This document shows positions 1 through 64,000 of a DNA stretch of 64,000 nt, piece by piece. The notes below the pieces were generated by a model. The model did not search any database. It saw nothing but the letters and a program-made list of their open reading frames with translations, and had not been told where the DNA came from. The stretch lies in assembly GCA_025617745.1 (NCBI GenBank), contig CM046870.1:6077618-6141617 (forward strand). Direction: 5' to 3'. The DNA is from Heliocidaris erythrogramma (taxonomy: Eukaryota; Echinodermata; Echinoidea; Camarodonta; Echinometridae). The translations under genes and the position numbers were made by a program. Position 1 is the stretch's first letter. Each line of letters starts with the position of its first letter.

Positions 1-3000
1 TGTCTTGAAAGGTATCGGCTGCAAACTCATGCTACCGTCTGTGACATTTACGGATAAATGTGTGCATGTGCTCGGCTAGCTTTGTACCTGGTTTCAGGTG
101 ACCTCGAACAGAAAGGTAGTTTGAAATATAGATCTGTTCAAGATTTGACAGCCTGAATTTGTCAACTGCCCGAAGTATATCGGTCACTTCTGCCTGCATC
201 AATTCAAATGCCAGTCAGTGTCGAAATATAAGGATATGTAAGGAATGTTTAAAAAGAAATAAGATATTACTAGTATTGTAAAAAGTTACATACGTGTGAG
301 GTAATTCGGATGTGCCCCCCCCCCCCTTCATTAATGTATGAGATTTTAGTAGTCAATCCGCACCATGTGATGTGATGTAATGTAATTTGCACAACATTTT
401 GTCTATTTTTTTCTTTGTTTTTTCATAGGTAATTTATAACCATTCTGAATAATATACCACTCTGTAAGATGAACATGAATTAGCTTTCCTATGATATGAT
501 GAGAGATAATGTAACATTCTATTATCTAGTACAACTGTTCATGAAATCAATTTATTCAGGATTACATTATAGTGTGCGTAGTTTCAGTATTTAATGAAGT
601 GGGTAAAAAGTTATTTGTTATGATATTATTTTTTTCTAAAGTGAGTACTGGTAAAAGTGGCATTCTGTTTTGTAATCCTTTGATTGCAAACTAAAGCGAG
701 AAAGTCAAGATATTGTCTGGTTTTGTAAGTAAGGGGAATCAGTATAGAGATGAAGGCTAGCCTCACATATCACTTTGTATTAAGTAATCCTTTTCTGTTA
801 TTTAGATCATGATACCAAAATATTACAGGTTATAAATGAATGCAGCTAACAAAGTACATTTTCAAGTAATGCAGTAATATAATGTAAATCTTTAATACTT
901 AGAAAGCATTTGATCATATTGATGGGTAGAATTACAACCAACACAGAAGACCGAGCAAGATGATAATAGAAAGGAGCACTTAAAGCCAAATGTTTACACA
1001 AAATCACATATCTGGAAAGCTCAGCTATTAAACTTGATGGTTATCATGTGCAGGTATGGAATGGGGCGTCTGCTATAAATACACAGCCTGAGTGGCACAG
1101 ACGTCATACTACGCTACTCCCAGCTCCAATGTGCATTCAGTCGTGGAGTAAATTGTTATCAGGCACCTCATCATTTATCTCTCCTCGTCAGTGGCATAGC
1201 CATGAAGGGGTTTGTGGGGGCATATGCCCCTCCACCCCCCCCCCCCCCCAAATTAAGAATTAAGAGAAAAGGAAAAGGGAAGAGGAAAAAGATGAGATCA
1301 GAAGTTAAAAGGACCCTAGCTGTCCCACATGTCCCCCAATCAGTGAACTTTGCATTTCATTTACAGAGTAATACTGATGCCTCCCCCCCCCCCCCCCCAA
1401 TGATAATGGTGCCTCTTAATGTCTGAATGCATGCTACGCCTCCACTCCGCTTCAAAGTATCACTGCCAAGTCTTGTTTTGATGGCAGGAGTCTCTGTAAC
1501 TTGATAATGGAAGAGCAATAATGTCTTCTGCCCTCAAGGAGATGAGCCTCAAGCTTTCCCAAAATAGGATAGGCTTCAATACATTATTGTTAACTTTCTT
1601 GGGAGGGGGGAGGGGTAGTAATGTGGTCCTAATCTGTAATCGTTTGCCAATCAGCAGAGCTTGAGCCTTGAATTCACTGGTTTTGTTTTGTTTTTAGTTG
1701 GATTTAAATGTATATCAAAGTATCAAAGATAATGTTTCTGTGACATCTTGATTTGATGTCTGGAGTTAAATCAAAGCTCTAGGTTGATTAGAGTAGTATT
1801 CATTACAACAATTTATGACACTATATCATGCTCCACAAAGATAAATAGTTTGGATCTGGAATATTAATACTCAGATGTACCATAATAATCTTGATTAAAG
1901 TATTATAGCTTTGATGATGATGCTGATGATGCTGATGATATTAACAATCTTTGACTTTGCCATATTGTTGTGTATCACACAGGGTTCTACTTAGACAGAA
2001 ATTCTTTAGTAAAAATTGACATTTGTCCACCGTCCCCGTATGAAAAGGCAGTCACTGGAGCCAGATGTAGTCTTAGTGGACCTAGAGACTGAAGCTTTCG
2101 GTCTTGGTTCTACTCTACAGAGAGAGGTTTTGTATTCATAAAGAAGTGACTACGCGTGCTGTGTTGTATTCTATTGTATGTGCCATATCATTTAATGTGT
2201 TGTGCTGCCATGTACTTATCATTCTTGACCACTTTGAAATTCATATCAACTAGAAATTTTGACTGTGACTACTTGAAGTGAAGTGCATTTTGAGAGAAAT
2301 TGTCTAAAAACTTGCGTTGAATTGTTGATTGTGTATGATTCATATTAGTCTTTATGTATATTAGGGCCATTTGGATTCAACAAGTAATAAAGTTGTACTT
2401 AAATTTCCTGAAAATCCCTTAAAATGAAATGTGTAACATAAGGATTAGAAAACATTTGACTTGTTTTTAATTTGTTTTTTAATTTTTAATTTGTTTTATA
2501 ATTTTTAATTATTAATACTTAAACAAGTCTAAGGCAATTATTATCAGAATAATTATTTTCATTGTAGCTTGCAATGAAATGTTCCTTCACATGAATTTGA
2601 AGTCGAAGATAAACTAATATAGAATTGTGGTCGTCCCAAAAGGATGAAGTCTGTATTTGGGTTTTTTCAGTGAAGTGTAAGAAATAGAATTATGTGAAAT
2701 ATATTGCAGAAAACTGTTCGTGTTGTGAAACTCATCAAAGAGTTATGTGCCTGAAAATGCTGTGACAAAGGTATTCATTTTTACTTTGTTCTATTTTTTT
2801 CAATGTCTGTATGAATATATTCGTAATATATGATAGGAAAGAATATCCCATTATTGCTCATTTTTTGTACTGCCTTTTATTTTATTTTGCATATTGCTGG
2901 TGAGCTATGGAATTGTTGGATAAAGAATTTTGTGTAAATATCCATGCTGTATATATTTCCTAATAAATGATTATCAGCAATTGGTGTATATTTATAATGC
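1..3000 (+). other. No recognised coding; possible 3' UTR end of an upstream gene
   Basis: No reading frame here is recognisable as an exon. AATAAA at 2962-2967 follows two Pumilio-type motifs, TGTAAATA (2933-2940) and TGTATATA (2948-2955), and is followed by GT-rich sequence. That arrangement would fit the end of a long plus-strand 3' UTR whose coding part lies left of the window. Short poly-C runs (about 317-327, 1237-1250, 1384-1398) and a GATGATGCT tract (about 1914-1939) are also present. Confidence 0.3.
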
Positions 3001-3212
3001 AATCACCGTTTGTATCGTCTTATTACATAGTATTGGGCTGCATATCACTTGAGTTATTGGTATGATATTGGATGTGACTTGTTTTACTTGCAAACATGGT
3101 GATATGAGTAGGCGATGTTACTTGTGACAAGGAAGAAAAGATGTAAACAGAAAGAGAAACAGACAGACAAACAGAGACAGATATAAAGACAGAGGGGGGA
3201 GGGGGGGAGATA

Positions 3213-4751
3213 CATTAAAATGGCTTAACTCGAATGGGTAGGGTGCGGGAGCGGGATGGGAGCGGGATGGGAGCGGAACGGGCACACCCTTTCGAGACAA
3301 GCCCCCCCGGTTATCTCGAATGGACGCGTTCCCAGCGAGAAGTTCAATGAACGCGCCACTTCGAGACAACCGGGGGGGCTTTCCTCGAATGAGTGTGTTG
3401 AGTAGACTTTTGTAACAGACGTTTTAGAATTTTTTTTTGAAAAATGTACTCTTGCTGGTTTTTTTTCGTTTTTCTTTTGTCTAAGATGTAGAAAATATAA
3501 AAAAACGGTATCTAAAAATGCTTTTGACAAGGAAATCATTATTTGTGCAAAATAAATCGGAGAATTGAATAATTATGCATTAAAACACACGGGGAAGAAA
3601 GGGCAAGTGGCGTAGCTAGGATTGTTAATTTATTTTTATTTTTTTGGCGTGACCTGTTAAATATTGTGAAATTGTGTTACAGACATGTGCTGACATAAGC
3701 CAAGGTGTGTTTATCATCTTTCCAAAGTTAGAAACACCTTTAATGCCACTATCATTCTATCAATACCCACTATCAAAAGTCAAAACTCATATCAAAAGGT
3801 CGTTTGTACCCGGCCCCCAACTCCCCATACCAGGGTAGGCCTATGCTCGTAACTCCTTTTCAAAAGTGACCCCCTATTCCGGAGAAGTTGGAATTTGTTT
3901 TACCCCCTATCCCGGGAAATTTTCTGAGATATTGGACCCCCTATCCAGGCAATTTAGGAAATTAACCCCCCCCCCCCCCCCCCCCACCTATCCCCGGGGA
4001 GGAAACCACCAGAGTCTGCGAAAATTGACCCCTATTTAAATTTTCCCGGGAATATTTTTTCATCTTCCTCATTCATCTTCCTATTTTCTTACTCACCCAC
4101 CAATAAGGGGTGGGGCATGGCCATCTTGTGCCTCCCCCCCCCCCCCCGTAAAAAAATACGCCGCAGTGAATTAACATTCTATTCTGGACTGTCTGCCCGA
4201 CCAGACCTTTGACTTTTAAATGAACATTCCATTATGAATTCATGCAACCTCATACATTCATTTGACAACCCCCGTTATCAGTGACGGCACCGGGGGCATG
4301 GGGGGGGGGGCATTTGCCCCCAGTTGCCCCCCAAAATTTTCGGAGTGAAAAAAATAAAAGGGTGGAAAATTTTGTTTGTCCGCCCTTGCTCCCAACAATT
4401 TCTTTTGCCCCCCCCCCCCCCCCCCCCCCCACCCCACTTTAAAAATCCTGGTGCCGCCACTGCCGGTTATATTTTCTACATCTTAGACAAAAGAAAAACG
4501 AAAAAACCAGCAAGAGTACATTTTTCAAAAAAAATTCTAAAACGTCTATTACAAAAGTCTACTCAACACACTCATTCGAGGAAAGCCCCCCCGGTTGTCT
4601 CGAAGTGGCGCGTTCATTGAACTTCTCGCTGGGAACGCGTCCATTCGAGATAACCGGGGGGGCTTGTCTCGAAAGGGTGTGCCCGTTCCCGCTCCCATCC
4701 CGCTCCCATCCCGCTCCCGCACCCCACCCATTCGAGACAAGCCCATTAAAA
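3213..4751. mobile_element. Fold-back DNA transposon with ~285 bp inverted arms
   Basis: The left arm (about 3221-3508) and right arm (about 4471-4743) are near-identical reverse complements, including the unusual GC-rich block with GAGCGGGATGGGAGCGGGAT and repeated TTCGAGACAA/TCTCGAA words. The 8-bp direct repeat CATTAAAA occurs just outside both ends (3213-3220 and 4744-4751), as expected for a target-site duplication. The core has no protein. Long arms and an empty core point to a non-autonomous fold-back element. Confidence 0.8.
4279..4462. mobile_element. hAT-like MITE nested in the fold-back element
   Basis: The ends read CAGTGACGGCACC... and ...GGTGCCGCCACTG, an imperfect inverted pair of the CAGTGGCG type typical of hAT elements. 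The flanking 8-mers CCCGTTAT (4271-4278) and CCGGTTAT (4463-4470) match at 7 of 8 positions. The body is mostly poly-G, poly-C and a T/A-rich stretch. Confidence 0.65.
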
Positions 4752-7700
4752 AGGCATTAAACTGGCAAAACTTGAACAGCGCCACCTTACTGTAACTGCT
4801 AAATTGAGATTGTAATTTGAAAATTAATTGCATTTTATTATTGAATTTCGACAAACTGCTGTTTGGAAAATAGGCACATTTTATATTTCAAACAATTATT
4901 TTTGACGTTGTACATGAGGAAAAATGCCCACAGATACATTCTAAGCTTCTACAAACTAGAATAGGGCATGATGGGAAAATTAGAGGCACATATACTTATC
5001 AAATCCTGTTGAAAGATGGCGCCATTAGGAGTTTCAATTTACTGTCACTTTAAAGGGAAGAGAGAGAGAGAGAGCTTGAAGAAATGAAGGCAGAGGCAGA
5101 AAAGCATTGATCATCATGAAAGAGGGAGGATGGAGGGTGGATGAAATACTGCATAATCTAAAGAGGACATTTTTGAGAGCAAAGGAGAAGATGGTAGGGG
5201 CTAAGTTACACAGGAGAAGGGGGAAAAAAAGAGGATTTAGAGGGCGACTTAACACAAACTGGGAAATAATTGAGAATGGAGAGATGAATTTGAAAAGAAG
5301 GTAAAGTGAAAGATGGTCACTGTTCATATTGTTCTTTTATTTATTTGTTATTATTATTAAGTGTTAATATAAAGTTGGGGTATTACCAGCAAACCAGGAT
5401 CGAACAAAACCCAACCAGCGAGAGAGAGAGAGAGAGAGATTGTGTGATATTAAATTCAATCTCAAATTATCAATAATATTTGAGATGGGGAAATACGGGA
5501 TGAGAGGAAACAGACCTCAAGAATAGCACGAAACAAAACGACACCGAGACATAAAAAGTGTCAATTAAGTAGGGGGTCCGTCGATAAAAACGAAGATTTC
5601 TAAAGAATACAGAACTTTTCTGCTTCGGTGTCTGCAGTTTATCCATGTTTGATAGAACATTGTCACAATTGAAGTAGACGGACGTTTTATCTGAATTCCC
5701 TTTCAGAAATGACTTTTAAAGTTGACATCGCATGAGATGCGCCATGCAGCGTGAGGAAATTACACGACGTCGGAGAATTTGTAGGAACTCAAATAATTGA
5801 AAGGCATTTCGCATTCCATGACTAACTTGGAAAGAGCGATAAAAATTCTGGCGCTGCGGAAAGCCCAGTCATCGAAATAAATCTCTCTAATGACACACAA
5901 GTGAGGATTGAAACAAGAAATACCATTAATCACTCGGCGCTCATCGATACTCTTATGTCAATCTTTGTCTCTTGATTCAAAATAATTGTCAAAAAAAAAA
6001 TGCGGGAGAAGACAAATGAATTATTGCAAATCATGGAATCAAAATCGTCATAATATGAGGGTCAGTAAGATGAGGAACGATCGACTGAACTTACCAGGGT
6101 GGCCAAATCAAAATAAATTTACTGTCGGGGGGGGGGGGGGTTCATAACAAATCTGAAGGGGGAAGGACGTAATCGTAAGAATTTCTCGAAGGGGGGTCGA
6201 CGTCGTTGGCCAGAATATAAACTTTCCAACGAGCAAAGCAAAGAAACAAAAATCTAGACACGTTATTATAGTGAAAATGTAATTTTGTCATCAAAATATA
6301 TAGTTATGTAGAAATAGCCTATGGGTCGGGCGGATCAGGGAGGTCACAGTGTTCCCCTCCTTATTTACAGATTATTCAACTTAGTGCTCATTCAAATGTG
6401 CCTCTTCAGAAACTAAATTAGATGCTCTGCTACATTAACCCTTTCGAGACAATTAAATGATCACATTTTGTGCTATGGCCCAATAACTTTTGATTCAGAG
6501 CCCTAAAAAACATACCAGATGCATGAGTAGAAAGAGCAATATTTTCTGCACACACTGTGTCCATTTTTGTTACATGACCGTACTGCGTTTGATGTCAGGA
6601 ATTTTAAAAAGGAGAATAAGCTTTAAAATCCTTAAATTGGCAATACAATGAGAGGTTCATCAAAATCATTGTTTTTGTCAAAATTGGTAGGGGTTTTTCG
6701 ACAAAGTGCTTAATATGTATGTTGTTTTCAAACGCATTACATTTTATTAGAACCAAGCATTAAAAGAAATTATTTTGTTGCCAATTTGAAGAATAAATTT
6801 AAAATGTGATCAATTTTGCCCTTAAATAATTCCTGTCATGAAAGGGTTAAAGTATCCTTTCAATCCGAACCGGGGTCAACCCCCTCCTCTTCAATGGCAG
6901 ATTCAATTTTAACTTGGCATTTCGAGCAGTACATTAGTACATCTCGTAAAAATGAAAATGATTTATTCCAAATTCAAATCTACACAAAGAGTGACATTTG
7001 ACTGATTTCCATACTAAGATGCCCTCTTTTCTTTTTTTCTTTTCTTTTCTTTTTTTTTTTTTGGCGGGCGGGGAGGGGGGTGGTAAATTTGCATGACTTG
7101 CCCCTTCATCTCCGGAACATGGAAATATTATGTCAATGGGTATACAGAATCTCATCTGGGGCGTAGTGAAGGGGCCTGAGGAACGCCCCCATAACATGTT
7201 AGTGCGCCATAGGCCTATTTCACTTTAAGGAATTCCCATATATAAAAAAAAAAAAAAAAAAAGAAGAATTCATGTGTCATAACCCGCACCCCCACCCCCT
7301 CATTGATAATCCAAGCCGACATCTTGCAATCATTTTCGATAATTTACATTTGTGTTTTTAGTTTGTCTTCTCACATTCGTGGGGTTTTTTCTTATTGTAA
7401 AGCGCCTTAAGCATGTTTTTATGGAAAGGCGCTATATAAATACAAATATGTATGTATTTCAGTGAATATGGTCATGCGTAAATCGGATTTATTTGCAGGC
7501 ATATGCCTCCGTTTTATTATGATATCTGTTATTTATGAATAAAGTTACCTACATCTTTGAATGAACAGATTTTTCCCAATTGCCCTTTCACTACAATGCC
7601 CTCCTATTTTCATTTCCAAGGGCGTTTCAAGTAAGTAACCATTTTGCAGGGTTTCGGTTTCATAGCTCCGAGGTGCATTTAGGGGTGGCGCGAAAACGAG

Positions 7701-8159
7701 GAGCGGAAAAGAAAAGAAAGAAAAAAAGGGGAAAGACGTTCGCGCGGTAGATAACATTAAAAAAATATAACGTCACCACACTCTCTCCAGCGAGATACAG
7801 ACGATCGTGATAGTGAATGTCGCGTGATCGCCTAAGGGCGCAGATGTTGAGAATTGAGCTCGAAACTTACCCTCGTCATGAGAGAAAAATATCCGGAATG
7901 AAGGAATAAGAAATCGAAGATCTCCTGTAAAACCTCTCACATCTAGTAACCTAAAAACTTTAAGTTCATCAGGATTAATTACAAAATGTAGGGCATGTCA
8001 TTATTACACATGGTTGTACGAGACCGGGGATGGGCGGGGGGGCGCTGCAGCCCTCGAGAATTTTTGAAATTACTAATGTTTGAGCAACTGCCATCTTAAA
8101 GTGGAATAACCATCACGTTATATTCTGGCAGCCAGGTGGTCTATTGCTTTTTTATATAT
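4752..8159. other. Intergenic, simple repeats and MITE remnants
   Basis: Nothing coding is recognised. Contents are short (GA)n runs (about 5061-5072 and 5420-5439), a poly-G run near 6127-6140, poly-T near 7040 and poly-A near 7245. The TTAA-flanked element at 6435-6850 is listed separately. Open frames here are short and low in complexity. Confidence 0.6.
6435..6850. mobile_element. TTAA-flanked MITE (piggyBac-type ends)
   Basis: It begins TTAACCCTTTCGAGACA and ends TGTCATGAAAGGGTTAA, giving a TTAA target site and inverted ends starting CCCTTTC. Its last 75 bases recur at about 38899-38990 in a TRRAP intron (TTGTTGCCAATTTGAAG ... CCCTTAAATAATT), so the family is dispersed. Confidence 0.6.
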
Positions 8160-8330
8160 CGATGTGTCGTAGTCGAGTGGTTTAAACGCTTGACTGGAGA
8201 TTCGAAGATCGATCCCCGGCACGGCACTTATGTCCTTTGGCAAGGCATTTCATCTATATTGCTCCTCTCCACCCAGGTGTTAAGTGGATAGGATGCGAAA
8301 GTCATATTATTATCATTATCATTATTATTA
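8160..8330 (+). repeat. tRNA-derived SINE
   Basis: The head contains an A-box-like TAGTCGAGTGG and a B-box-like GATCGATCCC about 40 bases apart. A body follows with TTTGGCAAGGCATTTCATC and CTCCACCCAGGTG, and the tail is an ATT-rich simple repeat. Related copies occur on the other strand at 20281-20465 and 60363-60548. Confidence 0.65.
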
Positions 8331-8339
8331 TTACTACAT

Positions 8340-10540
8340 AAATCTGTCGTTATCAGTCTAATCGTGCTAAATATTTTTCTCTCGATCGCTGTGCTTTTTC
8401 GCAAAGTCTAAAACCTAAAAAAGTTGCTATTAAGGCAAAAAAGAGACCCTACACTAACCAAATTCTAAACTTCAATCTTGGACCAAACACTATACCAAAT
8501 CCTAACCCTAACCCTTAATCACTAGCGTACCCAATGGGGGGGAGGCAAAGGGGCAGACTGCCCCTGACAACTTTTTACCCAAACCCCAAAAAAGTATAGT
8601 TCCCCCTTTCTTTTAGAACTTTTTGTTTGTTTTGCTTGTCAGAGAATTGGACACCATAAAATCTTGTACCCCCACTGAGTGAGTTTTGGAGGGATGGCGA
8701 GAAGGAAAAAATACGGATCTCCCTAGTACAAACAGTTTCCGCTCATCATTTTCTTGCCAGTTTTGCCCCTCTTGACTCCAAGGTCCCGGTACGCCACTGC
8801 CCTAAATCAAACCTAAAAAACCAATTGCAGCCCTTACACCAACCCTATATCTCAGTTTGACGATACAGAGCCCCTGCAATTGTCGTATAAAAGCAATTGT
8901 CGGAGCACCACAATGAAATATCGTATTTCATTGAACAACAACTTATCTCATGTTACGACAAACTCTCAACATTTTGTCAAAGTCTCTCAAACGACTTTTG
9001 GTTTCTGAAACAGCAAAAACAACAAACGCATCATGAACAGGGAGCTGGGGGCACCCCGTCCATCTGACTACGTTATTTTTAGTACGCGGTTTTCGAGGTA
9101 CTACGACCTTTATATATAAAATGACGGAAATATCACATTGAGGAAAAAACCTCGGGACAAAGATCGGTTAATTCCAGGGATGTAAAATAAAATTTGGTCA
9201 TGCAATTCGTGAGAAGATCAGTAGCCGTGGATTTAGCTAAAGTCTGTAGGCTACTTGGTCAGTATGATGGGTATGTCAGCTAAAGCTCTGGCAAGGCCGA
9301 TCGATTTTATGGAATCAGACTGGGAAATGTTATCTCATTTAAGTTTGAAATAGGACCAACTGAAACGCATTCAACAATGATATCCAACACTTTTAAAGTT
9401 TGCCAACAATAGTCCCGGTAACTGTATACTATGAAACACAAAAGACCTCAAGAGACCTATAATTTGTTTGTTGAAATTGTAAACAGAAAGAGTTTCGATG
9501 AACGAAATCTTTTGTCCTTCCCTCATCTAAATGAGAGGGGGAACAGTAGAGAAAACAGAGAGAAAGAAATGGAAATTGGAGAGGGGTAACAGGAGATAAC
9601 AGAAATCTTTCACGAAACCTCAACTAATCGACTGTCTTGTTAATTCGTATTTCATTTACCTGTTATACTGGTGCCCTCCCCCCCCCCCCCCCCCCCCACA
9701 CACACATGATGCCACTGCCCCTCAATGACTGGACACGTGGTACGCCACTTTGTCATTTTTATAGGTATAGGCTACGTTTAACCGTCTTCGCTTCCAGTGG
9801 TCGCGGAACCGGGGGGCTGCAGCCCCTTTCCCTTTTCTTTGAGTAGACACGTTTCATAATGCATGCATATAGACTTGTAACTATAGACTTTGTAATGCTC
9901 GTTTGCATGCTTACCCGGGCATGCTTAGCCCCCACCCCCCCCCCCCCCCCCCCCGCCCCCATCTCCCCTCCTCCTCCGACACACTTTAAAAAACGCTCCG
10001 CGGCCCCTGGATTGTGTGCATTAATCCGTTAGTGACATGACGAGGGTCTCTTCAAGGCTCTTTTGTATCTATTTGGAATCTCGACTGGAGACATCAATAT
10101 AGCTTGAAGGACAGTATTGTCACGGTATAGGCTAATACAGAGTAATCCTGGTCATGTTTTGGACATCATCAACTTCTAAATAGATGTTAATAGTCTTGTA
10201 ATTCACCATGCTATTATTAATATTCGACGAGCCGTGACACATTAAAATGGCAACCTGCATGGTGATACGACTTTTTAAAATTATTTGTTTTTGTTTCGTT
10301 TTGTTTTTGTTTGTTTATTTGTTTGTTGTTTGTTGTTGTGTGTTTATGGGGGCCATATTATTATTATTATTATTATATCATGAGTACACTGGTTTCAAGC
10401 CAAAATGACTCTTGAACAAGAGAAGTTAAACTAGACTAATTCTAATTCCTAGAAAATAAAGATGATACTTCCAATTGCTAATTAGGCTTAGCTGCTGTTT
10501 TCAAGATATTCTAATTTGATATTTATGTATTGTTGTGGGA
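8340..10540. other. Intergenic, repeat remnants
   Basis: 8519-8802 resembles the hAT-like poly-C family (CACTAGCGTACCC ... GGTACGCCACTG). Two TTAGGG-type units near 8500-8516 look incidental. Poly-C runs occur at about 9678-9697 and 9937-9954. A GTTT-rich stretch lies at 10290-10340. No gene is recognised. Confidence 0.55.
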
Positions 10541-10544
10541 CCCC

Positions 10545-10764
10545 AATAACAGCTCTCGAAAAGTCGCTCAGTAGGGGGGGGGGGGGGGGGACGACAAACA
10601 AAATTTTTCGCCAGACCACCAAAATTTGCTCAGTTGGGAGGGGGTGGGGGTCCAGTTTCCCTCCACAAGCAAAAAAAAAAAAAGATTTTCGTTCTAAAAG
10701 GAGGGCACAATGCATATTTTTCTTCCAAAAAATGTGCCCCCCCCCCTAAATCCGCCACTGCCCA
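10545..10764. mobile_element. hAT-like poly-G/poly-C MITE, 5' truncated
   Basis: It shares CTCGAAAAGTCGCTCAGT, CGCCAGACC and the CTTCCAAAA...CCGCCACTG end with the fuller copy at 13899-14284, but lacks that copy's first roughly 100 bases. It is non-coding. Confidence 0.65.
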
Positions 10765-10769
10765 GTAAG

Positions 10770-13700
10770 GTGTACATAGTGTAAACAAAAATCATGTTTA
10801 ACGCTTTTATTGCCCATAACTGAACAGCTGAAACTCGTATCAGACTGAAGTTAACCCATGTAAAGTTCAAGGATGGCAAGGTTCCCGGGCAAAGTTACTT
10901 GGAGTAAGTTTAATGTTATAGTATTTTGAATTCCCGCCAAAATCCAGGTAGAACATTTTTTTTTAATGTTGATGTGTTACTTGTTTGAATTAAAATAAAC
11001 ATTCTCGTTTTCAACTCTGTAAAAGGTTGAGATAACTAACATACATTGTGGGGACTTTACAAATACTCACTGGCACACACCTGATGCCAAATGAGCATTA
11101 ATAATTACTTTTTCTATCGTGTTCAAATTATTATGTCAACGAATTTTCCTTCCCAAGTCAAGTTTCGTGTCAATTACTTTCGCACGCGATCCACCGTAAT
11201 ACGAATTACCGACCTGCTAAGCAGTTCCGAAGTAAACACATCACGCACTGAGTTCATTAAATATTTCCAAAAATGCTAGGTGACACGAATCAGTCTATAT
11301 TTGGCTTACAAAAATATTGAAAAATTGAAAAATGATGACGCTGTGTCCTAATTCGCTCTACGTGTTGAATCGTTCATGCCTTCACACGGGACACCTTATC
11401 TGTATAATCAGCGTGGCATTCCAAATACTGCTCATCGAAATATCGTCTCGATCTAGAAAGCAAGATCGACGTCAACTCAGAATGAAGATATTCCATATTT
11501 CGCTCGTTTCATTTTTTAAATCAACTACATATAGAGGCGTGACAAAATCAGAATATCTCACTTGCACGCACTGCTTCAATAATATGTTGGCTATGTTCTT
11601 TCTTTTTTGAAGCTATGTTCCATACCTTTAAGCTACGTCACTTTTACAAGTTTTATAGGCATATAGTTATCCAGGGGTGGGTCCAAGATCTTGTGAAGGA
11701 GGCACAATAGTCCGAAAATATTCTGCCAAGCAAAAAATAAATAAATAAATAAGAAAAAAGTCACAAAGTAAAAGGAGGGACATTTCAGAGTTGAGTACTT
11801 AAGATGATATTATGCCACTTATAGGTTTCAAAAGGGGGTCACAGCCCGCCCCCCCCCCCAACCCCGCCCGTAAATCCCCCAGTGTATGTATCTGATCTCT
11901 TACCCCTTAGTCTACTTTTGAATTTCCCCGTGGAATAGATACACTTATAATTGTGAACGGAGACTTCTTATTGCTCGCATCCAGTTTCATTCCTTAATGC
12001 GACAGATTCACATGTATATGATTATTAATGTCGTATAATCGTGAATATTATTTGTAAACATTAAAGAAGAACGATTTCTATTACATTTTACTATCATTTT
12101 GATGATAAAATCATAAAATCCTTGGCATTAACGTTCAAGAAGATGGATTTTATATTTACCGCACATTCATTTTCCAATCATCCATTTATCTGTTTAAAAA
12201 AATCCCTGTCAAAACTTTTTTGTTTAACCTGTGGCGAAGCGTGGGTCCAGTCATTGACAGTGTACTGCCATGGGGGTGGGATGGAGGCGCATCGGTCTTT
12301 ATATCAATGAATGAAAATAATATGGACTAACAAGACCACTAATTCCAATTCATCTCCCTTTTCTCGTCTGTTTCCCTCTCTCTTTTCTATTCTTTCTTCT
12401 AATCTCCAAGACTTTTCCCTCCCCCTTTGAACATCGATTAGGGAGGGGGTGCCCCCCCCCCCCGTAGCTACACCACTTACTGCGACCTTTCATAATGAAT
12501 CGACGATGAAACATCGTGATCATTCATGATTTCATCAATCTCATGAAAACAAGAGAACGCAAGTGAAATAATAATTTAGAATTTGGGAGGAGAGGAAAAT
12601 TTCCGTCGCTTGAACCCCTGGGGCAATTATTCAATTTCATTTCAGTTCCTGAGTGGTATGATTTCGATCAATTTACACAGGCGACTGGAAAGTTCAAAAT
12701 GAGATTGTTATCGGCCTCTCTTGCGTAAGTCGATGATTTGATTGGGGATGAAAAAAAATGAAAGTACAATTTTCTATTTGAATCAACCCAGGAACATTAC
12801 TTGACACTGCCAGGAAGGTAATCTAGGTACGTTATGTATGTGTGTGTGTTTGGGGGGGGGGGGGTATTCACCGGTAAGGTGACCTTTTTGTTTATATAAT
12901 GAAGACAACGACACGACGACGAAGGTGATGATGTCGATAATGATGATGATAACAGTGACATGGTGCCAATGATAATGCTGATGATGGTAGTGATGATGAT
13001 GAAGACTCGTATGATGATATTGATGATGGTAGTGATGATGATGAAGACTCGTATGATGATGTTGATGATGATAATGATGATAATGGTGATGATTACGATG
13101 ATGATTATGACCAGTGATAAAGACTTTTCTTCTTTCTTTATATATATATAAAGATAGTTCTGCTTCGGACTTGCACAGTTATAGACAAAATAGAAATGTA
13201 AAGTCCGTATACGATGGAAATATAAATGTATATGTGTCGTGTTTTATATTTCCCCCACTAGTTGATAATGATATATCCATTATATGGTCAGGTAATACAC
13301 TTATTATAATTCATTAAATATCATATTTTCTTTACTAAACGCTATATACTCAGTTTTCTTAAACTTTCTGGGATTTTTCACTTGTATTGTATATAAGCTA
13401 TTTAAGCAATTAACAATTTAACAATACGATCATGCCAAAGGGTTGAACATTCCATCTGTTTCTTATTTAATATAGCGTATAACTATATTAAATATATTAT
13501 ATATGTTCTTCTCTTTCTTTGCTTATCGTACGTCTCCCCCCCCCCCCCCCCAAAATTCCATCGTACCGACAACGCCATCTTGATAAGTGGCGAGATTTAT
13601 CGGTTGAGAGGCACATTATTTATTGATACAAAGGTTTATGAGTATTTCTACTTTTAGAATCAATCATTTTGGTGACAACCTTTTCTCTTGTTATTAAGAT

Positions 13701-13895
13701 TAATTTCTTCGCGAGGAAAGCTAACAGATACGTAGAAAATGGAATTTCAATCTTAAATCTATATTTGAATTAATTTCGTCAAATACATTTTCCATACACC
13801 AAAAGTATTCCCTTTACAAAGTTAAGACAGAATATACATTAATAATAATAATAAATGTTTTGTCTGGCAGTTAAAGAGCTAAAATCCTGCAGTAC
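10770..13895. other. Intergenic, no gene seen
   Basis: Reading frames at 11091-11279 and 11332-11610 show no recognisable domain. A poly-C-type repeat remnant lies around 11670-11890 and another near 12440-12475. A GAT-type microsatellite fills about 12925-13110 and a poly-G run lies near 12850-12864. Confidence 0.5.
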
Positions 13896-13898
13896 AAG

Positions 13899-14284
13899 CA
13901 GGGGCGGATCCAGGATTTAGTATAAGGGGGGGGGGGGGGGGAGGCACACAAATGCAGGTTTGTCAACTTTTGGAAAAGGTAGACCCGTATTTTTTTGGTC
14001 TTGCCAGCTTCTCGAAAAGTCGCTCAGTGGGGGGAGGTCTCAACAATTTTTTTCTTTTCGCCAGACCTCCAAAATTCGCTCAGATGGGGGAGGGTTGTTG
14101 TTCCAGTTCCCCTCCATAATTCTCTGACAAGCAAAAAAAAAATGGTTTTTCATTCTAAAAGGGGGGGGGGGGGGGCACAATCGGCAAAAGGGCGGATCCT
14201 CTACGGTCAAAATGCATACTTTTCTTCCAAAAGGGGAGGGGGCACGGGCCGGAAGTGTCCCCCCCCCCCCCGGATCCGCCAATG
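13899..14284. mobile_element. hAT-like poly-G/poly-C MITE, full copy
   Basis: The ends CAGGGGCGGATCCAGG and GGATCCGCCAATG form an inverted pair. The flanking words AGTACAAG and GTAGAAGT are similar with a one-base offset, consistent with a worn target duplication. The interior carries three long G/C homopolymers. Confidence 0.65.
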
Positions 14285-14289
14285 GTAGA

Positions 14290-14678
14290 AGTGAATGTGT
14301 GCAATATAGAACAACATAATGCCTCAAAATATCGAGGCGCTTAAAACCAATAGCAACAAGTTTCCGATCCTAATCAGTATTTAGACGAGATGATAAATCA
14401 TTGACACGTTTTCTCTTCATTTCGGAATATGCCTTAAGGATAAACCTTTCAGTGGAAATTAAGAATTAGCCGGTTTTTATATAAAACGGCACGATGTGAT
14501 TGCTTTCAGTGCTAGGATATAGAAATGGAAGGGGGGGGGGGGGCTCGATCTTTATGCATATAACCCCGTCATAGCATTTCAAGGGGCGTAGACCTCCAAA
14601 AACTCTGACGTGATTAAGAAACAAAATAATATGTAATTTTTTCATGGGGTGCATGTGTGAAAAACCATAGGGGGCATC

Positions 14679-14709
<31 letters not shown>

Positions 14710-16330
14710 TTACGCCAGTTAACCCTAGCCTACCCGACAGTATTATCAACATGTCATAAATATAAGAATACACATTATGACAAACATGTAATTATTAATG
14801 GCGTCCTTTTTATAAGTAGGCCAAGATGAATAATACCATGTCATTTAACCTTATATTGTTTTTACAGCGATTATAAATACAGTCGTTGTGAGTATTGAAA
14901 GAGGCTTGTGGCTTTTTAAAGCTTATTTCCTCCTTTTTCGGGCTGAAATCAAATCAAGGAGGAATTCAGGAGCTGAGTGACTCATATCGGATATGTTTCA
15001 GAAATTGGAGAACGAACGTGAGCGAAGAATGTGTCGGGTCGAAAATTGGCCTCACCACTCATCTTTTACCGGATTGACGACAGGTTTGACAACTGTTTCC
15101 TCATCAATAAAACATTCACGTACAAGACGTGGAGAATTTGTAAATTTGATGCCTTTTACAGAAAAGGTGGAATATAGAATCCCGGGAGATGAAAAAGACC
15201 GATTTTAGAGCATTCTTGATGACTCATGCGCACTTCTTCACTCGACGCATAAAAGCACTGAAAATTTACATAGTGACGTGTTTGGTGTTTGTTGTTTATA
15301 AAAGATGAATTAAAGAATGTGCCGATTTTGTTTCCATCCTGTTGTATAAATAATTGTCGCTAGAGCACGAGTCGTAGAAGCAATATTTGAATTGATCTAC
15401 ATACATTAATACTTGATCGGCCCAAATTTTTTGTTGTTGTATATCTGTAACCTGAATCTCCATAACCCCTTTTACCAAACGTACATAAAATGGATTTCAG
15501 TTACACTTGCATATACACATGTAGCTTTAGCCATCTCAAAATGTGGCGTAGATGAAATATCACCCCTCCCAAAACTACTTTCTGTTCTTACCCCATCTTT
15601 TCTCTCTCTCTCTTGTTCTCTTTACTCCAACTGAATTTTTCTTACTTATTGTCACCCCTCTTCTAATACCGACCATTTTCCCTCTTATGGTTTACCTTTC
15701 CATCCTCCTCTCACATCTCTCCTACCCCCTCCCCAACTGCTCTCTCCATCTCACTCAGTTATCTGTTGTCTTTTATCTCTCTCTCTCTCTTTCTCTCTCT
15801 GCTTATTGTTCTTTCTCAATTATATCAATTCTACTCTCTGACTTTCTACTTTTATTCTCTATGTCATCCTTTCGCTTCCTATATCTGGCTTGTGCATCTA
15901 TTCCATGTGTGTTATATACATAATCTTTGACTAATAACATTATCCAAAAGATATTCCCCATTTATTGAACCAGCCTAAAGCATTCATCAATGGCCATAAA
16001 TTGAAATAAAATCAACAATTAACATGCAATGTCAAAAAATAAATTCAAAATGAAAATACAGGCATCCAAATTCCAATGCCAAAGGGGTCGTGTTCTTTCC
16101 TCATTGGTGTATCCATACTGGCATGGGCAGAAAAATGCATGAAATTCTTTTCATCGGGGGGGGGGGGGGGGGAAACATAACCATAGGCCGTCCCCCCCCC
16201 CCCCCCCTTGATGAATAGGTTTGCGTAACACATCTCCACCACTGACAATATCTATTAATAATACTCAATCACTAAGCAACATTATGCCAATAATTTAAGA
16301 AGCAATGTTCATAACACAATGAGTGTACTC
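14290..16330. other. Intergenic, pyrimidine-rich tract, no gene recognised
   Basis: A 29-base poly-C run lies at about 14680-14708. About 15590-15860 is a strand-biased CT-rich tract; the 123-codon frame in it is low-complexity (L/S/F) and I do not call it a gene. A 71-codon frame at 14993-15208 has no recognisable motif. A poly-G and a poly-C run lie at about 16157-16172 and 16192-16207. Confidence 0.5.
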
Positions 16331-16339
16331 GTACATGAC

Positions 16340-16452
16340 GCAGGTCAATTTAATCTAAGATAAATCTCTATTTACAAGGACACATTTAAGTGAAAGCATA
16401 TTTACATAACAGAAGTCAATTTAATCTGAGATAAATCTCTATTTACAAGACA
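16340..16452. repeat. Short direct repeat, two units
   Basis: Two units of about 40 bases, at about 16342-16379 and 16413-16450, share GTCAATTTAATCT and GATAAATCTCTATTTACAAG. They are spaced 71 bases apart. Confidence 0.6.
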
Positions 16453-17568
16453 AATATAATACACACAATAAATTAATCCAATTCACACCCATTGTGAAGC
16501 AAGGTGTTGATATAGAATACATACAAAATTTAGAATTTAACATGATTTCATACCCACTCATTTTTTCTGACTTACACACTATAAGTGTGTCAACCAAAAT
16601 TTCCATCTTATAGATCCAGAGATGACATCCTTTCCCAAAGTGTGGGTTACTTGGGGTGGATATATGTGAATATCATATGTTTAGAATTGGCTACATGATT
16701 AACTATAAAGTAGATATTATTTTTGTGCAATGCGTATCCAAGCCAGTCTGCATTCATTTAACATAGAAAAGACAGTACGAGTGCACACAAGGGACCAATC
16801 CTCCAAATAAAATAAATTAATAAATAATTGGTACATCTTTAGAAGGTGAAAAATTATTCTTCCTCCAGTTATGATATTATCTATGAATTTTTAGTTATTT
16901 GTGCCACAGAAACAACACAATGCTTATCATTCTTCGTGAAATCAGCATTACTATACCCCTTACTAAATGTTAATATTTTCTCTCAAACTTCAAGAATATT
17001 TTCAATATATTAACCAATTAATCTAATTATATGAGCATATCAAAATATTACATAGTACCTTTAAAATGATACCTGGATTAGATATTTGGAAACACTTGTG
17101 CTTTAACTTGCAAATGTTCACACACGTTGAAATGAAAATGGCCTACTGCAGATTCTTTATTATAACAAAGAGAATTTACCGTATGCCATGAATAGCTAAA
17201 TCATCTCTTTGGAGCAAGAAGGGAGTTAAGTCCGATCGTTTGTACAGAGTTAACGCCCTTCTGGCCCTAAACAGACGAAATGACAATAAAAGAAGCTTAT
17301 TAGGAAGGATGGACAATGCTATTATGTCTCCAACATCAACATCCTTCTTATTCCAACTCACATGGTTGTACTGCAAACCTTTTTTCTGAATAACATCAGC
17401 ATTATTTCACAAACTTAAATTAGAGAACCACATCTGAATCCTTGCTGCCTGGTAAATTCTAAATTATACTTGTATTTAACATCATTCATATTTCCGGGGG
17501 GGGGGTTTGGGGGGGGGGGTGGCAGGAGAAAGTTAAGCTTATCACTCTTATCACTCTCAAAGTTGATT

Positions 17569-17850
17569 TAGTTTTCAGGCTTTAGTTTAAGGTTTGTTGT
17601 CTGGAGTAGGCTACAAACAGCTGGGTGTGACCTTATCTGATGGGGTGGGGTGGGGCAGAGCCATAAGGGCTCCAGGGTGGGGCAGCATGCCAAGATATGT
17701 TAGTCTTAGTTTCAAGATTTAGTCTTCATGCCATAATTAAAGGATCATTGTCTGGAGCAGGCAACAAAACACAGCTGGGTGCGACCTCGTGGGGGTGGAG
17801 TGGGACAGAGCTACAAAGGGCTTTGGGGTGGGGCCGCATGGATAGATCAG
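17569..17850. repeat. Diverged tandem duplication, ~140 bp unit
   Basis: Both units carry TTGTCTGGAG(T/C)AGGC, ACAGCTGGGTG(T/C)GACC and a G-rich GGGGTGGGGC block. It lies downstream of the BBS5 stop codon. No coding is seen. Confidence 0.5.
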
Positions 17851-17997
17851 GGGACCGTTTCATCAAGCGTTTTGTCAGTGATTTTTACCAACAAATTAGC
17901 TCTCAGCCAATCAGATGCAAGGATTTCAATAGCTTATAACAGTTGTCGGTAAAAATCACTGACAAAACACTTGATGAAATGCTCCTCAAGGGCCCTG
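17850..17997. mobile_element. Fold-back MITE, GTTTCAT-type ends
   Basis: The ends GACCGTTTCATCAAGCGTTT and its near reverse complement at 17960-17990 flank CAGCCAATCAGATGCAAGG. The same plan recurs at 23692-23813, 23898-24035 and 43072-43214. Confidence 0.65.
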
Positions 17998-18207
17998 TCT
18001 TATCAACAGTTACGATTGCTTCAAATTGATTACAACTTGATATCAATCGGCGTAACTCTGTAAAATGAGAAGGGAGTTTTTCAGCTTGCTACAGATAGAG
18101 GACTTGCGATCACTCTGGATCAATCGTAAATCTTTATAAGACTGGGCCAAGATCTCATAACTTGTGCTTGTTGTCCAATGTCGTACATCGAGAAGGTGAC
18201 TGATGTC

Positions 18208-21200
18208 TCACTTGTGGTCAACGACCTCCCACAGGTTTGAGAGCGTGAAGCCGTCTTTGAGTTTCTCAATGGCCAGGCCGAGTTCTTCAGAGAAGACTGG
18301 TGGCCTATCCTTCTGTTTGTCACCATCAGCGAAGTAAGCCTACAAAACACACAAGAATATATATGTGAGAAATGATACCCTGCAACAGCAGTTATATATG
18401 GTGTGGCCTTGTGGATAAGTCGCAAACTACAAACAGGTTATGAAGTCCAAATCCATGCCACAACACCAACGGCCCTTGGACAAGATTTTAATCTATTTTT
18501 GACAGACTCAACCCAGGTACTTACTTGACCTAACAACGTCATTACATTACCAGACCTGCCAACCCTGAAACCCAAGAAATAGGGACAAATGACAAGGCGG
18601 AGGCTGAAAATAGGGACATTTCTGAGTTTCCTATACATTTGTACAAAAATTGGGACAAAGTGGCAGAAGCGGCTCTTTCTTTTACCAAAATCGGGATTGT
18701 CCCTGTTAAACAGGGACAGTTGGCAGGTATGCATTACAATATTTGTTATTCACAACATGCATATGATAAACAATTCAGAAATACAGATATATTACCAGAA
18801 CTTGAGTTACCTAACATTAAGAAAACCTCCTTTCTCTTGTTCACTTTACAGTGCCAGGTTTCTTCATTTTGGACTATCAAAGTTTCTTTGTGAACTCACC
18901 GCAAAGGCATCTGACTGCTCATCCTCATTGACAATATCGATGTCATCCTGCACGTTCTCAATCACCAGTTCCTCCGCATTGGCAGGGACATCATCGATCT
19001 CGAACTCGACACCCAATATCGGGTTTGTGCTGTACACCCGATGGAGGGACTGGATCTCTTTCACAACCTCCTGGAGTTTCTCAGGCGGGTCTAGGCGGAA
19101 ACCAAGAACATAGCCTCCACTCTGACAACAAAGGAGATGCCAAATATTTAATCATACAGTGCGAATCGAGAAAAGAGCATATTTTAGAAATAACGAAATA
19201 TCTCCCCAAAACAGAAATTTCACAATATCCAGGTGACCCTTTTCTAATACAGTTAAACCTGTAGAGAAAGACCACAAGTTTTGTTTCCCTAGAACAGCAT
19301 TTCTCATTGAAACATGTATTAAAGAAACCTGTCGTAAAAAAGACCACCTGCTCATAAAGACTGCTTTTCTTGTCTCCCTTGAGTGGACTTTATAGACAGG
19401 TTTCACTGTATACATGTAAGAATGGGTGTGGATCTATTATAATTGGATGACATTGGATAATAGGTTAATAAGGAACAAATGATTGTTTACATCAATTATT
19501 GATAGTTAACATAAAATGTGCAATTGCTGCCTGGTCAGCACTTTAATCCATTAATTTGTTCAATGTCATTCAAAGGAACAATTATTTTATGACATGATTG
19601 GTAAAATGGATATAGTCAGAACATTATCAATGAAAGTAAATACAAAGAATATCTTATCTACTCTTCCATTACCTGGACAGATGTTTCTACAACCAAAGCC
19701 AGTCCAAACTTAGAATCTCTGATCTTCACTGTTCTCTGGAAAAGAAACACACAGACATCTGAATATTATTTCAATTTCAATTTCAGTTCAGTTTTTATGA
19801 CTAACACAAACATTATAGTACAAGATGGTAGTCTGGGATGACATAATGTCATGTTTAAAATACATATGTGCATGGAAAAGAACTATTAAGTACAAATATT
19901 CACTGGCCATCAAAACTGAAATTACAGAAGTGAATGAACCACATGAAAATATTGTATTAAAAATTATGCATTGAATCTGAGAATAATAAAAGTTGGAGCT
20001 ATAACATTTCGACAAAGTAAATTAGACTGACAGAAATTACAAAAAGAAATGATAGCTACATGTACAAGGCTGACTTACCATTTGAAGGTATGGCACACTA
20101 ACATTGAAAGCTTCATTCATGACTGCATGCCAGACAAGTCTTACGTTAGTGATGTAGAACGTACCGAGGTTGCCCTGCCAAATGTTACAAGGAACAAAAG
20201 AATGAGAGTCAGATTAATAAAGCGCTTTTTCCTGAAGATACAAAGGGCTGAATACTATTAAGACTTTAACTGAACTACCATGATAAGGTGCTCAAGCCTT
20301 CGGGTAATTTCTTTTTACTAGGTATCAATTTACTTCACCTGGTGGAGAGTGGCAAATTATGTAGATTAATGTCTTGCCAAAGGATGTCAGTGCCAGGATA
20401 GAGATTTGGACCTGTATGCTCTAAAGTGGCCTACGTTAACCCTCTCATTACCACAAGACTAAAATACTATTCACTTTGTACATAGTGTTGTTGACTTTGG
20501 TCCTGATAGGTTTAAGCCTGGCTTATCTCAGGATGCTGATTCATGGAAGGCCATTTGTCAACCCAAAGTTCCATATAAATTCCTACATTTATGTAACAAA
20601 ATAATTTTTTTTTTATGTTTCTTGGTGTGAAATGGACATCAGAAATCAATTTCATCAAGACAAGTATTTGTATATAATGCATTTAGTTATAGAACTGTGG
20701 TGATGTGTATAGGATCAAGAAGGTGACATTTGCCACTCCATAATTCAGTGGCCTAACTCTGTAACATATGGTCCAGTCTGGTGACTTATCCACTAGACCA
20801 CGGCACCTCTACACATTCAGAAGACTTAAAAATACTGATATAATATTATATAAGTACACAATCAAGGCTTACAAGGTCCTGTAAAATTCTACTATCAAAT
20901 GTTCTGACATTTTGCAGTCAACCATGGTTTCTATCATGGTAAAAGTATCTTCTCGTAGTCCAAAACTTGACTGCAACAGTTTTCCACTCTACAATGTTCT
21001 CCATAAGGAATGTACAAATTTGTTCTCATAATTAACTTTAAGTCAATATTTTTTACCCCCAGTTGATTCATGGCTTTACCCTTAATGTAGTTCTTCAAGT
21101 CGCTTAGAATATTCTTCAGGAAACATCAATGTCTGATAATTTGATCAAAGTATTATATATGATATTTCCAAAGGAACGAAAAGATGAGTTTCAAAATAAA

Positions 21201-24200
21201 AACAACAAATAAAACATAGTATTTTAAGGAATTACATGTTTTGGAGTCATGCAAACTCCATCGTCACCCTGAAATTTTATAACAGAATCAACTTTATATA
21301 TACTCTCTGATTACAAAGATATATTACTTAACAGCTTACCTGGTCACTAGAGAGATTCCAGACGCCTCCGACCTTGTCATAGACTTGTTCCAATGGTAGT
21401 ATCCTCAATGACTTGTTGGAGATGATAGCACCTCGAAGCTTCACATCACGATACAGCTTGGAGGTTTCATAAGCTCTGCATCAAAAGGAAGATTGTAAAC
21501 CTATTGATAGACTGTCACAATATTACTATTAATGATACATCCTATACATAAGGTTCTATAACACATGCTCTGGTGAGAGTTGATCAGCAGTAAAAAAAAA
21601 CCTACATTAACTGAATTCCTAAAACAACAGGAAAATAAAATCTACGGTATTAGAATCAAATGAAACTTGAATAGTTTGGGTAGAAAATGTATACTGGCTT
21701 AAAAATGAGCAAATTGAGAAAGAAATTAAGCTCGTAGTAACACATAGTCAAATACGGGTGCATCGGTGAGTGGTGATGTTTAGCACGTTTTTGTCAGTGT
21801 GTTTATAATTGGCTGGTCCAAGCGTAAGATAACAAGCACTACATGTACCTATGGACGGATATAACTGTGGTGAATAGTCTTGGTGATCCAGGCACTAGGT
21901 TTGTAAAGATGAACTCAAATCTTGTGTTGTTGCACTTTGTAAGGAGGTATAATGCTTCAGTGGGTCCTCTCAATTTCTGCAAAGATACATGTATATTAGA
22001 TTGTAGTAAATAAGCATCACACTCTGGCAATTTGCATAATATAATTTCAGTGTTCCACAGAAAAGCTAAATCTGTCTCCCAGCAACTATTTGTTATAAAC
22101 AAGCAATTCTCTAGACCTCATACAGCTAGTAGAAAATGAAGTCCACAATTATTAATACCTCATTCCGTTGGAAATAAACTTCATGTCCTCAATATGAGCC
22201 ATTCTGCCAGGCTAAGTAAAGTTCTAATAATCCCTAAGTAGTATTTTCATCAAGAGTGCACTGTGAAATGTATTGATATCCTTGCTGTTCAATTTATAGT
22301 GTCTATGGATTTTCTTCACTTAACATAATCAATATGACATACTGACTAAGATAAACGTGACTGAATTTTTTTTGAAGTGTCAACCTCTTATGCCATATAA
22401 ATCACAAGTTTAGCAACAAAATTTATAAATGAAATTAACCGAGTCATGAAATTCAAAGAAGAAATTTACTTCTTGATGATATGATTTTTGTTGATTTACT
22501 TAAGAACTGAATTAAGGAAAGTTTTCAAAGATGAACAGATTATTAACTGGCACTTATAATCAGAGGATCAATTCTACCCACTTATTCATGAATTAAACTT
22601 GGAAAAAAATTTATGCTTAAAGTATGACTACTGGCCAATAATACTCACTGAGTTGGCTGTTCTCACTGTGATGTTGATGATACAATTAAGACCCACAGCT
22701 GCAAGAGAATACAAAGCAAATAAGAGAAAGAATTTGAAGTTTGTAATACATGCTTAATTCTTTCTCCATTTTCCCCCTGGCCTACCCATCATTTTTAAAA
22801 ATTATTTTTATATTATTAATAATTTGGTGTCACCTGTGCCTGGGAGGGGGAAAGGAAACTGAATTACTGTAACCCTCGGGCCTCTCCTCCCGATATAACT
22901 TCTCTTCTTTGTTTCTCTCACATCAGGGAAGGCAAAGCTGTCTAAATACATGAATTATCAATGATTAAAGATCAAACTTTTCTGAAAAGTTCCATGTATA
23001 CCAATACTTTTTTGTTCGAATATATGGGTAATCTTTTCTATTATCATTTGTTCACATTAACATTTGTATGTTTCTTCTGTTGTTGCACTTCAAGAATTAA
23101 AAAAGTTTTAAAATGAAAATATTACAGAATCATCTCTGAAGTGATTGAGAAACAAACAGATAAAAAAATTTACGGAGGAAATCATCTGTTGGGAGCCAGA
23201 AAGGTGTTAACTCTGTGTAAAATGCTACAATCCCATGTCTAGGATTAGCTCCATTTACAACCATAAAGTATTCCATGTTTTCTACAAGTCTGGTTTAAAA
23301 CATGACGGAATTCAAACTTTAAATGTAAAGATTCAACAAAGAGAAAGAAAAGGGTCTTTCATTACTCACATAGATTCACTCTAGGTAGAGAGGTGGAATG
23401 CCAAATCACTCTGAGATTCGTAACCAGCAAACGACCTAACATAGAAAATCAGTCATAATAATTCACAAGGTAGCAATGAATCACTTAAACAGTGGATATT
23501 CCCAAATATCCAAAGTCCATATATAAAATATTTCTCTGATTTCTGTGATCTGTAACTAGTTCCCATAGTTTGTCTAGTTTTAGAGACGAGTCCAAACAAA
23601 CAAGGCTACAACTATGCCTCCGACAAATACCTTGATGAACATTGTTATGACACTACCAGATGAAGAATCTAATGGTTTAAACCAAAGCCAGAGTCCCGTT
23701 TCATAAAGTTGTTATAAGCTACTGAAATCATTGAATTCGATTGGCTAAGAACCAATTTGTCATAGCTCTGCAGCAGTGGTTACTGATAACAAGTTTTATG
23801 AAACGGGGCCCTGACTTTTAAGTTTGCTTAAATAAAATATATTGTTGTTTTTTTTTCTTTTACAAGAACTACATTTGATGACCTGACAATTGCTAAGAGC
23901 CCGGTTTCATAAAACTTGTCATCAATGACAAGTTGCAATAACTGTTAAAGGCTACTGAAATCTTTGCATCTGATTGGCCGAGAGCAAGTTTGTCAGTAAA
24001 AATCACTGCAAAGACACTTGATGAAACGGGGCCCTGGGCTTTACTTTGTCGAAATTATAGGGATGGAGTTAGAGTTGCCATTGGATTGGACTTTAGGGTA
24101 AGGTACACGTAGTGCTTGATCCAGAGTTGAAAAATATATACATGCAGGTACATGTATTTGGTCAGTGTAGGGAATTGACTGCATGAGCGTGTGTCATGGA

Positions 24201-25783
24201 GCCCTACTCAATCACATGCTGACTAAGGATAGAGACAAGCTGCAAGAGACTACTGAAAAAATGAATCAAGTTACCTCGGGGGGCACATGTACTTGTTTTC
24301 CCAAAGGTTCTTTTTTTTTTAAGGTTCATAATCCTGAAGGTTTGTAATTCTGAAACACAAGTTTCCCATTGCAGGGGGTTCATAATTTTGAAAATGAAAT
24401 CATAATTCTGAACAATTAATGCATTTTTCTCTGAAGGTTCGTTATTCCGAAGGTTTCTAATTTTGAAAATGAAAAAGGGTTGATAATTCTGAAGGTTTAT
24501 AATTCCGAAAATGCAATTAGAGACCTCCATGACTTTTTGCAATTATGAACCATTGGAAATATGAACTCTTTTTCATTTTCAGAATTAGGAACTCCCAGAA
24601 TAAGAACCGTTGGAGTGACAAACCTTCAGAATTATGAACCTTCGGAAAAGTGACATGTAACCATTACCTCTATCTCCATTGTTTCCCTTTGTGTCTTCTA
24701 TGGAATCGAGCTTATCAATAATGCTTTCCCCTGGACGCATGTTCATTTGTCTGCAGAAGGATGAAAAACATATAGATCTAGAGTACATGATTTTATCTCT
24801 CATGCTGTTCAGCATTCTTCTCAAAAACATTTTCTCCAATTTGTATGCTTTCTCTTCTACACACACATTTTCTTTTGTCAATGTAGTTAAAATTAAAGCA
24901 TGGATTAGAAGATGGATCAAAGAGGTTTAGTTGGAGTGAAAAGTGCTTTGATTACTTATGCAAGCTTACCTATTTCAGCAATGTTGAATGTTTTTTTAAC
25001 CGATATATGGGGCTATACAAGTGTTGTTCATCATCATCATCATCATCAAGCTACTCTACAGCCTCCTGTATTAAATGACTAATTCAAAGCAAGATCCTAT
25101 TTCAACTGTACATAATACAAATTTGTTTCTTCTATTAAAGAAACACATACATGTGGTGCATGGAAATAATTTACAAGAGGCCACCATCTAAATTTCCAAT
25201 AGTTTTTGTTTCTTCTTTACACAGTGAGACTCAAGGGTAAAGTTGAGTTCTGGTCATGAGAGTGTATTGTAAAATAAACTGTTTCAAAGCCATTGGGAAA
25301 GGTTGATTATATACATGTAGCACATAAGAATTGATGTATGCTGTGAGGTTTTAGAAACTGACTCAATCCTGCCGAGAGTCACATGCACTGCACAGTGCAC
25401 ACAGAATTATGTATATGGGACTACACACAAATGTGCCTCCTGAACACTTCAGATGTTTCTTGTCATATTTTGAAAGTGAGTGCATTTAAGATCATAGACT
25501 AATCCTTTTCAGGGGACATTTCTACTATGATAATCTTTCAAACTAACATAAAAAGAATGAGAAATTCCAAGAACTCAACCTTCTCTTTAAGTGAATGGTT
25601 TTTTGCTAGGTGTCGAAACAATAGATAGATTCACACTTTATCACCTTGCAAGCTTGCATGTGCACAGGCTATAACCAAATTTCATTCTTGCACTTTTTGC
25701 AGTTTATACTCGACTTACGTGGGATTGATGTCAAAGCGCACATCCCTGTCCTCCCACAAGGCATCAAACACTGCTGAACTCAT
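18208..25783 (-). CDS. BBS5: BBS5, BBSome subunit (complete, 10 coding exons)
   Basis: BBS5 is a subunit of the BBSome, the coat complex that moves membrane proteins in and out of cilia; its two PH-like (DM16) domains bind phosphoinositides. Exons in coding order (minus strand): 25783-25719, 24750-24668, 23435-23370, 22698-22649, 21976-21849, 21475-21340, 20174-20079, 19735-19673, 19121-18900, 18339-18208. All have AG/GT borders and continuous phases, giving 346 residues plus TGA; human BBS5 has 341. The start reads [18 protein letters not shown]. Other hallmarks are [40 protein letters not shown] (first PH-like domain, roughly residues 30-130), [20 protein letters not shown] and [13 protein letters not shown] (second, roughly 150-260), and a C-terminal [18 protein letters not shown]. 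No broken frame or missing exon is seen, so I expect a functional gene. Confidence 0.97.
18393..18560 (+). repeat. tRNA-derived SINE remnant
   Basis: A-box-like TGGCCTTGTGGATAAG is followed by CAAATCCATGCC, then CCCTTGGACAAGAT and CAACCCAGGTAC. This is the order of modules seen in the SINE at 8160. It lies just outside the last BBS5 exon, inside its last intron. Confidence 0.45.
19256..19410. mobile_element. MITE with AAACCTGTCTATAAAGACC-type ends
   Basis: It starts AAACCTGTAGAGAAAGACC and ends with the reverse complement form TTTATAGACAGGTTT. A closely similar, fuller copy is at 35350-35543 and a split copy at 39968-40325. It sits in a BBS5 intron. Confidence 0.65.
20281..20465 (-). repeat. 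tRNA-derived SINE, BBS5 intron
   Basis: On the minus strand it contains CATCCTTTGGCAAGACATTA, as in the copies at 8160 (plus strand) and 60363. It ends with CTTATCATGG. The head is degenerate. Confidence 0.6.
20700..20812 (-). repeat. SINE head fragment, tRNA-like
   Basis: The minus strand starts GAGGTGCCGTGGTCTAGTGG, an A-box-like tRNA 5' half, then loses similarity. I read it as a head-only SINE fragment, not a tRNA gene, because no matching acceptor stem or B box follows. Confidence 0.4.
21165..21270. mobile_element. MITE end fragment, BBS5 intron
   Basis: It shares CCAAA(A/G)GAACGA, AAAACATAGT, ACATGTTT and GAGTCAT...ACTCCATC with the left end of the element at 40420-40821. Only one end is present. 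Confidence 0.5.
23692..23813. mobile_element. Fold-back MITE, GTTTCATAAA ends
   Basis: GTCCCGTTTCATAAAGTTGT at the left is answered by ACAAGTTTTATGAAACGGGG at the right. It lies in the BBS5 intron between exons 2 and 3. Confidence 0.7.
23898..24035. mobile_element. Fold-back MITE, second copy
   Basis: GCCCGGTTTCATAAAACTTG at the left and ACTTGATGAAACGGGGCCC at the right enclose CTGATTGGCCGAGAG. It lies 85 bases from the previous copy. Confidence 0.7.
24285..24660. repeat. Repeat built from GGTTCATAATTCTGAA units, with inverted halves
   Basis: At least eight variants of (A)AGGTTCATAATTCTGAA occur, in plus orientation to about 24510 and reversed after about 24540. Outer ends ACATGT...CCAAAGGTTC and CCTTCGGAAAAGTGACATGT form an inverted pair, so this is probably a MITE with internal repeats. 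It abuts the donor of BBS5 exon 2 (24667). Confidence 0.6.
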
Positions 25784-25822
25784 GGTGTATTCTCATCAGG
25801 TTGATCAGATCATGGATAACAG
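25784..25822 (-). promoter_or_regulatory. BBS5 5' UTR segment behind a likely splice acceptor
   Basis: On the minus strand a pyrimidine-rich TTGTTTAACAG ends at 25823, followed by 39 bases to the BBS5 ATG. This suggests a noncoding first exon further upstream. The leader has two extra ATGs out of frame with the main start; one (ATG ATC TGA) is a minimal uORF. No TATA box or clear promoter was identified upstream. Confidence 0.45.
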
Positions 25823-27975
25823 CTGTTAAACAAGCATAAGGAAATACAATGGTTAGGCTGTGTGACCTTGTCTAAAAAGAAATGATTATACAAATAAAGC
25901 ACTCTGAACATCTTTGATAGACCTTATTTTAAGATTTTATAATTATTAAGCCCAAGCAAGGCAGTTACTTGGTCATCATAAATTCATAGAAAACATTCAC
26001 TGAATGGATGTCAACCTGCGGGTAACAGCTGATCCTCGAATATCGGGGGAAGAACAAGCAAGAAGAAGAAGTTGGAAATGGATGTTGATGACAGCAGTTT
26101 TGAGACACTTGCTAATGTCTGACAATTGCTAACGATGATTAAAGTATTAAATAGTTTTTTTAGTTCAATATTCTTTTATTAATATACAAGTCTAACTTGG
26201 CCTTGGGCTTGGTAAGTTAAATTATTTAGAATCTATGCTATTGCTAACTTTTGTTAAGTTGCTTGTTCTTGTTTTTCTGTTGGCTCATATTTATGTACCA
26301 ACACCTTGTTTGTCCGGACAGCTTTGGCATCTGAGCAGATGCACTCACACATATAACAAACAGGGATGCGATAATGCATGATTTTGAACAGTAGGCCTAG
26401 GCTAATTAAACAAATTTGCATAGGCCTACAATATTTCAGCTAGGCCTACATGTAGCCTTGTAGGAATCTTTTAAAACTTATATTTTATAATTTTATATTA
26501 TAATTGTAATTTGTTGGTCACTATTGTAACAGATGACAAATATTCACGGCTGTATGCACATTTTTCAGGAAATTCAATGGCAAACATGACAGCTCAAATT
26601 GGGTTGAGCTGGCGCTCACCGGGGCGCTCACCAGCTCCACTACCTGCATGCCATGCATGCCGGCCTGAGCGGAGCTACATGTACCTTCGCTTCGCGGAGC
26701 TTACGGGAGCTAAACAATCATGGCTAACGACAGCGTTCACGAAGTTAGAGAGTCGCAAATATAAATTGCATTGCGATGTTAATCAAATTTGAAACCGAAA
26801 TAAAACACAATCTTTGTAGACTCATGGGTTAATATTAAACCATACTATTAAATGAAAGCAATTATTTTCATTTAAATCATACATACCTTTGATAATATGC
26901 CGCTGAAAGTCCAGAATTCGGAAATTTGTGTCAGTTACTAGGAACGCTTTTCAGGATTTCGCAAGAATGTCATTTATGGTGTCGTCAAATAAAAGTCTAA
27001 GAAAATAACGGGGGCTTAATATTATTGTTGTTGAGTAAATAAAATGGCACTTTGACCTAAAAGGAGGTCCTGTGTGCCAGTTACAATACAGTCGTAAGTC
27101 AGTCAAGTGGTCGTTTGGTGTATACACTAGTTTTCTAGAATAAAGTATTCTGAAAGAAAAGAAAAACAAATTTTTAATTAAATTAGCATCAAACAAATAT
27201 TATATTTTTTCATAATATTATTGTTATACACCTGGAGCATATAGAAAGTCCTGATATTCGAAAGTGATTATCTTCAAAATGTATGTTTAATCTTTGATAT
27301 TTTTTTCAACGTATAACCATCCTAAATGAAATTTCGTAAGTGATCACCTATATTTCGTGTGAGTTTCTTAAGGATCTAAGCTAAAAGTAGGAATGGATAT
27401 CGTAAAATCAGTGTTTCATTAGTTTTTGTTGCTAGCTTAACTGAAATAAATACTTGAAGATAATAGGTAGTAGGCCTACATTTGTTGTTTTCATTTAAAA
27501 CAATGTTTGGTTTGTTTCCTGCAATAGGCCCAGTGGTGTATCTAAGTATTTTGGGGCCCGGGGCAAACTAACATATCTGCCTCCCCCCCCCCCCCCCCCC
27601 CCTCCCCAACTCAGATTAATTGATCGTTTTTAATTTAGAAATGATGGCACTATGTGAAAATTAGATTTTGATGCACATAACCCGGGGTTGTTAGCCCAAA
27701 TTTGATGAATTATTGTATTTAAGTGAGGGAGCCAGCGCGACGGAGCGGCAGAATTTTTTTTTTCCTTTTCACCCCTCAAATTTTACCCTTAGAAAAAAAA
27801 AATCAAGGGGAATACAGCGACCTATATAGCAATCGATCTCTCTTTGAAAGATTTTGAATATTTCTTTTTTGGGGCTCAAAATGAATGAATTGCAAGTGCA
27901 TTGCAACTTGCAAGGCAATAGGTTATGATTTCTTTCGAATATTCCGTTCATACTTTTAAAGTGCTTTTTATGCAC
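25823..27975. other. Intergenic, upstream of BBS5
   Basis: A CpG-richer stretch lies at about 26590-26720 and could belong to the BBS5 promoter region, but no defined element is seen. A hAT-like 5' end (CAGTGGTGTATCTAAG) followed by a poly-C run of about 19 lies at 27533-27602. No coding is recognised. Confidence 0.45.
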
Positions 27976-27979
27976 ATCC

Positions 27980-28870
27980 CATCTGGGGGCGCAAATCATA
28001 TACATTAATGATTTTTCCAGATCATCTGATATTTTATCATTCGTTCTTTTCGCTGATGATACAAATCTATTTTTTCTCACAAAGATCCCCTTTCACTTGC
28101 TAAAATAGTAAATAATGAATTGAATATGGTTTTACAATGGATACGAGCTAATAAATTATCGCTTAATTTTCAAAAAAAATTCAAAATATATGCTGTTCAG
28201 CAATTCTATAAATGTTTTACCCCTTAATATATATTTTGGAGAAACTTTACTGGAATCTGTATCTTCTATTAAGTTTCTAGGAGTAACTGTTGATAACAAA
28301 TTATCATGGAAAGATCACATAGACAAGACATGCAAAACAATATCCCGCAACATTGGTGTCATAAATAGAGTCAAATCACATCTCCCGTTAGAATCTTTAT
28401 TAATACTATATTATACTATTTTATGATCCTACCTTATTTAAATTACAACTTGCTTGCCTGGGGCAGTGCACATTCGACCTTTCTGGAAAGAATACTATTA
28501 TTACAAAAAAAGGGTCATTCGCATTATTTGTAATTCTAATTTCCGTTCTCATTCTGATCCTTTGTTCCTTAAAACTAAGATATTAAAGATAAATGATTTA
28601 TACCTTTTTCAATTAGGACAATTTATGTATAACTATAACAAAAATTGTTTACCATCCATTTTCAATGATATGTTTTTTAAAAATCAGTCCGTCCACACTT
28701 ACCCAACGAGGCACAGTGTTGACTTCCATCTACCCCTTTTAAGAACACACTTCGCCCAAAGCACACTCTTCTATATAAAGGCCCACAATTTTGGAACAAC
28801 TTAAATAATGATATCAAAGGTTGACCATCTATTTTTTCATTTAAAAGAAAATTAAAATCATTCCTATTGC
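27980..28870 (+). pseudogene. LINE reverse transcriptase, 3' remnant
   Basis: The translated frames shift several times but give the C-terminal half of a non-LTR retrotransposon RT. The catalytic LFADDTNLF lies at about 28050. It is followed by KFLGVTVDNKLSWKDHI, then a WG(S)A...LLLQKRVIRII block and KILKINDLYLFQLGQFMYN. Frameshifts and lost stops make it dead. The 5' end (endonuclease, first RT motifs) is absent. Confidence 0.85.
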
Positions 28871-29489
28871 AATCGTACACTGCCTCATGATTAATTTCCA
28901 AGATTCCAACCTACTTGTTTCATTTTGTCTTAAAAGTCGTCAAGTTTTTCACAATGTCTAGTGATTTTCATAGTTTTCCTTATACATGTAGGTGAATATT
29001 ATAGGCCTATACCCTTCTATTGTTATCATTAAAAAATCATAACTATTTTAATTAGTAGTCCGATTATCCTCAATTTTTTAAATGATCTTTTTATCTGATT
29101 TTTCTGCTGCCAGTATATACTGAAAGTTATTCTGGGACAAGAAATTTATCTTGGAACCTATTATATGGGCCCACTTCTTTTAAAGCATCACAAACTATAG
29201 ACACATGAAGCCTAAACCATATATATTTAACGGGAAACAAAAAACGTTATTAAAAGGACATTAAACCTTCATTGTCCTTGAACTACCGTACATTTGCAAA
29301 CTGACACGGAAAGACAAAGACAAGTCAATACAAGACTATGTTATCTTTTATGTTAAGGAAAACTATGTTAATTGTCATAACAAATTGAAATTGGGCGCAA
29401 TAAACACTAGGCTAATCATTGGTGATTGCGCAGATATAGTTTTCAGAATAAACTAGCCCCTTGCCCCTCTACCCTTAAAAGTATTAATT

Positions 29490-29745
29490 ATTATTCATAA
29501 CACTATATATTGTAATATTGTTTGAGGATCATTTAAATAAAAAAATAACTTCATCCTTTTATTGCAAAAGAAAGCTATTCGTTTATGTGCAGGTGGTGGA
29601 TTTTATGATCATATACAGACCCAGATATTTCATTGATTCATTACGTTCAAAAATTTTTTGAACGTAAAATACTTTTTAAATTGCTTTATTTATGTATCGG
29701 TTCCCAGAACGCGTGATTATGTTTGCAATACATAAAGTATCTTTA
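29490..29745 (+). pseudogene. Second LINE RT remnant, heavily decayed
   Basis: Frames contain ILLLQKKAIRLCAGGGFYDH, matching the QKK(A/V)IR(I/L) block of LINE RT C-termini, with stops and shifts around it. It is cut off at the right by the fold-back at about 29779. Confidence 0.6.
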
Positions 29746-29778
29746 TAAGAATTTCTTCAAACATTCATCTTATAAACC

Positions 29779-30020
29779 TTATGAACTCCGGTTTAACTTA
29801 AACCGCGGTCTAAGTGTGGTTTAAACTCAGTCTAAAACTGCCCTTTAAAGCATAGTTTTGGAAAATTACATTTTGAAATCCGGTTTAACTTAAACTCCAG
29901 TCTAGTATGGCTTAACTTTGTACAGAAATTTAGACTGGACTTACGGTTTTAGTCAGTGTTGATTAAGGCTCTAGTTTAACTTAGACTGGAGTTTAAGTTA
30001 AACCGGAGTTCAGAATACGG
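29779..30020. mobile_element. Fold-back MITE, GAACTCCGGTTTAACTTAAA ends
   Basis: Left TGAACTCCGGTTTAACTTAA and right TTAAGTTAAACCGGAGTTCA are reverse complements. Internal copies of GGTTTAACTTAAAC and CAGTCTA give a repeated hairpin structure. It is non-coding. Confidence 0.75.
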
Positions 30021-30174
30021 GCCAGTAACTTCACTTGCGCATATGTCGATAAAACATGGAATATTATATATATCCGTCATGAAAAGAATCTGAGCAATAA
30101 AAATGCACGTCATGTGACAAAACAGAATTCCCACTGGCCTCATGCAAATGAGCAAATAGCCATCTGACGTCACG

Positions 30175-30200
30175 ATCCGTGAATAGTACTATTCACGGAT
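30175..30200. repeat. Perfect 26-bp palindrome
   Basis: ATCCGTGAATAGT is followed directly by its exact reverse complement ACTATTCACGGAT, with no spacer. It lies between two mobile elements. Confidence 0.85.
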
Positions 30201-30222
30201 ATATACTATTTGTTGTCAGCAT

Positions 30223-31079
30223 TAGGGGAGAACTGGGACACCACCCCTAACTAAAAAAATAATTAACCTTTTATAAATTAATTTGAATCCTATACTAATA
30301 CATTCACAGCTATACTGCGATTTTGCTTAGGTTTAATTTACACTTCTTTTTTTACCACTTTTTCTTCTATTTTTCATCATTCATTGTCAAATACCAAGTA
30401 TACCACTTGGCTGTATATAAGTCTTATATGACTTTAAAGCAAGTTTTTTTTTAACATAAACATTCCCAGTACTTATTTTAGACAACTACCAGAAAAAAGG
30501 TGATTTTATTTTAGCATTTTCAAGACTTTTGTCCCATTTCTCCCCGACTGTCCCAGTTCACCCCTATTACTGTCCCAGTTCACCTGAGGTTGTCCCGCTT
30601 AACCCCGTTCAAGTACCTCATTTTTAATGATAAAAAACTGAAAATATAAAGGGATTGTGTCAAATACATGTTTTGTAGCCTACTATTGATGATATCAAAA
30701 ATGGAGAGGCTACAATGAATATTTTAGAAGTTACAAGGCAAAGAGTGCCAAATCACGATTCTTGTCCCACGTACAGGGGCGTATCCAGGATTTCCCAATA
30801 GGGGGGGGGGGGCGGGGCCGGGGGGAGGGGCAGGAATTATTGATCGCCGTCATGGGGGAGGGGTCTTTGGAAAAAGTTTGCTTCTGAAGAAGGGCTGAGA
30901 TGCAAAATAGTGCTATATGTGACCAATTTTGAAGCCTATTTAATGAACAATATTTTCAATTGGTATGAGGATTTTTTTTTTTTTTGCTAGTTTTTTTTAC
31001 GACGGCCAATAGGGGGGCGCCTGTTGCACCCCCCCCCCCCGGATACGCCACTGCACGTACTTCACCCCGCTCTCCCCTA
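30223..31079. mobile_element. TA-flanked MITE, interrupted by a younger insertion
   Basis: It starts TA-GGGGAGAACTGGGACA and ends CCCCGCTCTCCCC-TA, an inverted pair flanked by TA. The interior repeats TGTCCCAGTTCACC motifs. It is split by the hAT-like element at 30775-31053. Confidence 0.6.
30775..31053. mobile_element. hAT-like poly-G/poly-C MITE, nested
   Basis: The ends AGGGGCGTATCCAGG and CCGGATACGCCACTG form an inverted pair. The direct repeat CACGTAC flanks it at 30768-30774 and 31054-31060. Removing it restores the ...GTCCCACGTACTTCACCCC... sequence of the older element around it. Confidence 0.8.
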
Positions 31080-31194
31080 GTACGCGTTTGGTATACGGGT
31101 AGTTCAATAAGTAGATGAGTAGATTTAGGATTTATTTCAAGATGACGGATAAAAACCAAATTTAATACTGCCTACATTCCAAGGGCTGTGGAGC

Positions 31195-31950
31195 GTTTTT
31201 GAAAGGGGGGGGGGGGGGGCTAATTTGATTTCACTCATTTATGACAATTTTCGAACCTTTCTTCTTGAAGATTTTATGAAACTTGTCAGTACTCAAACAG
31301 CCCCCCCCCCCCCTCCAGTTCCTCGGCAAATGCATTCGAGTCTCTAGTGGTACCCATGTGGTGTCGTGAAGACGACCAGTTTCCTTCGGGGCTGCACATC
31401 TAGTCGTTGTTCACGTCACCTCAGGGATCATATAGTATAAGTTCATAACAATTGTATTTGCTTTTCTGCCTCAGGATCTATTATACACAACAAAAACAAA
31501 ACCCTTCTTTCAAGACATCTTTTTTTATCATACCTATTTATTTTGATGTGTATCTGGATTTTCTACTACTATATAAACCCAATAGGCTGACATTAACTGC
31601 TAATATACAATGTAAGCTTATTTTATTTTGATGTTTAGTGATGTTTATGTGTGTTTATTTCCTTTTTCACGCATATCTTGTCTCGTCTCTTTACTGCCAT
31701 ATCTGTATAGAAATTATGTATAACTTTGTAATTCTCAGTTGGGGAACTAGACGGTTTACTGAGCTTCTCCCATATGATACTGCCTTTTCTAATGCATTAT
31801 GTAAATTTTCACTTCTGATTACATTGAAATTGTTATTGATTATGATATCTTTAATCGATATTTGAACTATGTATACTTTTATTTGTAATGTTCGTGGCAG
31901 ATTTCTGCATTATTATGAAATTCATTCATTCATTCATTCATTCATTTCCA
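31195..31950 (+). repeat. Probable LINE 3' tail and simple repeats
   Basis: A poly-G run (about 31205-31219) and a poly-C run (about 31300-31312) come first. After about 31500 is an AT-rich stretch with no coding that ends in (ATTC)n at 31921-31946, the kind of microsatellite tail seen at LINE 3' ends. Assignment to a LINE is inference. Confidence 0.35.
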
Positions 31951-32600
31951 TCCAGATCCTCAGGACAGTATGGGCCTACTCTTTGCTTTGCCTATATTTT
32001 CAGACGATTATATTTTCACATTTTACTCCAAAGAATTGATTTCCTCGTGTCTTTCACAAATCTTTAATGAACTGAATAACTTGAACTTCTTATCTGGGAC
32101 AAAAGTTGAATAATTATCGTAAAAAATAAACGATCAATAAATTATACGGTGAATAGTAAATGAGCGATTTGAAAATGTTTCAAATTTTCATAACAATAAG
32201 TGATTTCACCTTTCATGAATTAATATATTTGTTCAATAAAAAATTAATTTTATTTGATTTTTTTTTCAATTTCCAATCTCTATTCATGCAATTATCTTAA
32301 AATTGTCATTTCTTTTAATAATGATTGCGCCGAAGCCTGATAGCATAGTCAAATTTGACTAGCTGTTTTAACGTACGTATTGTGGCGCGTTGTGCTGGAA
32401 AGAAATCCTCACGGCTCAGGGAACGTGAAATGTAACGATGTGTAGCAGCGTATCAAACAGATGAAAATCTTTCGAGTATCAAAGATTGGTAAGAATCAAA
32501 TTAAGACATTACATTTCTCAGATCTCATGACTAACTTAACTCTAAATCTAATAGTATACTATAATATACTAAATACTACTAAAAACGCAAACCTGCAAAC
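31951..32600. other. Intergenic, nothing recognised
   Basis: AT-rich unique-looking sequence. No open frame with a known motif, no clear terminal repeats. Confidence 0.5.
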
Positions 32601-32616
32601 GCTGATGAGTGATGAG

Positions 32617-32669
32617 TCCAGCCAGGGAGCTCCAACGCGCAGCGTGCGCGTTCGAGCTCCCTGCCTGGA
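32617..32669. repeat. Near-perfect GC-rich palindrome (long hairpin)
   Basis: Left arm CCAGCCAGGGAGCTCCAACG and right arm CGTTCGAGCTCCCTGCCTGG pair with two mismatches around a CGCGCAGCGTGCG centre. The stem would be about 24 bp with almost no loop. It is much richer in GC than its surroundings. Confidence 0.8.
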
Positions 32670-32723
32670 TCATGATGGAGTTAACGATTAGTGTGATAAA
32701 GTGTAATGCATGTATCATCATGA

Positions 32724-33117
32724 TGATGGGGGGACCTAAACTTAAGCTACGCACTTTGTTTTCAGCAGCTAAAAGGTCACAGAAATCACTGGCTTGTCAC
32801 CAATTTCATTCCATATCCTGATTCTGGATATTCTAAAGTTGATTTGTGGAGAAAATTACGATGGTGAATGTCAATAATGCACGTTTTCAGGTCGATATCG
32901 ATGTCGATGTCAAATTTTGTTCTTAAAAATGAAGGGGTCCTAAAAAGGCTAAAACTACGCACATGCAATAAATGAATGCAAATCATGATATTGAAATTGA
33001 CTGTGTGTATCGCGTGTGTGTTTTTAGCCTGATTTGAACGCGTTGCATTGCGCGTGTATGTGATTTGTATGGTGCGCAGCTTTATGACCCGTGTAGATTT
33101 AGGACCCCCAACCATAC
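32724..33117. mobile_element. MITE with GGGGGACCTAAA-type ends
   Basis: Left ATGGGGGGACCTAAACTTAA and right TTTAGGACCCCCAACCAT are inverted, as are AGCTACGCAC and GTGCGCAGCT further in. It is non-coding, despite short frames on both strands. Confidence 0.6.
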
Positions 33118-33127
33118 ATGGTGATAT

Positions 33128-33420
33128 GTGTAGTGTAGAGTGTACTGTAGAGTGTAGTTACTGTTGGCCATGGCCGCGCCTAGCCTGGTCCCTGGTCAAT
33201 GCTGGTCCTGGAAGTGGAAGGCTCTTTGAAGAAATGGTCAAGGAATTCTGGCGACTAAAGCAAGAATGGGATAACCGCATCTTTGCTGTTCTTGAATGCT
33301 CAACCAACAGTCATTGACAGTGTGCAAATGTGAATGGTGCGGCCATGGCGGCCCTCAAGATAAAGAGGCTTGCAACACGGAACTTAAGAAGAAGAAGATG
33401 AAGAGGAAGAAGACATGAGT
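33128..33420 (+). repeat. Possible retroelement 3' end with (GAA)n tail
   Basis: A GC-richer stretch with GGCCATGGCCGC and GCGGCCATGGCGGCCC motifs ends at a (AAG)n tract near 33385-33416. The 89-codon frame over it is not recognised. Retroelement origin is inference from the tail. Confidence 0.3.
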
Positions 33421-35016
33421 CATGACGAAAGTAGAGAAAGGTGGTTCCCAGGAGAAGGATGGATGCAATGTCTATTGTACAGAAACCCAACGGTTCTTCT
33501 CAGTTCACCAAACCCCCGCAAAAGAATGCGCCAAGGTTATGAATTACATTAAATGCATGATCAATAAAATACAGTTACATTTAATTCAATTCATAATTAT
33601 GGAGAACAGCCATTGGTTGTTTAATACTAGAAATACATTAATTTAATTTAATTTAATCTGGAATCTATGAAAATGAACAGTGTTTGTTCCAATGAATATC
33701 CAATGAAGTTTAGTGAATCAACACTCTTTTCAATGAACAAACAAAACAAAACAAACAAGTTCATTTAAAGATCATTTTAATACAAAAGGATTATTTTTCA
33801 AAATCATGAAATAAAAAAACAAAGATAAGAAAATAAAACGAACAATAATAAAATGTGTGATTTTCAAAAAATTTAAACCAAAACTTGTAAAATTCCCATT
33901 GTAAACTAAAAAATACATATGAAACACAAATGAACATTGAGCAAGAAAAAGAATACAAGCCTACTGATAAGTAATGCAAAATATAATCTAGAAAACATTG
34001 TAAATTCATGACTGTTGTTAGGTATGTTTTATATTAAAGTCTCTGGGCTCGTTTCATAAAACATACTATGAATGGTAACTCTGCTAACAATGGTAACATT
34101 ACTCAACAGCCAATCAAAATCAAGGTTTCCGTGGGAGATACATGTACCATTGATGGCAAAGATACCGTTAATGGTAAGTTTTATGCAACGGGGCCGTGAT
34201 GGCAAAGCAATTTTATGATATGGGTCCTTTATATCTGACCAATTAGCATGAAAATGACATGCTACCATATTGAACTTGACAATCACATTTTATTTCATGT
34301 ATTGTCATTTCACAATGACAAGCGTGCAGGTTGTGCATAAACAAAATATTAAAAAGATCTTTGTAAAAGCTTTCTATCAAAATTTCTTTGGTGAACTAAA
34401 ATCCAACGAGGGAATAGAAATCTGACACCTTGGGCAAGCCATAGCAAAAGGCATGTTCTCTGGTTTTCAGACCCGCATCAATGAAAATTTTATCAACCAT
34501 TTTTAAAATGAATACTTTGAAATATTTGTGTTTAAACTTTTAATATGAATACTTTTTGTAATTTCAATATAATCAATCCTAGAGACATTGTTGTGAGATG
34601 TTCATAGCATCTTATTTTAACTATGAAAATATATTTTGTATTTTGATAAACTACCAAATGACGACATCCAGTGGGTACCTATCCAACGTCCAAGACTGAC
34701 TCCTGATCACAGGATGTCTAGTTGGTAAGCTCTTTGTTAAACTAGTTTAGGAAGAGCACGGACATCTCCGTAGTTGGTGGAAAAAGTTGTCTTGTCTTTC
34801 AAGAACCAGGCCCCAGGATCCACCTCAGAGCTAAGAAGTCACCAACGTGCTGTGCGTGATTATTATTATTGTTACAATACATGTATAATTCGGTTTCAAA
34901 TGGTAGCAACACACCAAACGTTATATGTTAGCCTAAATTTCATGTTGTTATGAAATTTTATATATATATATATATTATAATAACAATGTATGATTATGAT
35001 GATTATATGTTTCTAG
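33421..35016. other. Intergenic, upstream of TRRAP
   Basis: AT-rich. It contains the fold-back at 34045-34198 (CTCGTTTCATAAAACATACT ... GTTTTATGCAACGGGGC) and a short (TA)n run at about 34962-34976. No exon of TRRAP or another gene is recognised, although the acceptor at 35016 implies an upstream noncoding exon. Confidence 0.5.
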
Positions 35017-35141
35017 GTGCATGATGTTGGATGAGATCAGATGAAGAAGAAGAATGCCAGTACCGACAGGATCTTCCGACCCAACGTCCGTTATGAATAA
35101 ATATCGCAACAATGTCACTGTCCTTGCAGACTCAAGATCAT
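35017..35141 (+). CDS. TRRAP: TRRAP first coding exon with 5' UTR and start codon
   Basis: An acceptor-like TTTCTAG ends at 35016, so at least one upstream 5' UTR exon is likely. I chose the ATG at 35054 because its frame gives MPVPTGSSDPTSVMNKYRNN and stays open to the donor GTAAGT at 35142. The TSVMNKY...VLAD pattern lines up with the TTLMKKY...ALTD start of known TRRAP. Earlier ATGs at 35021 (stop at 35044) and 35041 (stop at 35100) open short reading frames in other phases and could act as uORFs. The exon ends in phase 1, which does not match the next recognised exon at 35644 (phase 0). Confidence 0.75.
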
Positions 35142-38100
35142 GTAAGTCATCCTCTAATTTTCATCTTCATTAAAACCCGTCTTGATCTATGTGACGGTGA
35201 GTTCCGTGAAAGTGGGTTTCTGTCCATGATTCTGGATGACGTAGGTCCTAGTAGAATTACAAAACATTTGCTCTGATATTGTTCAACTCTCTCCATCCAT
35301 TAAAGTGCAAGTCCTATTAAAGTATGACCCACATATAACCAATTACAATGTACAGTCAAACCTGCTTTAGCGACCGCCTGTACAGAAAGACCACCTGTCT
35401 ATAAAGACCGCAATTTCTGTTTCCCTTGAAAAGTGTTCCTCATTGAAATGTGTATTAAAGGAACCTGCACATAAAGACCACCTGCTCATAAAGACCGCTT
35501 TTCTTGTCTCCCTTGAGTGGTCTTTATAGACAGGTTTCACTGTATTTGATTTGTTTTTGTTGCCTAATTTTTTAATTAACCAAAAGCTCAGTGTTATATA
35601 GTTTATGTGCTAATGAAATGAGGTTTTTTCTTCTTCTTTATAGCACCTGCGAAAGCTGCTGCTGGAGCTACTCCATCGGATGCCCACCAATGAGCAGTTG
35701 AGACAGTTTGTGAGGCAGATCCTCGAGTTGATGTTCACTCTCCTCGAAACAGAGAATGAAGAGAATGTCTTGGTCTGTCTCAAGATCATCATTGAGCTTC
35801 ATAAGTACTACAGACCAACCATGCAACCAGAAGTAAGCGATAGCATTGTATTAACCCTTTGAGTGCCACCAAGGTTTTTAGAAGTTGTCGTAACCCAACT
35901 TTTAAAGAATGACATTTTTGACTTGTAATGCTTTGTTTCTAATGACAAATCTGGTATGAAATATCTTCCGTGGATATAACTTCACAAGAAAGAGATCTGT
36001 TTCTGTTTTAGGAAGAAAAATATATAGTCATTTTTTAGTCCCACCACATTGTAGAGCACTCAAATTTTGGGGTGGAATTTGCCGTCTAGGACCCGGCATG
36101 GGAGGGGTTAAAGAGAAGGTTGGGTTCTGGTAAAGGTGACAAAATGAGTACAAAGTGAGTACAAAAAAAATTAGTCGCAGTGGCCCATGAAAAGATTTCT
36201 TCTTGAAATGCTCTTAAAATGCGATATGACTAGGATTAGGGAACTACTTTTGACAGAATTCTGATGCCATATGCTTGTGTAGTCCCTGTATCTCCTCTTG
36301 TTAGAAGTTGATACCAATGAACAGACCTTTTTTTCTTATATCTTTTTCGTTTTGTGATATCTTTGTTGCTGGTGCTTGCTGGCTTCGATTTGATAATCTA
36401 GTTATTGCAGGCCCTCAAGAGTTCAACATTTCTAGGTATCGGACATGCATTGGGATAGAAAGCATCACATTAGATTGAAGAACAAAGTTTGAAGGATCAG
36501 AGGTCACAAGTGAGATTATTTGAAAACATTAACTTTTGTATTTTTTACAGGTCCAGCACTTCTTGCAGTTTGTCAAGTCTGTGTACAAGGACATTCAAGT
36601 GAATATGGTAAGCAAATGCTTGTATACATATTTCATTAAGCAAACCAATATTGTGTTCCATTGAGTCACTGTCAAATGTATAAGTTGTAATTCTAGCAAA
36701 CATTTTGACCCTCCTAAGTATTATACTTACTTTCCATCAGTCCCATAACTCAAGATCACCGTTAATTATGGTGTTTTTGCAGAAAACCTACTTCCTCGAT
36801 GTGATACCTGGTACACCCGCTCCAGACCCCATGAACATTCAGCTCTTTGTGGACAAGGCTGGGTTCTCTTGCCAAACAATCATCACCATACAACAAGCTG
36901 ATGGACAGAAGGTTCAGGTATGCAAATGATAGTCAAACAATTTGTCTTTATAGATTAAGGAAAACACAGAATTATACAATGTGGTGAAGAGGTTACATAA
37001 AATTGCCAATTGTTCTGAATCTGAAATTCTAGCTTTTACATATGTTACAGTTTGTACACACCTCTTTAGGAGATTTTACTAATAAGTTTTACTAATAATT
37101 TTACTAATAATGATGATGCTGATGGTGATGATGATGATGTTGGTGATGATGATGATGATGATGATGATGACGACGACGACAACAGCAACGACAGAATGAT
37201 AGAGGTACATGTATGTTTTTTTTTTAATGATTTCTGAAGTAATCATGTGAAGTGACTTTTCTTAGAAATAGTGAAAGTATGTTCTAGAGGCATTGGGCAA
37301 CAGATTGAAAGGATTTCATGGCAGATTTCTTTCAGGATGGGGCAATTACATTGTCAGTGAATATGTTTGAATTTTTTTCTTCTATATCTTTAGCAAACTA
37401 TCCTACCAAAAGGAGTCAACTCTCTCAAAGTATTGGCCGAGTATCCCATCATAGTAGTCCTCATGTATCAGCTGTACAAACAGAATGTCCACAATGTGGT
37501 AGCAGACTTCATTCCTTTGGTCATGAATACCATTGGATTGCAACCCACTCAACAAGCAAGGTAAGATACTGTAAATGCAGAAATATTAGCACTACATTAA
37601 TTTTCGCGGATTTCGCGCTATTTTCTGCGGGCGCAAATTCTAGAACTCGCGAAAATATTAGCCTGATTTCCTCTGCGGGTTGAATTGCACGCTTCAGCAC
37701 ATTAATATGTGTGTGTCCAAATATAAATCATTTTTGAGCGTGTGTGTGTGTGTATTTTGCGCATGTTGTATGCATTTGAATGGACTGCGTGTGTGTAAAT
37801 TAATAATTGGAGTGGGTATACATGCGAGCGTGTAATTGTGCAGCGCGAATTTAAGAACCCGCGAATATGTTTTGGGGTCGCCCAGCGCGAAAATTTAATC
37901 GCTCGAAAATACAGTATACAGTAGTCCTTTTCATCCTTGTAATTCTTAAGAAATACGGCAATTATTGTTAGACTAACTGTTACGAAAACTGTGAATATTA
38001 TGTATTGATCATCATGTTTAGGGCAATTAACACAAAACTTGTGGATTTTGATCATTTTAATTCTATTTTTTTATCATGTACATTATATTGTAGCCATTGC

Positions 38101-41100
38101 AGTTGAGTTTGTGGACTATGAACATGAAATTTAATCAGTAAAGTCCTTAAATCAAAACTTGAAATTACAGTACTATGGTCAAATGAAAGGAAGTAGATTT
38201 TACTTACAAGTGCTGATCTCTATAATCCTTTACTATCCTGCTGGAACAAAATAATCCTGTCTATCCTGTATCACTCAAAAAATGAACGGAAATAATTATG
38301 TTTCTTTTCTTTGTATGAGCAGAGCATCCCCTAATTTCAACAAGGAGATGTATGTGGATTTCATCGCTGCTCAGATTAAGACGCTGTCCTTCCTGGCCTA
38401 CATCATCAAGATATACCAGGTAAAAAATTGAATTCATTTGGACAGTGCACATGGCATATCTATAACATTTTTTGTGAGATACACTAGGCAATGTTGTTAT
38501 AACGAGGGTCTTGGGATTAACAATTTTTATGAACTATTCATTCAGAAAGAAAACATAAAAGAAATATGCCCATATTTCCTTTATGTTTTAAATTCATACA
38601 GTGTGCTTGTAAAACTTCTACAAAAAAATTCCTGTATTCTTATTGAAAGAATGCACTTCGTAATGCCCTTTATTTTTTGTACCTCATTGTAGCAGGACAT
38701 ATTTGTTGTTATTTTTTATGTAAATGTCACGATGATAAGCTTTTTGTAACAAAAATCAGGTTATAACAGTGCTCATTGTAAGCGGGTTGCTGCACCATAG
38801 GTGTGCATGTGTGAAGTTTTGGGACCGAGAGAATTCCCTGGTTACAGCAATATGTTGTTGTACTATCAGTGCATGTTGTAGCACAGAAAGATAAATATTA
38901 TTGTTGCCAATTTGAAGTAAAAAATGTGATCAATTTATCCCTTAAATAATTTCTGATCTAAAAGGATCTAAAAGGGATAATGATCCTGGAGTTTCGAAAC
39001 TCCATCAGGCAAAAATCAGGGAATTGTATTTTTCATGAAATGTCGCGAACCCTGCAGTTGTGGAAGCAGAAATGCAGGGAAGGTGTTAAAAGGAATAATA
39101 CATGTAATTCTCTGGGCTTGCAAATCTTTCCCTTCGTTAAGCAGGTACATGCGACATCTAAATGTTTTACTTTTTATTTGTTTAGGACCTGGTGAACTCC
39201 TATGCCCCTCAGATGGTGAAAGGTATGCTGGGATTGTTTGGTAACTGTCCTAGCGAGGTAGCCCATCTTCGTAAAGAACTTCTGATTGCAGCTAGACACA
39301 TACTGGGCACTGATCTCAGAAATAGTAAGTCCTTCTCTATGACTCTAGACTATCTTATATTGACACTAAGTACTGAATTTAAAATATGAGTAAACACTAA
39401 ACAGGGAGATGGAGTATGTTCTGCAGATGTCTCAACTATTCTACACGTATCTCAGACGCATTCCTTATTTTTCAAGGAATTATGACATAGCCAAATAATA
39501 AAAATAAAATGTTGGTCAAATAATTCTGAAAGAAAGTTTGTAAGTGCAAAGTAATAATCAAAATAAACAAGGGATACCAGGCAGACTATGCCGAGGCCAC
39601 GTAAATTGTCTACCTGCAACCTTGTCCCGTGATTAAATATCCATGTATGTGATTTAAAGTGAATACGGTTTTCAGCTAGTTTTTGATAGTTTGAAACTAC
39701 AATGACTTACTCTAATTACATCATAACACTTTACAGTGATTTTAAACACTTTTTCACAAAATGAAGCTTTTCTGTGAGCTCCTAATTTTATTTGCTGTAA
39801 TCCCATAACACATGATTGCACCCCTCATCTTACTTTTAACTTTTACAGAGTTTGTTCCCAGTATTGATAAGCTGTTTGAAGAGCATGTCTTGGTTGGTAG
39901 TGGATGGACTAGCAAGGAATCTCTCAGGTAAGGATTAGTGTGAAATGGTACATGCAATGTAGTACATTAAAACCTGCTATAGTGACCGCCTGTCTATTAT
40001 TAACACATTCATTTATTTCCTTTGAACAATGTTTTCAAATGAAACCTGTACTTCTGGTACGACATTTTTTTACTGTACAGGGGAAACTCACTATAATGAG
40101 GTCCTTGGGACCATGAAAATTACCTTTTTATATCAGGAATCTCCTCATTTCAGGGTAAAATAACAAAAGAACATAAAGACTTGGGACCAGCAAAATTACC
40201 TTGTGATAAACAAGAATCTTGTTATATCAGAGTACTGAGTTTCCACTGTGTAAAGACCACCTGCATATAAAGACTTTGCCATTTTGTCTCCCTTTAGCAG
40301 TCTTTAAATACAGGTTTCTTTGGAAGTGGTTCAGAAAAGTTAATTGATTACAGCATGAAAAGGACCATGACGTGTGTAAATAGTTCATATCACATTTTTG
40401 CTAAAGTATGATTTATTTCCAAAAGAACGACACGATAGTAACTTAAAAATGAAAACGACAAAGAAAACATAAGTTTTGAAACGGAACATGTTTCAGAGTC
40501 ATACTCCATCATGAGCCTGATGATGATGATGGACCAAACCCAAACTCAACCAACAGGTGTACAATTACCAAATATTGCTTTCTATGTAACTGTATGTATT
40601 GTTGACCTAGGTCCTTGACCAGACAGGTCCCTCACCCCATTAAGTACATTTTGACACACCTTATATTGTTAACTGTTCATGTTATTTAGTATTATGTAAT
40701 CTGAAAGTATATATAGCACTGTCTTTGTTGTAAAATAATCAGGCTGATGATGCAGTATGACTCTGAAACATGTTCCGTATCAAAATGTTTTCTTTGTCGT
40801 TTTCATTTTTATGATTCATTTCTATTCCTACAGACCCCTAGCGTACAGCACCCTTGCCGATCTAGTACATCACGTAAGACAGCAGCTACCGTTGCAGCAT
40901 CTCTCTATGGCTGTCCATCTCTTCTCTAAGAACGTCCATGACGAGTCCTTGCCCTGTAACATCCAGACAATGTCCTGCAAGCTGCTACTCAACCTGGTCG
41001 AATGCATCAGACAGAAGAGCGAACAGGATGGGACCAATGTAAGTTTGCCCATCGCTGCTCCGACACGTGCTTCAGCGAAATTTGCATCTGGTCTTATTCC

Positions 41101-44100
41101 ATCAAAGATTCAGGTCTAGGGTTATTCATAGTGTTTAATCGCGGATTGAAGTTTAGAATTTGGCTAGTGTGCGAAACTGATGCAGAGCGATTGACGATGG
41201 AGCATGTGTCACACAACCTACCCTCAAATTGGCAACATCATTTTTCATTATGTCCTCCCAACAAAGGTTTTATATCTGATGCAAAAGTTCATGAATAAAT
41301 GTTTCATATTTACAAAGTGAAATCAGCTTATCCTCCTCAAATTGGCAACAATAATTTCTTTGATCCATATATTTTTCTACTCTAATTTTAGACTTATTCA
41401 CCTGTAATAAACATATATTATTTCATAATGTTACACAATTGGCTATTTCCCCCTAGAATCGCTATGTGTTGCCAATTCAATGATGTTCCATCTTCAAACC
41501 GCATTTTATTCTGCCAGGAAAATAGATGCAAATGTGTTCTTTTTGCTTATGCTTGTTGTGTAATGTGTATTGCATAATCCTAAACTAAAATATGATGTAG
41601 GTTGCTACAATATATTTAGCTTCATAACTCGATCATCGTCTTTCGGATGGTGACGTTAAAGGTCGGCCCCAGACGTAAATAATCATATCTGATTGATACA
41701 CGTCTGTAAAAACCCAATTACACACATAACAGCCCTTACAATCTTAAACATGAAATGAATGTTTGTGCAACTGTCACTCACTTCACCATACCATTCTTTG
41801 CAATCTACCCAACCAGTAATGCCTGTTTAAAGTGTTATAAACAAGAGACTATATGAAGGATTTTATGAAAAAGTTTTCAAATCCCAAAGAATAAATGCTG
41901 TGTACCACCATATTGCATGGATACATAAATTATTGATTTTATGAGATGCTCTCACCAGCATTAATCTTTTGTCATGCACACAGCTGATACCAGCAAGTAG
42001 CATATACTGTATGCAGAATTAATTCACTGCTTGCATTAATATTCGAGATGTATTCCTCCTGTATTAAAATATGCTCATATATATTATAATGCAAGATTGG
42101 ATAGTAATGCAAAGATCAGGTGCTTATTAATATGACGATCTCAAGGGGGGGGGGGGGGGTGGAGCAGCTGCTCAGCACATCACTATACACTCATTTATTT
42201 TGCAGTTGTATCACGTAATAATAGTATCTATCGCTTTGCATGATGATGATTCACAGCATTTGTATGGCGCCGTATTTCTGTTAATAACATTCAAAGGAAA
42301 AAGTGTGTTGTGAATCCAAATTTCATTATTATTTTTATGGTTCATGTATATGTATATATTGTTTCAATTCACATTTTTAAGCTAATTTTTAACTAAGTTG
42401 TGCATGTTTTTTATACTTTAATTTAATTTGAATCATGGCTACAGCTGCATTTGCTTATCATGCTTATTCATATTAAAAGCTTTATTCTCAATAATTAATA
42501 TTGTGTGAGGATATGCTAGTCTAGAGGTACAGACTCTTGTTTTGACATTTCAATATTTAAATGCCACTCTTGCCTGTTAGAAGGGCATATATACCAAAGC
42601 AAATTACAAGATGACAAATTTTGAGAGGGGCATTGTGGCCGGTGGGGAGGACATCACAGCAAAATGCTACATGGCCTGTGGAAAATTCAAGACCTTGGTC
42701 CTGCATTATGGCTTAGAGAGTCTGCCCCTTCAAGCTATGCTACATCATTTCATCACATTGATCTTTAATTGCACTCTCTCTCATTCCTCATTTCTTTCTC
42801 TTCTCCTACCCCCCTCATCCTCATCCTGCCCCCTTCATCTTGCCCCTTCTCCTCCCTCTCCTCCATCCCTTTAATACAAACAACAGAAATTGTTTGTATT
42901 GCAGGCTCGTGAGATCCTGATGAGAATGCTGGAAGTCTTCGTGCTCAAGTTCCACACCATCGCCGATAACCAGCTTCCTGTCATCTTTGACAAATGGTAA
43001 ATGAAATCAGATAAGCAGAGTAAAAAGAAAAGGGCTTTTTCATCTCTGGCTTATTTTCTGGTTGCAGATCAGGGTCCTGTTTCATGAAACTTTTTATCAA
43101 TAACAACTGCCCCAGTTCTATGACAGTTTTGCTCTCAGCCAATCAGATGCAAGGATTTCAGGAGCTTATACCAGCTATTGCAACTGAAGGACAAGTTTTA
43201 TGAAACCAGGGCCCAGGGCAGCTTAACACGCAGATTTGTGATCAAGTGGCAATTGCCAGTCAAGATCATTGTTGCATGCACATATTGTTCAAAAAACTGA
43301 CCCTCAACCAATTAGAGTCCTTGTTTCAAATCAGATTTGTAATTGATAGTTACATGTAGCCTTTTCTTTCTTTTTTTTTTTGGGGGGGGGGGAAGTGCCA
43401 GGACTTGTTCTGTAAAGTTGTTTTTTGGCCAGAGGTGAGATTAAAGTTTGAGGACTGGCGCTATTGTTGAGTCAATCATGTCAAAGGCAACAAAGTAGGG
43501 CTGCAACTCTAGTAATGTGAACTCATAAATTCCATGTTTACAGAATGTTGAGTAAGAATTCAGCTCTGGAATTATTTGCTATTGAACTAATTGTATCCAC
43601 AGAGTTTTTATATATATAGATGTCTAGAAAAATGAGAATTGATTTTGCATAATTAATAATAATAATAATATTTCGCTTTTATATAGCGCCTAATACATCG
43701 GCGATGTCTCTAATCGCTTTACAGATATATTATTACCCCGGTCATGTTATTCTGGCTTGCCTGCACATTCACTCCCTGGGGAGTATTCCAGCAATGGGCC
43801 ATGGTGCTCACGTTGCTAAGCAAACGACACTAACTTTCGCATCCTACAGGGTGGCCAAAATGCTATTACTTGATTTGATAGCAAATTTTCTTTTATTCTG
43901 ACATATTCCTTATGTAGGGTTTATAAAAGAGACATCTCATTTTTGTCCAGTATTGATTTTTATGAGATGAAGGAAGATTAACAGCAAAATCTTTACTTTT
44001 CTGACCAGCCGCCAACAACAAGAGGCAGCACAAGATAAGATGCCACCTCCGGTATCCCGCTCCATCTCAATATCCTCCACGACCGCATCAAGCACCACTA

Positions 44101-47100
44101 CTACTACCACCACCTCATCTTCATCCACTCTCCCTCCTCCACCCCTCACACCGACCACGCCCCAAACACTGTCCTTCGCTTCCCTCTCAACGACCACTAC
44201 CGTCACACCGGCGACCCCCACCACGCCGGCCCCTCCCGTCACCCCAGGGGTGTCGTCCATCACCACCGCCCCCCTCTCCTCCCTCTTCCCTACCCGTGAG
44301 AAGGACGATAGCAAGCCCAAGAGGTACCTTCCTACCGGTCTGACTCATTTCAATAACTACTCGGTGGTGGACTGCAGGAGTTTGGTTAAGACGGTGGTGT
44401 GTGGCGTTAAGACCATCACGTGGGGTGTTAGTGCCTGCAAGGTCTCATCAGGTTAGTGTACAAAGACATTAGTGAGGGCGTTAGTAAGAATTATTCACAA
44501 AAGCTTACCTATGGAACAGTCCAGCACTTTGGAAGGTACCGAGGGTGGATGATTAAACTAATGCCCAAACAAATGATTTGTATATTCGTTTGATGAAATT
44601 GTGATGAGAATCGTTGTCATTTGATGAATTACCCTCATCCCAGATTTCATTGACTTTCAAAGTTAGATCTAAACGATTAACCAGCTGGTCATGAAAAAAT
44701 TGCTAATGACCGGTTATGCATTAGAAAAAATAAATGCCTGGTCATTAGCATGTGTTCTCTTTCTTTTGAACATGATACATGTATCTTAAAGTGGCCTTGT
44801 CATGACTAAGTAGTCGAATAATTTGATGTGATTAGGTACAAATTTAAAAACTAAAAGGTATCGATACCGGAATACATTGGAAGGAGAATGAGGGCAGAGG
44901 TAAAATGATGACATATCCTGCTTTTCCTCCTCCTTTTATCGTTGCATACTGTAAACTTTTCTTCTGCAGATCGCTACTTAAGGGCTGTATCGTTTCCAAG
45001 ATGTGAAAGCTCATGATAAATATTACTATTCTGTGTACGTTTGCTTTAACAGATCCAAACCAGAACAAACAGTTTCATCCCAAAGAAACAGCGGTCTTCA
45101 TCAAGTTAGTCAAGCATGGTGAGTTGTAATACAATGTACATGTATCTCCTTTTGTTGAATACTTCAACTCTAACTATGTATTTGTAATGTCCAACTGTCC
45201 CTACTTGCTTTATTTGTTAGGATTAGGATATCTCATATTTCTTATTTGGAGATGTAATGTTGATTAGAGAGAGAGAAAGAAAAGAGAGGAATAAATAGCA
45301 ATATTTATCGTTCTTCTTTCAGCTTTGAAGGCCCTAGACATCTACCAGATCCAGATCTCACCCACGGGACAGACTAGTATAAGACCAGCCAACACTCAGA
45401 GTGTCAGACTCAAAGAGGAAAAAGAAGTCCTAGAACACTTTGCCGGAGTGGTATGTAGAATTCTCCTTATTACCCAGCTGTCAGTTATTCATTCTTAATG
45501 GAAATCCTGGACCCCACCTAGTAAACAGTTGCACTTGATTCAAATTGATCACAACTCTGTACTAAATTGATTGAAGTTTGTAAGTTTTTTTGTTGTTGAT
45601 TGGAGGACTTGCAATAAATCCTATTTGCACAAAAAATTTATCAGAAATCATAGACAAACCATAAAAAATATTGCATTGTAGTTGAACAATACAAGATTAG
45701 GTTTAACATGTTTCATTCCAAGTTCTCTTTTACGGTAGGATGCAAAAGTTAATGTCGTTTGCTTAGCAACCAGAGCGTCACTGTACTGCCCATTGCTGGA
45801 ATGCTCCCCAGGGGGTGGAGAATGTGCATACATTGTGTGCGGGCGTGCCAGAATCCAATGACCAGGGTAATAATATATATCTAGCGCTTTGGGCCACTTT
45901 GGGAAAGGCGCGTTATAAATGCCAGGTATTATTATTATTATTATTACTACCAGTACTGTCCATTAATTTTAAACTCTCTTTCTCGTTTATATTTACACAG
46001 TTCAACATGATGCACCCGTTGACTTTCCGGGAGATCTTCCAGACGACCATTGAATACATGGTGGAACGGATCTATAAGAACTATGCCTTACAGCTGATAG
46101 CTAACTCCTTCCTAGCCAATCTGTCAACGTCAGCCACGTTTGCTACCATCCTGGTGGAATACCTCCTGGAAAGGATGGAAGAGATGGGAAGTAAGTAATG
46201 CCCTGGGGGGTGTTTCATAAAGCTGTTCATAAAGTTACGCACAACTTTACAAATGACTTATATATGACAAGCCAAATGGGATGCTCAATCGTTTGTAACT
46301 GCATCAACTAAAGTTGAACTATGCAGATGTAGATTAACATTCTTATTATAACAAACATTTTTAATGCAAAGTATATTTTTAGCCATTTTTTAAATTGAGG
46401 TTATTGGAAAAACAGTCACTTTGTAAAAACATCAGGAAATATTTTGGGCATCCTATCTGGCACTTCATATTCAAGTCGTTCGTAAAGTCATGCGTAACTT
46501 TACAAACAGCTTTATGAAACACCCCCGTGGTTTGTCTATATCTTAACCCATTGAGCACTGAATTCTGTCATTCCCATAGACTTAATACAGGAGCCATATA
46601 GTACCTGTCGGCAATGGGTTAAATGCGCTATCAAGTTCTAGGAATGATGGAAACTAAAGATCTAACCAGTGAAAAAAATACTGTTTTGTTTACCAGGGGG
46701 GTGTTTCATAAAGCTGTTCGTAAGTTACGCACGACTGGTGATTAGTTATTGTGCTAAATGATTGAGAATCTGATTAGTATAGCACCCAAGAACATGTTCC
46801 AGTCGTTCGTGAAGTCATTCGTAACTTTACGAACAGCTTTATGAAACACCCCCCAGAGCTCTTTTGCAAATTTCCAGAGCTAAACTTTAGTGGTTTGTAA
46901 AAAATCAAACAGAAATTTACCATGAATGCTGGATCGGTATCTGTATATGTAATGTGAAATTGATTTAAATATAAGATGTTATTACCGATATAAGGCATTT
47001 TAGCGGCGCATTAAAAAAGCATATTTTTGTCCGCTTGATTTGCGCGTGCAATATGCTCTCATATTGCACGGAACGCTGAATTCCCCATAGGCTACAGTAC

Positions 47101-50100
47101 TAAACTTGCCGTGCAATATTATGCCGTATTTTGTCTGGTCTGTTTGTGTGCGCGCAAATAATGCAACGCATACACACATATGCACATGACGTCATAAAGA
47201 GGTTAAGTTAAACTTGTGTGATCACAATGAAGTATGATGAGGGGCTCTATTAACTGAATGTGGTTGGTTAAAATGATTTTTATTAAGTTCTAAATCATTT
47301 TCCTGTAGGGTATAGATAATAATAATTATATTGGATGGCTTTATTTCATGGAATACCAGAAATATTCCACTCGTTAGGGCCAATATTCTCTGGTATCCCA
47401 TTCAGAGCCATCCAATATAATATAAATATAATGTGATGTGTTTATTTGCGTTATTTTTTCATTACAGCTAATCAAGAACGTTCCAACCTGTATCTCAAAC
47501 TCTTCAAGCTAGTCTTCGGTTCAGTCTCGCTGTTTGCCAATGAGAATGAGCAAATGCTAAAGGTATGGAAAATATTTAGGTTAGAGTTGTGACATAATAC
47601 TTCTTTAAAATAGATGAATATATACATTGATGTAGATGAAATTGCATCAGTTATGGTATACAGAGGATAGTTTTACTTGCATAGCTCTGTAGTAATGTTT
47701 AGATATACCTTGGTGGATGCAGGAAGGAAGATATGTTTTAACTCTTTGTTAAATGATGTGAGTTAACGCCCTTTTAGCTCTCAAGAGATGATATTGATGT
47801 GCCTTGGTGATAAACCTTTGAAAGTATACATTGATATAAATGTATCCGTATTTGCCACTCATATACAGGTACTCAAACTACTCTTCTTTACATGTTATTG
47901 TGAGGGGATTATACCTTGCGACAAACCTGGACAGCTTAATTTCTATACATTAAATTTAGGATTGTATAAAGACTTTGTTCACTTGTGCTAACATTTAAAG
48001 CAATGAATAGTATTGATAAAAGATAGATCAGGTGAAAGAAATACTAATCGTTGATATTCTAATGTCAACATCCATCGAACATTACTTTCCCAAAATTTGT
48101 GTTTGATGAGTCTGTATCCTATGTGCTTATTTCAAGTGAAAATCATATCTGTGAACTAATCAATACATCATATGAATATTTATAGTTATTGTAACTATTT
48201 CCTATACTATAGCCTCATCTTCATAAGATAGTCAACTGATCCATGCATGATATGAATATTTATAGTTATTGTAACTATTTCCTATACTATAGCCTCATCT
48301 TCATAAGATAGTCAACTGATCCATGCATGATATGAATATTTATAGTTATTATAACTATTTCCTATACTATAGCCTCATCTTCATAAGATAGTCAACTGAT
48401 CCATGCATGATATATTTATAGTTATTATAACTATTTCCTATACTATAGCCTCATCTTCATAAGATCGTCAACCGATCTATGGAGCTTGCAACCACAGCCA
48501 AGGATCCTTACAACTACTTTCTGCTACTGAGGGCGCTCTTCCGCTCCATCGGTGGAGGCAGCCATGATCTCTTGTATCAAGAATTCCTGCCCCTTCTCCC
48601 AAACCTCCTACAAGGTATGTCACAGCTAGTTTCACACAGAAACTAAGAAAAATGCACTTATGGTGTCATTAATCTAAAGTGCATGAAGTGGACCTTTATC
48701 TGTTTATTGAAAAGATTTGTGCAAATTGGGGGTCATTTGTTACCATCTGCTTAATTCAAACTTGTTCTATTGTTATTGTTCATGTTTCAAACAATATGAA
48801 AGAGTATTGTATAAGCTGATACTTTCATGTAAGGATATTTTCATGGATGACGGACGCAGACATTTTTGTGAGTTGTTCTTACCACAACGATTAACATAGG
48901 CTAGTTACAATACATGTTCGCACATGTGTGCATTGTCAGTTCATATCCTTGCTTTGTTAAATTAATGATTCTACAACAATTCACATTTCACAGAATATGC
49001 GAAAATAAAAGAGTCTATTCGTCACCCTTGATGTAACTGTTGAATTATTTCATTTTTTTTTCTAGGATTGAACCAGCTGCAGAGTGGCCTTCACAAGCAG
49101 CACATGAAGGACCTGTTTGTTGAACTCTGCCTGACTGTACCCGTGAGATTGAGTTCATTGCTTCCATACCTACCCATGCTCATGGATCCGTTAGTCTCAG
49201 CCCTCAATGGATCACAGACACTTGTCAGCCAGGTGAGTTTTTTTCCTCCGCTCCAAAAAGTGGTTCTGGAGATGATATTTGTGCAGTGCATATTAAAGGG
49301 ATACGCCACCAGGCGGCCGTGGGGAAAGTCCAGATTGCGTAAGCCCCATTCACTCGTACACAAAGTTTGTGCGTCGACCCCGTCCGTTGGACTACTGGGA
49401 TTACATTTCGAACTGTTCGAAGTTTGCTCCCGCAGGGCAACGGCATGATCAGGTAACGATCACGGTGCCCTCTCGCGGCAAAAAAACATTCACAATCTGC
49501 GGTTGAGTATCCCTTTAAAGTCATGGCATAAAGGTAATGCCGAGTGCTGGTCTTGCAATTTCATTGTGAAAAGAAGGAATTTATCTGGAAGATATGCTGA
49601 ATGATTGATTCATGTCGTAATTTTATCATAAGGTTTTGGAATCATCAAAATTATAATAGGGCAGCTTTTCTAAAGCTACACAATGTAGGACACTAATAGT
49701 ACTTTGTAGATGCCTTGAGCATACCCTGGGATGGATATCTGCACAATAAATATAAATGTCTCTTCTCCCGATTACTACATGTATAAGGGACAGATGGCTT
49801 TCTTCAGAGATGATAGTTCTCACAGTGTAGAAAAGTCGATGAGAATACTTGAAATGAATATTTGAAATTAATTTTCATATACATTTACTTGACTGCAGGG
49901 ATTGAGAACATTGGAGCTGTGTGTAGACAACCTTCAGCCTGATTTCCTCTATGAGCACATCCAGCCAGTCAGAGCAGAACTGATGCAAGCCCTGTGGAGG
50001 ACACTGCGTAACCGTAGTGACCAAATCGCTCGTGTGGCATTCCGTGTCTTAGGCAAGCTGGGTGGAGGCAACCGCAAGATGCTGAGAGAACCGCAAAGGG

Positions 50101-50728
50101 TGAGTCAAAATGTTAATCCTTTCCTATTTTTTATTGTACTTCAGGGGAAAGTTAAAAATGTCTTTGCTATCTCTAACATTGATGAGTTTTGATTAGACAT
50201 TGTCAGTCTCCTGTTTTTTTTCAACATCACCTTTATTCATCAAAAAACAAAGGGAAGTACTAAATAAGTCCTAAAAAGGGTTAATGAGCTCTGCAGAGAG
50301 CTCTTTGGTTTCAAAGTTTCGATCAGTAAGCTGTGATGGTCTTCAGGAGAATCATACTGAGCATAACTGATCAAAATAATGAATGGTGAAACAACTAAGT
50401 TTCTCCACTGAAAAAAAATATCACTGATACTTCACCCACAAAGTCCAGGCTACTTTTTAAAAAACATTTTACCGGACTATATAAAACATGCAAATGATAG
50501 ATATGTGGTAAAACATAATACATAAAGACATGTTGTTGATCTGATCCTTTTTTTAGCTCTCATATGAAGATGATGAGAATGACGGTCCCTGCATCACCAT
50601 CCTCTTCCCTGATCACAAGACTCCAGTTCACTTACCGGTATCCAAGGTAACGAAGATAATCCAACTCAACCACCATATGCTCTTCCCTCATCCTTTGCAG
50701 GCTGTACTAGGGTGTAGTGTGGTGGTAG

Positions 50729-50769
<41 letters not shown>

Positions 50770-50870
50770 ATTATGATAATGGAGATGATGGTGATGGTGA
50801 TGGTGATGATGTTGAAGATGATGATAATAATGATGGTGATGATGATGATGGTGATGATGATGGTGATGAT

Positions 50871-50916
<46 letters not shown>

Positions 50917-51433
50917 GAAGATGATAGTGATGATGATGATGGTCATGATGATGATGATGATAATGAGGATGATGGTTATAATGATGGTGGTGATGATGAA
51001 AGTCATGATTATGATGATGATGATGGTAATAATGATGATGATGGTAATAATGAGGATGATGTTGAAGATGATGATAGTAATGATGTTGAAGATGATGATA
51101 GTAATGATGATGAAAATGATGATTATGAGGATGATGATGATGATAATGGTGACGATGGCATATGAAATTGCAAGTGAAAAACCAATGGTTTTGATGAGTC
51201 GATGAGTAATAAAGCTTGAGACAATACTTGTTTTGCCTATTCTAGGTGGTAGAGACTGCACTGAGTAAACTGACATCGCCAACCACCGATGTGTTCTACC
51301 GTCGTCAGGCATGGGAAGTCATCCGACATTTCATTGTTAGTATGCTCAGCTTAGGTGATGAACAGAGGACCATTCAGCAGTTGCTTTTCCACACAAGGTA
51401 AGTATCTTGTTAAGAACTCATGAGAGCCAAATA

Positions 51434-51467
<34 letters not shown>

Positions 51468-54400
51468 ATGATTTTATTCCTATTCCACATTTACAATGAA
51501 ATTACAACAATATGTACAAATTACAAACAGTGCAAAAACAAAGAATATATGGATATGACATAGAAAGATGACAAAAGGATATGTGGAGGGATCTACTAAA
51601 AAGCTCAGCTTGTTTGATGTAGATCCGCTAATCGAATAATGATACAATAATATGTGTTAAAAAAAAGAAATGATTTTCGTTTAATTAATCAAAGTAATTG
51701 TTTGAGAGGGAGAAAACGACTAAACAAAACATATGAACATTATATACAGTTGAGCTAACAATACAAAATAAGATTGATGAAATAAAAGAGATTTTGAGTG
51801 GAAATCAGTTATATGTGTTATATATAACTAATATAAAAAAGATAAATACAATATTATGGAATGAAAAGAAAAAATAAAAGCAGAGTGAATTATTTACATC
51901 AGTATAAATCAGTCGAGTGTTTCTTCACAAGATATTTGAACCTACTAAATTTAGGGGTAAGTTTTAAATTCTGTTCTAATGAGTTCCAATATTTAGGACC
52001 ATTGAAAAATATAGTTTTACTGGCAAAAGCTGTTCGAGTTTTGGGTAAATGATAATCGTTTGCTTGCCTGGTGTAATACCTGTGTAAAGTGCTGTTTTTT
52101 CCAAACAGTTGTTTCAAAACGAATGGCATATTATTTCTATCAAGATTGTACATGAAATGGTACAGCTGAAATTGATAAAGGTCATGAATTTTGAGAATAT
52201 GATTTTGGCGAAACAAAATATCAGTATGCGCTCTGTAAGATGTATGACATATAATTCTCAAAACCTTTTTCTGCAAGAGTGAAATTTTATCTAACCTGGA
52301 TCTTGCTGCATTTCCCCATGCTAATAAAGATGAGAGTTGAATATAACATCAGAAGTGCTGATAATGGAAGAACATGCTTAAGTTAATGAATGACTCCTTA
52401 TTAATATGAATAATGAATTAGTGTTATAGCTCCAAGTTGGCAACACTGATGTTTTACTTGTCCAGGATCCTGCATAACAATCTTCCCGTCTTCTATATAG
52501 TAACGCTCAGCCAAGATCAACTTTCTTTCAACCAATTATTCATACCCAGAATAATTTTTTTTTTAGGGTGACTATAAAAGAGTTAGTAGCTACAAAAGCA
52601 GCTGATTTCTGTAAACAGTCACTTGGCTGGACACAAAAACTAATCCATGCAAGAAAGTGGAGTAGATAGTAAAATTATTTTACTGTGATGTCACAGATAT
52701 AAAAAAAAATAGTAAAGGGTTCCTCTCTTCAAGTAGAAATATGTTTGATTAGGGGAAGTGCATTTGACCATTACATGAACAAGAAATTAAACTTTTTCTT
52801 TGAGGGATATAAGTAACTATTTCACTGGATAATAGTAAATGATATTGCATTAAAGATGATATTCATTTCTAATTGTCTAGCTTCCATGATGGTGAGATCC
52901 CGAGGACTACAAGTCATGCCTACAAATGCCATGATCAACTCTCTAGGATATGCTTCCAGAATGCATTAACATCTATGATAGGTGAGTGGTATCTTGGTTT
53001 TTTCCTTACAATGATAATAAAATTCCATTCTCGGGGAAGTCCAAGCTTTATAGCTCCATACATTACTGCACACATGAGAGATTACTGTTTTTTGGGGGGG
53101 TGATAGTATTGATTTGCAAGCCCTGCTAAAGCTTAAAGCTAACCAAATATCAAGAAAAAGGACACTTTTGATGACAATTTGTGTTCACTGTTCCACAATT
53201 CTTGGTAACGTATGGGACACCAAATGACCAAATACCTTGGAATTGCCCTCATGTATAATGCACAGCACACCATGGTATAACATCCCTATGCACTTCCAAA
53301 GAGCTTTAGAAATATGATAGGTATTATGTTTTTTCAATAGTGGACTTGTTTAGCATGTATGAAATTGTGAATTGAAATTGCTTCAGGAATTTATCAATAT
53401 TGGTGTAATTGGCAGTATTCAAATTTACCGTAGTTAACATGAGATCTAAATGGACTATATGTGAGAAACCCTGACTGCTTTCTTACAATATACAATTCTA
53501 TTGTTGAAATGAATTCTTTGTCTGAGAAATTTAAATATCTTATGGGGTGTTGCAAGAAAGTTGCGATTGATTGCAAGTTCCAACTGATCGGTACTGACCA
53601 ATCAAAATCATTGTTGCAAGCGCATCTTCTTGAATGGGCAGACCCTGAACCATTCAGAATGGCTGTTCCAATTTGCTTTACAATTTGCAGTCGATTGCAA
53701 CTTTCTTGCAACACCCCATTAGATACATAGACTTTGTAGAACGGTAAATACGACTATCCGTTGTGTAAACAGATATCATTGAACTATTGACATGAAAATA
53801 AGGGATTTGTAATCCCCCATGTGAGAAAAAACCAAAAAGGGAAAATGACATGATCCACACACTTAGTTGATTTACTTTATGACCATTAATTTACCAGACA
53901 CTGTTTAAGCCGATACTTTTGCAGATGAGAGGGACACAGACATTTTTGTAAGTTCATATTTCTGTGATAATCCCCTTATGATTCATGTTCGCATATGCAT
54001 TTCGACCCTACAACAATTCCCAAAATTCACAAAAAATAAAACCCTCATGAATGTAATGGCTTCTACAGTATATGAGTGATGTATTACCGTGAAGTACAAG
54101 TGTGTTCTCCTTCTCTTTTGATATAGTATCAGCTACCATCAAAGATCTCCGTCCTAGTTCGCTGCCCTTCATGATGAACGTAGTCAGGCACATTACACTG
54201 GTGGCTGTAGCTCAACAAGCAGGTAAATTAATGGTTGTAAGAAGTATGCTCTGACAACGATTGATCTGTGGGCAATTTCCTACTCTATCCGAATTCTTAA
54301 CTTACAGCCATGGACAAACGCTGTACCTAACCCTACCTCTAACTCCAAGCCTATCCTGAAACCCAAATTCAACCCAGCACTGTATTTTAGAAAAAAATTC

Positions 54401-57400
54401 TCGAGTAAATATTTTCTCACAAAATGGTCTGACCAGCCGGACTAGCTTGTAACACAAAACAAAATGGAAGAAAGAAAGACTGATAAGGGGGGGGGGGGGG
54501 TCACATAAGTTTCTGGACATAATTAGATTTCGTTTAATTTGTTTGTGCTTTTTAATTGTGAGATTTATGTATTTCCATGATAGTACAGAATGAAAACAAT
54601 TATATAGATTCTCCTGAAAGAGTTTACAAGGGAGAGAAAGAATTTCATTTGTTCTAAATCAGAACGCTCTGTTCCTCTTCTAGGTCCGCTTCCTACAGCT
54701 CACAGTCGTCAGAAGTCACTGAACGATAACATGGACCCTCATGTATTGGTTGATGCTATATCAGCCTGCATGGCCCACGAAGAGAAGGAACTCTGCAAGA
54801 CTGGCCAACTTGCTATGACAGTCATCGTGGAGACGGCTGCCGCTGTGATGGGCAGTAAAGCTAGGGTGAGTTATTAAAGATTTGTTTTGTTTTTACTTCA
54901 GGTGCTAAGAAAACGAGTATATTATTTATGGCTTTCTGATACCGTGATATGCAGACAGGCAGAAATGTTCACAATTTTTGATAGTATTCAAATGATAGAA
55001 GCATTCTATTAAATTGAATTGAACTGAACTGAAGTTATTGATTTATCTGCCATTGCAACAGAAATCATCTTTCGATTATTCATAAAAAAATCACAACAAA
55101 GTAACGCAGAACAGGGAAGTGCAAAGAAAATCAAGACTTTGATTACAAATTTTCAAAGAATCATGTTTCTCTGTTATCTCTTATAGGCATGTCAGCTATC
55201 CATCTTTGAGTACGTTGCTGATCGCATGTGTAACTGCTGCTATGAACGGGCCTGGTATGCCAAGCTTGGTGGATGCATCGCTATCAAGTTCATGATGGAG
55301 AACATGGATATGTGCTGGGTACAGAGTCATCTTTATCTATTCCTCAAGGCACTTCTCTTTGTCATGATGGATCTTACTAAAGAGGTGAGTGAAAATATAA
55401 AGAATATTTCTTTTCAATACTTTGAATATAAATTCGACTAAATTGATATAGTATTAAAAGAAAAGTATAAATTTGACTAAATTGATATAGTATTAAAAGA
55501 AAAGTACAGCGCATGTCACATTGTGATATAGCGCCCATATTCATATTTGATAGGGTTTGCGAATTATTACCCTAACTTTAATTCCTGCAGCCATTATCAG
55601 CACTTTGTGCACCTCAAGGAATAAGTCCTGCCAAATACCTATTTCACACATGCATGGAGAGAGAAAACTAGATAAAATGCCTTGTCTAATGACATATGCA
55701 CCGAGCAGACGCTCGAATCCTCAACTTATTGATTTAGATTCAAGTGAATGAACAGCTATTCCACGATTCTCCCTCACAGAACACAATAGAACCTTCAGTA
55801 ACAAATTACAGGGTTACAAGCACAGGGGTTTTCAAATGTTTAATTGTAGGGTAAAAAATTGTCAGCACCATTGGCATGTAAAGTTCAGGTTGTTTGTGGT
55901 TTGTGGTTTTAAACTTGATGAAATGTTAACATGTCACTGTACTTATATCAGCTCTCCTTGTGGTTCCAAGCGATAATGAGTTCTACATTTAATAGATTGG
56001 ACAGTCAACCTGTGCGACACGTCGAGTCTTCTCCACTCTCAACCTTCTCATCTGGTTTACAGTCCTTTTCAGGACTTCACACTTCAAGAAACATTACTTC
56101 TACATTCTCTGAATTTCTATCTCGCCTTTCCTTTTCTTCTCTTCTCAACTTTTCTCCACTTTCTTCTTCTTACTCAATAGTCCTTTTCAGGACTAACCAC
56201 ATGGTGAACCGTAAGCCTTCTCCATGTTATCAGTACCACCATGCAAACCTCTACCTTCAAAGATCGTCTAGATTGTACTAATTTGATGAAATTTCTGTTC
56301 AGTGAGAATGATTGAATTTTTGGAGTATGTTATTCTCGCACCTTTGCATTTACATTGCAGGTATCGAGTGGAGCTTTGAATATGGCTAAGAGCAACGTGG
56401 ATCTTGTGTTGAAGCTCTGTGCCACCCCACCCACAGGAGCAGATGCGGAGAATCCCAAGCTAGCGGTAGCCCAACAGAAAGCTTTCCATGATGTCACCAG
56501 GGAGCTGGTCAGGGAAGTCACCTCACCTAACCAGACGGTCAGAGAACAGGTATAAACTGGGATTAAACTAGTGGAGGGGGTGTCGAGGGGGAGGGGAAGT
56601 TGTAGGTCATAGGTCATAGATGTAGAGAACCAAAAAGCTACATTAGCTTTAGCTCAACAGAAAACTTTTCAGGATGTCACAAGGGAGTAAGTCAGAGAAG
56701 TCACGTCATCCAACCAGACTGTCAGGGAACAGGCATATGTTGGGGAGGAGAAGGGGAGGTCATAGGTCATACATGTAGGTCAAAGGTCATAAGGGGAGGT
56801 CATAGGTCATACATGTACATGTAGATCATAGACTGTAGATGTAGAGAACCATAAGCTAGCTGTAACTCAACAGAAAGCTTTCCATGTCACCATGGAACTA
56901 GTCCATTATTTAATGTAGTTAAACCCTGTTAACTGGTAATATTATGTTTTTACTTTTGTGTATATCTACTCTCTAAAGGAATTAATGTCTTTATTATTGT
57001 GTTTTCATGTAAATCAGGCGATGGATTCCCTGCGATGGCTTGCAGACTTCACCAACAAAAAAGTAATGGAGATCATGTCTCCCCACAAGGAGGTCCTGGC
57101 AGACATGATCCCTCCTAAGAAGCATCTGTTACGTCATCAACCTGCCAACGCACAGCGAGGGTTGATGGACAGTAATACGTTCTGTACGACGTTAGAACCA
57201 AGGCTGTTCACCATGGATCCAACCATACCAGAACACAAAGTTTTCTTCACTGAGGTAAATAATTTACAATATTCTATGTAATGTCAATGCTACTGTATCT
57301 TTCTGTGTAATAGACCGCTTCTGTAATATATTCAAATTTATGCACATATATTCTCTGAGCACGTAGTGACGAGCTATTCCATTAATCTGCTTTTTATAAA

Positions 57401-60400
57401 TGAGCCTCAGTTCTTGGAATCCAGTTTGCATACATTACTTGTTGCTATGTCTGGCAAGCTTTCAGGTTGTCAAGAACAACCTTTGAAAGGTATGTATAAA
57501 ATTTGCATACATTAACGAAGCAGTCTATTGATCATTTATTATGCGCATAATAGAATGAAATAATTTTGCCTCTACCTGTTTGGCAAATTATTTATCATTA
57601 TTTTCATAGTACACTGTATGAATGACATCAGTGTTTTGCAGTATTTATTATCATTATTTCCTTTCATTTGGGTAATAATCTTTTTTATTGAATGAAGATG
57701 AATTGAAGGCCAGTATTTAGCGCTTCCAAAAAATTGGGCGGTTCAAGAAAAGAATGCTCCCACTTAATCTCTGAAGTACATACGAGAGATCGATGTTGTT
57801 GAATTATCACACTTTTTCTGGTCTTGTACAATCTTCAGTTAATTTGACTCCATTGTTTCTTTACTATTAGCTGATGAACCTTTGTGAGACTGAGGACTCG
57901 GGACTTGTCAAGCTGCCGTGCTACAAGGCAGTGCCGACCCTCGTGCCTCTACGCATCAGTGCTCTTAGTAAGTTATCACCTTTCCTTCCATTGTTACCAG
58001 TACATGCACAAACATGATCTTCAACAATTTAGTGCCATCTGTGCAACTCAACTATGATGATATTGGTGGCTTCTTATATAGCACTCCTGACTATCATGTC
58101 ATAATGCTCCTGAAGCTCAAATTATTTTTGAAAAGTTGGTTTGTCAATGCGTATGAATATTCAATAACGTTTGTCCGCCTGGTCGGGGGTGGGGGCGGGG
58201 GGGATGTCAGTGAACAACTTTGGTCTGCAAGTTGGGAGACCACTCAAAATAATTGTGACTTGCCATTATTTTCAGAACCCACATTATTTTATGCACATTT
58301 GAAGAAAGGAAATTATCATTGTTAACTTTGTTAACTTATCATATGATTTACTTTTAAAATTAACACAATTGATGGAGAAATTGTGAGAATCACAATTTTC
58401 ATAATTATTTACTTTGATTGTAAATTTAGAGTAGTTTTACAAGTGCACGTCTTTAACGAGATTACTTCCTTGTATCTTGTCTAGATGCTCTGGCAGCATG
58501 TCGCTACATTCCTCAGGCCAGGGAACGGATCTTCAAGATTCTCTTCAATGCTCTCAACTCTAACGTGAGTGAACTTCAAGAGGCTGGAGCCAAGTGCATG
58601 GAGAAGGTAAGTCGTAAAACTTTGGTCTAAGGTTGTATGTTTGCATTGGTTTGATAGGAGATCTAGAAACAAAAAGACAAATTCATGTCAAAGGAAAAGT
58701 CCACTCTGGCATTAATTTGGCTTAAACAAAAACATTAAAAAGTAAAGAAGCAGATCACTGAAATTTTGAGGAAAATGCAATTAAAAAATGAGAAAAATAT
58801 GAGTTTTCATAGTCGTTATCAATCATATGTACTTGGCGCTCTGTGACATGGCTTTTGAACACCTTTCCCATTGGCTCTCTACTAAAAAAATCATGACTTT
58901 CTATTTTTTCAAAAGAAAATATTTAATTCCCCATGTACCCTAGGTATGATTTATTGCACATATGTTTTTTACACAACACCTGTATGAAATAGATCTAAAT
59001 TTAAGAAATTTTCAGTACAAAGTAAAATATGTGATTTTTTTTTGTGCGACTGTGTTTAATGTTTTTCTAAATGGAAAATAAAAAGACTGATAAGTTACTG
59101 TTTTCTCCTTCTTCAGTTCATTGCTGGTCAGCCTGTGGAGATGGAGTTGGTGCATACCAGTGTCCGTCCACTGCTCCTAATGTTAGGTGATCATCGGACA
59201 TTGAATCTCAACGTCATTCAGAGACTACACAGCCTTACACAGCTCTTCCCGAATGCCTTCAATGAGAAACTCTGTGAACAGATGCTGGTAAGCATACATC
59301 TCCAATGTCATCTGTGACTTGACATTTGCTCCAACAACAATTGCTCCAGGCTTTATTTGATCAACTGCGTAAGGTTAGGGATAGGGTTGAAATTAGGTTT
59401 AGATTAGTTTTAGCGTTAGGATTAGGTATAGTGTTAGCAACAGGTGTTGAAGTCAGGAATGTGACTGCAGAGCAGTTGTCGCCAAAACCACATCTCGTAG
59501 AACCCTTAATGAGAGAAATTGATAGATATATTGATAGATGGTTATTAATGTTGCCCACATGTACATGTATATGATTTTCTTTTTATGTGACAATGCACCT
59601 ACATGTAGCTGTTGCCGAAGCCTTATAATGAAAACAAGTTCCTTCTATTCAAGCAAGTAATTGTTAGTTATGAGTAAGCATTTGCTTGCATGGAGAATGT
59701 ATTTGTTTTTGTGTGCTTGACATGGCTAGGCTTTTGCCACATGTAGTTGGGGCCCCTATATGAGGATGTCGTTTTCTTGTATTACTAGGGTCATCTGAAG
59801 AAGTGGCTTGAGACCACTGTGATCAGCCAAAAGAACGGTCAGAAGTCAACGGACAGTCTCAAAATCTGTACAGCCATCCTCAACATATTCCATGCCATTC
59901 CTGCTGCATCGGCAAAGATCCTGGAACATCTCCTGACTCTGGTCATCAAGGCTGAAGGAGCTCTCAACATGGAGGTAATATTATCAATAGAATCATCATG
60001 ATGCAAGATAACATTTCATTATTATTATTATGATGATGATGATGATAATGATGATGATGATGGTGATGATAATAATGGTTGTATAGTAGTGATGGTGATG
60101 ATAATGATGATGATGACGATGGTGGTGGTGATGGTGATGATGATGATGATGATGATGATGATGGTGATGATAATAATGGTTGTATAGTAGTGATGGTGAT
60201 GATGATAATGATGATGACAATGATAATGATGATGATGACGATGATGATGGTGATAATGATGATGATGATGATGTTGATCGGCCATATTTACCCAGGTTAG
60301 CCCCATCATTATTGATACTGTTCTCCCTGAGGACCCTGCACTCATATTATTACCCCAGCTTTAGCCGACCTACTATGATAAGGTGCTTAAGCTTTCAGAA

Positions 60401-63400
60401 AATTTCTTACTACCGGATACCCATTTAGCTCACCTGGGTGGAAAGTGGCAAATGTAGATTAATGTCTTGCCAAAGGATGTTAGTGCTGTGGCAGGGACTC
60501 GTGAGCTTTACAGTCCGTTAAATTTTCCACTTGACCAAAACACCTCCACAATACACTTTGAAGTGACATAGGATATCCTTTATGACATTTGCTTAACTGC
60601 TCTGACTTCAGTCATTTAAATTCAGAGTCAAAGTTCAAGGGTCTGATGTTGTTCTGTACAGGTTGGGAGTCCATTCCGTGAGCCTCTGCTGAAGTACCTC
60701 TTACGCTACGCTCAACAAACAGTGGATCTGTTCCTACAGGAGAACAACCTCAAGAATCATCAGCTCAGTCGCATGTTCAATGTAAATATCTATTTTTTTT
60801 TTTTTTACGTACTTCAATTATAATATGGTCAATGATGTCTTTATTATACTGTAAAAAAAAAAAACCAGACTTTCATGACTTGAAACTTTTGCGATATTGT
60901 TTAAACGACAGCGATTTTCGCAGCAAGAAACTTTTGCCAATAGCAAAATTCAATTTTGTGTCAGTCATGATTAAATTAATATGCGACGTGAAACTTTTGC
61001 AAATCTTAACCACTCGCGAAATTTGGACTTACATTACCATGCTTCGTAGTAGTAGTTTTCAGTGTTTATATTCTTTCTTCTTCTAAAAGTTCATATCAAG
61101 CTGAACATGTATTTTTGGTTTAAATTCACTGTTTATAAAATAGTCTTGGATGATTTCTGCAATGTGTGTTATAATAGGAGTTAAAGCTAATCGTTCTGGG
61201 GCCCGTTGCACAAAGAATTGCGTTTAAACGGAACTCTTAAAATCAAACACAAGTCCTTAATGCGCACTTCTGAAAATAAAGTTGTTTGATTTCCCCCGAG
61301 TTCCATTCAAACGCACGTTTTATGCAATGGGCCCCTAGTAATTAAATTGTATTTCTAGAGAAGTTGGTTTAAAATTTGAATTGTTCATCAGATGGGTTAC
61401 TTGGACCAGAAAAATATCAACAAATGAATGAAACCATGCTAGAAATCACATTTCCTGGAAAGCACAACAAACATTAGTGCATACATGTAAAGACCATTTG
61501 GCACGCACGGACAAGGCTTTAGTGTGCAGTAATGAATGATTGCGACTGATTTCTCTATGCACAGTACCTGTTGAAGCATGAGTTAGCCGAGCCTCTGAGA
61601 TCAGCCATTCAGAAGAACCCAAGCAAGCTCATCAACCTTGCATTCAGTAAGACACAGGTGAGTTCTTATCCAAATCATCAAAAATTCAGTTGTTAAGATT
61701 ATTAAGTTGAATATCGATCATTGCATCGTTATAGAGACTGTCTAAAATCAATTTGGAAAGGTTGATAATCTAGTAGATTAGTAGTAATATGAATTAATTA
61801 ATGTATGTTTAAGGTATTGGAACCATGAAGGTCATGACAAATTGACTCAATCTTCCTGAAAGTCACATGCAATGAATAGCATTGCACACAGACACAGATT
61901 TGAGTAGTTGGGACTACGCACACATTTGGCATCAAAATTCTGTTCAATGTCGTTATCAGGTACATGTATACTACTGTATTTGTTGTAATTGGTAACGTAT
62001 AGGACAAATTAACTTGGACTTGCCTGTGTACGATCTGGATCTGCTATAGTTATATGCATGTCTATGTACATGTATGTATGTGTGTGTAATTGGGTTTTTA
62101 CAGACGTGTATCAATCAGATATGATTATTTACGTCTGGGACCGACCTTTAACGTAACCGTCCGTAACTCAGTCTCAAACCTGGGTCCGCTGAATCAGTTT
62201 ATGACTTCCACTGTTAGCTGGATTACAGGCGCACGCCACAACGCCCAGTGAAATGCATAAAATATGTATCTCTTATATTTTCAAACCTCTTACAGCCTCC
62301 AGCTCGCCCAACAAACTCTGGAGAGAAGTTTTTATTGGAGCTTCAGTACCAGTCCATTCGTATCTGTGCAACCCTGGTGAAAAATGACAAGGAATGGCTT
62401 CCGCAAACACCCACTGTGGTAAGACCAAGATCTCACAAGTTACTGTTTAGTAATATCTGTTCTAACAAGATATCCACCTGTATTAAGCAGGGACTAGGTC
62501 TAAATAATCAATATTTCTCGCTGATGTCACATGGGAACTTTAATTTTAACTATCCCAAAATAACTTGAATTGTTTTCATTACTTTGAAATATGAGCTGTA
62601 TCCTGAATCCTGTATTTTAAAATAACTGTAACCCCTACTCTGTTTGGCTATGTGGAACTCCTTTGGGAGGGGAAGGGGCTAGACTTGAGGGATTTCCTCA
62701 GAATTTACACTGATTTCCAAAAGTATGAAACAAAAAAAAAATGATTTTCATAAACTTTTTTTGTGAAAAGATGTACAAGACCTGTTGAAAAAGTCAGAAA
62801 GGGTTTTTTTTTGTTTGTAAGATGCACTCAAATTTATCTTAAGGGACTTCCCAGCCCCCCCCCCCCCCCTTCCCCTGCACTGCATACTTTGGTGGTAGGG
62901 GTCCAGTAGATGTCAATCATTTTCAAATTAATAGGGATAAAAGAAGTGCCATATTTATAGAGACTGGAATTGATCCTATTTCGTTTACAAAGCTTATGTT
63001 CACCCATGTTTCTTCTTCGGCAGTTTGTTCATCTTCGTCGGATCTGGGTATCTGATGCATTCCAGGAGCGTCATCGTCATGACAACCAAGGTGTGCATCA
63101 CTGGGAGGAACCTAAACTTCTCGTCAAGTGTTTGCTCAACTATGCTCAGTAAGTAAAGAAATCATAGTAGTTCCGAATTTTCTAAAGGTCAGAATGAATC
63201 AGCTTTGCCTCCTCAGTTATCCTTCCCTTTCTCTTTCACATATTTTAAAACAAATAAAAATAGATATTAAGTGAACCAGTGTGAATAGAAAGTACAGAAT
63301 GGAACAAAAAAAATTGCCACTTGATAAACAAAAATAGTGATTTTGAATTGCACTTTGCTTTGCCAATTTAGACTTTAATGCTTATTTTCATTTTTTTTTT

Positions 63401-64000
63401 CTATTCATATATTTTTGTTGGTTTTTTTATTTTGTTATTTTGTAAATAAAGTTTGTTGTTGTGTCATCATTAGTTATTTTCCTTTTATATGTATTATTTA
63501 CAAAATGGAAAGGTATTGCAATGCTTCAAGCTTTAGCTTATATTGCCATGCCTCTGCATGTTGCTACATTATCCATATATTGTACCTGTATTATGATCAT
63601 ATTTTCCTTTTAATTCTGTTATTGAGTTACTCATACTTATTCTCATTTTTTTTTGGTCATAATGATCATACTATGCAATGCCATGTACCATGCAGAAATA
63701 ATAAATAAATTAATTCATTCATTCATTCTGATTCATGAATGGCACAGTGTGTTGCAACAGTAATGTATTTATTTTGAGGGGCTCTTTCTGTTCATGTATT
63801 TTGTGAAATTTGTTGCATTCTGGATCAACTCCAGACCCCCAAACTCTTTAAATTTAGACGTGAGGCCCATGCACAAGGACTAAAAATTTCACACCCTGCT
63901 CCCCCCTGTGAAAAACTTAATGTTGAGCCCTGAATAAACTAAGCTGTTTAGAGGATGTCTTCGATGTTTATTTCTTCCTACAGGCAACATCCATCTAATG
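35054..64000 (+). CDS. TRRAP: TRRAP, N-terminal part (35 exons placed, 3' incomplete)
   Basis: TRRAP is a giant catalytically inactive PI3K-like scaffold that brings transcription activators to the SAGA and NuA4/TIP60 acetyltransferase complexes in the nucleus. Exons, all with AG/GT borders and compatible phases from exon 2 on: 35054-35141, 35644-35832, 36551-36607, 36783-36917, 37394-37560, 38323-38419, 39186-39324, 39849-39927, 40834-41038, 42905-42996, 44009-44451, 45053-45118, 45323-45450, 46001-46190, 47468-47562, 48449-48614, 49066-49232, 49899-50099, 50557-50646, 51246-51397, 52881-52981, 54127-54222, 54684-54865, 55187-55384, 56361-56549, 57018-57254, 57871-57967, 58485-58606, 59117-59287, 59789-59974, 60662-60781, 61565-61657, 62296-62418, 63024-63148, 63984-64000+. 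About 1,670 codons, roughly the first 43% of a family protein of about 3,850 residues. Recognised blocks include LETENEENVLVCLKIIIELH, TMSCKLLLNLVECIR, HKQHMKDLFVELCLTVPVRL, FVMMDLT and PPKKHLLRHQPANAQ. All lie in the alpha-helical HEAT region; the FAT, pseudokinase and FATC parts lie beyond the window. One exon is missing between exons 1 and 2. Confidence 0.97.
35350..35543. mobile_element. MITE with AAACCTG/ATAAAGACC ends, TRRAP intron 1
   Basis: TACAGTCAAACCTGCTTTAG at the left is mirrored by TTTATAGACAGGTTTCACTG at the right. ATAAAGACCACCTGCTCATA repeats are inside. It is the fullest copy of the family also seen at 19256 and 39968. It sits in the interval where a conserved TRRAP exon is expected but not found. 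Confidence 0.75.
35851..36111. mobile_element. TTAA-flanked MITE, TRRAP intron
   Basis: TTAACCCTTTGAGTGCC at the left and GGCATGGGAGGGGTTAA at the right give TTAA sites and inverted CCCTTT/CCCCTCCC ends. It begins 19 bases after the donor at 35833. Confidence 0.55.
37105..37173. repeat. GAT microsatellite
   Basis: A run of GATGAT with GGT/GCT variants and a short GACGAC end, in a TRRAP intron. Confidence 0.85.
37567..37920. mobile_element. MITE-like element rich in TTCGCG, TRRAP intron
   Basis: It starts ACTGTAAATGCAGAAATATT and ends GCTCGAAAATACAGTATACA, an inverted ACTGTA...TACAGT pair. The interior repeats TTTTCGCG/GCGCGAAA and has a (GT)n run. A related, more decayed stretch lies at about 60848-61030. 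Confidence 0.5.
39968..40325. mobile_element. AAACCTG-type MITE split by a second MITE
   Basis: The outer parts AAAACCTGCTATAGTGACCG (39967 on) and AAAGACCACCTGCATATAAA...ACAGGTTT (40252-40316) belong to the family at 35350. Between them, about 40078-40250 starts AGGGGAAACTCACTATAA and ends GAGTACTGAGTTTCCACTG, a different inverted pair. Confidence 0.55.
40420..40821. mobile_element. MITE ending beside a TRRAP splice acceptor
   Basis: Left AAAATGAAAACGACAAAG...GGAACATGTTTCAGAGTCAT and right ATGACTCTGAAACATGTTCC...CTTTGTCGTTTTCATTTTT are inverted over about 75 bases. The right arm ends about 20 bases before the exon starting at 40834. Confidence 0.75.
41640..41737. repeat. Dispersed repeat, inverted match to 62.1 kb
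   Basis: Its reverse complement matches about 62082-62165 almost base for base, including AATTGGGTTTTTACAGACGT and GATATGATTATTTACGTCTG. It is a SINE or LINE tail module without the 7SL-like head. Confidence 0.7.
43072..43214. mobile_element. Fold-back MITE, GTTTCATGAAA ends, TRRAP intron
   Basis: GGTCCTGTTTCATGAAACTT at the left and AAGTTTTATGAAACCAGGGC at the right enclose CAGCCAATCAGATGCAAGGA, identical to the core of the copy at 17850. Confidence 0.7.
44009..44451 (+). CDS. TRRAP: TRRAP exon 11: Ser/Thr/Pro-rich linker plus conserved tail
   Basis: This is the largest TRRAP exon here (443 nt). Its first part is low-complexity Ser/Thr/Pro sequence with runs of threonine and serine and PLTPTTP/TPATPTTPAPPVTP stretches, probably a flexible loop between helical repeats. 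Its end is well conserved (DCRSLVKTVVCGVKTITWG). Vertebrate TRRAP carries a proline/alanine-rich linker at the same place, so position is conserved while sequence is not. The reverse strand is also open across it, but that is a shadow. It is joined in phase to 42905-42996 and 45053-45118. Confidence 0.93.
46205..46526. mobile_element. Fold-back MITE, GGGGTGTTTCATAAAGC ends
   Basis: GGGGTGTTTCATAAAGCTGT at the left and ACAGCTTTATGAAACACCCC at the right are exact reverse complements. AAGTTACGCA/TGCGTAACTT pair further in. Confidence 0.75.
46543..46622. mobile_element. Short TTAA-flanked MITE
   Basis: TTAACCCATTGAGCACTG and CGGCAATGGGTTAA form an inverted pair in only 80 bases. It lies between two fold-backs of another family. 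Confidence 0.5.
46696..46854. mobile_element. Fold-back MITE, second GGGGTGTTTCATAAAGC copy
   Basis: It has the same ends as the element at 46205, with GTTCGTAAGTTACGCACGAC inside. The spacer is shorter and unrelated. Confidence 0.75.
47326..47424. mobile_element. Short fold-back, ATATTGGATGGCT ends
   Basis: TATATTGGATGGCTTTATTT and the reverse form GAGCCATCCAATATA pair, with GGAATACCAGA/CTGGTATCCC inside. It lies about 45 bases before a TRRAP acceptor region. Confidence 0.6.
48169..48480 (+). repeat. Tandem array copying a splice acceptor and exon start
   Basis: Units of 80, 80 and 76 bases carry CTATTTCCTATACTATAG then CCTCATCTTCATAAGAT. Three decoy exon starts are at 48213, 48293 and 48373; the genuine exon 16 starts at 48449. 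Decoys read PHLHKIVN then TGA, because CCGATC of the true exon is CTGATC. Confidence 0.95.
48449..48614 (+). CDS. TRRAP: TRRAP exon 16, preceded by decoy copies of its own start
   Basis: The exon begins CCTCATCTTCATAAG (PHLHKIVN...) and continues NYFLLLRALFRSIGGGSHDL to the donor at 48615. Its acceptor CTATACTATAG and first roughly 25 bases are the last unit of a tandem array that starts upstream at about 48169. I chose the last copy because only this one reads on without a stop and joins in phase to both neighbours. Confidence 0.95.
49293..49518. mobile_element. TTAA-flanked CpG-rich MITE, TRRAP intron
   Basis: TTAAAGGGATACGCCACC and GGTTGAGTATCCCTTTAA are inverted ends with TTAA on each side. 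The interior is unusually CG-rich for this window (GCGTCGACCCCGTCCG). It begins 61 bases after the donor at 49233. Confidence 0.65.
50725..51165. repeat. Long GAT/ATG microsatellite
   Basis: About 440 bases of GATGAT and ATGATG with AAT, GGT and GAA variants, in a TRRAP intron. It makes long false frames (poly-Asp, poly-Met, poly-His, poly-Ile) on both strands. Confidence 0.95.
51432..52335 (-). pseudogene. LINE RT 3' end in TRRAP intron, antisense
   Basis: On the minus strand the frame gives AWGNAARSRLDK, LLQKKVLRIICHTSYRAH, LKIHDLYQFQLYHFMYN and FFNGPKYWNSL, the C-terminal part of a non-LTR RT like that at 27980. It ends in an (AATC)n tail (plus-strand TTGA repeats at 51432-51467). The 5' part is missing. 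The open part (about 125 codons) is better preserved than the copy at 28 kb, so this insertion is probably younger. Confidence 0.85.
53543..53719. mobile_element. Fold-back MITE, GGGGTGTTGCAAGAAAG ends
   Basis: ATGGGGTGTTGCAAGAAAGT and ACTTTCTTGCAACACCCCAT are exact reverse complements. GACCAATCAAAATCATTG in the middle resembles the CCAATCAGAT core of the GTTTCAT family. Confidence 0.8.
56361..56549 (+). CDS. TRRAP: TRRAP exon 25, source of downstream decayed duplicates
   Basis: The exon has 63 codons in phase 0, starting VSSGALNMAKSNVDLVLKLC and ending with the conserved REVTSPNQTVREQ. Two degraded copies of its 3' half lie in the following intron at 56619-56732 and 56838-56910. Confidence 0.95.
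56619..56910 (+). pseudogene. Two decayed duplicates of TRRAP exon 25
   Basis: Copy 1 (56619-56732) reads ALAQQKTFQDVTRE then TAA then VREVTSSNQTVREQ, against AVAQQKAFHDVTRELVREVTSPNQTVREQ split over the true exon. A stop replaces Leu and the splice donor is degraded. Copy 2 (56838-56910) keeps only ENHKLAVTQQKAFH before a deletion. GGTCATAGGTCATACATGTA repeats lie between. Neither can be spliced in frame, so both are remnants. Confidence 0.85.
58690..58900. repeat. Dispersed repeat, AAAGGAAAAGTCCAC start
   Basis: GTCAAAGGAAAAGTCCACTC begins a non-coding stretch of a type I recall from other marine animal genomes. No matching second copy is in the window, so this rests on memory. Confidence 0.3.
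60016..60287. repeat. GAT microsatellite with internal 100-bp duplication
   Basis: GATGAT arrays with AATAATGGTTGTATAGTAGT appearing twice (about 60070 and 60171), so the array was partly duplicated as a block of about 100 bases. Confidence 0.9.
60363..60548 (-). repeat. tRNA-derived SINE, TRRAP intron
   Basis: The minus strand starts GGAGGTGTTTTGGTCAAGTG, has CATCCTTTGGCAAGACATTA and CTTTCCACCCAGGTGAGC, and ends CTTATCATAG. Same family as 8160 and 20281. Confidence 0.65.
61198..61336. mobile_element. Fold-back MITE, GGGCCCGTTGCA ends
   Basis: GGGGCCCGTTGCACAAAG at the left and TTTTATGCAATGGGCCCCTA at the right, with GCGTTTAAACGG/CATTCAAACGCAC inside. Confidence 0.65.
62082..62250 (-). repeat. 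SINE-like element with 7SL RNA-like head
   Basis: On the minus strand it begins GGGCGTTGTGGCGTGCGCCT then GTAATCCAGCTA. This resembles the first roughly 35 bases of animal 7SL RNA (the Alu domain) with few differences. CCAGGTTTGAGACTGAG follows, then the tail module shared with 41640-41737. I infer a 7SL-headed SINE or a 7SL pseudogene fused to a repeat tail. It lies about 45 bases before the TRRAP exon at 62296. Confidence 0.55.
62419..63023. other. TRRAP intron 33, nothing coding
   Basis: Contains a poly-C run (about 62855-62868) and a short poly-A. The polypyrimidine GTTTCTTCTTCGGCAG marks the next acceptor. Confidence 0.6.
63149..63983. other. TRRAP intron 34, probable retroelement tail
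   Basis: AT-rich, with (ATTC)n at about 63713-63729 after ATAATAAATAAATTA, similar in style to the tail at 31921. No coding is seen. Confidence 0.45.
63984..64000 (+). CDS. TRRAP: TRRAP exon 35, cut by window edge
   Basis: Acceptor TTTCTTCCTACAG ends at 63983. The 17 bases present complete the split codon CA|G left by exon 34 (donor at 63149) and read QHPSN. The coding sequence continues past the window. Confidence 0.8.

Follow-up and report, generated by a model that had tools for sequence, protein, structure and literature searches.

The window, the whole 64,000-nucleotide stretch of DNA that was analysed, carries exons of a TRRAP gene on its forward strand. One intron of this gene ends in a tandem array in which three decoy acceptors precede the true one. 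The array and the two exons that enclose its intron are laid out as follows:

47468..47562, forward strand: preceding TRRAP exon (...FANENEQMLK), with the donor AAG/GTATGG, its GT at 47563
48151..48177, forward strand: left flank of the array, in exact register with the internal unit junction (48231-48257), with which it agrees at 22 of 27 positions; the final bases of the flank fall within unit U1 as defined here
48169..48248, forward strand: unit U1, 80 bp, decoy acceptor with AG at 48211-48212, exon-start copy from 48213 and TGA at 48237-48239
48249..48328, forward strand: unit U2, 80 bp, decoy acceptor with AG at 48291-48292, exon-start copy from 48293 and TGA at 48317-48319
48329..48408, forward strand: unit U3, 80 bp, decoy acceptor with AG at 48371-48372, exon-start copy from 48373 and TGA at 48397-48399
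48409..48448, forward strand: end of the intron with the true acceptor, AG at 48447-48448
48449..48614, forward strand: true TRRAP exon of 166 nt, PHLHKIVNRSMELATTAKDPYNYFLLLRALFRSIGGGSHDLLYQEFLPLLPNLLQ, with the donor AAG/GTATGT, its GT at 48615

The exon boundaries were set by visual inspection, guided by general knowledge of TRRAP, and afterwards compared with solved TRRAP chains. The exon at 48449..48614 contributes 55 residues that match human TRRAP with an E value of about 1e-28. Five exons (47468 to 50646), joined via the last acceptor, encode 239 residues that align to human TRRAP without a gap. A further join of five exons (54684 to 59287), from which one exon is missing, also aligns to TRRAP, here with two gaps of one residue each. 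Other exon pieces also align to TRRAP, three of them clearly and the exon at 62296 weakly (8.3 bits). The TRRAP gene thus looks intact where examined. Since the exons join and align to TRRAP via the last acceptor, this acceptor must, judging from the alignments, supply the working protein.

Several other features were noted in the window. An inverted repeat, TATATTGGATGGCT ... AGCCATCCAATATA, read by eye, occupies positions 47327-47419 just before the exon at 47468-47562 and looks like a small MITE-type element. The intron before this exon also holds two direct-repeat pairs that are about 91-92% identical (46466-46526 with 46793-46853, and 46202-46246 with 46693-46736). Tandem Repeats Finder reports long arrays of the ATG/TGA trinucleotide type between TRRAP exons at 50729-51157 and 60030-60278. 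On the minus strand, opposite to TRRAP, an open reading frame at 18867-19151 matches the Bardet-Biedl syndrome 5 protein (Pfam PF07289, E 1.8e-20).

Architecture and strength of the four acceptors

Tandem Repeats Finder describes the array at 48154-48481 as 4.2 copies of period 80 with 95% matches. Its score of 565 is the highest of the 32 rows returned for the window. A repeat search places successive units 80, 80 and 76 bp apart, the true unit being 4 bp shorter than the decoy units at its left edge. Each of the four units reads AACTATTTCCTATACTATAG/CCTCATCTTCATAAGAT, in which the presumed region of the branch point and pyrimidines is followed by the AG and the exon start, with CCTCATCTTCATAAGAT directly after the AG at all four acceptors. 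The two methods agree with the preliminary description, which had seen an intron end, an AG and an exon start repeated in tandem in a unit of about 80 bp, and the AGs of the three decoys (48211, 48291, 48371) and of the true site (48447) lie where it had placed them. The locus therefore contains in-register direct repeats of intron end, AG and exon start, that is, a tandem duplication across a 3′ splice site. The copy number is that of one assembled sequence.

A 29-nt pattern of the exon start and a 20-nt pattern of the branch region, each allowing up to three mismatches, were searched for across the window. Each has four matches, all within the array, against 0.00 and 0.01 expected, respectively, from 100 shuffles, which excludes an array formed by chance. 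Neither pattern has a further copy anywhere else in the window. An Rfam search gave 0 matches at gathering scores.

The four acceptors are identical from -20 to +3. U3 equals the true site over 54 nt (-37 to +16), and within this span U1 and U2 depart from U3 and the true site only at -22. With a matrix of 23 positions, derived from 11 further acceptors of the gene, each of the four scores 9.05, the scores being equal because the sequences are identical. The 11 acceptors themselves range from -0.3 to 10.2 when left out one at a time. Among the 53 AGs at 47600-48619 the array acceptors take ranks 1-4, and the next AG scores 5.1. A second matrix, limited to seven acceptors for which alignment to solved TRRAP gives firmer support, assigns them 9.8 and again ranks 1-4 of 53, with the next AG at 5.3. 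Both matrices are built from few sites of one gene. The first matrices include edges that the alignments do not support well (those of the exons at 54684, 59117 and 62296, together with the donor at 52982), and a donor motif at 46193 was left out of the donor matrix. By these measures each decoy AG is as good as the true one, as had been claimed.

RNA structure was considered as a selector of the last acceptor and rejected. A 7-bp hairpin at the presumed branch region is present in every unit, and the four units fold with no excess structure over shuffled sequences (z of -0.22, 0.30, 0.65 and 0.65). Folding of the whole array does not go beyond shuffles either (z of -0.28), and 39 of 100 shuffles fold as well.

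Translation from each decoy yields ...NEQMLK-PHLHKIVN-stop, the TGA coming after eight codons (at 48237, 48317 and 48397). The reading PHLHKIVN then TGA, and the premature stop that decoy use would bring, are therefore as first described. Splicing via the decoys would produce an exon of 402, 322 or 242 nt in place of the normal 166. The extensions of 236, 156 and 76 nt leave remainders of 2, 0 and 1 on division by three, so that the second is in frame by length. The statement that decoys extend into the true exon only out of frame is thus incorrect, and it is the TGA that stops all three. Only the last of the four acceptors gives an uninterrupted protein, which upholds the view that splicing must favour it or tolerate decay.

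The array also contains one passable donor:

48271..48276, forward strand: candidate weak donor ATT/GTAACT in the intronic part of U2, score 4.5

If paired with the U1 acceptor, it would delimit a cassette exon of 58 nt (48213-48270) that includes the stop. Each decoy, as well as this cassette, would introduce a premature stop on inclusion, as a poison exon does. For the 12 donors of the gene that are real or probable, scores run from 3.7 to 10.8 when they are left out one at a time, and two of them (3.7 and 3.9) lie below 4.5. Other GTs in this intron, with no known use, reach scores as high as 7.7; the 4.5 of the candidate is therefore not remarkable. It can pair with the U1 acceptor alone, and the same place reads ATAACT in U3 and in the true unit. 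After the U2 and U3 acceptors, no donor scores above 0.5 except the exon's own at 48615. A micro-exon or a new intron made from the GT in the exon copies was rejected, as those donors score -2.5; in the duplicated segment, the donor candidates for a new intron are this GT and the one at 48271.

History of the array and a second duplicated exon edge

The units are not equally related. U1 equals U2 over 70 homologous positions (-37 to +32), and the two match without a difference from -43 to +57 about the acceptor. Of the 70 positions, U3 departs from them at a single one (-22), where it equals the true site. In each of the three decoys, the 33 nt of exon copy depart from the true exon at +17, +24 and +29. 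The change at +24 turns the CGA of the exon into TGA, and those at +17 and +29 are silent as codons. These three shared substitutions, along with the shared 4-bp difference from the true site, suggest that an older duplicate drifted and was then amplified. One duplicated unit thus probably existed long enough to diverge, with amplification coming afterwards. Homogenisation among the decoys would leave the same pattern as drift before amplification.

The preliminary description had proposed a recent origin and had based it on the near identity of the units. Both points hold in part. The amplification looks recent, with U1 equal to U2 and U3 one difference away, but the shared differences make the founding decoy older. 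Likewise, the near identity is strongest among the decoys, and the true site stands apart at +17, +24 and +29 and lacks the 4 bp. The proposal of a tandem array made by slippage or unequal exchange is supported.

All three differences between U3 and the true site fall in the last 16 of the 70 positions, an arrangement with p of about 0.01 if they were placed at random. Exchange or conversion between U3 and the true site would be a simple explanation of this clustering, and selection on used decoys would also explain it.

At the presumed breakpoints, the first 15 nt of the left flank are alike to the exon at 10 of 15 positions, which suggests that the duplication broke within imperfect similarity between intron and exon. 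When the intron was resampled with a first-order Markov model, 18 of 500 sequences matched as well as the flank does locally; the match draws its credibility from the exact register. An older, decayed fifth unit farther to the left was rejected: at 48131-48150, 2 of 20 in-register positions agree, and when the 80 nt are aligned globally, 353 of 500 shuffles do as well.

A second duplicated exon edge is found in the same gene:

56361..56549, forward strand: TRRAP exon (VSSGALNMAK...NQTVREQ), source of the second duplication
56644..56737, forward strand: copy of the end of this exon with its donor, in the next intron, 82% identity
56837..56903, forward strand: a further and shorter copy of part of this exon, 80% identity

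The longer copy carries 17 differences in 94 positions, including an in-frame change of CTG to TAA, and the donor CAG/GT of the exon reads CAG/GC in it. Among the 29 codons compared, eight show silent differences, and in five the residue changes or a stop arises. A survey of exon edges covered 1 kb upstream of 12 acceptors and 1 kb downstream of 12 donors. One acceptor and one donor have a copy, with scores of 125 and 55; the other 22 edges score 14-22. When 14 exon spans with 30-nt flanks were compared with the whole window, direct copies appeared for the same two only, and two other spans gave a 23-nt opposite-strand match in their flanks. On this sequence evidence, exon edges have been copied into introns of the TRRAP gene at least twice, once with visible decay. 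The second, decayed duplication favours an undirected process of general slippage over an evolved switch as the origin of the array.

Possible competition among the acceptors

The array is likely, though by no means surely, a by-product of slippage, in which the last acceptor makes the productive mRNA and the decoys are a tolerated cost, not an evolved switch. Its history may be pictured as follows. A segment of about 80 bp, containing the branch region, the AG and about 33 nt of exon, would have been duplicated in tandem, the duplication ending in the imperfect 15-nt similarity between intron and exon. The upstream copy, to judge from the differences that the decoys share, would then have drifted, and one of its codons would have changed from CGA to TGA, while the surroundings of its acceptor stayed, or were made, identical to the true site. 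Slippage or unequal exchange would finally have raised the number of decoys to three. In splicing, productive mRNA would arise via the last acceptor, the sole one directly before an intact exon. The decoys would bind U2AF and U2 snRNP and slow the removal of the intron, and some transcripts would pass through the decoys to nonsense-mediated decay.

Work on duplicated sites bears on how such acceptors compete. Passages of a study of duplicated 3′ splice sites report that U2AF and U2 snRNP can bind both sites and that concurrent occupancy inhibits splicing (PMC5389562). For duplicated beta-globin sites of which the upstream one carries 14, 55 or 205 nt of exon, the same passages describe very inefficient splicing that uses the distal site only, and they cite an earlier report that the length of the proximal exon matters. 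In the excerpted text on a large library of equal-strength tandem 3′ splice sites 2-59 nt apart, there is no order preference (PMC6783452); hence nothing in the sites themselves would favour the last acceptor. A report on human BRCA1 describes a tandem duplication of intron end and exon start whose mRNA includes the duplicated sequence and a premature stop, and gives no amounts for other products (PMC11839443). Taken to this locus, the first result points to use of the last acceptor with a loss of efficiency, and the other two are compatible with decoys being used to a substantial extent.

Frequent decoy use is accordingly a reading to be weighed. In an equal competition, a large and fixed share of TRRAP transcripts would end in PHLHKIVN-stop and be degraded, and more transcript would compensate. 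The equality of the four acceptor sequences speaks for it, as do the lack of order preference at spacings of 2-59 nt in the excerpts of PMC6783452 and the BRCA1 duplication transcript in those of PMC11839443. The exclusively distal splicing of the duplicated beta-globin sites, as given in the passages of PMC5389562, speaks against it, and so do the lengths of the exons that decoys would create (402, 322 or 242 nt against 166). On balance this reading is unlikely. The copy number, for its part, might be an assembly error, with one old decoy real and the extra copies added in assembly. The identity of U1 and U2 from -43 to +57 is what such an error would leave, but the single base at -22 that sets U3 apart implies at least two decoy versions. 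Moreover, the three differences between the decoys and the true exon rule out, for at least one decoy, an origin as a duplicated haplotype of the true site. An error of this kind is therefore held to be improbable.

A poison-exon switch was put forward in the preliminary description. In a regulated form of it, decoy use or inclusion of the 58-nt cassette at 48213-48270 would have been selected to tune the dose of TRRAP. None of the three decoys has lost its in-frame TGA or its acceptor, and 48271 offers a passable donor, with two of the 12 donors of the gene scoring lower. Against this, that donor is weak, the only passable one and able to pair with the U1 acceptor alone; U3 and the true unit lack it, and GTs with higher scores occur elsewhere in the intron. 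The RNA structure is not beyond shuffles, and the second duplicated exon edge has the look of simple decay. Passages from the two papers that mention both TRRAP and 'poison exon' describe no such exon in TRRAP; one paper names TRRAP among genes whose exons affect the cell cycle, and the other includes it in gene lists within a section on the early loss of splicing control in ALS-FTD. A regulated switch is thus very improbable. Equally improbable, on present evidence, is a rheostat in which each decoy would add a U2AF/U2 site and a route to nonsense-mediated decay, so that copy number would grade TRRAP output and vary among individuals.

Comparison with known systems

Among the titles and abstract openings of word-matched open-licence literature, none describes a naturally occurring array with several identical 3′ splice sites. 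The closest natural case found is the RNA-dependent RNA polymerase (RdRp) gene of potato, in which, according to passages of PMC4974935, an intron was gained by tandem duplication across an intron-exon boundary. This is the same kind of event as the TRRAP array. Both are natural duplications of the branch site, the pyrimidine tract, the 3′ splice site and the exon start. In the same passages, differences between the potato copies form part of the authors' case that the duplication is real. The outcomes differ. In potato, the extra copy led to the gain of an intron whose donor came from exonic sequence farther upstream, with RNA-seq support, whereas TRRAP has three extra decoy copies that bear stops and a single passable donor that is weak.

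The laboratory pre-mRNAs of PMC5389562 share with TRRAP the presence of identical 3′ splice sites in tandem, and in the beta-globin series, as excerpted, the upstream site carries a piece of exon of 14, 55 or 205 nt. Those constructs contain two sites, whereas TRRAP has four in a native gene, with an in-frame stop in the decoys. The partial duplication of human BRCA1 exon 10 likewise combines an intron end and an exon start with a premature stop. As described in the excerpts of PMC11839443, it spans 2,012 bp, adds one copy and is a pathogenic allele; the TRRAP unit spans 80 bp and has three extra copies in an otherwise open gene. Poison exons, and decoy exons that cause intron retention, resemble the TRRAP array in having non-productive intronic sites that could lower output. 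Of the marks of a poison exon, the TRRAP array has the premature stop, and the 58-nt cassette is a single weak candidate for a discrete exon; conservation and regulated inclusion would be further marks of such an exon.

Read from its sequence, the TRRAP array belongs to a known kind of event, duplication across a boundary, but it has more copies and has turned out differently. Constructs with two copies are a common means of studying how 3′ splice sites compete. Here, a native conserved gene presents four acceptors that are identical over the part scored by simple splice-site models. What sets them apart is chiefly the exon sequence behind each of them and their order, and they offer a natural test of how a choice is made between identical sites. 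More generally, exon edges copied into introns may persist, decay or be amplified without an evident break in the gene.
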